From NCBI GenBank assembly GCA_024280015.1, contig JAJRQY010000004.1, forward strand, positions 1 through 41,648: a stretch of 41,648 nt of DNA, in the 5' to 3' direction. Below are positions 1 to 41,648 of the stretch, piece after piece. Within the stretch, counting starts at the first letter, position 1, and every line of letters starts with the position of its first letter. This stretch comes from Actinomycetes bacterium (GTDB taxonomy: Bacteria > Actinomycetota > Acidimicrobiia > Acidimicrobiales > SZUA-35). The position numbers and the translations under genes are program-made. The notes below the pieces were generated by a model. That model saw only the letters and a list, made by a program, of their open reading frames with translations, was not told the DNA's origin and searched no databases.

Positions 1-753
1 ACTTCTCCGGTTGCCGTCGGATCTTGGGAGGCCACTATTGATGCGCTCACTGGCGGAAACGCAACGGCTGCCAGTGTAAGGATTGCCGAACTGACGGTTG
101 GTTACCGAGTTCCAGCATCGATTCTTGAGGTTGCCAATCGCCTTCTGGTCGAGGTCGCACCTGAAGTCACTCCGGCGCGCTCGGTTCGTCCGGGTGGTGC
201 CCCTCCTCTGGTCGTTCGGACTGACGAGGCAGGACTGGGTGAGGCCGTCCTCAGCCAGCTCCTGGCCTTGAAGAATCGTGACGTTGTGGATGGTGATACT
301 GCGAAGGACGAGACAAGGAGAGAGACCAAGGTGGTGCAGAGCATCGCGGTGATCGGTGTCGCCACTGATCTGGATCAGGTTGAAGAAACCTTGAACGACT
401 ACTCGGCCAGGCAATCATCATCCAAGCAGTCATCATCCAGCCAGAGCACCGATGGATCTCTGGATGAGGACGTATCGCTAGAAGCGGTACGGGTCGGTCG
501 GGTCGGACTGCCTGGTGCTGATGCCATTGCGCTGGTCGAGCCGGGGCAGGTCAAGGGCCTGGAGTTTGACGCCGTTATTGTGGTCGAACCAGCAGCAATC
601 TTGGAGCTGGGGGTGCAGAGGGGATCAGGTAGTGATGGGAGTCACCAACAGGGCGGCCGACATCTCTATGTCAGCTTGACTCGGGCCGTTCAGCATCTGG
701 GCCTGGTTCACAGCAGGGACCTGCCGCCCCTGTTGGGTCTGGATCATCAGTAA
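1..753 (+). CDS. UvrD/HelD-like DNA helicase, C-terminal part (5' truncated)
   Basis: The frame is open from base 1 to the TAA at 751-753, so only the C-terminal ~250 residues of a superfamily 1 helicase are present. Visible motifs are a motif IV/V-type segment (ELTVGYRVPASILEVANRL), VEPGQVKGLEFDAVIVVEP, and the motif VI segment RHLYVSLTRAVQHLG, which carries the arginine that contacts ATP in this family. The closest family match is the HelD/AAA UvrD-like group, which in Gram-positive bacteria frees stalled RNA polymerase; a repair helicase is also possible. A Ser/Gln-rich insertion is built from two 15-bp repeats at 412-441. The gene converges on a possible small minus-strand gene, overlapping it by 83 bp. 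Confidence 0.82.
   Translation, partial: TSPVAVGSWEATIDALTGGNATAASVRIAELTVGYRVPASILEVANRLLVEVAPEVTPARSVRPGGAPPLVVRTDEAGLGEAVLSQLLALKNRDVVDGDTAKDETRRETKVVQSIAVIGVATDLDQVEETLNDYSARQSSSKQSSSSQSTDGSLDEDVSLEAVRVGRVGLPGADAIALVEPGQVKGLEFDAVIVVEPAAILELGVQRGSGSDGSHQQGGRHLYVSLTRAVQHLGLVHSRDLPPLLGLDHQ
412..441 (+). repeat. Two 15-bp direct repeats inside the helicase gene
   Basis: Two adjacent 15-bp units (412-426 and 427-441) differ at two positions and encode a Ser/Gln/Lys-rich run. The same 15-bp period recurs at several other sites in the window. Confidence 0.7.
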
Positions 754-937
754 GACTGGCCAGGGCTTCTGGTGAGTCAGGTACAGATACGCCAGGTACT
801 GGCGTGGTTGGCTTGTCGGCCAAAGCTGCTTCGGTAGGAAGGTCTGGCCAGCAGTCGGTGATCTCGTATTCTGGAATAGCTGGATCATCCTTCCAGAACA
901 TGAGCTTGTTGAGGCCTTGCTTGAACCAGTTCATCAT
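671..937 (-). CDS. Possible small hypothetical protein, 88 aa
   Basis: I do not recognise this gene. From the ATG at 937 it would encode 88 residues beginning MMNWFKQGLNKLMFWKDDP, then an acidic Pro/Asp-rich tail with no clear domain. It lies downstream of parE on the same strand and fills the otherwise empty 754-980 gap. Its 3' end overlaps the helicase gene antisense by 83 bp. The ribosome-binding site is weak (GGAC about 7 nt upstream). The N-terminal part looks protein-like, while the tail may just be antisense sequence of the helicase. It could equally be non-coding. Confidence 0.3.
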   Translation of the reverse strand: MMNWFKQGLNKLMFWKDDPAIPEYEITDCWPDLPTEAALADKPTTPVPGVSVPDSPEALASLTDDPDPTGAAGPCCEPGPDAERPESS

Positions 938-941
938 CGTC

Positions 942-1001
942 GTCCAGTAATCAGTCGTCCAGTGGTCAGATGTCCAGTGGTCAGATGTCCAATAGCTCAG
1001 G
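942..1001 (-). repeat. Four 15-bp tandem repeats spanning the parE stop codon
   Basis: On the plus strand four consecutive 15-bp units begin GTCCA (942, 957, 972, 987). The two central units are identical and the outer ones diverged. The parE stop (TGA, 983-981) lies inside the third unit, so the array crosses the end of the gene. Confidence 0.8.
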
Positions 1002-3014
1002 ATTGATGAGCCCCGAGTTGTCAACAATGTACTCCTTGCGGGTGGCAACATCATTTCCCATCAGGATGCTGAAGAGATTTGCCGCTTCCGTTGCCTCTTC
1101 CCCGTGCTTCATCGTCATTCGTTTGAGTACACGAGATTCTTGATTGAGGGTTGTCTCGGCCAACTCCTCGACATTCATCTCGCCCAAGCCCTTGAAACGC
1201 TTCCACTTGTTCAGTTCCACATTGTGTTCAGCTGAAAGCTGGTTGCGTTCCTCATCACTGAAGGCATACAGCTGTTTGCCTCGAACCTTGGTGGCAAACA
1301 GAGGGGGCTGAGCGGCGTAAACCTGCCCTGCCTCCAATAGTGGACGCATGTAGTGATAGATCAGGGTCAGAAGAAGGCAGCGTATGTGCGAGCCGTCAAC
1401 GTCGGCGTCGCACAAGATGATGATTCGTCCGTAACGGCAGTCTTCTAGCTTGAAATCACGGCCCGAACCGGCACCAATGGAAGTGATGAGGGCCTGGGCT
1501 TCGGTATTGTCGATCACTTGTTTGAGCGACGCCTTGCCCGCGTTGACGACCTTGCCCCGGAGCGGCAAGACCGCCATGATCTCCGAGTCACGTCCTTGCT
1601 TGGCTGGCCCTGCGGCGGAGTTTCCTTCCACGATCAATAGTTCGGCATCGGGGCCGTGCAGGCGACAATCAGCCAACTTGTCCGGCATTCCGTTGGAGGA
1701 AAGGCTGGAGGCCTTGCGGCGGGCGTCCAGCTGTTGCTTTGCCAGCACACGGTTCAGGATGGCTTGGGTCATCTTCTCCCGAAGACCATTGACGTGGACC
1801 TTGCGCCCGCCCCCGTTTACCCAATCGCTCAAGCCAAGCTTGGTCGCCTCATACACAAGCCGTTGAACTGGGGGAGTGCCGAGCTCTTGCTTGGTCTGAC
1901 CTTTGAACTGGGGTTCAGCGAAGACAACCTTGACCGCGGCAACCAGTCCTTCTTGCACATCGGCTGGAGTCGCCCGGTCATTTCCAGCCTTGGCCAGTTT
2001 CTTCAGCTTCTTGGTTTCCGCCAACAAGATGTCATTAGCCGCCTTGGTCAACCCACGTTCGAAGCCGGTGACATGGGTGCCGCCTTCGGATGTTGGGATG
2101 GTATTGACGAAGCTGACGATCTTGGTGTCGAATCCCTGGACCCAACGCATGGCGATATCAATGGTGCACTCGCGAACGACCTTGCTCATCTTGCCATCAA
2201 CGGGAACGGTCTCTTCGAAGGAGGACTCACTCTTGATGGTCAGGATGTCGGTGACTGGCTCGCCAACGGTGAGATAGTCGACGTAGTCGGCTAGGCCGCC
2301 AGCAGCAACAAAGTCCTCGGGGTCACGGCCTGCTCCACGCCGATCATGAAGCTTGATGTGGAGTCCGGGAACCAGGAAGCAAACCCGAGCAACATGGTCA
2401 CGGATTTGTTCGTATTCCAGGCGGGCATCGGGGTCGAAGATCTCCAGGTCTGGCCAGAATCTCACACGGGTTCCGGTGCGGCTCTTTGGCACTGCTTTGA
2501 CTTTGGCTAGCTTTGAACCAGGCTTGAACGTTCCCGACTTGAGGTAGTTCCCTGGTATCCGTTCGTTGAAGACCAGGCGCCAGGTTGCCGCTTCCCGATC
2601 GACCTCGGCCACGATTTTGGAGGCCAAGGCATTCACGACTGATGCACCAACCCCATGTAGACCACCCGAGGCCGAGTACGCGCCGGACCCGAACTTGCCA
2701 CCGGCATGCAGCTCGGTAAACACGATTTCCAGTGCGGTCCGGCCATCGGGCTTCTTGCCAATGGGGATGCCACGCCCATCATCGGTCACCTCGACTGAGC
2801 CGTCGCGGTGGAGCGTCACCTCAACGTGTGAAGCAAATCCTGCTGCTGCTTCATCGACACTATTGTCGATAATCTCCCAGACGAGGTGGTGGAGGCCCTC
2901 GGTGCCTGTTCCGCCAATGTACATTCCCGGCCGTTTGCGGACCGCGTCAAGCCCTTCGAGAATCTGGATTTGTGAAGCGTCGTAGTCAGACTTGGATGCC
3001 TTCTTCTTTACCAC
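981..3014 (-). CDS. parE: DNA topoisomerase IV subunit B (ParE-like)
   Basis: ATPase and TOPRIM subunit of a type IIA topoisomerase, 677 aa, acting with the ParC-like subunit encoded just upstream. It shows the GHKL ATPase fold near the N-terminus (EIIDNSVDEA, DDGRGIP, GGLHGVGASVVNAL), the transducer domain, then the TOPRIM metal-binding motifs EGNSAAG and DADVDGSHI, and the conserved KRFKGLGEMN near the C-terminus. Wording such as RVRFWPDLEIF and the ~680-aa length favour ParE over the longer GyrB. The GTG start at 3014 overlaps the ParC stop by 7 bp, implying translational coupling. No dnaA, dnaN or recF lies nearby, so this is not the usual oriC gyrBA cluster. Annotation as a second gyrase B remains possible. 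Confidence 0.92.
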   Translation of the reverse strand: MVKKKASKSDYDASQIQILEGLDAVRKRPGMYIGGTGTEGLHHLVWEIIDNSVDEAAAGFASHVEVTLHRDGSVEVTDDGRGIPIGKKPDGRTALEIVFTELHAGGKFGSGAYSASGGLHGVGASVVNALASKIVAEVDREAATWRLVFNERIPGNYLKSGTFKPGSKLAKVKAVPKSRTGTRVRFWPDLEIFDPDARLEYEQIRDHVARVCFLVPGLHIKLHDRRGAGRDPEDFVAAGGLADYVDYLTVGEPVTDILTIKSESSFEETVPVDGKMSKVVRECTIDIAMRWVQGFDTKIVSFVNTIPTSEGGTHVTGFERGLTKAANDILLAETKKLKKLAKAGNDRATPADVQEGLVAAVKVVFAEPQFKGQTKQELGTPPVQRLVYEATKLGLSDWVNGGGRKVHVNGLREKMTQAILNRVLAKQQLDARRKASSLSSNGMPDKLADCRLHGPDAELLIVEGNSAAGPAKQGRDSEIMAVLPLRGKVVNAGKASLKQVIDNTEAQALITSIGAGSGRDFKLEDCRYGRIIILCDADVDGSHIRCLLLTLIYHYMRPLLEAGQVYAAQPPLFATKVRGKQLYAFSDEERNQLSAEHNVELNKWKRFKGLGEMNVEELAETTLNQESRVLKRMTMKHGEEATEAANLFSILMGNDVATRKEYIVDNSGLINPELLDI

Positions 3015-5440
3015 CGTAGGGCTCCTACCTGAAGAATTCGATGAGGTGTCGTGCTACAGAAACCGTCGCGCCGGGTTGGCCGCAGGCCGATGGACTGTGG
3101 TGTGTTGTCTGGCTTGGTTGGAGAGTCAGCCTGACCGACAATGGCGACGATCCGATCCGGCTTGCCGATCCAGGCATAGTCGATGCGGCTCTCATCTCGG
3201 AACTTGGTCAATCGCACGCCTCCACCTCCTCGTCCCTTGCTGGGGATTTCAGCAACGTCAGTTGACTTTGCCGTTCCCTTGTTGGTGACGGAGATGATGA
3301 CCGCTCCATTACTGGCTAGCCCGGCGCCGATAACTCTTGCGGTTCCCTTGAGTCCCATGCCAGCTACACCTTTTGCCGCGGCACCCTGGACACTGATGTT
3401 CGAGACTGGTGTTCGGAGTGCTTGTGCATCTGAGGTGATCATGAGCAACTCGTCATCGGACGCACAAGGCAGAACAGCAATGAGCTTGTCTGGATCGACC
3501 AGCTTCATCACCAGGCGCCCGTGCGATACGTTAACGATGACCTCGAGCTCGACCCGTTTGACCATGCCGCTGGCAGTGACCATCAGGAGTGGGTCTCCGG
3601 TTGGCTTGTCGTCAAGGATGCTCAGAACTGTTTCCCCGCGATCGGCGGAGAAGACCTCGGAGGCATCCTTGCCTCGGCTTCGTCCGCCGACTTCGGGCAG
3701 GTCGAAGGCCGAAACCCGCAGTAGTCGTCCAGTGGACGTGATGGCGAGCACCTGGTTGCGGAGACTGCTGACAGCCACCGAAGAAATGACGTCGTGGCGG
3801 CCGGGGCTATAGGAGCGAGAGGAGCCAACCGGCTCTCGGCCAATAATTCCAGAGGCCGAGAGCGTGACTACACATGGATCATCTGGCATCTCGGCTGCAA
3901 CTTCTTGCTCCAGTTCTGCCAGGACCGGTACCTCGTCGCTGCCAATGATTCGGGAGCGACGAGCTTTGCCGTATTTGTTGGCAATCTCGCCAAGTTCCTT
4001 GATAATGGTGGTTCGCTGTCGTTGTTCAGATCCGAGGATCTGTTCAAGCTTGGCGATGATCTCCAAGAGTTCGGTCCGGCGAGCAACAATCTCGTCATAG
4101 GCAAGCTCGGTGAGGCGACGAAGCCTTAGCTCCAGAATGTAGTCGGCTTGGACCTCGCTCAGTTTGAGTTGCTCCATCAAGCCGGCACGGGCTTGGGGGG
4201 TATCGCTGGCGTTGCGGATGATGGAAACAACAAGGTCAATATTGTCGATGGCGATGACGAAGCCGTCGAGTCGGTGCATCTCGATCTGGGCCTGGCTGAG
4301 TCGGTACTGGGACCGCTTGACCACCATGTCCAGGCGGTGGGTGATGTAGTGATTGCAGAGGTCATAGATGCCGAGCGTGGTCGGGACTCCATCGACCAGA
4401 ACCACGTTATTGATGCCGAAGGTTTCCTCAAGTGGGGTGAGCTTGTACAGCTTCTGGAGGAGGAGGTCCGGCCGGATACCAGTCTTGCATTCGATGACCA
4501 GGCGCAGGCCAGACTTGCGGTCAGACAGGTTCTTGAGATCGGAGATTCCCGTGAGCTTGCCGTTGTTGACAAGCTCTTTGATCTTGGTGATCACTCGTTC
4601 TGCGCCAACCAGGTAGGGCAGTTCGGTGATGACGATGCCTTGGCGAGTCCGGGTGACGTCGACGATTTCAGCAGTGGCCCGGATTCGGAACGTTCCTCGG
4701 CCTGTTTCATACGCGGTACGGAGGTCTTCGTCGACAACGATACCGCCGGTGGCAAAGTCGGGGCCTGGCAGCACGGCCATGATCTGGTCGATGGTCGGTT
4801 TTGGCCGTCGCTGGCTCATGACGAGCTTGATTGCTTCATAGACCTCAAGCAAGTTGTGGGTCGGCATGTTGGTGGCCATGCCGACGGCGATGCCGGTTGT
4901 TCCGTTGACCAAGAGGTTAGGAAGCAGCGCCGGGAGGTAGGCGGGTTCTTCCAGTTCCCCGTCATAGGTCGGCCGGAACTCGACCGTTTCCTCCTCGATC
5001 TCGCCCAATAGATCTAAGGCGGCGGGTGTGAGCTTGCACTCGGTATAGCGGTAGGCGGCGGGAGGATCATCCAGGCTGCCAAAGTTGCCTTGGGGGTCGA
5101 TGAGGGTGACAGGCCGTGAGAAGTCTTGACCCATCCGTACCAGGGTGTCATAGATGGCACTGTCGCCGTGTGGGTGGAACTTGGCCATGACGTCACCGAC
5201 GACATGGGCACATTTGCGGTGGGGGCGATCGGGGTAGAGCCGCATCTCTCGCATCGAGTACAAGATTCGACGCTGGACTGGCTTGAGTCCATCGCGAACG
5301 TCAGGAATAGCGCGCGAGGTGATAACGGAGAGTGAGTAGGCAAGGAACGAGTCGCTGAGTTCCTCAGAGACAGGAACATCGACTACTTCTCGAGCGAACG
5401 GCAGCAGCTCTCGTTGGTGCGGGCGGCCTTTTGGTGCCAT
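3008..5440 (-). CDS. parC: DNA topoisomerase IV subunit A (ParC/GyrA-like)
   Basis: DNA-cleaving subunit of the type IIA topoisomerase, 810 aa, partner of the downstream ParE. The winged-helix region carries the catalytic tyrosine in RYTE (Tyr132). The quinolone-determining region HPHGDSAIYD has Ser94 and Asp98 at the positions of E. coli GyrA Ser83 and Asp87, that is the sensitive-type residues. The C-terminal third has beta-pinwheel-like repeats (GRSRGKDA, GVAGMGLKG, SKGRGGGGVR) without a clear QRRGGKG GyrA box, which supports ParC. The last ~40 residues are low in similarity and Pro/Arg-rich. The ATG at 5440 has a GAGG ribosome-binding site 7 nt upstream. The 5441-5686 leader holds a LexA-like palindrome and a short repeat. 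Confidence 0.9.
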   Translation of the reverse strand: MAPKGRPHQRELLPFAREVVDVPVSEELSDSFLAYSLSVITSRAIPDVRDGLKPVQRRILYSMREMRLYPDRPHRKCAHVVGDVMAKFHPHGDSAIYDTLVRMGQDFSRPVTLIDPQGNFGSLDDPPAAYRYTECKLTPAALDLLGEIEEETVEFRPTYDGELEEPAYLPALLPNLLVNGTTGIAVGMATNMPTHNLLEVYEAIKLVMSQRRPKPTIDQIMAVLPGPDFATGGIVVDEDLRTAYETGRGTFRIRATAEIVDVTRTRQGIVITELPYLVGAERVITKIKELVNNGKLTGISDLKNLSDRKSGLRLVIECKTGIRPDLLLQKLYKLTPLEETFGINNVVLVDGVPTTLGIYDLCNHYITHRLDMVVKRSQYRLSQAQIEMHRLDGFVIAIDNIDLVVSIIRNASDTPQARAGLMEQLKLSEVQADYILELRLRRLTELAYDEIVARRTELLEIIAKLEQILGSEQRQRTTIIKELGEIANKYGKARRSRIIGSDEVPVLAELEQEVAAEMPDDPCVVTLSASGIIGREPVGSSRSYSPGRHDVISSVAVSSLRNQVLAITSTGRLLRVSAFDLPEVGGRSRGKDASEVFSADRGETVLSILDDKPTGDPLLMVTASGMVKRVELEVIVNVSHGRLVMKLVDPDKLIAVLPCASDDELLMITSDAQALRTPVSNISVQGAAAKGVAGMGLKGTARVIGAGLASNGAVIISVTNKGTAKSTDVAEIPSKGRGGGGVRLTKFRDESRIDYAWIGKPDRIVAIVGQADSPTKPDNTPQSIGLRPTRRDGFCSTTPHRILQVGALRW

Positions 5441-5553
5441 GAAATCCTCTTCGGGGCAAACGGAACGGGTTGTGTATGGACGGGGAACGCTGTGCTTCCT
5501 GAAATGGCTTCAGGAAAGCTATCGGGCGGGTGATCTAGGTCGCCCTATAGTAG

Positions 5554-5567
5554 CGAACGTGCGTTCC
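5554..5567. promoter_or_regulatory. Candidate LexA (SOS) box upstream of parC
   Basis: The sequence CGAACGTGCGTTCC matches the Gram-positive/actinobacterial LexA consensus CGAAC-N4-GTTCG at 9 of 10 defined bases. It lies about 115 bp upstream of the parC start and next to TACTAT (5552-5547, minus strand), a plausible -10 element. Repression by LexA is inferred; the sequence match is observed. Confidence 0.5.
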
Positions 5568-5638
5568 CAGACGCGACACATCGACGACCCAATTTGCGGA
5601 CCCGCTAAGGACGGCACTGGATCGCCGATGAGTCGACG

Positions 5639-5662
5639 ATGTGTATGAAAATGTGTATGAAA
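5639..5662. repeat. Two identical 12-bp tandem repeats
   Basis: ATGTGTATGAAA occurs twice in direct succession in the 5441-5686 gap between parC and the small RHH-like gene. Confidence 0.75.
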
Positions 5663-5686
5663 ATGAAGGTGGGAAAAAGCGACTAG

Positions 5687-5923
5687 TTAGCGGCGGCGAC
5701 GGCGACGGCGAGCGTCAATCTTGCGAGCCGACTTCACCACTGTGTTAAGGCGATCTTTCATCTGCTCAGCACTTTGTGCGGTCTCAAGATCAAGTTCCGG
5801 GGCGAGGGCTTCGAGAATGGCGCTCACGCTCACTCCCTGCTCGGCAGCGAACTCGTGCCATTGGTCGTGGGCGTCATCACTGACGTATGCATGTAGGGCT
5901 TTGCGCCCGTTGTCTTCTGACAT
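5687..5923 (-). CDS. Small ribbon-helix-helix-like protein, 78 aa
   Basis: A short basic protein. The N-terminal half (LHAYVSDDAHDQWHEFAAEQ, then a GVSVSAILEALA helix) reads like the beta-strand plus two helices of RHH/CopG-type DNA-binding domains. A linker with many charged residues follows, and the protein ends in a run of arginines. That suggests nucleic-acid binding, but I cannot name a target. The ATG at 5923 has a good ribosome-binding site (AAAGGA, about 8 nt upstream). It is a single gene between parC and the mycoredoxin-like gene on the same strand. The function is inferred from fold resemblance only. Confidence 0.65.
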   Translation of the reverse strand: MSEDNGRKALHAYVSDDAHDQWHEFAAEQGVSVSAILEALAPELDLETAQSAEQMKDRLNTVVKSARKIDARRRRRRR

Positions 5924-6035
5924 CGGTCGGTTCCTTTGGGTTGACGGCGGCTATCAGCGAAAGAATTTGCGTTGTCCCTAATACCTTCGGTTCCACGGCC
6001 GAGGAATTGATGGAACTGCGTCAACTTTCGTGTTG

Positions 6036-6437
6036 CTAGTTGGACAGTATACGCCCAAGCAGCTTGCCGAGTGGCCCTGCTTGTGGCTCAACCTTTGATC
6101 CAACAAGGCTTTCCAGCTGTTCAGTGGTCAAAGTCTGCTCAGATTCTTCCTTGATTGCTTGCATGATTTGCCCCATCTTGGGATTTACCAGTCCTTGGGA
6201 CCCGACGCGTACAGTCGGAACGACCTCGTTTCCATCAGCAACGTTGCGCACGTATTCCCCTGCTTCTGGATCTTCCCAGATGTTGCGCTTGTCGTATGCC
6301 AGACCGCTTTTCTTCATTGATCGGTCCAGAGTCATGCAGAACGGGCATCCGGGCCGCCAGAAGACGGTGATCGGTGGTAGCTCGGGAGTTGCTGGTTGTT
6401 CTGCGGCATCCATCGGAGCCGGGTCTTTGCTAGTCAT
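6036..6437 (-). CDS. Mycoredoxin-like glutaredoxin family protein
   Basis: A thioredoxin-fold oxidoreductase of about 133 aa from the ATG at 6437. The active site CPFC (Cys31, Cys34) follows the strand ITVFWRPG, and the cis-proline motif VVPTV and the TNP-like element LVNP are in place. This arrangement matches actinobacterial mycoredoxin-1, which reduces mycothiol mixed disulfides, although that enzyme usually has CGYC. A polar ~20-residue extension precedes the fold, and a C-terminal tail of unknown role follows it. The start is ambiguous: a 15-bp repeat places GTG codons at 6467 and 6452 in frame ahead of this ATG, each preceded or followed by GAAGAAAA. The gene starts 20-50 bp after the AI-2E permease stop, so the two are probably co-transcribed. 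Confidence 0.82.
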   Translation of the reverse strand: MTSKDPAPMDAAEQPATPELPPITVFWRPGCPFCMTLDRSMKKSGLAYDKRNIWEDPEAGEYVRNVADGNEVVPTVRVGSQGLVNPKMGQIMQAIKEESEQTLTTEQLESLVGSKVEPQAGPLGKLLGRILSN

Positions 6438-6467
6438 GTTTTCTTCAGTCACATTTTCTTCAGTCAC
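6438..6467 (-). repeat. 15-bp duplication creating three successive start codons
   Basis: On the minus strand the unit GTGACTGAAGAAAAY occurs twice (6467-6453, 6452-6438) and runs into the ATGACT of the mycoredoxin-like gene. Each junction pairs a purine-rich GAAGAAAA with a GTG or ATG, so a translation start signal has been duplicated. Confidence 0.75.
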
Positions 6468-6486
6468 CCAGGCAGTAACCCCGAAA

Positions 6487-7647
6487 TCATGCTGAATCTT
6501 CCCGAAGGAGCTTGCTTTCGACCACGTCGTGGCGGTGGATGTAAGCCCCAACAAAGCCCTGAGCGGTGGCTACGAAAGGCAAGGCCAGCAGGGCGCCGGT
6601 CGCGCCTAGCAAGCTGGTCCCGGCCAGCACCGCAGCGATCGAGACGGCTGGGTGCATTTCCAAGGTCTGGGCCGTGATCCGGGGCTGCAAGATGTAGTTC
6701 TCTATCTGTTGATAGATGATGATGATGGCCAGCACCCAGAGCGCCTTCGATGGTTGCACCCCAAGGGCGACCAGGATGGGAAGAACTCCGGCTAGGTAGG
6801 TTCCGAGAGTTGGAATGAACTGGGACACCAGGCCGACCCAGAGCGCAAGGGCGATTGGTGACGGAAGACCGAGGATTGAAAAGGCGACCCAATGCACAAG
6901 TGCTGAGGCCGCTCCCAGAATGAAACGGGAAGAAATGTAGGCCCCGGTCTTGGAGATGGCCAGTTCCCAAACTCGGAGGACTTCGTGTTGTCGTGCGGGT
7001 GGAAGAACAGAACAGATGGTTCGTCGGAGCCTTGGACCGTCGGCGGTGAGGTAGAAGACGAAGAGCAGGATGGTCAATGCTTGAAAGAGCAAGCTGGCAA
7101 TTCCGGTGCCCGTGGCCAGGAGGCGGTCAGCAATTGTCCCCGCTAACTTGCTTGCCGTTCCGCCGTCCTGAAACTGGCTTGTGAAGTCATCGGTCTGAAG
7201 CTCGATACCAAACCGGTTCTCGATCCACGCCTGACCACTTGTCATGTACCCGGGTAATTCATCGACAAGATCGGTCAGTTGGTTGGCGACTAGGTCACCA
7301 ATGACGGCAAGGAACCCCAGCGCCCCGACGATGAGGGCTAGCAGGGATAGGCCAGTTGCCGCACCGCGGCTGATGCCCCGTTTCTCCATCTTGTCGACTA
7401 CTGGTTCGAGAGCGAAGGAAATGAACAAGGCCAACAGGATCTGGATGAGGAGACCATCCAGCTTGTTGATGAGGAGTAACAGAACCCACAGACCAACCAG
7501 TACGCCCCACCAGGCGAAGATGGCCTTACGAATCAGCGTGGGCCAGTGATGGACAGAGACTGGCGGACCCTGAGCGTGAGGTGACTCAGCATCGGACCCT
7601 CCAGCGTCTGGGGGTTGTTCATCTGTTGTCTGGTGGTCAGAACCCAT
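6487..7647 (-). CDS. AI-2E family transporter (UPF0118/PerM-like permease)
   Basis: A polytopic membrane protein of 386 aa. A hydrophilic N-terminus of ~35 residues precedes several membrane helices (FAWWGVLVGLWVLLLLI, then the RGAATGLSLLALIVGALGF region). A large soluble insertion follows at residues ~110-170, and then the conserved C-terminal core with GLVSQFIPTLGTYLAGVLPI and QQIENYILQPRI. These last motifs are diagnostic of the AI-2E exporter/PerM family. The substrate is not known here; members have been linked to autoinducer-2 export or Na+/H+ exchange. It sits between the site-2 protease gene (13 bp gap) and the mycoredoxin-like gene on the same strand, which suggests one transcript. 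Confidence 0.9.
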   Translation of the reverse strand: MGSDHQTTDEQPPDAGGSDAESPHAQGPPVSVHHWPTLIRKAIFAWWGVLVGLWVLLLLINKLDGLLIQILLALFISFALEPVVDKMEKRGISRGAATGLSLLALIVGALGFLAVIGDLVANQLTDLVDELPGYMTSGQAWIENRFGIELQTDDFTSQFQDGGTASKLAGTIADRLLATGTGIASLLFQALTILLFVFYLTADGPRLRRTICSVLPPARQHEVLRVWELAISKTGAYISSRFILGAASALVHWVAFSILGLPSPIALALWVGLVSQFIPTLGTYLAGVLPILVALGVQPSKALWVLAIIIIYQQIENYILQPRITAQTLEMHPAVSIAAVLAGTSLLGATGALLALPFVATAQGFVGAYIHRHDVVESKLLREDSA

Positions 7648-7660
7648 CTCGAGAAAGAGA

Positions 7661-8845
7661 TTAGCTCCCGACCGGGTGGAAGTCGGGTTTGCTCGTTGGT
7701 TCGATGTCGGGAAGTCGGCCCCACCAATCTGGTGACGTCATGAGTTGGTGGATCTGTGCTTGAGACACGGTGCCAAGAATCTGATTGTCCTGGACCCGGT
7801 GGATTACAGCCAGCGGGTAGGAGGTCTCCATCCTCTGCAGTACGACGTCAACCGACTCGGTGTTCCAGGCTCGGGGGACAACGTCACTGGGGACCGCCAG
7901 CTGGGCGACTGACGTCCAGCTTCGTTCCGCGGGGGAAAGGGTTGCTCCTAGGGCGGGCGTCAAGTAGCCGACGGGCTCGTGGCCCCAGTGCACCACGGGG
8001 TGGGCTATGTGCTGATGGTCGATTCCCGCCCACGTTGCGAAACGATCAACCGGAGTGCTCCCCGGAACAGCGGTCGGATGAAAACTGGTGATGGATTCGA
8101 TGTCCGTGTGGTTGAATCGACGACGAATGGCAGCACCGATTACTTCGGTTCGGGCCGCACCGAGTAGGAACATGCCCATCACCAGCGCAGAGATCCAAGG
8201 CCGAAGAGGTTGCTTGAAGACAATCGTGGCACTGACGCCGGCGACGATCAACGCGAGGCCAGCAACTAAGCCGGAGCGGGCCGAGTGCAAGCGTGCGGCT
8301 TCTGCGTCGCCGTTTCGCATCCAGATTGCGGCGGTCAGGATCCGCCCGCCGTCCAAGGGTGAAGCGGGGAGCAAATTGCTGGCAGCGATGAGGACATTCA
8401 CAATTCCTAGCCAGGCAACGACTGCCGGACCCGGTCCAACAATGTCTTGAGATCGGGCGACAAGAGCGGCGCCAGAAAATGTAAGCCCGATGATCAGGCT
8501 GGCAAGCGGCCCAGCTAGGGCGATCTCGAATTCGGCCTTTGGGGTTTGGGCTTGGCGGCTGAGTTTGGCTACTCCACCCAGTATCCAGAGACTGATTCCA
8601 TCGACGTGTATGTCGTGACGTTTTGCGAGAAAGGCGTGACCAAGTTCGTGGCCAAGGATGGAAAGAAGAAAGAGGAAGGCGCAGGCCGATGCCGCCATCA
8701 GCCGATCAATAAGGGGGGCCGTCGGATAAAGGCTGGGAAGGACGGTGAAGGCCAGCGAGTAGACGACGAATGCCGCCATGCCCAGCACACTCCAATGGGC
8801 AGAGATGGGGACTCCGGCGATTCGCCCCAGTCGTATATTGCTCAC
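7661..8845 (-). CDS. Site-2 protease family intramembrane metalloprotease (M50, Rip3-like)
   Basis: A membrane zinc protease of 394 aa. The zinc-binding motif HELGH is at residues 66-70, and the third ligand lies in the NLLPASPLDGG motif (Asp165). The N-terminus IRLGRIAGVPISAHWS is typical of the subgroup with a cytoplasmic CBS-type tail. The ~150-residue C-terminal region, with two weakly conserved repeats (AWNTESVDVVLQRME and similar), fits degenerate CBS domains. Relatives cleave membrane-bound anti-sigma factors or other single-pass proteins; the target here is unknown. The start is a GTG at 8845 without a strong ribosome-binding site. No anti-sigma gene is next to it. Confidence 0.9.
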   Translation of the reverse strand: MSNIRLGRIAGVPISAHWSVLGMAAFVVYSLAFTVLPSLYPTAPLIDRLMAASACAFLFLLSILGHELGHAFLAKRHDIHVDGISLWILGGVAKLSRQAQTPKAEFEIALAGPLASLIIGLTFSGAALVARSQDIVGPGPAVVAWLGIVNVLIAASNLLPASPLDGGRILTAAIWMRNGDAEAARLHSARSGLVAGLALIVAGVSATIVFKQPLRPWISALVMGMFLLGAARTEVIGAAIRRRFNHTDIESITSFHPTAVPGSTPVDRFATWAGIDHQHIAHPVVHWGHEPVGYLTPALGATLSPAERSWTSVAQLAVPSDVVPRAWNTESVDVVLQRMETSYPLAVIHRVQDNQILGTVSQAQIHQLMTSPDWWGRLPDIEPTSKPDFHPVGS

Positions 8846-8907
8846 GTGATACTGACCATCAGGCAGTCCGTCAGGCAGTTCATTGGACGTCGTTCATTGG
8901 GTATCGC

Positions 8908-9672
8908 TCATCGAAACGAGACGAGGCCGCCGCCATCAAGAACCAGGTGCTGGCCGGTCATCCAAGAAGCTGAGTCTGACGCGAGATACAAGGCAGCGTG
9001 AGCGATGTCCTCTGTCTCTCCCAATCGCTTGAGTGGGTAGGAGTTAGCAATCTTCTCCCCGGCTTCGCCTTCCCAGAGGAAACGAGCGAAGTCGGTCTTG
9101 ATAAGCCCGGGGCAGATGGCGTTTACCCGGACCATTGGGCCAAGTTCGGCGCCGAGTTGTTCGGTCATCTTCAGCAATGCGGCCTTGGTGAGGTCATACA
9201 CCCCGATCGACTCGCTTGTCATCTTGGCTCCGACGGAGGAGATGTTGATGATCACTCCACCATGCTCCTTCATTGAGGCTTGCCACGCAGCCTGGCTCCA
9301 CATGAGTGGTGCGGTGAGATTGACTTGGATGGTCTTGTCCCAGCGGCCGAGGTCAACATTGATCATTGGCCCGGCGTAGGGGTTGGTGGCCGCATTGTTG
9401 ACCAGGATGTCCAATCCGCCAAGTCGATCGAGGGTGGCCTGCGTGGCGTCGGCCGCAGCATCGCTTGACCCAGTATTGGCAACAAACCAGTTGCACCCCG
9501 TTGTCCCAGATGCCGCATCGATATCGGCCGCAGCTGCCTCAAGCGGTTCCGCCTTGCGCGAGACGATCATGACCCGAGCTCCTGCCTTCGCAAAGGCGGT
9601 AGCGATGGCCTTCCCGATCCCACGTGAGCCCCCAGTGATGAGCGCCACCTTGCCATCCAGTCGAAGTTCCAT
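8908..9672 (-). CDS. Short-chain dehydrogenase/reductase (FabG-like SDR)
   Basis: An NAD(P)-dependent oxidoreductase of classical SDR size (254 aa). Seen are the cofactor motif TGGSRGIG (residues 13-20), the NNAA motif near residue 92, and the catalytic Ser146, Tyr159 and Lys163 in the correct spacing. The C-terminal MTGQHLVLDGG is typical of the FabG-like branch. The substrate cannot be told from sequence. I chose the ATG at 9672 over a GTG two codons earlier because TAGATT lies exactly 6 nt upstream, fitting a leaderless transcript. It is followed after 62 bp by the site-2 protease gene on the same strand. Confidence 0.92.
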   Translation of the reverse strand: MELRLDGKVALITGGSRGIGKAIATAFAKAGARVMIVSRKAEPLEAAAADIDAASGTTGCNWFVANTGSSDAAADATQATLDRLGGLDILVNNAATNPYAGPMINVDLGRWDKTIQVNLTAPLMWSQAAWQASMKEHGGVIINISSVGAKMTSESIGVYDLTKAALLKMTEQLGAELGPMVRVNAICPGLIKTDFARFLWEGEAGEKIANSYPLKRLGETEDIAHAALYLASDSASWMTGQHLVLDGGGLVSFR

Positions 9673-9743
9673 GGCCACAATCTAGATGACACAGTCACAA
9701 ATGGGTGGCGGCCACTCCTAGTAATGAATGGGTGGTTGCGAAT

Positions 9744-9871
9744 GAGCAGGAACAGTTGAGTTGGACCGGCTGAGTAGGAACAGTTGAGTTGGACCGGCTG
9801 AGTAGGAACAGTTGAGTTGGACCGGCTGAGTAGGAACAGTTGAGTTGGACCGGCTGAGTAGGAACAGTTGA
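9744..9871. repeat. 28-bp tandem repeat array (4.6 copies)
   Basis: Units start at 9744, 9772, 9800, 9828 and 9856. The first four are complete, the first differing by one base, and the fifth stops after 16 bp. Each contains AGGAACAGTTGAGTTGGACC. The array fills most of the 239-bp region between the divergent SDR and alpha/beta hydrolase genes. There are no spacers of different sequence, so it is not a CRISPR array. It could be a mini-satellite or an array of protein-binding sites. Confidence 0.92.
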
Positions 9872-9911
9872 CTAGCAACAAATGAGCACTCAGGCAACTA
9901 CGGTCTAGCTG

Positions 9912-10655
9912 ATGGGTGTCAAGTCTCGATCTGTGGATGCTTCGGCCGAGTTTGGGCTGCCAGCTGCCATCCTTGATGGGCCTGACCTCGGTCACGCTTC
10001 TGACATGGTCTTGCTCATTCATGGGCTCTCTGCCAACGCCAGGTCATGGTCCCTGCTCAGCAGCCGGCTCCCTCCTGATGTGATGTCGATCTCTGTTGAC
10101 CTGCGGGGGAGGGGTGGCAGTTTCTTCCTTGATGGCCCGTGGGGTGTTGCTAATCACGCCCATGATCTGGGCCGACTGCTTGACTCACTTGGTGTCGCGC
10201 AGAGACTTCTTGTTGTTGGCCACTCCATGGGCGCCTTTGTTGCTACAACCTTCGCTCTTCTCTATCCAGACCGCGTACGGGGCTTAGTTCTGGTTGAGGG
10301 CGGCGTTGAATTGTCCCGCCCGCTCATTGATTGGGACGATCGAGGTGGCTCGCACCCCTTCGGCGCCAGGCGAGTGGATCCCGAGGCGGTGTATCAAGAT
10401 GGGGTCGAGATCATTCTGGACCCTCGGGTTGTTGCTGCGTTGGAGGAGGTCGAGTGCCCGGCTGAGCTGTTGCGGGCTGAGAAGGGCATGCCGGACCAGT
10501 CAGGGCCCTTGATCAGTCAAGAGACCGTTGATCGGGCAACAAGTCGAATGTCTGGTTTGCGAGTGACCACGGTGCCCGCCGTCAATCACAACACGATTGT
10601 GTTGAGCCCTGGTGGCGCTGACGCCGTCGCGGCCGCTATTCGCAGGCAGCTCTGA
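9912..10655 (+). CDS. Alpha/beta hydrolase
   Basis: A 247-aa cytoplasmic hydrolase with the alpha/beta fold. The oxyanion segment VLLIHGLSANARSW, the nucleophile elbow GHSMG in VVGHSMGAFVA, and a late histidine in VNHNTIV are visible. The acid residue is not obvious. The substrate is unknown; esters or lactones would be usual for this family. The ATG at 9912 lacks a ribosome-binding site but has TACGGT 7 nt upstream, consistent with a leaderless message. The gene is monocistronic and converges on the HEPN gene, with 53 bp between the stop codons. The promoter region contains the 28-bp array. Confidence 0.85.
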   Translation: MGVKSRSVDASAEFGLPAAILDGPDLGHASDMVLLIHGLSANARSWSLLSSRLPPDVMSISVDLRGRGGSFFLDGPWGVANHAHDLGRLLDSLGVAQRLLVVGHSMGAFVATTFALLYPDRVRGLVLVEGGVELSRPLIDWDDRGGSHPFGARRVDPEAVYQDGVEIILDPRVVAALEEVECPAELLRAEKGMPDQSGPLISQETVDRATSRMSGLRVTTVPAVNHNTIVLSPGGADAVAAAIRRQL

Positions 10656-10708
10656 CCCACGTTCGGATCTCGCAGGCGTCGAACAGCAATCCCAGCGTGG
10701 TCGTTCGT

Positions 10709-11485
10709 TCAGCTAGTGAGCGAGATGATGACCATTGCTATCAGCATGACGGTGATGAAGGCGACAAAGAGCCACTCCATCCGGCTCCGGCTGCTGCGTT
10801 CGGCGTCCAGATAGGTCTGGAGAATGTCCGAACGGCCATGAACATCGTGAAGTTGTTTTTCGATGGCAGCGATTCGGAGTTGCTTGGCCGCCGCGGCTTT
10901 GCGTGAACGGTTTAGCTGGATGGCAATGTCGTTCAGCTCGCCCTGCAGGTCTCCGAATGCCGCTTCGGTCTCTATCAGTTGAGATTGCAAGGCCAGTGAG
11001 TCGACGTCTGTCGCCGGTTCGATCCCGAAGCCTCCAGACTGGGGGCTCTTGAGTGTCGTTCGAATCTGGCGAAGGCGACTGACTAGTTCCGGTGCGACCG
11101 GCGCAAGGACCCGCTCCAAGGACAAGAGGATCTTGTCGATGTAACCGGCATCGTCGGGGAGACTGAAATGGGCCCAAAGATTGCGAGCTTCAATGATCTG
11201 GCCGATCATGTCGCGGAGATCTTTCCCAAAGAAGTCAGCAAAGACCGGTCCCCAAAAGCGGCGAAGAACGAGGAGTTGGAAGAGGGGGTCGGTCGCCCCG
11301 TGTTCGGCCGGTCTACCCATACGGTTCGCCGCCGTTTCTGCCCAACTGAGATCACCGGGAAAGTACTCGGCCATTCGCTCGTCGATGAAGGGACCCATGC
11401 CACGGGCAAAGGTCTCGAAGGCCTCCGCAAGTTGGCCGTGCTGACTGATTGCGAGATCAGGAGTTGCAGGAAGATCGTTGGGCAT
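10709..11485 (-). CDS. Swt1-like HEPN domain protein with C-terminal membrane anchor
   Basis: A 258-aa protein with three parts. Residues ~15-135 resemble the Swt1-type HEPN domain, including the R-x4-H motif RNLWAH (Arg101, His106), which in many HEPN proteins is the ribonuclease active site. Residues ~165-230 are rich in heptad-like helix (coiled coil). Residues 238-258 form one hydrophobic helix at the extreme C-terminus, which suggests a tail anchor with the HEPN domain in the cytoplasm. The ATG at 11485 is preferred over a GTG at 11494 because AGGTGA precedes it at the right distance. No antitoxin-like gene is adjacent. RNase activity is inferred; the motif and architecture are observed. 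Confidence 0.75.
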   Translation of the reverse strand: MPNDLPATPDLAISQHGQLAEAFETFARGMGPFIDERMAEYFPGDLSWAETAANRMGRPAEHGATDPLFQLLVLRRFWGPVFADFFGKDLRDMIGQIIEARNLWAHFSLPDDAGYIDKILLSLERVLAPVAPELVSRLRQIRTTLKSPQSGGFGIEPATDVDSLALQSQLIETEAAFGDLQGELNDIAIQLNRSRKAAAAKQLRIAAIEKQLHDVHGRSDILQTYLDAERSSRSRMEWLFVAFITVMLIAMVIISLTS

Positions 11486-11667
11486 CTCCCTCACCTATCG
11501 GCGTATCGGCGATGGACCTGAGCGAAGAATGGTGATGTTCACAAGATCTTCTAGGCCAGGTCCCGCTTACGTTTGCGATTCTTGACCCCGTTGGAGCAGG
11601 AGCAGGGACATGTACCTAGATTCCTGTCGAAAGCTCAAGTTCAACGCCTTTTGGCCGTATTGATGAT

Positions 11668-13278
11668 GTGAAACAAAACCGTCTCGCCGCATCCCCTGGA
11701 GCGGTTGTCTTTTCAGGTCTCTTGGCGACGGTGGCATTTCTTGGTGTTCTGTACTCGGTCGGCGAGGCTGCCTACCGCGACCTTGTGTTTTCTGGCCTTA
11801 CGGGACTTTTTGCCACTGCCGGAGCAGGCGCAGCTGCGATCTGGGCCGGCTGGAGAGCAAATTTCACGTCAGCTGATCTGGCTCGGGCCGAGCATGACGC
11901 AAGGCATGACAAGCTCACAGGGCTGTACAACCGAAGTGCCCTGTTCGAAGAATTGGAGAAGGCCGCAGAGCTTTCTCAGGCCAACGAAACAACGTTGGGA
12001 GTGCTCTTTCTTGACCTGAACCGGTTCAAGGTGATCAATGACTCGATGGGGCATGATGCGGGTGATGAGCTTCTGCGGATTGTGGCCGGTCGACTGCGAG
12101 CTTCGGTGCGAAGCTTTGATGTTGTTGCCAGATTCGGAGGTGACGAATTCGTCGTCATCTGCCGCGATCTGCTCTCGGAGAAGTCGGTGGTTGCGGTAGC
12201 TCAGCAGATCCTGCGGGCCTTCGAAGAACCGGTCTCCCTATTCGGCAAGGTGATGACCGCCTCGGCCAGTATTGGAATCACGATCGCCAAGCCGGGTGAT
12301 CCTCGTCGAGCTGAAGATCTGGTTCGTGATGCTGACGCGGTGATGTACAAGGCAAAGCGAACTCGTAGCGGCTACGCAGTATTCAACGATTCCCACCGAC
12401 TTGAAGCCATTGAGCGTCTGGACACCGAACGTGACCTGGTGCAGGCCATCAAGGAAGACCAGTTCATGGTGTACTACCAGCCTCTGGTCAATGTTTCGGA
12501 GAAGCGGCTCTATGGATTCGAGGCACTTGTTCGTTGGAATCACCCGACGCGAGGGGTCCTAGGACCTGGCCAGTTCCTGGCTGTTGCCGAAGAAACCGGC
12601 ATGATTGCCACGATTGGCGAGAGAGTTCTTCGTGAGGCCTGTGCTCAGGCTGCGGTTTGGAACCATCTTTCTCCTGATGCGCGTTTTGTAAAGATGAGTA
12701 TCAATATCGCTGAGCAGCAGTTGGTTGACGCCAATTTCCCGAGTCTTGTCGCCGAGATCCTTGATTGGTCTGGGCTTCCTCCAGAGCAGTTGGTGTTGGA
12801 GATTCTGGAAGATGTTGTGGTTGATCACCTGGACGGCCTTTCTTGCCTTCGTGAGCTCCGGGCACTCGGGGTTGAGCTTGCTATCGATGACTTTGGGACG
12901 GGTCAGTCTTCCCTGAGCTATGTGAAACAGTTCGACATGGTGTCAGCCCTCAAAATCGACAAGACATTTGTCGATGAGATGGAAACAAGTTCAAGCAACC
13001 GAGCCATCATCGAAGCGGTTGTCGCCATGGCAAAGGCCCTGGAACTTCGGGTTATCGCTGAAGGGGTTGAGGACAAGGATCAGGTCAAGCAGTTGCTGGA
13101 CTTTGGTGTTGACATCATGCAGGGGTATCTCTTCAACATGCCCGTCGCCGCTGATGTGATTGATCCTTCTTCCTGGTTCAAGACACGCGAGCGCTCACCG
13201 GAAGGACTGAAGGGTGTCCTGGTCAGCCAGGCGTTCAGTCAGCCAGCGTCGGTGGAGCGACCGAAACGTCGGGGATAG
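11668..13278 (+). CDS. Membrane GGDEF-EAL protein (cyclic di-GMP synthase/phosphodiesterase)
   Basis: A 536-aa cyclic di-GMP enzyme. Two membrane helices (about 12-31 and 38-62) precede a GGDEF domain with intact GGDEF at 157-161 and an allosteric I-site RSFD at 148-151. The EAL domain follows, with EAL at 285-287, the metal-binding SINIAEQQL asparagine and LEILED glutamate, IDDFGTG, the KIDKTF lysine, EGVE and QGYLF. Both domains therefore look catalytically complete. No periplasmic sensor domain is present, so input must come through the membrane segment or partners. It starts with GTG at 11668 and lacks a strong ribosome-binding site. It stands alone, in a head-to-head arrangement with the HEPN gene and converging on the DUF3097 gene. 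Confidence 0.93.
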   Translation: MKQNRLAASPGAVVFSGLLATVAFLGVLYSVGEAAYRDLVFSGLTGLFATAGAGAAAIWAGWRANFTSADLARAEHDARHDKLTGLYNRSALFEELEKAAELSQANETTLGVLFLDLNRFKVINDSMGHDAGDELLRIVAGRLRASVRSFDVVARFGGDEFVVICRDLLSEKSVVAVAQQILRAFEEPVSLFGKVMTASASIGITIAKPGDPRRAEDLVRDADAVMYKAKRTRSGYAVFNDSHRLEAIERLDTERDLVQAIKEDQFMVYYQPLVNVSEKRLYGFEALVRWNHPTRGVLGPGQFLAVAEETGMIATIGERVLREACAQAAVWNHLSPDARFVKMSINIAEQQLVDANFPSLVAEILDWSGLPPEQLVLEILEDVVVDHLDGLSCLRELRALGVELAIDDFGTGQSSLSYVKQFDMVSALKIDKTFVDEMETSSSNRAIIEAVVAMAKALELRVIAEGVEDKDQVKQLLDFGVDIMQGYLFNMPVAADVIDPSSWFKTRERSPEGLKGVLVSQAFSQPASVERPKRRG

Positions 13279-13317
13279 CTTGACCCGACACCGAAGCTGT
13301 TGGTGGCCCCGAATGAT

Positions 13318-14139
13318 CTAGTCGAGGGGAGGTGGGGCGACAAAGTCGATGAGTTCTTCGACCGCTCCAACGAGGCCTGGTTCAAGATCCTTGTAGGACG
13401 TCACCTGCTTGAGAATCTGTTTCCACAATGCTCCCGGCTCGCCGTTGAATCCGAATGCTGTACATATGCCGCGCTTCCAGTCGGTTCCCATGGGAATGAC
13501 TGGCCATTCCTTGATCCCAAGCGTTGCTGGCTTGACTGCTTGCCAGACATCGACGTAGGGATGGCCGGTAATGAGCACGTCGGGATGGTCGACTGTCCTG
13601 GCAATTCTTGTTTCCTTCGTTCCGTCGATGAGATGGTCAAGCAGCACGCCGAGCCTGCGTCCCGGTCTTGGTTGGAAGGTTCGCACGATCTGGGCCAGGT
13701 CGTCGGCTCCGTGTAGCGGTTCGACAACGACGCCTTCGATCCTGAGGTCCGCCCCCCATACCTTTTCGACTAGTTCGGCGTCGTGAAGACCTTCGACCAG
13801 GATCCGGCTAGGGCGGGCAACACGAGCTCGGGAATCGTCCAGTGCCACTGATCCGGATGCTGTGGTCTGGGTTGTTTCGTTTCTTACCACAGTGGGCTTG
13901 ACCAGGGAAACGGTCTTTCCCTGAACGGAGAAGGCTCCGCGCTCCACCCGGAGAGTTTGGCTACGTCCATCCTGATCCTTCATGGTGAGCCAGTCAGGCC
14001 CAAACCGCACGATTGTCCCAACGTAGCCGGTGTCGCGATGACGAATCAGAAGACCCTTGGTGGCGGGCACCGTTGGCCAGGTTGGCTTCTTATGACGCGG
14101 ACCGTTCATATCCATTGGATCACTCAGGATTCCCGACAT
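13318..14139 (-). CDS. DUF3097 family protein
   Basis: A 273-aa protein of the actinobacterial DUF3097 family, function unknown. Conserved stretches include RILVEGLHDAELVEKVWGAD, VVVEPLHGADDL, LGVLLDHLIDGTKE, TGHPYVDVWQAVKP and the C-terminal LIDFVAPP. The VEG...LDH pattern resembles the Glu and Asp motifs of TOPRIM domains, which would suggest nucleic-acid enzymology; this is my inference. An N-terminal SH3-like segment (RHRDTGYVGTIVRFGPDWL) precedes it. The ATG at 14139 lies directly at the edge of the palindrome shared with the ABC-F gene, with TAGCCT 6 nt upstream, which fits leaderless expression. Confidence 0.87.
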   Translation of the reverse strand: MSGILSDPMDMNGPRHKKPTWPTVPATKGLLIRHRDTGYVGTIVRFGPDWLTMKDQDGRSQTLRVERGAFSVQGKTVSLVKPTVVRNETTQTTASGSVALDDSRARVARPSRILVEGLHDAELVEKVWGADLRIEGVVVEPLHGADDLAQIVRTFQPRPGRRLGVLLDHLIDGTKETRIARTVDHPDVLITGHPYVDVWQAVKPATLGIKEWPVIPMGTDWKRGICTAFGFNGEPGALWKQILKQVTSYKDLEPGLVGAVEELIDFVAPPPLD

Positions 14140-14140
14140 G

Positions 14141-14173
14141 ACGAGAGGCTACTGGGTGCCAGTAGCCTCTCGT
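14141..14173. promoter_or_regulatory. Perfect 15-bp-arm palindrome forming a divergent leaderless promoter pair
   Basis: ACGAGAGGCTACTGG (14141-14155) and its exact reverse complement (14159-14173) are separated by 3 bp. This element is essentially the whole gap between the divergent DUF3097 and ABC-F genes. In each arm TAGCCT is followed 6 nt later by a start codon (ATG 14139 on the minus strand, GTG 14175 on the plus strand), so each arm can serve as the -10 region of one leaderless gene. A regulator operator or an RNA hairpin are alternatives. Confidence 0.7.
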
Positions 14174-14174
14174 G

Positions 14175-16016
14175 GTGATCCTGGTTGATGCAGCAAACGT
14201 GACGATGACCCGCCCCGATCGGGCCCTGTTCAGTGAGGTCTCGATCACGGTGTCGACGGGTGATCGGCTCGGTGTTGTTGGTATCAACGGGACCGGGAAG
14301 TCGACCCTGCTTCGGGTTCTTGCCGGCAAGGTCGAGCCAGAATCGGGAGTGGTGACTTCGGGAAGTGGCGTGCGAGTCTCGATGTTGGATCAGCAAGACT
14401 CACTTCCGGAAGGAACGGTTCTTGACGCGGTGACCGCTGATCTGCCAACCGAGCTGTGGGAAGCAGAATCGGTTCTGACTCGCCTGGGTATGAGTGGCCA
14501 TTTCGATCGCCGGACTGACACCTTGTCTGGAGGCGAAACCAAGCGTGTTGCCTTGGCTCGGGCCCTGCTTACTCCGAGCGACATGCTGATCCTCGACGAA
14601 CCAACAAACCACCTGGACCTCGAGGGAATTGTCTGGCTGGAAGAGCACCTTGCCGCCTACAGAGGTGGATTGCTGCTCGTCACCCACGATCGACACGTGC
14701 TTGATCGAGTCACCACCAGGATGCTGGAATTAGATCGAGGCCATGCCCATGTGCATGAAGGAGGCTACGACAGCTATCTGGAGGCGAAGTCTGACCGAGA
14801 CGACGCTGCAGAGTCGGCCGAAAGCATTCGCCGCAATCTGGCCAAGTCGGAGCTGGCGTGGCTGCGTCGTGGAGCAAAAGCGAGAAGTTCCAAACCCAAG
14901 GCCCGAGTCGACGCCGCCAAGGCTCTGATTGCACAGAAGCAGGAGGGCCCGGCTCGTCCGGCTGATCTACACCTGGAGTTCCCTACCCCGCGTCTTGGTG
15001 ACGTGGTAGTTGAGTTGCACGGGGTGTCGGCGGTTGCTCCTGATGGACGTCAGCTCTTTGATGGTGTTGATCTCCTGCTTGATCAGCGAGAACGGCTCGG
15101 TATTGTCGGCCCAAATGGGGCGGGCAAGACCACCTTGCTGAACATCATGGCCAAGATGTTGGAGCCGACGGCGGGCCGCGTGGTGTGGGGCACAACGGTT
15201 GAGGTTGGTTACTACCGGCAGCTGGACTCTGGTCTTGATCCGCACGCTCGTGTTCGTGAAGTCGTTGCTGGTCCGAATCGTAAGCCGGACTGGACTGATG
15301 CACGGCTGCTGGAGTCCTTCTGGTTCGACAAGGACGCCCAGTGGGCCGAAGTTCACACCTTGTCTGGTGGAGAGCGACGGCGCCTCCAACTCATGACCAT
15401 TCTTGCCTCCAAGCCGAACGTCTTGTTTCTAGATGAACCAACCAATGACCTGGACCTGGAAACCTTGCGGGCCTTGGAAGACTTCTTGGAGGACTGGCCC
15501 GGAGCCGTCGTGGTGGTTAGCCATGATCGCTCGTTCTTGAATCGGGTAGTTGCCGATGCTTTGGTGATTGACGGCGAGGGTGGTGCCATTCGATGGCCAG
15601 GTGGATTCAACGCCTGGTCCGAGCATCGCCGAGCAGAATTGTCGGGACAGAACTCATCTGGAAGTGCTGTGGTATCAACAGGGAAGGGGAAGGAGAAGGG
15701 AAAGGGCAAGCGCGAGAAGAAGGGTGACACGCGCAAGGCTGCTGCATCCTCCGCCGTCCTGTCCGCTGAGGGAGACTCCTCTAGCCAGCGTTCCCCAAGC
15801 ACGATCAGCCGGTTGTTGCGTCAGGTAGAGAAGGATGTCGCCCGACTGGAGAAGAAGAAGGCGCGTCTCAACAACGAGCTGGTTGAAGCAGGCAGTGACC
15901 ATGCCAAGCTGAGCGAGATTGGTGTTGAGCTGGCTCAGATCGATGCTGATCTATCGGTGGCCGAGGACCAGTGGATGGAACTTGCTGATGAGCAAGAGCA
16001 GAACAATCCAACATAG
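14175..16016 (+). CDS. ABC-F family ATPase (Uup/EttA-like translation factor)
   Basis: A cytosolic protein of about 613 aa with two ABC ATPase domains and no membrane segments, the hallmark of the ABC-F class that acts on ribosomes. The first domain has GINGTGKST, LSGGETKRVALARALL and MLILDEPTNHLD; the second has GPNGAGKTT, LSGGERRRL and VLFLDEPTNDLD. A Lys-rich linker leads to a C-terminal coiled coil (LEKKKARLNNELVEAG) like that of Uup. The role may be relief of ribosome stalling or antibiotic protection; it cannot be decided here. I favour the second of two tandem GTG codons (14175) as start because of the 6-nt distance from TAGCCT; 14172 is also possible. Confidence 0.93.
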   Translation: MILVDAANVTMTRPDRALFSEVSITVSTGDRLGVVGINGTGKSTLLRVLAGKVEPESGVVTSGSGVRVSMLDQQDSLPEGTVLDAVTADLPTELWEAESVLTRLGMSGHFDRRTDTLSGGETKRVALARALLTPSDMLILDEPTNHLDLEGIVWLEEHLAAYRGGLLLVTHDRHVLDRVTTRMLELDRGHAHVHEGGYDSYLEAKSDRDDAAESAESIRRNLAKSELAWLRRGAKARSSKPKARVDAAKALIAQKQEGPARPADLHLEFPTPRLGDVVVELHGVSAVAPDGRQLFDGVDLLLDQRERLGIVGPNGAGKTTLLNIMAKMLEPTAGRVVWGTTVEVGYYRQLDSGLDPHARVREVVAGPNRKPDWTDARLLESFWFDKDAQWAEVHTLSGGERRRLQLMTILASKPNVLFLDEPTNDLDLETLRALEDFLEDWPGAVVVVSHDRSFLNRVVADALVIDGEGGAIRWPGGFNAWSEHRRAELSGQNSSGSAVVSTGKGKEKGKGKREKKGDTRKAAASSAVLSAEGDSSSQRSPSTISRLLRQVEKDVARLEKKKARLNNELVEAGSDHAKLSEIGVELAQIDADLSVAEDQWMELADEQEQNNPT

Positions 16017-16074
16017 TTCGCCTGGGTGCGTGGACTGTCTGGTTGATGGTGTGCTCGTGAGCTAGGTTCGATGC

Positions 16075-17328
16075 GTGTCCAACAAGCTGAGCAAGACGTC
16101 CTCCAACGGTGCCATCAATCTCGCGACTGACTTGGAACGCTTGCGAAGCCTGTCTGGCATCAAGTGGCAGAGATATGACGATGATGTTCTGCCATGTTGG
16201 GTGGCAGACATGGATCTCGCCCCTCCGGAGGTTGCGCTGGATGCCATTCGAGCTGTTGTTGACCGTGGCGACTTCGGCTACAACTTTGCCGCTGCGTGGA
16301 AGCTGGGGGAGGCTTTTAGCGACTGGCAGGACCGGGCTCATGGCTGGAAACCAAACCCAGACAGGGTTGTTGTGTTCTCCACCGTGCTGCATGCCATCGA
16401 GGTCATCTTGTGGGAGACAACCACGAAGGGAGATGGTGTGCTGGTGATGACACCGATCTACCCGCCCTTCCTTGACGGGATCGCGGGTGCGGGTTGTGTG
16501 GCCGTGCATTGCCCCCTCGAAGGTCCAGACCGTCATCTCACCAATGAAGGCATGGACCGGGCAATCACCGGAGCGAAGGCTGCCGGGACTCCGGTTACCA
16601 CCATCTTGATGTGCAACCCGCACAATCCAACCGGTCGGGTCTTCTCCCGCGAGGAGTTGGGTGCGGTGGCTAATATCGCCGAGGCTCATGACCTTTTGGT
16701 GATTAGCGACGAGGTCTGGTCAGACCTGGTTCATCCCTCGGCTGATGCCGCCGTCGACTCGGCCGATGTCGACGTCGACCAGGCTGAGGGCAGAGCTCAC
16801 ATTCCGTTCGCTACCGTTTCGGATCAGGCGGCGGCTCGCACGGTGACGGTCTTCGGTCCGTCCAAGTCGTTCAATCTTGCGGGCATGCGCGTGGCCGTTG
16901 CCCATATGGGAAGCGAGATGGCAGCCAAGGCTCTTGAAAATATGCCACCCCATTCTCGCGGAGGCGTCAATGTACTCGGAGCTGAAGCGACTCTGGCCTG
17001 CTGGCAGTCTGGGCACGACTGGTTGGCAGAAACGAAGGTTCATTTGACGTCGCAACGCGATCATCTCAGTGAGCGGCTGGCCTCAGAGCTGCCGACGATC
17101 GGGTACCGGGTTCCGGAGGCCACCTATCTTGCTTGGCTGGACTTTGGGCCGCTAGAGCTTGGTGCGGATCCAATGAAGTTCTTTATCGAGAACGGCAAGG
17201 TAGCGCTCAGTCAGGGCACGCCGTTTGGTCCGCTGGGGGAGGGGTTTGCCCGACTGAACTTCGCCACGACACGGACGGTCTTGGATGAGATCCTCGATCG
17301 GATGGTCACAGCAGTGAGCAATCGGTAA
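16075..17328 (+). CDS. MalY/PatB family PLP-dependent aminotransferase or C-S lyase
   Basis: A fold-type I PLP enzyme of 417 aa. The N-terminal LPCWVADMDLAPPEV is characteristic of the MalY/PatB branch, whose members cleave cystathionine or cysteine conjugates (beta C-S lyase). NPHNPTGRVFSREEL, ISDEVWSDLV and GPSKSFNLAGMR, which contains the PLP-binding lysine, are intact, as is FARLNFATTR with the carboxylate-binding arginine. An acidic insertion (DSADVDVDQAEG) lies between the DEVW motif and the lysine. The GTG start at 16075 has TAGGTT 6 nt upstream, which fits a leaderless message. It follows the ABC-F gene by 58 bp and converges on the MerR gene. The exact substrate is unknown. Confidence 0.88.
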   Translation: MSNKLSKTSSNGAINLATDLERLRSLSGIKWQRYDDDVLPCWVADMDLAPPEVALDAIRAVVDRGDFGYNFAAAWKLGEAFSDWQDRAHGWKPNPDRVVVFSTVLHAIEVILWETTTKGDGVLVMTPIYPPFLDGIAGAGCVAVHCPLEGPDRHLTNEGMDRAITGAKAAGTPVTTILMCNPHNPTGRVFSREELGAVANIAEAHDLLVISDEVWSDLVHPSADAAVDSADVDVDQAEGRAHIPFATVSDQAAARTVTVFGPSKSFNLAGMRVAVAHMGSEMAAKALENMPPHSRGGVNVLGAEATLACWQSGHDWLAETKVHLTSQRDHLSERLASELPTIGYRVPEATYLAWLDFGPLELGADPMKFFIENGKVALSQGTPFGPLGEGFARLNFATTRTVLDEILDRMVTAVSNR

Positions 17329-17436
17329 CTCCTAGCCATGCAATTTGACGATGGGCTCACGTTGATGGCGTTGAATGAGGCCTTGATATGCCGGTCAGCG
17401 TCTCGGGCAATTGCTGGCCTTGACTGAGGGATACGG

Positions 17437-18249
17437 TCAGATTTTCTCTATAGGAAGTTGAAGTTCGATAACAAAGCCATCCGGGGACTCGCCAACAAGA
17501 ACATCGCGACCGGGACCCCTTGGTGCGTATCCATTGGCACCGGCGAATTGCACGAGCTTGCCGTAGAGCGGGGCAATGGCATCGTGGTGCGGTTGGCCGT
17601 GAAATATGGTGGACGCGACTGCCGTGGGCCCAAGGGTCTCGATCGTGACCCTGTTGGAAGGCACCAGTGGCTGGTCGTTGATTTCGATAGCCACCGCGGG
17701 AATCAGCTTGTCCTGCGCATCCACTTCGTAGTGCACAAAAGCTGCTCCCCTTGTTATCACTCCGTCAAGCTCGAGCTGGCTCGCCAATTCGGCGACCGCA
17801 GGTCGAACGAAGTCTGCAACTTCGTCGAAGTCCGTTCCTTCGGCGCCGGTCCATCGTATTTGTGCGACTCGAAGTGCCGGTATGTCCTTGACTACTATGT
17901 CGATCACGTCATTCTCCATCTCGATGTGTTTGAGTTGTTGCTCCACCATGGCTAGCTTGCGCTGCTGATCTTCCAGCTCGCTGGCCAGTTCGGCTCGCTT
18001 GAGTCGCAACATCCCCGAGAGCTGTTCGGCGCTCAGATCATCCAGTAGCAGACGAACTTGAGCGAGGGATAGGCCGAGCTCCTTGAGCGCAACGATCCGA
18101 TGTAGGCGCGGCAACTGGTGGGGCTCATAACGGCGATAGCCGGTCTGGGGATTGATTTGTGACGGAGCCAGCAGGCCGACCTGCTCATAGTGGTGAAGGG
18201 CGCGAACCGAGACTCCGGCGAATCGAGCGAATGTTCCAATCGTGAGCAT
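17437..18249 (-). CDS. MerR family regulator with GyrI-like effector domain
   Basis: A 270-aa transcription regulator. The N-terminal winged helix (IGTFARFAGVSVRALHHYEQ, then GLLAPS and GYRRYEPHQL) is a canonical MerR domain, followed by a dimerisation helix around residues 75-115. The C-terminal ~155 residues match the GyrI-like/AraC effector-binding fold seen in BmrR and TipA-type proteins (PALRVAQIRW, then HYEVDAQDK and a final EL-rich strand). Such proteins bind hydrophobic cations or drugs. The sequence does not show a cognate efflux pump nearby. Its own promoter has a 19-bp spacer, which suggests autoregulation. Confidence 0.9.
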   Translation of the reverse strand: MLTIGTFARFAGVSVRALHHYEQVGLLAPSQINPQTGYRRYEPHQLPRLHRIVALKELGLSLAQVRLLLDDLSAEQLSGMLRLKRAELASELEDQQRKLAMVEQQLKHIEMENDVIDIVVKDIPALRVAQIRWTGAEGTDFDEVADFVRPAVAELASQLELDGVITRGAAFVHYEVDAQDKLIPAVAIEINDQPLVPSNRVTIETLGPTAVASTIFHGQPHHDAIAPLYGKLVQFAGANGYAPRGPGRDVLVGESPDGFVIELQLPIEKI

Positions 18250-18259
18250 GATTCATCAA

Positions 18260-18290
18260 TCTTAAAAGACTGACGCGGGGTGAGAGTCAA
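18260..18290 (-). promoter_or_regulatory. MerR-type promoter with 19-bp spacer
   Basis: On the minus strand, TTGACT (18290-18285) and TTAAGA (18265-18260) are separated by exactly 19 bp, the long spacer that MerR proteins correct by untwisting DNA. A partial dyad GACT...AGTC lies in the spacer. The -10 ends 10 nt before the MerR start codon. Confidence 0.6.
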
Positions 18291-18409
18291 GACATTGATC
18301 GCTTGGCATCGATTCTCGGACGAGATCCGCGCGGTTGTTTCGGAGATGCAGTGATAAGCGAGTTTCCAAGACTGGTCACACAATGCACATCAAACTCTTT
18401 AAACTACTC

Positions 18410-18438
18410 TTGAATACTTCTAACATGTCTAGTACAAC
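18410..18438 (+). promoter_or_regulatory. Candidate leaderless promoter of eccC
   Basis: TTGAAT (18410-18415), a 17-bp spacer and TACAAC (18433-18438) precede the eccC ATG at 18445 by 6 nt. No Shine-Dalgarno sequence is present. Confidence 0.5.
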
Positions 18439-18444
18439 TAGTAG

Positions 18445-21400
18445 ATGCACGATGCACAGGCAAACCCTTCCGAATGGTCCTTTGAGCCGATCGAGGTCGT
18501 GGTTGAACAGGACGGCAAACGTGCTGACGTCAAGATTCGACCCAATCATTGGCTCTTGGACGGACAGTTTCGTCCGGCCCGAGGCTCGCTGATCAAGACT
18601 CAGTCTGGCTCGACTCAGTCTGGCTCGACTCAGTCTGGCTCGACTCAGTCTGGCTCAACTCCCGACTATCGACGTCGCCCCGATCAGCGTGGGCGAGTCA
18701 CGGTCATCCGTCGCCCGGTGCCTGCGGCGCCAGCGACCCAACCAATCTCATTCGAAGCCGATATTCCCGATGTACCCAAGGCTCCAGTCGGTATTCCTTG
18801 GTCAACCCTGATCCCCTCAGTTATTGGTGGGCTGGTCATCTCGCTGTTGTTCTCACCCCTGTTCGCCATTCTGGCTGGTGTCACCGCCGCAGGCTTGATC
18901 GGCCGCTCACTGGCTTCCAGATTCATTCATTGGCGTCGCACCAAAGAGCGGCGGGTGGCCTTGGACCTAGTCGCCGGTCAACTCAAAGCGGAGCGAACGA
19001 GGTGGGCAGTACGGGAGACAAGCCGGCGTCGCTCACTTCGGGACTATGACTTGAGTCCTGACATACAGAAACCCGACATGCTGGTACCTGAGATGCTGCT
19101 ACCCGAGATGCCGCTACCCGAGATGCCGTGGTGCCAGCGGTTGCACGACGAAGACGCCCTCGTCGTCCATGTTGGCTGCGGAGATCTGGGCATCGTGCCG
19201 GAGCTGTCGGACGGGGTCCAAGACCTATTGGTTGATGCGCCGGGCCTGTTGGGTCAGGCCGTGGCCGCCGTCCGCCTGCCAATGGTTCCGATCGAACGTG
19301 AACTGACTGCCTCTCACGGCCTGGCCATATGCGGCGACCGAGAACCGGGCCTTTCGCTTGTTCGCTCGATCTTGCTTGGGTTCCTGAGCGACATTGGCCC
19401 GTCTGATCTTGGCTTGGCGGTAGCAACCACCCCCGATCGACTGGCCGATTGGGACTGGGTCAAGTGGCTACCTTCGTTGGTTGGTGCTGGGGTGACTGGC
19501 ACGGAGATCGAAGACCTTGTCCTCCGGGAGAACCCCTCGGCCGGACAGAGGGGGGATGCAACCGGTGCTCATCGCCCGCTCCTACTCGTTGTTGATGGTC
19601 CCGAACCGACGGGGTCTGGAGGCTTTGCCCAAGCCTTTGCTGGTCGGGCCAAGCATGTTCGCCTCATCTGGATTGGTGACTCCCGTGAGATTCCTGCTGC
19701 CTGCGCCAACCAGGTTGTCGTTCATCCTGATCGTGCGTTCCTCTGCCGCGATCTCACCAAGGTTGATGCCCAGCCTCAAGGCGGTATCGCCAACGGACTG
19801 GCCCAAGAACCTGCCCTCGGTTTGGCCCGGCAACTTGCGCCCTTTGATGATCCCGAGCTTGACGACGGGGGTGCGAGCCTGGCCAACCGAATCAGCCACG
19901 AAGCCTTACACAAAGGACCTCTGACCACCGACGGTTGGGTGGAGTACTTGGGTGACAACTGGGCATCGGCTGATCGTCATCACCTGTACTCAGCCATTGG
20001 CCTGACTCGTTCGGGGCCCGTGCTCCTTGACCTGGTCGAGGACGGCCCCCACATGCTGGTCGCAGGCACAACGGGATCGGGCAAGTCGGAGCTTCTTCGA
20101 TCACTCATCGTTGGTGCGGCCATTGCCCAACCACCAGATCAAGTGTCCTTTGTCCTTATTGACTTCAAGGGCGGCGGAGCGTTCGATCTGGTGGCCGGGC
20201 TTCCTCACGTGGCATCGGTGGTGACTGATCTGGACTCCACCGAATCTGGCCGAGCTTTGCAAAGCTTGCAAGCAGAGATGGCCAGTCGAGAGCTCATCTT
20301 GCGGGAACAGGGCTGCACAGATATTGCTGAACTGGGACGAGGGGCAAGAGCGACTGGTGGCAGTGGCGCCGGAGGTAGCGGCGGTGACAGTGGCTGTGGT
20401 GATGGAGGTGGCGGCGATGGCGGATCGCCAGTGACCCTGCCCCGTCTGTTGATTGTGGTTGATGAGTTTGCGTCCTTGGCCGAGGAGTTGCCGGAGTTTC
20501 TTGATGGCTTGATTGATGTTGCTCGCCGAGGCCGGTCACTTGGGGTGCACCTGGTTCTGGCCACCCAGCGTCCGGCTGGTGTGGTGACTGGTCAGATTCG
20601 TGCCAACACCAATCTGCGTATCTGCCTGCGAGTACAAGACTCGGGCGACAGCATGGATGTGATTGATGCCGCGGATGCTTGTCGACTGCCGCCAATACCG
20701 GGACGTGCCATCCTCAGCCGCGGTGGATCGAAGCTCGAGATGATCCAGTGCGCCAAGGTCGAGTTGGATCGGATCAACAATTTGGATCCCTTCGTGGTGC
20801 ATCCAGCACTACTTGTTGATCGCTTGTCTGGTGTGGCTGAACCTGATGTGTCAGAACCTTGCGTGGCTGACCCTTACGTGAAAGCGGCTGAGGACGACCA
20901 TTCGCTGGAGTCATTGCTCGCTGCTTGTGGAGAGCTAGCTCCGGAATCCAATGCTGCGCCATGGTTGGATCCGGTCCGTTCGGTGAACCTCGCGGAGGTG
21001 AACGCCGAGTTGGAGTCGTCGTCTTCGGTAGCTCTCGGCTGGTTGGATGATCCGGACAATCGGGCCCGTCGTCCCTACGGTTGGGACTATCAACGAGGCG
21101 GCTTGGCCATCATTGGATCTGACGGTGAACAGGTTGACGCCACGGTAACGACTGTGGTCGGCGGGCTGGTTCAGCAGTCGCCCTGTCACCTCTATGTCCT
21201 CGATGGCAGTGGTGGCAGGCTCTCCGACCTGGAACAGCTGCACTCGGTCGGCTCGGTGGTATCAAACCGTGAACCCGAGCGTTGCCTCAAGACAATCAGC
21301 CAGATCGTCGGATGGCTGGACCAGCAAGAACCGACTCGTTCTGACTCAGAGGAGGCCATGCCAACTCTCGGCCTGGTTATTCATCGTTGGGGTGCCATTG

Positions 21401-22284
21401 TCGATTGTCTGGAGTCTGAGGCGGGACCGGGGGCAGCAGCTGGGTTGCAGCGACTTATCCGCGATGGTGTTGACCGTGGCCTTGCTCTAGTCGTTACTGG
21501 TTCCAGCGACCGGGACATCCCCGGTCGGGTGATGGCCGGGCTCAGTCAACGGATTATTCACCGGCTGGCGGATCCCGCTGGGTATATGGCCTTTGGCCTT
21601 CATCCCGGCTCTCGCGGTACCGGAAGCGGTTCAGGTAGTGGAAGTCTTCAATTGGAGGGGGCCGAAATGGTGGACCCAGAAACTGGGTTGCGAGGTCTGC
21701 TTGGTTGCCTCAAGCTCGGCAATGTGGTCCAGAACGAGTTGGTGAATGCGGCCAATCGAGCGCCCGCGATCCGAGTGCTTGGCAATCATGTTGGCCGCTG
21801 CGAACTGCCGGGTCCGGTCAGGAACGATCGTGGAACAACCGTTGCTTTGGGCCTGAACCACGACCTGGCTCCAGTTTCGGTGCCGCTTTTGGCCGGGCAA
21901 CCGGTCCTAGTCCTTGGTCGTCCTGGAAGCGGACGATCGACGGCTATCCAGACCTTGACTGGATCGCTTTGCCCCGAGGAGGCGGAACGCGTCATGGTCA
22001 TTGACGATGGGGAACGTCTGACCAGTGAAGAAGCGACCATCCTGTTGGCCCAGGCGCAAGCTAATGGTTCCGCCCTTGTCATTGGGGCGACACCGGCATC
22101 GACCAAGGGGATTGGAAGCTGGACTGGGCCTCTCCTGGCCCGCTCGATTGTGGTCTTGATCAATCCCAGCCGAGCCGATGGAGAAGCATGTCGGACCCTG
22201 GTCCCAGATCTGGCCGAAGCAACGCCTGGTCGTGCCGTTGTTCTGGACAATGGACGCTCGACCATCGTGCAGGTCGCTGCCTAG
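18445..22284 (+). CDS. eccC: Type VII secretion FtsK/SpoIIIE-family ATPase EccC
   Basis: The motor ATPase of a WXG100 (type VII, ESX-like) secretion system, 1279 aa, membrane-bound with cytoplasmic ATPase domains. Two membrane helices lie at about 119-157. The first ATPase domain has an intact Walker A GTTGSGKS (541-548) and Walker B LLIVVDEF (Asp673), with a Gly-rich insertion (about 633-660) between them. The second domain (around residue 886) has lost its P-loop. The third has GRPGSGRS (1158-1165), with Arg replacing the catalytic Lys, and VMVIDDGE. Two tandem-repeat tracts, TQSGS x4 (52-71) and a MxxPE-type run (about 211-226), lie outside the domains. Other core genes (eccB, eccD, eccE, mycP) are absent from the window, so they must be elsewhere. 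WXG100-like proteins lie 3 kb downstream. Confidence 0.9.
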   Translation: MHDAQANPSEWSFEPIEVVVEQDGKRADVKIRPNHWLLDGQFRPARGSLIKTQSGSTQSGSTQSGSTQSGSTPDYRRRPDQRGRVTVIRRPVPAAPATQPISFEADIPDVPKAPVGIPWSTLIPSVIGGLVISLLFSPLFAILAGVTAAGLIGRSLASRFIHWRRTKERRVALDLVAGQLKAERTRWAVRETSRRRSLRDYDLSPDIQKPDMLVPEMLLPEMPLPEMPWCQRLHDEDALVVHVGCGDLGIVPELSDGVQDLLVDAPGLLGQAVAAVRLPMVPIERELTASHGLAICGDREPGLSLVRSILLGFLSDIGPSDLGLAVATTPDRLADWDWVKWLPSLVGAGVTGTEIEDLVLRENPSAGQRGDATGAHRPLLLVVDGPEPTGSGGFAQAFAGRAKHVRLIWIGDSREIPAACANQVVVHPDRAFLCRDLTKVDAQPQGGIANGLAQEPALGLARQLAPFDDPELDDGGASLANRISHEALHKGPLTTDGWVEYLGDNWASADRHHLYSAIGLTRSGPVLLDLVEDGPHMLVAGTTGSGKSELLRSLIVGAAIAQPPDQVSFVLIDFKGGGAFDLVAGLPHVASVVTDLDSTESGRALQSLQAEMASRELILREQGCTDIAELGRGARATGGSGAGGSGGDSGCGDGGGGDGGSPVTLPRLLIVVDEFASLAEELPEFLDGLIDVARRGRSLGVHLVLATQRPAGVVTGQIRANTNLRICLRVQDSGDSMDVIDAADACRLPPIPGRAILSRGGSKLEMIQCAKVELDRINNLDPFVVHPALLVDRLSGVAEPDVSEPCVADPYVKAAEDDHSLESLLAACGELAPESNAAPWLDPVRSVNLAEVNAELESSSSVALGWLDDPDNRARRPYGWDYQRGGLAIIGSDGEQVDATVTTVVGGLVQQSPCHLYVLDGSGGRLSDLEQLHSVGSVVSNREPERCLKTISQIVGWLDQQEPTRSDSEEAMPTLGLVIHRWGAIVDCLESEAGPGAAAGLQRLIRDGVDRGLALVVTGSSDRDIPGRVMAGLSQRIIHRLADPAGYMAFGLHPGSRGTGSGSGSGSLQLEGAEMVDPETGLRGLLGCLKLGNVVQNELVNAANRAPAIRVLGNHVGRCELPGPVRNDRGTTVALGLNHDLAPVSVPLLAGQPVLVLGRPGSGRSTAIQTLTGSLCPEEAERVMVIDDGERLTSEEATILLAQAQANGSALVIGATPASTKGIGSWTGPLLARSIVVLINPSRADGEACRTLVPDLAEATPGRAVVLDNGRSTIVQVAA
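18598..18657 (+). repeat. Four 15-bp tandem repeats in eccC (TQSGS x4)
   Basis: Four consecutive copies of ACTCAGTCTGGCTCG, the last with one change, add 20 residues to the N-terminal cytoplasmic part of EccC. Confidence 0.92.
19078..19122 (+). repeat. Three 15-bp tandem repeats in eccC (MxxPE x3)
   Basis: Three related 15-bp units encode MLVPE, MLLPE and MPLPE in succession, just after the membrane-proximal region. Confidence 0.8.
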
Positions 22285-22309
22285 TCCAGGTTGCTGCCTA
22301 GTCCGGGTT
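22276..22309 (+). repeat. 17-bp duplication spanning the eccC stop codon
   Basis: GCTGCCTAGTCCAGGTT (22276-22292) is followed directly by a copy with one change (22293-22309). The eccC stop TAG (22282-22284) is inside the first copy. Confidence 0.85.
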
Positions 22310-22380
22310 GCGGTCACGGCTACGTTGCTCTGGTTTGTTATTCGGTTGACCATCGAGCCGAGGAGGTACACCATCTTGGC

Positions 22381-22977
22381 ATGAGAGATGATCCAACACC
22401 GGCGCAAGCACGCGGCCTGCCGCCGACACCAGTGCTGGAAACTGCGCGGCTGATTTTGCGGCCGATCCGGCAAGAAGATGCACCCGCAATCCAGACGCGG
22501 GTGAGCAAGTGGGACGTGGGCAAGTACTTGGAGACTGCTCCGTGGCCCTATCCCGATGATGGGGCCGAGACCTTCCTACGTGACATCGCACTGCCAGCAG
22601 TGGCAGCGGGAAACGAGATGAACTGGGCCATCACCCTCAAGGGGTCAACGATTCCGGATGAGGCTGTCGGGATATTGTCGTTCAGTCCAGAAGGCCGGGC
22701 GACCGGCAACCGGGGCTTCTGGCTTGATCTCGATCTGCACGGACAAGGTCTGATGACCGAAGCCATCGTTGCCTTTCAGGACTATGTCTTTGATGTGCTC
22801 GGACAGGAGAAACTGCAGATGAGTAATGCCCAGACCAATGCCGCGTCACGTCGGGTCAAACAGAAGACCGGTGCGAGTTTCGTCCGGTTGGCGGAGGCAT
22901 CATTTGTTCACGGTGAGACCGTGACCGAATGGTGGGAGATTACTCGCGTGGACTGGGATGGTTTTCGAGCCTCATAG
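22381..22977 (+). CDS. GNAT family N-acetyltransferase (RimJ/RimL-like)
   Basis: A 198-aa acetyltransferase. LETARLILRPIRQEDAPAI is the typical N-terminus of the RimJ/RimL branch; GFWLDLDLHGQGLMTEAI holds the acetyl-CoA binding loop, and TNAASRRVKQKTGA the C-terminal part of the fold. Targets of this branch include ribosomal protein N-termini and small amines; the target here is unknown. I chose the ATG at 22381 because upstream codons would extend the protein with repeat-derived sequence from the eccC 3' end. It is 96 bp after eccC on the same strand, and is followed by a convergent gene across a 14-bp repeat array. Confidence 0.85.
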   Translation: MRDDPTPAQARGLPPTPVLETARLILRPIRQEDAPAIQTRVSKWDVGKYLETAPWPYPDDGAETFLRDIALPAVAAGNEMNWAITLKGSTIPDEAVGILSFSPEGRATGNRGFWLDLDLHGQGLMTEAIVAFQDYVFDVLGQEKLQMSNAQTNAASRRVKQKTGASFVRLAEASFVHGETVTEWWEITRVDWDGFRAS

Positions 22978-22982
22978 CTGAC

Positions 22983-23038
22983 CATGGATCAGCCGGTATG
23001 TATCAGACCCTATGTATCAGCCCGTATGGGTCAGTCCG
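22983..23038. repeat. Four 14-bp imperfect tandem repeats at a convergent gene junction
   Basis: Four 14-bp units of the type YATGKDTCAGNCCN begin at 22983, 22997, 23011 and 23025. They lie between the convergent GNAT and membrane-protein genes, and the stop codon of the latter (23033-23031) is inside the last unit. Confidence 0.7.
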
Positions 23039-23549
23039 TTGAGCTGACCATGGTTCTCTTCCACTCGGCGAACCGCTCCTCGTACCCGACCTCATAGGAG
23101 TTCAGGGCTACGAGCATCTTGATTGTTCCGGCTTTACCGGAGAAGATGACCTCGGAAAACTTCGCATTGCCGGGTATTGCATTCATGGTGCGGGCTAGCC
23201 CCGGCGGCACAGCAGCATCGATCGACATCGTGAGGTCTGAGAGGTCGCCTTCCAGAGTCTGTTTTCGGGGGTTCGTGATCCCCTTGGATGGAGCAGATAC
23301 CCGTAGGAGGTTCGGTTCCCCCGAGACCAGTGTTCGTTGCCGAAGAGCACGTAGTCCAGCTGTTGCCATGGCCAAGATGCCAACCAGAGCCGCTACTACC
23401 AGCATCGCCTTTTGTCTGGGGTACACACCGTCACTGTTCCAGGTCCAGTACAGGACGAGGAGAGGTGAGCTGAAGACCAAAAACATTAGCCAGATACGCC
23501 AGAGTGGCGCCCGCAAGATTGGGATGGCTTGGGTGTCGCTGTTTCTCAT
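23031..23549 (-). CDS. Membrane protein of unknown function, paralog A (172 aa)
   Basis: I do not recognise the family. Two membrane helices (about 17-35 and 47-65) are followed by a cytoplasmic or extracellular domain of ~105 residues. The gene upstream on the same strand (23619-24188) encodes a clear paralog: both share PIPILRA near the N-terminus, RTLV(S/A)GEP, a LRV(S/T)APS(K/T)GI core, GDLSDLTM, FSG(K/H)AGTIK and a C-terminal EERFAEWKRTM. The pair follows a glycine-zipper type VII effector candidate, so an immunity role is conceivable (inference). The ATG at 23549 has no strong ribosome-binding site; 69 bp separate it from the paralog. Confidence 0.75.
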   Translation of the reverse strand: MRNSDTQAIPILRAPLWRIWLMFLVFSSPLLVLYWTWNSDGVYPRQKAMLVVAALVGILAMATAGLRALRQRTLVSGEPNLLRVSAPSKGITNPRKQTLEGDLSDLTMSIDAAVPPGLARTMNAIPGNAKFSEVIFSGKAGTIKMLVALNSYEVGYEERFAEWKRTMVSSTD

Positions 23550-23618
23550 CGGGTCAGTTTCTCGTTTCTTCGTGTTTCTCGCCTGGTGATCGGCTCGTGG
23601 CGAGGAGATTGATGCCGG

Positions 23619-24188
23619 TTACAGGCCGAACTCCTGCTCTTGGCCGCTGTCGTGTGAGCTGATCAGCATTGGGTTGGCCATGGTTCTCTTCCATTCGGCA
23701 AAACGTTCTTCGTGGCCCTTCTTGTAGGACTTGAGGAAAGGCGATATTTTGATAGTCCCGGCATGGCCCGAGAACGTAACCAAGGACCATTGCTGTCTCT
23801 TCATGCTGCGAGCCAGTCTTCCCTTTGGGTGTTCAGAACTCAGATACTTGATCGTCATCGTCAGGTCAGAAAGGTCTCCGGTAAGTGACTGCTCTCTCGG
23901 ATCCGAGATCCCCGTTGATGGAGCCGTTACTCGTAAGCATCCTGGTTCTCCAGCTACCAGCGTTCGTCGCAGAACGAGTCGCTTTCCGTACCTTCCGGTC
24001 CACATAAGTCCAGCGACGGCTGCTAGCGCTACTGGCCAATAGGCCCCAAACTGTGCCCAGGCCGTTGCGCTTCTTCTGTTCCCGTACAGGAGGTAGAGGA
24101 GAGGCGAATTGACCGCTAGAAGCAGAAGTACGAGGCGCCCGAATTTGGCACGAAGAATGGGGATGGGTTTCGGTTTCTTGTCCTTCAC
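23619..24188 (-). CDS. Membrane protein of unknown function, paralog B (189 aa)
   Basis: A tandem paralog of the next gene with the same plan: a short basic N-terminus (KPKPIPILRA), two membrane helices (about 18-35 and 48-65), then a ~115-residue domain carrying the shared GDLSDLTMTI, FSGHAGTIK and EERFAEWKRTM motifs. It has a longer polar C-terminus. The start is GTG at 24188 with GGGAAG about 8 nt upstream. It lies 72 bp after the stop of the effector candidate and is probably co-transcribed with it. No enzyme motif is visible. Multiple copies of a membrane protein next to a putative membrane-active effector resemble known immunity gene arrangements, but sequence alone does not prove it. 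Confidence 0.75.
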   Translation of the reverse strand: MKDKKPKPIPILRAKFGRLVLLLLAVNSPLLYLLYGNRRSATAWAQFGAYWPVALAAVAGLMWTGRYGKRLVLRRTLVAGEPGCLRVTAPSTGISDPREQSLTGDLSDLTMTIKYLSSEHPKGRLARSMKRQQWSLVTFSGHAGTIKISPFLKSYKKGHEERFAEWKRTMANPMLISSHDSGQEQEFGL

Positions 24189-24260
24189 AATGCGAGTCTT
24201 CCCTCAGTTGCATGCTGGCCGACTCGACCGAAGATCTGGCTTCGAGCCCTATGAGCAGGC

Positions 24261-25259
24261 TCAGTCATGGTCTTCGTCTTGCCCAGAGTCACGTTCTGTG
24301 ACCGAGTCGTAGAGTCGGTCGGCCGCATCGGTGGCGATGGCCGAACCTGCTAGACCACCGGCAAAGCACCCAACGCCGGCAGTAATTGGGCCAACCATGC
24401 CGCCTATGGAGCCCCCGATGTTGCATCCGATTGAACTGCCAGCCGCTCCGGCGCCTGCCTTGACCAGTGTCTCAGCGGCCGTGTCGAGGAGCACGATGGC
24501 TTCGTTTCTTCCCTCAACATTGTTTTCTTCATAGTTGCCCTTTGCATCCCATGCTGTAGAGGCCAACGATAACACCTTTCCAAAGCTCGCAATTCGTACT
24601 CGTGACGCTCCTTCTTCGACCGTGTCGCCATAGGCAGCTGTTCTCAGCGCTCGTTGAGTAGAAGTGATCTGGCGTCCATCGGGTCCATCGACCCGATTCT
24701 TCCAAGCAAGATTGCCGTTGCCCTTGGCGTAGATGAGTTCGTCATACTTGTCGACGTAGAAACCCGGGGCAGCGATCGCTGCTCCGGTTGCTGCTCCGGT
24801 TGCTGTGGATACTGCGAGGGCCCGGAAGTCAGTCGACGCCTCATTGGGAGTCCCGCCATTGGTTCCGGCCGAGTCCCAGAACTGGTCGGGATTGTTTGTG
24901 TTATGTTCTGCGTCAGGATTGTCTTCTTGGGTTTGGAACCGGAGTGCTTGGCTCGTCCCGTCTGCCCCTTGATTCCTTGGGTCCAAGAGGTGGTTCCAGA
25001 GCTGGGAGGTCTGCTCAGCAAGGCGAGCTGGCCCGAGTGCGAGCTGGAAGCCCAGAGCCAGGTTGGTGCGAGTCTGCAGCACCTGGTCGAGGCTGGACAG
25101 CTCATACTCGATGTCGTCGACGGTGGCCAGAACCGGGCTGGTCAGACCGGATCGGGTGAGGGCGATACGGATATCAATCTCGATGTCGTCCAATACGGCC
25201 ACGTTCTGGCGGAGCCGTTGCCCGGCAGTAGAAACGCGTTCTGGGTCAATACCGACCAT
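24261..25259 (-). CDS. Candidate type VII secreted effector with glycine-zipper C-terminus
   Basis: A 332-aa protein of three parts. Residues 1-95 are helical and resemble the WXG/LXG-type secretion module. Residues ~96-145 are polar and probably disordered. The C-terminal half begins with a hydrophobic Ala/Gly segment (150-167), then a region with FGKVLSLASTAWDAKGNYEE, followed by a glycine zipper: Gly274, 278, 282, 286 and 290, then 297, 301 and 305, each four residues apart. This C-terminal pattern is common in actinobacterial WXG toxins and in membrane-depolarising type VII effectors such as TspA. Toxicity is inferred. The ATG at 25259 has an AAAGGA ribosome-binding site. It lies 24 bp after the small WXG-like gene and before the paralogous membrane-protein pair. 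Confidence 0.7.
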   Translation of the reverse strand: MVGIDPERVSTAGQRLRQNVAVLDDIEIDIRIALTRSGLTSPVLATVDDIEYELSSLDQVLQTRTNLALGFQLALGPARLAEQTSQLWNHLLDPRNQGADGTSQALRFQTQEDNPDAEHNTNNPDQFWDSAGTNGGTPNEASTDFRALAVSTATGAATGAAIAAPGFYVDKYDELIYAKGNGNLAWKNRVDGPDGRQITSTQRALRTAAYGDTVEEGASRVRIASFGKVLSLASTAWDAKGNYEENNVEGRNEAIVLLDTAAETLVKAGAGAAGSSIGCNIGGSIGGMVGPITAGVGCFAGGLAGSAIATDAADRLYDSVTERDSGQDEDHD

Positions 25260-25283
25260 TCTGCTTTCCTTTCGTTCGTAGGG

Positions 25284-25658
25284 CTAGTGGGAGACCCAGC
25301 TCGGCGGTGATAGTGGCGGTTGCGGTCGAGGAGGCATGGTCTCCCCAGTCGGGTAGTCGGCCACGTTGTTTTGCCAGCGCTGCAACTCTTGATTGAAGGA
25401 CCGCAGGTCCATCGCGTAGGCTCGGCAAACCGCTGCCCGTTGATGGGCAATATCGGCCAGCTCATTGAGGGCGGCAGCCGCTGAAGTCAGGTTCTGATCG
25501 CTGACATCCATGGTGACCTCGACCAGTCCGGCCAGCGCCCCTCCGGCGACGGTGTCGGCGCCAAGAAATGGTTGACAACTACCCCGAAGCAGTTGCAGGT
25601 CTTCACTGGCACGACTGAAAGCCGCGGCAGCCAGCTCGAAATCAACCACGTTTGGCAT
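25284..25658 (-). CDS. Small WXG100/ESX-like protein, 124 aa
   Basis: A helical protein of WXG100-like size. Residues ~5-95 read as two long amphipathic helices (LAAAAFSRASEDLQLLRG, then LTSAAAALNELADIAHQRAA), followed by a Pro-rich tail (about 104-124). It lacks a clear central WxG. Its start ATG overlaps the stop of the WXG100 gene by one base (TGATG), so translation is coupled, as for heterodimeric WXG100 pairs that are secreted together. It may be the partner or chaperone-like half of such a pair, or help export of the downstream effector candidate. Confidence 0.7.
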   Translation of the reverse strand: MPNVVDFELAAAAFSRASEDLQLLRGSCQPFLGADTVAGGALAGLVEVTMDVSDQNLTSAAAALNELADIAHQRAAVCRAYAMDLRSFNQELQRWQNNVADYPTGETMPPRPQPPLSPPSWVSH

Positions 25659-26152
25659 CAGCCGGCCGAGATGCCGATATTCATGACCTGGTCAAGGTTG
25701 GCTCGCTGGCTCTCGACCGCGCTTGACATCTGGCTGGCAGATTCCTGAGCGGTCATGAGCGATCCTGAAAGCTGGGTCACGTAATTTTCCAGTGACTCGC
25801 TCATGGTCGATGCTGCTTGGAGGAAGGCCTGAAAAGCCTCGCTGGTGGTAGTGCTTGCGGTAGCCATCGAACTCTGAAATTCTGCGGCACCTTGGCGGAA
25901 CCGATCGGCGTTGGCACCGGTCCACTGGGTGGCATCGGCCTGGCTCGTTGAGGCAGCAACCGATTGGGACATGAGGTCCATCTGGGTGCTTATTTCGCTG
26001 AGGGCATGGCGGGCCGCCTCGGTCACGTTGCCGACCACGGTTGAGGTCAGGGTTACCGACTGATCCTTGACGGCACCGACATCGGTCGAGGTGGTTTGCA
26101 GCCTGGTGGAGAGTGTTGCCAGGTCATCCAGTTGTGCTCCGAGCATTGTCAT
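25658..26152 (-). CDS. WXG100 family protein, 164 aa
   Basis: A predicted helical-hairpin substrate of the type VII system. The central turn QWTGANADRF contains the WxG motif at Trp77-Thr78-Gly79, flanked by long Ser/Thr/Gln-rich helices. At 164 aa it is longer than the usual ~100 aa. It has no signal peptide, as expected for this pathway. The ATG at 26152 is preceded by GTAGAGAAC and by three 15-bp repeats in the likely untranslated leader. It is the first gene of an operon that continues to the small WXG-like protein, the effector candidate and the paralogous membrane proteins. Confidence 0.82.
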   Translation of the reverse strand: MTMLGAQLDDLATLSTRLQTTSTDVGAVKDQSVTLTSTVVGNVTEAARHALSEISTQMDLMSQSVAASTSQADATQWTGANADRFRQGAAEFQSSMATASTTTSEAFQAFLQAASTMSESLENYVTQLSGSLMTAQESASQMSSAVESQRANLDQVMNIGISAG

Positions 26153-26164
26153 GATGTTCTCTAC

Positions 26165-26209
26165 TTTCGTCTGGTTGAATTTCGTCTGGTTGAATTTCGT
26201 CTGATTGAA
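26165..26209 (-). repeat. Three 15-bp tandem repeats in the WXG100 leader
   Basis: TTTCGTCTGGTTGAA occurs twice exactly and once with one change (plus-strand sense) just upstream of the WXG100 start codon, inside the likely 5' leader. They could serve as RNA or protein binding sites. Confidence 0.88.
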
Positions 26210-26249
26210 CGGCCTACTGTGTGTTGCCGGCCGTCGGGGGCTTTGGCAT

Positions 26250-26278
26250 ACATTAAGAGGAAATAAGAGTAAAAGCAA
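26250..26278 (-). promoter_or_regulatory. Candidate promoter of the WXG100 operon
   Basis: On the minus strand, TTGCTT (26278-26273), a 17-bp spacer and TAATGT (26255-26250) form a sigma-A-like promoter. The leader to the ATG would be about 90 nt and contains the three 15-bp repeats. Confidence 0.5.
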
Positions 26279-26380
26279 GCGATTTGTTGTATTTCGGGTT
26301 TCACGGCTCGGCTCTACACTGCTTCCATCGACCGCCACCAGGGCTCGGCCCCGTTCCCCATCCGCCTCACCCTGCTCGGC

Positions 26381-28630
26381 TTGTTGGCGACGACGGTGAC
26401 CGTGATTGGTGGGATTTTGGCTGGTGCATCGACCCGGGGAAGTGATGGCCAGCTCTGGGGGCTGCCACAGATTCCCGTCCAGCCCTCGGCCAACCTTGTT
26501 GTCGCCCTTTCGATGTTCTATGGCGGGATGATCCTGCTCATCCGGGTTTGGGTCAACCTTCGTCGCCATGTTCTAACCATGAGTACCGAGTCCAGCCAAC
26601 GCGCCGAGAGCACCAATTCCCAGGAGCACAACACGAGCCAGATGCAAGTCCGCAGACAAGCGACCACCATCGGGGTCGTTGCCTCAGTGTGGGCTATTCC
26701 TTTCCTTCTTGGACCACCGCTGGGCAGCCGAGACGTCTATGCATATGCCGCCCAAGGACGTATGGCCGAAGTTGGTATTGATGTCTACCTCAATGGTCCT
26801 GGTGCCTTGGGAGCCGACCCGGTATTGGACGCAATGGACCCCATCTACCTCCACGCTCCCGTGGTGTATGGCCCGGTCTTCGTTACCCTTTCCAGCCTGG
26901 TGTCATCCCTGACATCGGGCCCGGTTGCATCGGTCCTGACCTTTCGGCTATTTGCGGTCATCGGGCTAGTGGTGGCCGCAATCGGAGTCTTCGACATTGC
27001 TAAAGGGCTTGGCCGAAACCCGGCTGACGCGTTGGTCCTTTCGGTTGCCAATCCCGTGATATTGCTGCATCTGGTCTCGGGTGCCCACAACGAGGCGATC
27101 ATGCTGGGCTTCCTGATTGCGGGGGTAGCGCTAGGTCGTCGTGCTCGGTGGCGCTGGCTTGGCATTGCTCTGTGTGCGTTGGGTGCGGTGATCAAAATTC
27201 CAGCCATTCTTGGTGTTGGCTTCCTTGCCTGGCCCTGGGTAATCGAGGGACTAACGCCAGGCAAAAAGGCTCTGCGCTTGGCCGCCAGCATTGTTGGTCC
27301 TGCCATCGTGCTAGCGCTTGCCGGCTATTTGACCGGTTGGGGTTGGGGTTGGATTGGTTCGATGCGCAGTGCCAATCCGGTGGACGCCTATCTGAGCATC
27401 ACCCGTGTGCTGGGTGGAGCCCTGCATCTTGTCTCCGGGTTCGAGTTGGAAACAATCCTCGGTATTGCCCGACCGCTCGGTCTCATCGTGGCCAGCCTGA
27501 TCGCTGGATACTTGATCCTTGCAGGTCGTCATCCAGTGCCCTTAGGACTGGGCTGGAGCCTCTTGATCTTCGCCATCATGCACCCGACCACCCAGCCTTG
27601 GTATTTGACCTGGGGGCTTCTGTTGATGGCGGCAAGTTCGGGAGGAGCACGGAACCGAGCCTTTGTGGTCCTTAGTGCCTTTGCTGCGGTCGCTGTCTTG
27701 CCAATCGGGCCCCAGCTCGGTCTCGTTTTACTGGCTGACACCACCAGCGTTGTCATTGCTCTGGCGATGGCAGGGTTGGTGGTATTGACGTTGAGTCCCT
27801 CGCTCGCTGAAGGGGTCATTCCCCAACGGAGCGTGGACCCTGATCTTGTATCGGTCATTGTTCCGACTCGAAATGAGGCCCCGAATATTGAGCCATTGGT
27901 TCGGCGTGTTGGCGACTCATTCGCTGATGCTGTCGGGGGGAATACTCGTATCGAAATCATCTTTGTCGATGACTCCGATGATGAAACTGCTCAAGTCATC
28001 CAGGAGTTGGCAGACCGGTCAACGCTCCGAGACTGGAATGGCCCGCTGGTCCGCTTGAGTCATCGGACACAGGGGGGACGCTGGGGCGGTTTGGGCGGAG
28101 CTGTTGTTGATGGTTTCTCCGTGGCTCGTGGTGGGATCGCCATTGTCATCGACGGTGACCTGCAGCATCCGCCAGAAAGGATTCCAGCGCTGGTGAGCGA
28201 GATCCGCTCAGGCGTTGATCTTGTCGTTGCCAGTCGACGAGTTGAGGGAGGGTCTGGAGGGCACGGCCTCACCGTGGTGAGGGACTGGATATCGCGTTGG
28301 GCGGCCAACCTGAGCCGCATGCTCTTTCCCAAAAGGGTCGGTCGCATTGCCGATCCGCTTTCTGGCTATTTTGGGATCAGGCTTGATCGGCTCGATGTGT
28401 CGCGACTGCATCCAGATGGGTTCAAGATCTTGATCGAGGTGCTGGCAACCCACGCGGAGTTATCCACGTTGGAGATCCCGTTCGGTTTTGAGGACCGGGC
28501 TGAGGGTGAGTCAAAGGCCAGCTTTGGTCAGGGTCTGCGGTTCTTAAGCCACCTGATCGATCTTCGGTTGCGCTGTAGCCGTCCGTGGGCCGGGTCGGTC
28601 GGACCCCAACGGGTGTTCCCTTCCAGCTGA
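26381..28630 (+). CDS. MptB-like GT-C mannosyltransferase fused to a GT2 glycosyltransferase
   Basis: A 749-aa two-module enzyme. The first ~450 residues form many membrane helices with GSRDVYAYAAQGRMAEVGID and a YGPVFV loop, as in polyprenol-phosphomannose-dependent alpha-mannosyltransferases (MptA/MptB). After a short linker, residues ~480-720 are a GT2 domain (VSVIVPTRNEAPNIEPLVRR, IIFVDDSDDE, VIDGDLQHPPE) of the dolichol/polyprenol-phosphate mannose synthase type. One protein could therefore make the lipid-linked sugar donor and use it; this is inference. The start is uncertain: TTG at 26381 is the first usual codon, but hydrophobic coding sequence extends upstream. Its 3' end overlaps the convergent gene by 87 bp. 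Confidence 0.85.
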   Translation: MLATTVTVIGGILAGASTRGSDGQLWGLPQIPVQPSANLVVALSMFYGGMILLIRVWVNLRRHVLTMSTESSQRAESTNSQEHNTSQMQVRRQATTIGVVASVWAIPFLLGPPLGSRDVYAYAAQGRMAEVGIDVYLNGPGALGADPVLDAMDPIYLHAPVVYGPVFVTLSSLVSSLTSGPVASVLTFRLFAVIGLVVAAIGVFDIAKGLGRNPADALVLSVANPVILLHLVSGAHNEAIMLGFLIAGVALGRRARWRWLGIALCALGAVIKIPAILGVGFLAWPWVIEGLTPGKKALRLAASIVGPAIVLALAGYLTGWGWGWIGSMRSANPVDAYLSITRVLGGALHLVSGFELETILGIARPLGLIVASLIAGYLILAGRHPVPLGLGWSLLIFAIMHPTTQPWYLTWGLLLMAASSGGARNRAFVVLSAFAAVAVLPIGPQLGLVLLADTTSVVIALAMAGLVVLTLSPSLAEGVIPQRSVDPDLVSVIVPTRNEAPNIEPLVRRVGDSFADAVGGNTRIEIIFVDDSDDETAQVIQELADRSTLRDWNGPLVRLSHRTQGGRWGGLGGAVVDGFSVARGGIAIVIDGDLQHPPERIPALVSEIRSGVDLVVASRRVEGGSGGHGLTVVRDWISRWAANLSRMLFPKRVGRIADPLSGYFGIRLDRLDVSRLHPDGFKILIEVLATHAELSTLEIPFGFEDRAEGESKASFGQGLRFLSHLIDLRLRCSRPWAGSVGPQRVFPSS

Positions 28631-29896
28631 GGGACGGTCGCCACGGTGAAGAGCCAGACCGCAGACGACAACGAGAGCGAGCAGTGTGACGTCACGTCCC
28701 AGTAAGACGAGTGCAGGCACAGCTTGGTCCAGGTTTGCCGGTCCCGCGGTGACGTGAACCAAGACCGTCAGCGAGACCGCTATGGCCGTCAACAAGATGG
28801 CGCTCATCAAGATGGCGGTCAGCAAGGTGGCGCTCATCAAGATGGTCTGGTGCTGAGGTCGGCGGTTGGTGAGCTGGTTCGGACTGTTAGTACTCCGGCT
28901 GTTGCTTGGCCAGCAAAGCATTGCTGCCCACGGGGTGAGCCAGAGGAGGAACTGGGGCGAAAGCAGGGGAGCGCTGAGGATCAAGGCGGCTAGAGACCCC
29001 AGTACGACCAGGGCGAATCGCTGCTCTGTCCTTGACCTAGATCCGAGCCAGGCCAAGCCGAGCATCACCATCAATGCGGCTGTTCGGCTGAGCTGAACAA
29101 CAGCAGCGTTCATGGTCCCAATTCGGTAGGCGTTGGCCTCGAGTGCTGAGGTTTGGTTAGTGAGCAGGGCGGTGACTGATCCTGCGACACTTTCAATATG
29201 CCAGCCGGTTGCCCCTCGAAGGGACAGGACTTGCAGTGGAGCTTGGCTTCCGCTGATGGCAACCCAGGCAACACCCGCAAGTAGGCAACCAACGGTTGCC
29301 GTTGTTGCCAGTCGTCGCCGCCCGGTCGCGAACGCGCCAAGAATCAAGATGGCTGGCCAGACCTTGACGAGAGCGCCAGCGGCGATGGTGACTGCGCCAG
29401 CCAGCTCAAGAATCCAAGGCCGGCTGGTGAGACGACTGCTTGGTGAACTGTTTGATCTGGACACTGTGGCCGCAGCAAACACGGCAAGAAGGGTGGCCAA
29501 CAGGTCAAAGCGGACAAGGCCAAAGAAGATCAACGGAGTGCCAAGCACCAGGTAGACGGTTGCCACTGGTCGGCCCCAAGACCAATAAAGCAAGAGGGTA
29601 AGGACGAGATCGACAAGGAGGGCCAGAACCACGATGACTCGGTGTGTTGTGACCACCCGATTTGGGCCATCGTCTAGACCAGAAACGACGGAGATCACTA
29701 CAAGGGAACCCGGTGGGTACTCCGCGTCATAGTCCACATAGGCCTGGCCACCAGAATCAGCAATCTGCTGAAAGCGGGCGACATCCCAACCGTCGAGTTC
29801 TTCTGAGCTATCAAAAGAGGGGTGGAAGATCAGGACCAACGCGGCCACGATCCGAAGGGCGACCAAGAGGCCGGGCAAGAGGGAGGCCTTGTGCAC
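28544..29896 (-). CDS. GT87-like integral membrane glycosyltransferase
   Basis: A polytopic membrane protein of ~450 aa. Early motifs WDVARFQQIADSGG and YVDYDAEYPPGSLVV fit the GT87/GT-C group, where the Asp in the first loop is catalytic and the donor is a polyprenyl-phosphate sugar. About ten hydrophobic helices follow. The C-terminal ~35 residues are polar and lie antisense to the neighbouring gene (87-bp overlap). The GTG at 29896 is preferred because TACAGT lies 7 nt upstream; a GTG at 29905 is in the same frame. The segment ILMSATLLTAILMSAILLTA is made by a 15-bp DNA repeat. It probably works in cell-envelope glycan assembly with its neighbour. Confidence 0.82.
   Translation of the reverse strand: MHKASLLPGLLVALRIVAALVLIFHPSFDSSEELDGWDVARFQQIADSGGQAYVDYDAEYPPGSLVVISVVSGLDDGPNRVVTTHRVIVVLALLVDLVLTLLLYWSWGRPVATVYLVLGTPLIFFGLVRFDLLATLLAVFAAATVSRSNSSPSSRLTSRPWILELAGAVTIAAGALVKVWPAILILGAFATGRRRLATTATVGCLLAGVAWVAISGSQAPLQVLSLRGATGWHIESVAGSVTALLTNQTSALEANAYRIGTMNAAVVQLSRTAALMVMLGLAWLGSRSRTEQRFALVVLGSLAALILSAPLLSPQFLLWLTPWAAMLCWPSNSRSTNSPNQLTNRRPQHQTILMSATLLTAILMSAILLTAIAVSLTVLVHVTAGPANLDQAVPALVLLGRDVTLLALVVVCGLALHRGDRPSAGREHPLGSDRPGPRTATAQPKIDQVA
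28779..28853 (-). repeat. About five 15-bp tandem repeats inside the GT87-like gene
   Basis: Units beginning GCTATGG/AAGATGG/AAGGTGG follow each other every 15 bp from 28779. On the coding strand they yield a repeated hydrophobic ILMSA/ILLTA pattern within one transmembrane helix. Confidence 0.85.
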
Positions 29897-29955
29897 GGGG
29901 AGCACTGTAGGGGCCCGAGTAAGCGATCCTCGATCGTAGCTGTAGCCTGGATCAG

Positions 29956-30582
29956 GTGAGTACTACTGAAGTTGAACCAGTTCTAACGGTCTCGGGCGAT
30001 GCCCTGGTGACGGTGTTAGAGATCCGAGCCAGTGAAGACGATCCCGAGAACACCGCGCTTCGGATTGAAATAACCGGATCGAACATGACTGACTATCAGT
30101 ATGCGCTTGAGCTGATGCCAGTTCGTGATGCGACCGAAGGCGACGCCATCTACACCCAAGGCGAGCACAATGAACTCACTGTTATCATTGCTGGCGACTC
30201 GGTCAAGAACATGATCGGTTCGTCCTTGGACATTCCTGCCCATGCTCCGGCCGGTGGCTTGGTCATCCGGAACCCGAACACTCCCGATCTTCTCGGTGAC
30301 CTCGATCTTGATCTGAGTGGTGAATTGCCAGAGAAGATCCAGGCAGTTCTGGACCAGGCGATCAACCCGATGCTGGCCTCGCACGGAGGCAGTGCCACCC
30401 TGGTCGGGGTCGATGGCGATAAGGCCATCATCACCATGGGTGGTGGTTGCCAAGGTTGCGCTGCCAGTGCCCAGACTCTTCGTGATGGCATCACCACCAT
30501 GTTGAAAGAAGCGCTTCCCGAGATCAGTGAAGTCGTTGACGCCACTGACCACACGGCTGGTGAGAACCCGTTCTACAGCTAG
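29956..30582 (+). CDS. Nfu-type iron-sulfur cluster carrier
   Basis: A 208-aa protein. The C-terminal ~80 residues form a NifU-like Nfu domain (INPMLASHGGSATLVGVDGD) with the cluster-binding CxxC in GGGCQGCAAS (Cys165, Cys168). The N-terminal ~100 residues resemble the A-type (HesB/IscA) scaffold but lack its cysteines, as in NfuA. The protein likely receives Fe-S clusters from the SUF machinery and passes them to target enzymes. The GTG at 29956 has TAGCCT 7 nt upstream, which fits a leaderless message. It is monocistronic and overlaps the convergent hydrolase stop by 4 bp. Confidence 0.88.
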   Translation: MSTTEVEPVLTVSGDALVTVLEIRASEDDPENTALRIEITGSNMTDYQYALELMPVRDATEGDAIYTQGEHNELTVIIAGDSVKNMIGSSLDIPAHAPAGGLVIRNPNTPDLLGDLDLDLSGELPEKIQAVLDQAINPMLASHGGSATLVGVDGDKAIITMGGGCQGCAASAQTLRDGITTMLKEALPEISEVVDATDHTAGENPFYS

Positions 30583-31253
30583 GTTTGGGCGGTCGTCGCT
30601 GCGTGATTGGCGATGATTTCTGCGATCTCGGCCGTGTGGGATTGTTCATGCATGGCGTGCTCGCCACCCTCAATGCTGAGGAAGCGGCAGTTTGGCATCT
30701 TAGCCTCCAGGTACTGGCCAGCCTTGGTGTAGTCGGGCCGATCGGCAGAGCCTGCTAGGAACAGGGTTGGGACATTCATCTCCGTCAGACGCTCCATCAC
30801 AATTCCGTCGCCTTGAATATTGAGTTCTGCTACTTGGGGAACAACGCCAAATCGGTGCGCATTGCGGCGCGACATGTCGTTCCATGCCTCACGCTTCTCG
30901 GGGTTCCGGAATCCTGGGCCGGTATTGAGAACTACCAGACCAGACGAAGCGTCGGGTCTGGTGGCAGCGTGAGCAAGGGCAAGGTATCCACCAAGGGAGT
31001 GGCCAACGAGGATCGGCCTTGCCATCAGGCCAGCAATTATTTCATCAATGTCCTCAAGGGTGCGGTCTCGCGTGTATTGGGAAGGCTCATCAGGGACCGG
31101 TGAACCACCGTGCCCAATGAGATCAAAGCTGACAACGGTATGGCGATCCTCGAGCAAGGTCATGACCGGTGACCAGGTGGCCGCCGTATCTCCAATACCG
31201 TGGACGAAGAGTAGGGGAGGGCCAGAACCGCATTCGATGACGTTGACGCGCAT
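30579..31253 (-). CDS. Alpha/beta hydrolase
   Basis: A compact 224-aa hydrolase with a complete catalytic triad pattern: nucleophile elbow VGHSLGGYLAL, Asp in LFLAGSADRPDY and His in EGGEHAMHE. LLFVHGIGDTAATW supplies the oxyanion loop. The substrate is unknown. The ATG at 31253 has TAGAGT 6 nt upstream and no ribosome-binding site, again leaderless. The serine protease gene ends 38 bp upstream on the same strand. Confidence 0.88.
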   Translation of the reverse strand: MRVNVIECGSGPPLLFVHGIGDTAATWSPVMTLLEDRHTVVSFDLIGHGGSPVPDEPSQYTRDRTLEDIDEIIAGLMARPILVGHSLGGYLALAHAATRPDASSGLVVLNTGPGFRNPEKREAWNDMSRRNAHRFGVVPQVAELNIQGDGIVMERLTEMNVPTLFLAGSADRPDYTKAGQYLEAKMPNCRFLSIEGGEHAMHEQSHTAEIAEIIANHAATTAQT

Positions 31254-31291
31254 TTGTTGACTCTAGGTCCAGCTGGCGCTCAGCCAGGGTT

Positions 31292-31972
31292 CTACTTGCT
31301 GCAAACAAGCGGGACTGGGCTCTGATCCTTGGCCAGTTCGATGGCGGCACTAACTTCTTCGATGGCAATGGCCCAGCCGGTGTCAGATCCCTTCGCGGTG
31401 GCAAAGACTAGTCCGAGGATCTCACCATCTTGATTCAGAACGGGCCCCCCGGAGTCTCCGGACTTGATTGGGGCCCGCAGCTCGATCCCCGCCCGGTCGC
31501 CCGCTCCATCCAAGGTGAGGCGTGTGTAGCGAAGGATGGTGGCCTCAATAGTGGTTGGGCCGACTTCTGGATCTCCATCGGCAAAAGTGACATAACGAAC
31601 ACTGGTCTCCTCATCTGGTTCGGCAAACTCGAGGCTTGCTCGCGGTTCGTTCGAGCTCCCGTCGTCAAGAATTCGCAGAACGGCTAGGTCGCGCTGTTGA
31701 TCCAGGTAGATCAGTTCCGCATCAACCTCTTGCCCTTCAGCGTCCAGAAGTTCAAATGACTCCGTCTCGTCAAAGGGGTGAGCAACGGAGACAACCAGAT
31801 TCCCTGGTACCACAACCGCCGTTGCTTGGTTTGTGGCTCGCCCGATGCATCGTTGTGCTTCAAGATGCAGGGTTGCCGCCTCGATCTGGCTGGTGGAGGC
31901 CGGGGGTGAGCAGGCAACGAGACCAAGTGGGGCCAAGCAAAATGCCGCCAGTTGCCCGTTGAGAGATCTCAT
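31292..31972 (-). CDS. Lipoprotein trypsin-like serine protease (S1 family)
   Basis: A 226-aa secreted serine protease. A signal peptide with lipobox LVAC (Cys21) indicates export and anchoring to the outer face of the membrane. The chymotrypsin-like triad is visible: His65 (VSVAHPF), Asp95 (QQRDLAVLR) and Ser174 (SGDSGGPV). There is no PDZ domain, and the N-terminal barrel appears short. It is reminiscent of actinobacterial envelope-stress proteases of the MarP group, though without their membrane helices. The ATG at 31972 is chosen over an in-frame TTG at 31987. The substrate is unknown. Confidence 0.88.
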   Translation of the reverse strand: MRSLNGQLAAFCLAPLGLVACSPPASTSQIEAATLHLEAQRCIGRATNQATAVVVPGNLVVSVAHPFDETESFELLDAEGQEVDAELIYLDQQRDLAVLRILDDGSSNEPRASLEFAEPDEETSVRYVTFADGDPEVGPTTIEATILRYTRLTLDGAGDRAGIELRAPIKSGDSGGPVLNQDGEILGLVFATAKGSDTGWAIAIEEVSAAIELAKDQSPVPLVCSK

Positions 31973-32079
31973 CGCCGGTGCCGCCAATCGCAGCAGCAGG
32001 CATTGGGGGGACGAGTCTTGTTGATGATCAGATACTGCTCACACTGGTTTGGACCGATGGGTCAGTATGCACTCGGAGA

Positions 32080-33228
32080 TCAACGAGTTGGTGGTACGCC
32101 GACGTAGCGAGCGCTGGGTCGGATGATCTTGTTGTCGGCTGCTTGTTCCAGAATGTGGGCGCCCCATCCGATGACACGCGAGATCATGAAGGTCGGCGTG
32201 AACATTGAGCTTGGTAGACCAACCAGATGGAGGACAATTCCGGCGTAGAACTCGACGTTGGTAACGATGACGGCCTCGGGTTTCCATTGCCGCATGACCG
32301 ACAGAATTCGTTTCTCGATCTCGACTGCTCGTTCGACCAACTCCGAGTCATAGCCGAGTGCGACCTCTCGGAGTAGGAGTGAGCGTGGGTCTTCTGCCCG
32401 GTAGACGGCGTGGCCAAATCCCATAATTCGTTCGCCCCGATCCAGCTTGGCCCGCACCCAGGTTTCGGTACTGCTTGGGTCACCAATCTCTTCGATCATG
32501 GCCAAGGCACGGCTTGGTGCTCCTCCGTGGAGCGGTCCGCTCAATGCCCCGAGTCCGGCCGAGAGGGCAGAGACGGCGTCAGCGCCGGTGCTGGTGACGA
32601 CCCGAGCGGCAAAGGTTGAGGCGTTGAAGCCATGGTCGATTGTTGAACTCAGGTAAGTCTCAACGGCGCGAATGTCCTGCGCCGATGGTGCCGTGAGTGG
32701 TCTATCCCTCGGTGGATTGCGAGCCATGTACAGCCAGTCTTCGGCGTGGCCACGCGTCGGGTCGGGAGCAACCGGTTGACGCCCCGTTTGGAGGGAGGCC
32801 AGCGATGCGAGGACCGTTGGCAGGGCAGCTCCGAGGCGAAGGACATTGTCTCGGCGTTCAGCGTGGTCACAATCGAGGCTCGGTTTGGCGTCGGGCAGGA
32901 GTAGCGGCAAGGCGGCGAGTGCCCCCAGATGGGGCCTCTGAGTTAGCGCCCCTATCATTTCCAGTTGTGACATGACTTCTTCGGGCAAGACGCGCTGCAG
33001 GCCGATCTGGTGACGGAACGAGGCCTGGTTGTCGCCATCGGCCTTGGGTAGCTCGCCGTCAACGAGAAGCTGCCAAATTGCTTCAAGGGGACTGGATCGA
33101 GCGAGGCCGGTGGCTTCGTATTGCCGGTAATGGTAGAAGCCTTCGTCGCCGCGGACCTGGCCGATTGTTGTCTCCGCTACCTGGACTCCTTTGAGTCCAG
33201 GTGGGGCAAGAATGAGTGGAGTAGTCAT
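32080..33228 (-). CDS. Citrate synthase (citrate/2-methylcitrate synthase family)
   Basis: A 382-aa enzyme condensing an acyl-CoA with oxaloacetate. Conserved residues are His199 (DHGFNASTF), His234 (GPLHGGA) and His273 (GFGHAVYR). At the position of the catalytic Asp it has Glu326 in NVEFYAG, a replacement I recall from some actinobacterial citrate synthase paralogs. The C-terminal FTPTFMISRVIGWGAHILEQ is typical. The ATG at 33228 is chosen; an in-frame extension upstream runs through the operators and the divergent gene start. The gene is divergent from the HTH-citrate synthase gene, across 88 bp. Confidence 0.9.
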   Translation of the reverse strand: MTTPLILAPPGLKGVQVAETTIGQVRGDEGFYHYRQYEATGLARSSPLEAIWQLLVDGELPKADGDNQASFRHQIGLQRVLPEEVMSQLEMIGALTQRPHLGALAALPLLLPDAKPSLDCDHAERRDNVLRLGAALPTVLASLASLQTGRQPVAPDPTRGHAEDWLYMARNPPRDRPLTAPSAQDIRAVETYLSSTIDHGFNASTFAARVVTSTGADAVSALSAGLGALSGPLHGGAPSRALAMIEEIGDPSSTETWVRAKLDRGERIMGFGHAVYRAEDPRSLLLREVALGYDSELVERAVEIEKRILSVMRQWKPEAVIVTNVEFYAGIVLHLVGLPSSMFTPTFMISRVIGWGAHILEQAADNKIIRPSARYVGVPPTR

Positions 33229-33249
33229 GCCTAGATCATGCACATTTCT

Positions 33250-33309
33250 TCTATATTGATCAACGTTGATTGAATCAATGTTGACGCATTCAATCTGACC
33301 AAGCAAAGT
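33250..33309. promoter_or_regulatory. Divergent promoters with paired palindromic operators
   Basis: For citrate synthase (minus): TTGATT (33278-33273), 17 bp, TATAGA (33255-33250). The perfect palindrome ATCAACGTTGAT (33259-33270) sits inside this spacer. For the HTH-citrate synthase gene (plus): TTGACG (33281-33286), 17 bp, CAAAGT (33304-33309), then 7 nt to the ATG. A related site, ATCAATGTTGAC (33274-33285), overlaps its -35. The two operator copies are 15 bp apart, and TTGATTGAATCAA (33266-33278) is a further palindrome across the junction. Confidence 0.7.
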
Positions 33310-33316
33310 ATCAGTC

Positions 33317-34594
33317 ATGGCGAACTCGCGACAGGAGCACAACCAACGCGCTGAATCTCGGAGTCAACGCCTCACTGCAAGCGAGGCCGCGGCTCGGCTC
33401 GGCGTCAAGAGGTCGACCCTGTACTCCTATGTAAGCCGCGGTTTGCTTGATCGATCGGTCGCGCTTGATGGCAGGACGAGTCTCTTTGACCCAGCACAGA
33501 TTGATGGGCTAAGAACCAACCATCGGCGAACGGCACGCGGTGAGCTTTCGACCGTGATCAGTTCCTCAATCACCAAGCTCGACGAGGAAGGGCACCGTTA
33601 TCGAGAGCACCCGGTGGCCGAGTTGATTGGCAACGGCTTGAGCATCGAGGCCGTTGCGGACTTGCTTTGGCAGCACCATCACGACCGGTCGAACTGGGTG
33701 CTAGAGGCGGGCTTGAGAAGTGATCTCCGACGAACCCAGCTATCACTTGCTCCCGCGATTGGAGCACTGGACCGACTACGGGTGAGTGTCTCGGTGGCAT
33801 CGGCCGATGACGTACTGCGCAATGCTCACTCAGAAGGAGCCTTTGTCGAAGCGGGCCGCATCATCATCATGTCCATGGTGCACGGTCTAGGAGTATCAGC
33901 GAAGGCCACCCGAGATGAGCACGGTGTGGCTCGAGCCCTGTGGCCAGGTCTCACGAAATCATCGCGAAAGAGAGGGGCTAGGCCGAACGAATCGAGCGTA
34001 CGTGCATTGGAGGTGGCCATGATCTTGCTAGCTGACCATGGATTGGCGACCTCGACCTTTGGCGTGAGGTTGGCTGCGTCGGTGAGGGCCGATCCCTACT
34101 CTGTGGTTTCGACTGGCTTGGGTTCGATCGGAGGGGTCTTGCATGGATCGGCGGCTGATTCGGTGGTTCGCCTCCTGGCTCGGGCGGATGAGATTGGTGC
34201 CGAGTTGGCCATTGGAGAACGATTCGCCTCTGGTGAACGAATTCCGGGCGTTGGCCACAAGGTCTACCGAACGGTGGATCCGCGGGAGGCATTGCTGTTT
34301 TCGGCTCTGGAGAGGGGATGGCAGTCTGACCCGCGCTTGGACACGGTTAAGCAGATTCGCCATCTAGTGACCGATCGAATTGAGCGGCCAGCCAATGTCG
34401 ACCTAGCCCTTGGTGCCCTGGCTTGGCTGGGACACTTTGAGAGTGGTCCAACCGCTGTCTTTGCTATCGCCAGGACCATCGGCTGGGTCGCCCACGCCGT
34501 TGAAGAGATGGGGGAGATCCCGGTCCGGTTCCGCCCGGTTGCACGCTATGTGCCGAATCATCCTGATCCAGATCGGCCGGACCAGGATCCGTAA
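33317..34594 (+). CDS. Helix-turn-helix/citrate synthase fusion protein (candidate metabolite-sensing regulator)
   Basis: A 425-aa fusion. Residues ~18-65 form a MerR/excisionase-like DNA-binding domain (LTASEAAARLGVKRSTLYSY, then VSRGLLDRS). Residues ~95-415 are a citrate synthase fold. The active-site residues survive: His276 (VLHGSA), His314 (GVGHKVYR) and Asp362 (NVDLAL), and the C-terminus IARTIGWVAHAVEEMGE is family-typical. The protein may thus bind oxaloacetate, citrate or CoA and report it to DNA. The divergent gene is a stand-alone citrate synthase with palindromes on both promoters, which suggests direct control plus autoregulation (inference). Enzymatic activity may or may not persist. 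It converges on the TetR gene. Confidence 0.88.
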   Translation: MANSRQEHNQRAESRSQRLTASEAAARLGVKRSTLYSYVSRGLLDRSVALDGRTSLFDPAQIDGLRTNHRRTARGELSTVISSSITKLDEEGHRYREHPVAELIGNGLSIEAVADLLWQHHHDRSNWVLEAGLRSDLRRTQLSLAPAIGALDRLRVSVSVASADDVLRNAHSEGAFVEAGRIIIMSMVHGLGVSAKATRDEHGVARALWPGLTKSSRKRGARPNESSVRALEVAMILLADHGLATSTFGVRLAASVRADPYSVVSTGLGSIGGVLHGSAADSVVRLLARADEIGAELAIGERFASGERIPGVGHKVYRTVDPREALLFSALERGWQSDPRLDTVKQIRHLVTDRIERPANVDLALGALAWLGHFESGPTAVFAIARTIGWVAHAVEEMGEIPVRFRPVARYVPNHPDPDRPDQDP

Positions 34595-34600
34595 CCTTAG

Positions 34601-35377
34601 CTAGCTATCGGAAGCTGGATCAGCAGATCTGTCGTCCTCAATGAACTCTCGAGCGATAGCTACCATGCCGGTGCCGAGTAGATTCCAGCTTCCGACGTGA
34701 GGGCTTGGAGCGCTGGCGACTTCTTCGGGAATGATCTCAGAACGCAAGACTATCCCATCGGACATTGAAGCAATAATGGTGACGAACTGGGTCATGGTAT
34801 AGGGCGGCTTGAGCCGAAAACCTAGCCGGTCCAGCATGATCTGGTAGAGCTGGGCGAATGACTCGGTCGACTGTTTCTCGCCCGACCGAAGCTCAGGAAG
34901 GAGGAGTTCTCCGACGTCGGGATCGTTCATGGCTGTTGCCCAGATTGCTACCCACATCAACCAGTTTCGTCCCTGGCCCGGATCGAGTAGCAGGCCATTC
35001 ATCTGGCCAGCCGCGCGAGTGAGGTCAATCAGCATGGCATGACGCGCTTCTAGGGTGTGGTGGCGGACATCCGGAATGAACTCGGCGAGGCCGATCGTCT
35101 TCTCAGTGGGCCCCTCGCCGGACCGATCGCTCAAGGCGGCAAGGAGCAGGTCAAGCTGGAACTCCTTCATCGAGGGCCAAAGCCTGCTCGGTCCGAAGAT
35201 CGATCCCATACCGACCTTGATGTCTCGGCTCCGCTCGAGCTCACCCAAAGCTTCAGTCATCTGAACATGGCTGGCCGTTGCCCGAAGCCCACGCCGATAC
35301 AGCACGACTAGCCCGGCCGAGAGAATCAATTCGCGGAGCTCGGCCGAGGATCGACGAGGTCGTGGTGTCTCGGCCAT
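34601..35377 (-). CDS. TetR-like transcriptional regulator
   Basis: A 258-aa regulator. The N-terminal LRELILSAGLVVLYRRGL is the first helix of a TetR domain, and the segment to KVGMGSIFGPSRLWPSMKEF reads as an unusual, extended recognition region. The rest is a helical ligand-binding part with no recognisable ligand motif. The ATG at 35377 has TACACT 7 nt upstream (leaderless). The gene is divergent from the uORF/acyl-CoA ligase, so control of that ligase is likely but unproven. A dyad at 35431-35447 is a candidate operator. Confidence 0.8.
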   Translation of the reverse strand: MAETPRPRRSSAELRELILSAGLVVLYRRGLRATASHVQMTEALGELERSRDIKVGMGSIFGPSRLWPSMKEFQLDLLLAALSDRSGEGPTEKTIGLAEFIPDVRHHTLEARHAMLIDLTRAAGQMNGLLLDPGQGRNWLMWVAIWATAMNDPDVGELLLPELRSGEKQSTESFAQLYQIMLDRLGFRLKPPYTMTQFVTIIASMSDGIVLRSEIIPEEVASAPSPHVGSWNLLGTGMVAIAREFIEDDRSADPASDS

Positions 35378-35430
35378 TTTGCTAAGTGTAGGTGCTTCTC
35401 AAAAGGAATTTGTTGTCCTGGGAGAGAGAA

Positions 35431-35447
35431 TGCGATATTGTGTCGCA
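35431..35447. promoter_or_regulatory. Dyad that may be a TetR operator
   Basis: TGCGA and TCGCA are separated by 7 bp within the 200-bp region between the divergent TetR and ligase genes. The arms are short, so this is a weak candidate. Confidence 0.3.
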
Positions 35448-35576
35448 AGGGCGATAGCCGTCGAACGAGCACTGATTAGGCGGTCAGTGTTGTTCGGCGG
35501 CAACATGCCGAATTGCCTCTGGCCGCAAGGTCCGGGGCTTTTCGGATACTGGGGTTAGACGAGTAGGGTTTGCGCC

Positions 35577-35618
35577 ATGCTTCTTAATTGGCGCTGCAGC
35601 TGCCCAAGGCAATGGTGA
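35577..35618 (+). CDS. Short leaderless upstream ORF (MLLNWRCSCPRQW) overlapping the ligase start
   Basis: An ATG at 35577 opens a 13-codon frame that ends in a TGA overlapping the ligase ATG (35612) by 7 bp. TAGGGT lies 7 nt before its ATG, placing it at the very 5' end of a leaderless mRNA. The peptide contains two Cys and two Trp codons near its end. Such short leader ORFs can couple or attenuate translation of the next gene. It is visible as an arrangement; its translation is inferred. Confidence 0.4.
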   Translation: MLLNWRCSCPRQW

Positions 35619-37177
35619 GTGATCTTCGCTCGGGCGATAGCACCTCACCCTCCCCGGTTGTTGACCTTTTCCGATCCTCGGACTCGACCCTGGTCCTGGA
35701 TCGGGGGTATTCCTTAACCGCACCTGAGGCGGCTGATGCTGGCGAGCAGTCTGGTCGATGGCTCTTGGAGCAAGGTTTGGTTCGAGGCGATCGGGTCGCA
35801 CTCTGGATGCGGAGTGGTCAGGGGTACATCCAATCCTTTCTGGCCTGTGCAGCAATTGGAGTCGTGGTGGTCTCGGTCAATATTCGCTACAGCACCGCTG
35901 AGGTAGAGCGACTCCTGAAACGAGCTGGGGCGAAGTTCGTGATCACCGATCAGTCCGCAGAGACGCTGGTTTCAACGATTGAGACAATTCGAGTTGAGGA
36001 TCTACTGGACGGGATTGGCGGGTCCAAGCCATCCGGCAATCCGTTATCACCCGACTCGTCATCACCGGGCTCGATGCACCGCGGCGGATCGGGCGAAGAC
36101 CGTTGCATCATCTTCACCACATCAGGCTCGACCGGTGAACCAAAGATGGTGGTCCACCGGCAAGCCTCCATCGCCAGCCACTCCCTGGACATCGCTGGAC
36201 ATTGTGGTTTCAGATCCGAGGACATTGCCTTAGTCGCCATGCCTTTGTGCGGAACGTTCGGGCTAAGCAGCCTGCTTGGAGCGGTCGCGGCTGGATGCAG
36301 CAAGATCATTGTTGTCGACCGATTCGAGGCCAGCAACACAGCATCGCTGATTGTTGAACACCAGGTAAGGCTCATCAATGGCAGCGACGATCTGTTCCAT
36401 CGGTTGCTGAGGACAGACGCCGACTTATCATCGGTCCGAATCGGTGGCTACGCCCGATTCAATACCAGTCTTGACGGGATCGTGGAACGAGCAGCCGAAC
36501 GCGGTATGCACCTCACCGGTCTGTATGGGATGAGTGAGGTCCAGGCTCTATTCACGATGCGAGACATCGAGGCAGGCCCTGCGGTCAGGTCTCAGGCTGG
36601 CGGAACGCTGACATCTCCTTTGGCTGACTATCGAATTGTCGATGGAGAACTGCAGCTCAAAGGACCAAGCCTTTTTGATGGGTATCTGGCTGAAGGCGGA
36701 GCGGCGATCGATGAGGTTCTGACCGAGGCAGCCATGGACGGACCGTGGTTCAAGACCGGTGACTCCGCCGAGCGATCCGATGCAGGTGACGAACGCTCTT
36801 TCACCTTCGTTTCTCGTCTAGGCGATGTGCTCCGAATCGGTGGATTCTTGGTTGCTCCCTCCGAGATCGAACAAGTCCTCGTTGTGGGTAGCAGCGCTAC
36901 AAAAGCCAGACCCTCCAAGGCCAGAATTGTTGGCGCCCAGGTCGTGGCGGTTGATCGACCGAGCGGCGCACGGCCGATGGCTTTTGTCCTGGTGGAGCCG
37001 GGATCAGGCGTATTGGACGAGGAAGAAGTCAAGAGGCATTGTGCAAAACGGCTGGCTCGATTCAAGGTGCCGATTCGGATCATTGCGGTTACTGAGTTCC
37101 CGTTGGTTGATGGCCCCAATGGGCCCAAGGTTGATCGACGGCAGTTGCGAAGGATGGCCGCCACACTTCTTGACTAG
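35612..37177 (+). CDS. AMP-dependent acyl-CoA synthetase/ligase
   Basis: An adenylate-forming enzyme of 521 aa that activates a carboxylic acid to acyl-AMP and then acyl-CoA. Core motifs in order are TTSGSTGEPKMVVHRQ (A3), LYGMSEVQ (A5), FKTGDSAE (A7), RLGDVLRIGGFLVAPSEIE (A8) and the catalytic Lys in GPNGPKVDRRQLR (A10). The A5 motif MSE and the compact size fit the fatty/aromatic acid CoA ligases. The substrate is unknown. I favour the ATG at 35612 over a TTG at 35588: it has AAGG just upstream and is overlapped by the short leader ORF. The gene is divergent from the TetR regulator. Confidence 0.87.
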   Translation: MVSDLRSGDSTSPSPVVDLFRSSDSTLVLDRGYSLTAPEAADAGEQSGRWLLEQGLVRGDRVALWMRSGQGYIQSFLACAAIGVVVVSVNIRYSTAEVERLLKRAGAKFVITDQSAETLVSTIETIRVEDLLDGIGGSKPSGNPLSPDSSSPGSMHRGGSGEDRCIIFTTSGSTGEPKMVVHRQASIASHSLDIAGHCGFRSEDIALVAMPLCGTFGLSSLLGAVAAGCSKIIVVDRFEASNTASLIVEHQVRLINGSDDLFHRLLRTDADLSSVRIGGYARFNTSLDGIVERAAERGMHLTGLYGMSEVQALFTMRDIEAGPAVRSQAGGTLTSPLADYRIVDGELQLKGPSLFDGYLAEGGAAIDEVLTEAAMDGPWFKTGDSAERSDAGDERSFTFVSRLGDVLRIGGFLVAPSEIEQVLVVGSSATKARPSKARIVGAQVVAVDRPSGARPMAFVLVEPGSGVLDEEEVKRHCAKRLARFKVPIRIIAVTEFPLVDGPNGPKVDRRQLRRMAATLLD

Positions 37178-37289
37178 TCCGTGAACCTCACCAGAATTAT
37201 CATCGGGACCGAACCGCCACTCGATGAGTGTTCCGAGATGGGTATCACGAGATGACAACCCAACCGCCTTGTCGGGCGTCTGACTTGGT

Positions 37290-38291
37290 ATGGAGTTCAG
37301 AACAGCGGCCCGGTCATTCTTTCTTGCCCTCGTAGGTGTATCGCTCGTGACCACAGCTTGTGGTTGGACGGAGACGGCGAATGATGTCAGGGTTAGACCA
37401 GTCCAAACAACCCTGATGTTGGAGGCCACGGCACCGGTCACAAGCCCGGCTGTCTCCAGCGTTCTGGATGGCGGAGTTGGCAGTGACAATGAGATAGCGG
37501 AGCAGGATCGCCCCGAAGGCCAGTGTTCAGAACCCGTGTCGGTGACAGGTGGTAGCGATCAGGCCGTTCCGGCGGAGATGGCCAGCTCCATTGTGCTGCG
37601 GTTTTTGTCCGACAGAGCTGCGGGGAATCGAGCTCAGCAGTGCCTGACCGAGACGGCAGAAGACGATTTCGACAGTCCAAAAGAACGAGATGGGCTTGAC
37701 TACGCCAAGACCTGTCTGTTCCATTGTGAGGAGGGGCTCTCGCCAGTTCTCAATCAACCCGTCACACCGCTGGACATGGGTTCGTCTGGTTCGGTTCGAT
37801 GGATGTCGGCCGTGATCAATCAGATTGACTCTGACGGGAACCAGAGCAGGGTACGAGAAGTATACGAAGTAGCCCCAGTTGTCGACGCTGGGGGCAAGTC
37901 ATTGTTGATGATCGTTGGTGTCCAGACTCAGCCTGAGTCATTTGTTGACTTGGCGAGTGCACAGGAGATGCTGAGCGGGTTTTTGACGGCATTGAAAGCC
38001 AGCGAATACGACGAGGCCTGTTGTCTGAGTGATGCCGGATACTTGGATGAGCTCGAGGCGCTCCTGACCGATGATGAATACGACCAGGGAAAACTCTTGG
38101 ACCAGTATTGCCAGAGTGCTCTTTGCCATGTGCCCTTCGAGATTGTTACGCCCGCAGCACTTGAGCCGTTTGCACGATCCTTCATGGTTCGATTCGCCGC
38201 TCCGGAGGGCGAGGTTGTGAAGGAGATGATGGTTGGAATGTGGGAGGGCCAGTTGTTTGTTGGCTCGTTGCCGCCATCTACCGACCGGTGA
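37290..38291 (+). CDS. Putative lipoprotein with two NTF2-like repeats
   Basis: A 333-aa secreted protein. The N-terminal FFLALVGVSLVTTACG is a signal peptide ending in a near-lipobox cysteine (Cys24), so lipid anchoring is likely though the -3 residue is atypical. A Pro/Ser/Thr-rich linker follows. Two segments look like repeats of one small alpha+beta domain of the NTF2/DUF4878 type: IVLRFLSDRAAGNRAQQCLT at about 101-120, and MLSGFLTALKASEYDEACCL at about 230-250. Each is followed by a CxxxxC-type pair that may form disulfides. The function is unknown. It lies downstream of the ligase (112 bp) and converges on the transglutaminase gene. Confidence 0.72.
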   Translation: MEFRTAARSFFLALVGVSLVTTACGWTETANDVRVRPVQTTLMLEATAPVTSPAVSSVLDGGVGSDNEIAEQDRPEGQCSEPVSVTGGSDQAVPAEMASSIVLRFLSDRAAGNRAQQCLTETAEDDFDSPKERDGLDYAKTCLFHCEEGLSPVLNQPVTPLDMGSSGSVRWMSAVINQIDSDGNQSRVREVYEVAPVVDAGGKSLLMIVGVQTQPESFVDLASAQEMLSGFLTALKASEYDEACCLSDAGYLDELEALLTDDEYDQGKLLDQYCQSALCHVPFEIVTPAALEPFARSFMVRFAAPEGEVVKEMMVGMWEGQLFVGSLPPSTDR

Positions 38292-38306
38292 GCACCAGAT
38301 GGTGAC

Positions 38307-38999
38307 CTAGTCGTGGAATGCCTCGTCATGAGTAGCTGCTCCGTCAACCATGGTTGGATAGATCTCGGCGAAGGTGGCCATGATCTCGTCAAAAGGTAGG
38401 TCTTGATATTGCCCCCGATCCAGGACGTACTCCATGTGACGGTTGCCCGCTTCGTCGAAGCCATGCAGCAGGGCATCGTTGTAGCCGTCAAATTCCAGGA
38501 CCTTGGTTCCGAACCGTTCACACAGTTCCTTATTGAACGCGGGTGACGCCTTGCGCCACTTGCCATCAATCCATATCACCGCGTAGCCGTGCCAGGTGAA
38601 CAGGTCACTTCCCATGCGTTCGGACAGCTTGTTCGTTTGCAGGTGATTCTTGACATCGCTGAAGCCCAGCCTGGTTGGAAGGCCAATGGACCGCGTCAGA
38701 GCGGCCAGAAGTACAGCCTTGCTCACGCACCATTTCTGGCTGCCGCCCAACACGTTGCTGGCTCGATAGTCCGCAGGGTCATGAGAGATGGAATAGGGGT
38801 CATAACGAAGGCCGTCGCGTACGGCCAGGAACAAGGCTGCTGCCTTGTCTGCATCCTTGTCCAGACCTTCAATGACCTTGTTGGCGTATGCAACCAGATC
38901 AGGGTTGTCGACATCCATGAAGGCAGTCGCTGCTAGGTCGGCTTCGACGGGAGAGGTGGGAAGCTCAGGCAGTTTCTTGGTGGTTGTGGCTTCGTTCAT
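38307..38999 (-). CDS. Transglutaminase-like cysteine protease/acyltransferase
   Basis: A 230-aa protein of the bacterial transglutaminase-like superfamily. The catalytic Cys91 lies in GGSQKWCVSKAVLLAALTRS and His137 in FTWHGYAVIWIDGKW. The third residue is not the usual Asp in a DPT motif but falls in KASPAFN, a variant found in one subfamily. No signal peptide is visible. The ATG overlaps the SipW-type peptidase stop by 4 bp (ATGA), so it belongs to the same operon, although TAACTT 7 nt upstream could give a second leaderless message. It might crosslink or process the secreted proteins of the operon, but without a signal peptide it may instead act on cytoplasmic targets. Confidence 0.82.
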   Translation of the reverse strand: MNEATTTKKLPELPTSPVEADLAATAFMDVDNPDLVAYANKVIEGLDKDADKAAALFLAVRDGLRYDPYSISHDPADYRASNVLGGSQKWCVSKAVLLAALTRSIGLPTRLGFSDVKNHLQTNKLSERMGSDLFTWHGYAVIWIDGKWRKASPAFNKELCERFGTKVLEFDGYNDALLHGFDEAGNRHMEYVLDRGQYQDLPFDEIMATFAEIYPTMVDGAATHDEAFHD

Positions 39000-39631
39000 C
39001 CCACCGAAGTTAGTGTCTGCTCTTGCCTGGATGCCAACCCAGACACCACCTCGGTCGGTGCGCCGTCATCGTCGGGTTCCGGTCCCGGCTCTGATCCTGG
39101 CTGAATTTCTGGCTCTGGCGAGTGTTCCTTTGTGACTTTAGTCGGCCACAAGAACCAGGCAACTGCTGCTCCAAGCACGATACTCAGGAAGAACGGCGTC
39201 AGGATGATCAGCCTGGTTGGCAGCTGCCCCAGATTCATGACTGGCTTGGCAACGAAGTCCGCCCGGGACGGTTGAGCGTCATCCAGAGACTCTCGATTGT
39301 CGCCCTTGAGTCGGTACTTGCCAGAGGCCTCTTCCGAAACGATTCGATGAACGACCAGTGCTCCAGCGCCCGGTTCACCCTCGGGAATGGTGTATACCGC
39401 GATGTCCTCAGGACCGTAGTTGCCCGACTTGCGGGCGTAGAGCAGGTCGCCACTGTGATAGGTCGGTTCCATCGAGGTGCCTTGCACGATGATGAACTGG
39501 GTGCGGCCTCCAAGAGATGCTGGCCACATGAACCAAGCAGTACCAAGAATGATGAACATCCCGAGGATGTTGCTAAGAGCCCGGAGGAGTTCGGGTCTTT
39601 GCCCCCGGCCGTTAGACGATGAAGTAGTCAT
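38996..39631 (-). CDS. SipW-type (ER-type) signal peptidase I
   Basis: A 211-aa membrane protease of family S26. One N-terminal helix (about 22-40) precedes the catalytic Ser53 in VQGTSMEPTYHSGDLLYAR. The general base is a histidine (His95 in ALVVHRIV) rather than lysine, and LKGDNRESLD (Asp111) follows; this Ser-His-Asp pattern defines the SipW/ER subgroup. A second helix lies at about 140-163, with an acidic Pro-rich cytoplasmic tail after it. In Bacillus, SipW processes TasA and TapA. Here the two genes upstream encode secreted proteins, suggesting dedicated substrates. The ATG at 39631 lies 7 bp after the upstream stop. Confidence 0.88.
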   Translation of the reverse strand: MTTSSSNGRGQRPELLRALSNILGMFIILGTAWFMWPASLGGRTQFIIVQGTSMEPTYHSGDLLYARKSGNYGPEDIAVYTIPEGEPGAGALVVHRIVSEEASGKYRLKGDNRESLDDAQPSRADFVAKPVMNLGQLPTRLIILTPFFLSIVLGAAVAWFLWPTKVTKEHSPEPEIQPGSEPGPEPDDDGAPTEVVSGLASRQEQTLTSVG

Positions 39632-39638
39632 GAGTCGG

Positions 39639-40397
39639 TCATGGGGTGTCAATGTGGAAGTCGTCGAACTTAGTCGTTGTATCGAACTCGGCCCACATGC
39701 CATAACCATTGTGAGTCGATGATTTGTAGGTCGTCTGTTCAGCAGCACTGAGGGTGTAGCTGAAGGCCAGAGCCCCATCAAGGAACGCATCGATCTGGGC
39801 ACCATTGGTTCGGGCCCGGAGGGTCACTGTCGCTGGGGCGGTGGCGATGCCTCCGGGGTAGAGGTTGCTCACCGAGTTCATGAGGGTGTAGCCCCCGTTC
39901 CAGTTGTACAAAGCCAGTGTTCCGTTGGCCGCCGATTGGTAGCGGAGGATGAGCACGCTGTAGTCGTTGTCGTTGAACAAGAGTCCGGCATCAAAGGAGG
40001 TCGAACCAAAGCGGTCCAGTGTGATCTCGACTGCGGCATCGACCAGGCCGGGTGAGTGCACATTGATGGACCCAAGACTGGATGATGTTGTGTCTGCCTG
40101 GTTGCCCTGGATCCGCCAGGTGCCACCAAGGGATCGCCAAACTCCAGGCCCCCAGTCGGGGTTGGTGCCGCTGATGTTGGTTCCGTTTGCGCCATCGAAG
40201 TTCTCCCATGTCAGCACGGTTGGGGCACCCGTGACTGAGGGGAAGGAGAACGAAGCGAGCTCATCGGAAGCAACCCCACCAACGGTCGCCGCCGAAGCAA
40301 CCGCTAGTGGGGAAGAAGTGAAGAGCGTGGCCCCGGTTGAGGCCATACCCGCGGCAAGAACGCTGATGGTGAGACCACGAGCGATCTTGCTGAACAT
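39639..40397 (-). CDS. Secreted concanavalin/LamG-like protein, 252 aa
   Basis: An exported beta-sandwich protein. An N-terminal signal peptide (about 1-37, ending near AVASA) is followed by a jelly-roll region. Motifs such as AAVEITLDRFGSTSFDAGLL, DYSVLILRYQS, GTLALYNWNGG and GAQIDAFLDGALAFSY are typical of LamG/3-keto-disaccharide hydrolase-like folds that bind glycans. No catalytic motif is clear. The ATG at 40397 has AGGAAGG upstream. The gene lies immediately before the SipW-type signal peptidase, which may cut its signal peptide. It could be a structural or adhesive surface protein. Confidence 0.8.
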   Translation of the reverse strand: MFSKIARGLTISVLAAGMASTGATLFTSSPLAVASAATVGGVASDELASFSFPSVTGAPTVLTWENFDGANGTNISGTNPDWGPGVWRSLGGTWRIQGNQADTTSSSLGSINVHSPGLVDAAVEITLDRFGSTSFDAGLLFNDNDYSVLILRYQSAANGTLALYNWNGGYTLMNSVSNLYPGGIATAPATVTLRARTNGAQIDAFLDGALAFSYTLSAAEQTTYKSSTHNGYGMWAEFDTTTKFDDFHIDTP

Positions 40398-40478
40398 CTG
40401 CCTTCCTGCCTTCTGTCCTGCTAGCCGGACGGCCCGTGTTGACAGGCTGTGCAGACACGCAACCCCGGCGAACCAGGA

Positions 40479-40913
40479 CTAGCCGTTGATGACGATGGCC
40501 ACACCGGTGACAGCCGAAGAGCTGGCCGCAGTACCGAGGGTGATGGTTGCGGTTCCGCCAGCGACGGTGGAGCTTCCGCCACCAAGGCTGGCATCGGCCG
40601 CATCCTTGAGGGTGAGGCTGATGGCGTCGCCGTTGCAGGCCGCGTTGATGGCTGTGACATTGACTGCTGTGGTCCGGTAGGTACCGGTCGTTGGGTCATA
40701 ACCATTGACGAAGTCGACGGCGACACCGTCGGTATCGCAACTGGCGACGACACCAACGTCTGCTCCAAGGCCGGTTCCCGTGATTCCGCCAAGGCTTGCG
40801 GCGGAGGCTCCAACGATTCCGAAGGCAGAGACACCGCAGACAACGGCGAAAATCATCCGCTTGCGACGAGGATTGGAGGTTTCGGACTGTACGGATAGCT
40901 CTGAGGCACTCAT
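40479..40913 (-). CDS. SipW-dependent-type signal peptide protein, 144 aa
   Basis: A small secreted protein. A polar ~20-residue start precedes RKRMIFAVVCGVSAFGIVG and the hinge ASAASLGGITGTGLGADV, a pattern that matches SipW-dependent-type signal peptides. The mature part is Gly/Ala/Thr-rich and beta-prone, with two cysteines (CDTDGVAVDFVNGYDP and NAACNGDAISL) likely paired. Such proteins accompany SipW peptidases and can form surface fibres, as TasA does, although this one is not a recognisable TasA. The ATG at 40913 is preceded by GGGAG. It is the first gene of the operon that leads to the peptidase. Confidence 0.78.
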   Translation of the reverse strand: MSASELSVQSETSNPRRKRMIFAVVCGVSAFGIVGASAASLGGITGTGLGADVGVVASCDTDGVAVDFVNGYDPTTGTYRTTAVNVTAINAACNGDAISLTLKDAADASLGGGSSTVAGGTATITLGTAASSSAVTGVAIVING

Positions 40914-41030
40914 ATTCTGCTCCCGGCAAAGAGTCAGCTCGTGGCGCACACCTGCGCCTGAGCCTTGGTTTAGTTGGTTGTTGCATCGAGAGCATCGACA
41001 CCCCAACAACCCGACTTGAGAAACAATTAC

Positions 41031-41084
41031 CCCTTCTGGCACCCGCAGAGCACGCTGGTACGTGTTCTGCCGGAGCCAGAAGGG
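41031..41084 (-). terminator. Large hairpin downstream of the CitE-like gene
   Basis: CCCTTCTGGC (41031-41040) pairs with GCCAGAAGGG (41075-41084). Inside them GCAGAGCACG (41045-41054) pairs with CGTGTTCTGC (41061-41070) with one G-U type mismatch around a 6-nt loop. It lies between the CitE-like stop and the secreted-protein gene. On the minus strand a modest TAATTGTTT tract follows the outer arm, so it may be a terminator of the CitE-like transcript; a regulatory RNA structure is an alternative. Confidence 0.6.
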
Positions 41085-41130
41085 TGTCTGGGGCTTTGCT
41101 GGAGGCTGGGCTAGCCGCCGAGAGACTGAG

Positions 41131-41648
41131 TTAGTCGCCGAGGGCGAGGAGTTGTCTGGCTTGAGCGGCCAGAGGCTCATCAATCATCTGGCCCTCAAAG
41201 GCAATAGCTCCCAGACCGCTGGTCAACGCAGTTTCGTAGGCCTCGAGCAAGCGAGTTGCTCGATCCAGTTCCTCCGCGCTTGGAACAAACCCTTCGTTGG
41301 CGATGGCTACTTGCTTGGGGTGGATGCAAAGCTTGCCCCGATAGCCCATGGCCCGAGCCTCAGCTACCTCTCGGGCAAAGCGCTGGTCATCGCTGAAGTC
41401 AGCGACAATCTGATCCAGGACGGGGACGCCAGCCAGTCGTCCGGCTAAGGCGACTTGGGAGCGGGCGTAGGCCACTTCGTGGTTCGAAGCGGTGCGTTGG
41501 CCACCCATGTCAACGACGAAGTCTTCGGCCCCAAAGTAGCCAGCGATGGCCAGTGGATGAGTCAGCAGTTTCCGAGCGTCGGCCACGCCCAAGGCCGTTT
41601 CCAGCCCCACGAAGACGCCAAGGTGCTCGAGGCCAGCGGCGATCAGAG
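41131..41648 (-). CDS. CitE-like CoA ester lyase (HpcH/HpaI aldolase family), 5' truncated by window end
   Basis: The C-terminal ~172 residues of a citrate lyase beta-like protein; the frame stays open to the window end (LIAAGLEHLGVFVGLETALG). Family motifs visible are GLETALGVADA (metal-ligand Glu), LDQIVADFSDD (Asp region) and GKLCIHPKQVAIANEGFVPS, typical of CoA ester lyases that cleave malyl-CoA, citramalyl-CoA or related thioesters. The exact substrate is not clear. Its stop (41133) is followed by the large hairpin and then the SipW-system operon on the same strand. Confidence 0.85.
   Translation of the reverse strand, partial: LIAAGLEHLGVFVGLETALGVADARKLLTHPLAIAGYFGAEDFVVDMGGQRTASNHEVAYARSQVALAGRLAGVPVLDQIVADFSDDQRFAREVAEARAMGYRGKLCIHPKQVAIANEGFVPSAEELDRATRLLEAYETALTSGLGAIAFEGQMIDEPLAAQARQLLALGD

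Follow-up and report, generated by a model that had tools for sequence, protein, structure and literature searches.

We analysed a window of 41,648 nucleotides (contig JAJRQY010000004.1, positions 1 to 41,648) from a 4.8 Mb genome of the Acidimicrobiales. In this window, a gene that encodes a helix-turn-helix (HTH) domain joined to a citrate synthase (CS) domain stands back to back with a second CS gene, and the short gap between them holds two palindromes. The features of the locus are as follows.

33317-34594, plus strand: HTH-CS fusion gene P0001, 425 aa (open reading frame and Pfam; AlphaFold2 and Foldseek)
33371-33517, plus strand: MerR-type winged helix-turn-helix of P0001, aa 19-67 (Pfam MerR_1 and structural alignment)
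33554-34516, plus strand: CS domain of P0001, aa 80-400, with the active-site His/His/His/Asp and Arg retained (Pfam, alignment and Foldseek)
32080-33228, minus strand: CitA-type CS P0002, 382 aa, divergent to the fusion, catalytic Asp replaced by Glu (open reading frame, Pfam and alignment)
33229-33316: gap between the fusion and the divergent CS, 88 bp
33260-33269: putative operator palindrome 1, TCAACGTTGA (extended form ATCAACGTTGAT, 33259-33270)
33275-33284: putative operator palindrome 2, TCAATGTTGA, starting 15 bp downstream of the start of palindrome 1
33256-33285: putative composite operator, TTGATCAACGTTGATTGAATCAATGTTGAC
33250-33278, minus strand: candidate CS-gene promoter, placed by eye, with -35 TTGATT, a 17-bp spacer around palindrome 1 and -10 TATAGA
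33281-33309, plus strand: candidate fusion-gene promoter, placed by eye and weak, with -35 TTGACG (33281-33286) overlapping palindrome 2, a 17-bp spacer and CAAAGT

Beyond the fusion, the next gene, at 34604-35377 on the minus strand, looks TetR-type by eye, although Pfam gives it no match at E 0.001. Facing it is an AMP-binding (acyl-CoA ligase) gene, at 35588-37174.

The initial annotation had described P0001 as a DNA-binding domain fused to a CS fold that keeps His, His and Asp of the active site, and this description held. Pfam places Citrate_synt (PF00285) at aa 80-400 (E 2.7e-50, 171.9 bits against a cut-off of 27) and MerR_1 at aa 20-67 (24.2 bits against 21.6), with HTH_17 slightly under its cut-off. 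Among the NCBIfam CS equivalog families, P0001 reaches no curated cut-off, its best score being 117 bits against the 421 required by TIGR01800. An AlphaFold2 model built from an alignment of 39 fusions has a mean pLDDT of 89.9, and the best Foldseek matches of its body are citrate and 2-methylcitrate synthases, with TM-scores by target mostly at 0.70-0.77. Modelled alone, the HTH (pLDDT 86) aligns with the SoxR-DNA structure at Z 8.5 and 1.6 A over 58 residues, and its further matches (excisionases, BldC, BmrR and other MerR members) come almost purely from the MerR superfamily; these Z values are moderate by the standard of small domains, and the Pfam MerR_1 match is concordant. The fusion has the winged HTH fold and signature of SoxR, BmrR, BldC and the excisionases, but it lacks a C-terminal dimerising coiled coil at the place usual for MerR proteins and carries the CS domain instead. 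Across the fusions, conservation is highest in the HTH, which has an invariant core of TxYxYVSRG and a mean identity of 68% in its helices vs. 48% in the CS domain.

The CS domain itself is conserved selectively. P0001 has H276, H314 and D362 at the active site and keeps all three substrate arginines (R323, R386 and R406). In pig CS numbering, assigned from alignments, His238 is present in 126/126 fusions, His274 and His320 in 125/126 each, and Asp375, Arg329, Arg401 and Arg421 in 126/126. By contrast, the position of Asn242, after the first His, is Ala in 113 fusions, Pro in 7, Ser in 2 and Asn in only 4, whereas it is Asn in 101/101 partner CSs. The basic residue after GHxxY (Arg324), a CoA contact, is R or K in 44/126 fusions vs. 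99/101 partners, and the Tyr following the catalytic Asp is usually Ala. So the carboxylate pocket for oxaloacetate or citrate is retained in the fusions, while some residues useful for catalysis and CoA binding are relaxed. Because most members are without the Asn and the basic residue, the domain resembles a sensor more than it does a good enzyme, which argues for formation of citrate or methylcitrate being weak or absent in most members. Still, enzyme activity could persist in some, since a subset that includes P0001 (R318) retains every catalytic residue, the basic one among them.

The divergent gene is another CS, as had been proposed (E 1e-97), and among solved structures B. subtilis citrate synthase 1 (2c6x) is the closest to it. 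A feature absent from the earlier description is that its catalytic Asp is a Glu (NVEFYAG). The same Glu (NVE) occurs in 101/101 partner CSs, as it does in B. subtilis CitA (2c6x). Fusion and divergent CS co-evolve, their distances being correlated at 0.91 over 99 loci. In fusion-less Acidimicrobiales (L143-L153), the CitA-type CS apparently has an N-terminal CBS-like extension, like VVENGALVGIVSMRDLM, in frames of 486-1005 aa, and the extension apparently also occurs in some fusion-bearing genomes (L032, L067 and L103), in both cases by eye. The same CitA-type CS may be regulated in alternative ways, by CBS sensing or by HTH-CS control.

The initial annotation had also placed one palindrome inside the spacer of one promoter and a related site on the -35 of the other. 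The palindromes themselves are clearly there: under a first-order Markov model of the gap, the probability of one or more such sites is 0.004 and that of two is about 1e-5. The positions relative to the promoters fit by eye (in plus-strand letters, the CS-gene -10 is TCTATA at 33250-33255 and its -35 is AATCAA at 33273-33278), but the hexamers are weak and a strict sigma-70 scan found no promoter in the gap, so this part of the description is tentative. The perfect double site TTGATCAACGTTGATTGAATCAATGTTGAC has a single copy in the 4.8 Mb genome, the next best match having 2 mismatches. A third TCAAYRTTGA lies in the window at 9353-9362, far from the gene pair; it is a single site and probably a chance or unrelated occurrence.

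Conservation of these sites in relatives that share the gene pair had been set beforehand as an observation whose absence would refute the regulatory proposal, and it proved to be strong. We gathered fusion loci from relatives, from named genomes (Acidimicrobiales, Streptomyces, Kitasatospora, Actinoplanes, Rhodococcus, Gordonia, Actinomycetospora and others) and from a phylum sample, all within the Actinomycetota. An exact TCAAYRTTGA occurs within 300 bp upstream of the HTH in 107 of 126 distinct fusion loci, including 34/44 in Acidimicrobiales, 3/4 in Actinoplanes, 2/2 in Rhodococcus/Gordonia, 11/12 in a distant family and 47/48 in Streptomycetaceae, where many of the Streptomyces loci are closely related rather than independent. 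These upstream regions hold 124 sites in 37.75 kb, compared to 8 sites in the remaining 705.6 kb of the same loci. In 200 Markov shuffles, a mean of 0.115 loci (maximum 2) had a palindrome, which rules out chance as the source of the 107 observed. Of the 19 fusions that lack an exact palindrome, most of those with a divergent CS show a site with 1 mismatch.

The arrangement of the sites is conserved as well. Two palindromes are present in 15/44 Acidimicrobiales loci, and most other loci have one palindrome and, at the same 15-bp register, a TCAAY half-site. The spacing of this extra half-site is fixed, being 15 bp in 75 sites and 18 bp in 11. Fusion loci from Embleya and Nonomuraea, found independently in a plasmid collection, both have a palindrome with a half-site at 15 bp. 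At two plasmid fusion matches that we inspected, the plasmid records held no annotated genes.

An operator in a divergent gap could have been inherited with either gene. The palindrome is kept upstream of 12 of the 17 fusions that have no divergent CS in their locus (a few of the 17 being contig-end cases), and it is found nowhere in 14 CS loci of fusion-less genomes (11 strong CitA orthologs and 3 weaker ones). It therefore tracks the fusion and not the CS, and inheritance with the CS gene is ruled out, as CitA orthologs without a fusion have none. Across ten whole genomes, no composite site with 0-1 mismatches lies away from the fusion locus. In eight of them, every such site sits at that locus, and in the remaining two (G083 and G251) the composite operator is absent and the fusions have neither an operator nor a divergent CS. 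These results, together with the 2 mismatches of the next best site in the genome of the window, rule out a broad regulon. Because the operator is confined to the locus in eight genomes and lost with the CS partner in the other two, the arrangement looks like a dedicated local unit of regulator and target. A conserved operator that lies between fusion and target and tracks the fusion, as found here, is one of the features of a one-component autoregulator with a divergent target.

The pair also occurs in Streptomyces coelicolor. In the Streptomyces locus L106:4327-7234, the fusion is followed by a Suc_Fer-like (sucrase/ferredoxin-like) gene and then by a sensor kinase that carries sCache_3_2 and SpoOB-type domains. 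This order equals the SCO5831-SCO5830-SCO5829 order reported for S. coelicolor (PMC9739823), so SCO5831 (citA3) and SCO5832 (citA4) are the orthologous pair of fusion and divergent CS. They match L106 in their divergent order and in the downstream Suc_Fer-like gene and sensor kinase, but the papers that we found treat both as enzymes, under the name of citrate synthase or citrate synthase-like (PMC7324645, PMC8981147, PMC9739823, PMC12323332). The kinase is reminiscent of the CitA/DcuS sensors of citrate and C4-dicarboxylates, which suggests a locus devoted to TCA acids. MtrA binds TTGACTTAACTGTCCA in the SCO5831-SCO5832 intergenic region, and an mtrA mutant shows increased expression of both genes (PMC12323332). 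This joint derepression fits joint control of the pair, and the binding indicates that other regulators act on the Streptomyces intergenic region. Between the palindrome and the CS start in Streptomyces (L106, L098, L100 and others), we also observed a conserved element, TTGATTnGACTGTCCATGCTTGACT; it resembles the MtrA site of SCO5831/SCO5832 and may overlap the CS -10.

Taken together, we favor the explanation that the fusion is an autoregulating one-component regulator that senses oxaloacetate or citrate and controls both genes, probably as a repressor, to which we give a probability of roughly 0.78. That the fusion regulates both genes, as the initial annotation suggested, is well supported by comparative genomics, given an operator that is conserved and tracks the fusion. 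We infer that the N-terminal MerR-type winged HTH binds the intergenic operators based on TCAAYRTTGA. The CS fold, normally a homodimer, would serve as both the dimerisation and the ligand-sensing domain. A dimer of this type could present two HTHs to a dyad operator, and the tandem sites would fit two dimers. The ligand is most likely oxaloacetate and/or citrate, which we infer because the substrate-binding residues are retained. Repression is favored since the core promoter regions of the fusion's own gene and of the CitA-type CS gene, as placed by eye, are both covered by the operators. Ligand binding would alter affinity for DNA, so that production of the side CS would be limited to a particular state of the TCA cycle.

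The fusion could instead be a trigger enzyme, i.e., an active citrate or methylcitrate synthase that doubles as a DNA-binding repressor of its own locus in the absence of substrate, like PutA. The nearly complete retention of the catalytic His (125-126/126), of the Asp and of the three Arg (both 126/126), with R318 in P0001 besides, is what such an enzyme would show. However, the Asn that is invariant in all 101 partner CSs is Ala, Pro or Ser in 122/126 fusions, the basic residue is gone in about two thirds, the residue that follows the catalytic Asp is usually Ala instead of Tyr, and the genome has a third, canonical CS gene at another place. We therefore consider a trigger enzyme possible but rather doubtful. 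An activator of the MerR kind, which would switch on one promoter or both through distortion of an over-long, operator-containing spacer, seems less probable again and is, in our estimation, unlikely. The HTH is structurally MerR-type, and in a few relatives (L008, L009 and L033) a TTGAT(T/C) and a hexamer like TATGCT, TAGGCT or TATCAT can be seen by eye ~20 bp apart around the palindrome. Yet the nominal distance from operator to fusion-gene start varies widely (mostly 9-136 bp), and the Streptomyces operator lies at differing distances from the apparent -10, unlike the fixed geometry of MerR promoters, whose operator sits in a spacer of 19-20 bp separating -35 and -10.

Two further readings would take the regulatory role away from the fusion altogether. 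The palindromes might be sites of another regulator, such as MtrA or GlnR, in which case the fusion would be only an enzyme whose HTH is vestigial. The MtrA binding and the mutant response at SCO5831/SCO5832 (PMC12323332) point in that direction, but that MtrA site, TTGACTTAACTGTCCA, lies beside the palindrome and differs from it. Moreover, the palindrome is unique to the locus in most genomes and follows the fusion rather than the CS, and the HTH is the best-conserved part of its protein, which makes this reading highly improbable. Least credible is that the two genes are an ordinary pair of CS isoenzymes in which the N-terminal HTH is a chance similarity, as would accord with the published annotation of SCO5831 and SCO5832 as putative citrate synthases. 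A winged HTH conserved over the fusion loci, its structural match to SoxR, BldC and BmrR, and a conserved operator already contradict it.

An autoregulating fusion of this kind would have recognizable counterparts. In B. subtilis, citR-citA joins a minor CitA-type CS to a divergently transcribed regulator gene, CitR being LysR-type. The locus described here likewise combines a CitA-type CS and a divergent regulator, but the regulator is itself built on a CS. In the MocR/PdxR/GabR regulators and the ROK repressors, an HTH is fused to a whole enzyme fold that acts as the ligand sensor, often divergent from the target. Those proteins use aminotransferase or sugar-kinase folds, whereas the fusion uses a CS fold. 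Regulators that combine an HTH with an enzyme fold are thus already known, but a CS-fold member with a conserved operator appears to be undescribed in the open literature that we searched. In that open-access literature, we found no description of an HTH-CS or CS-fold regulator, and none of an HTH, palindrome or regulatory role for SCO5831, which does not prove that such descriptions are absent.

On balance, we lean towards a broader view in which the fusions form a widespread, undescribed family of actinobacterial regulators with an intact CS fold that directly senses oxaloacetate or citrate (or acyl-CoA), so that a single protein reads the TCA cycle branch point, and switches a Glu-type side CS, SCO5831 and its orthologs being misannotated as enzymes. 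If this is true, an enzyme of central metabolism would join the small set of enzyme folds that have been turned into gene switches, and the fusion would be a candidate natural sensor of oxaloacetate or citrate. Proteins of the SCO5831 type would also move from ‘citrate synthase’ to regulator, which would affect how transcriptomic and proteomic data from antibiotic producers are read.
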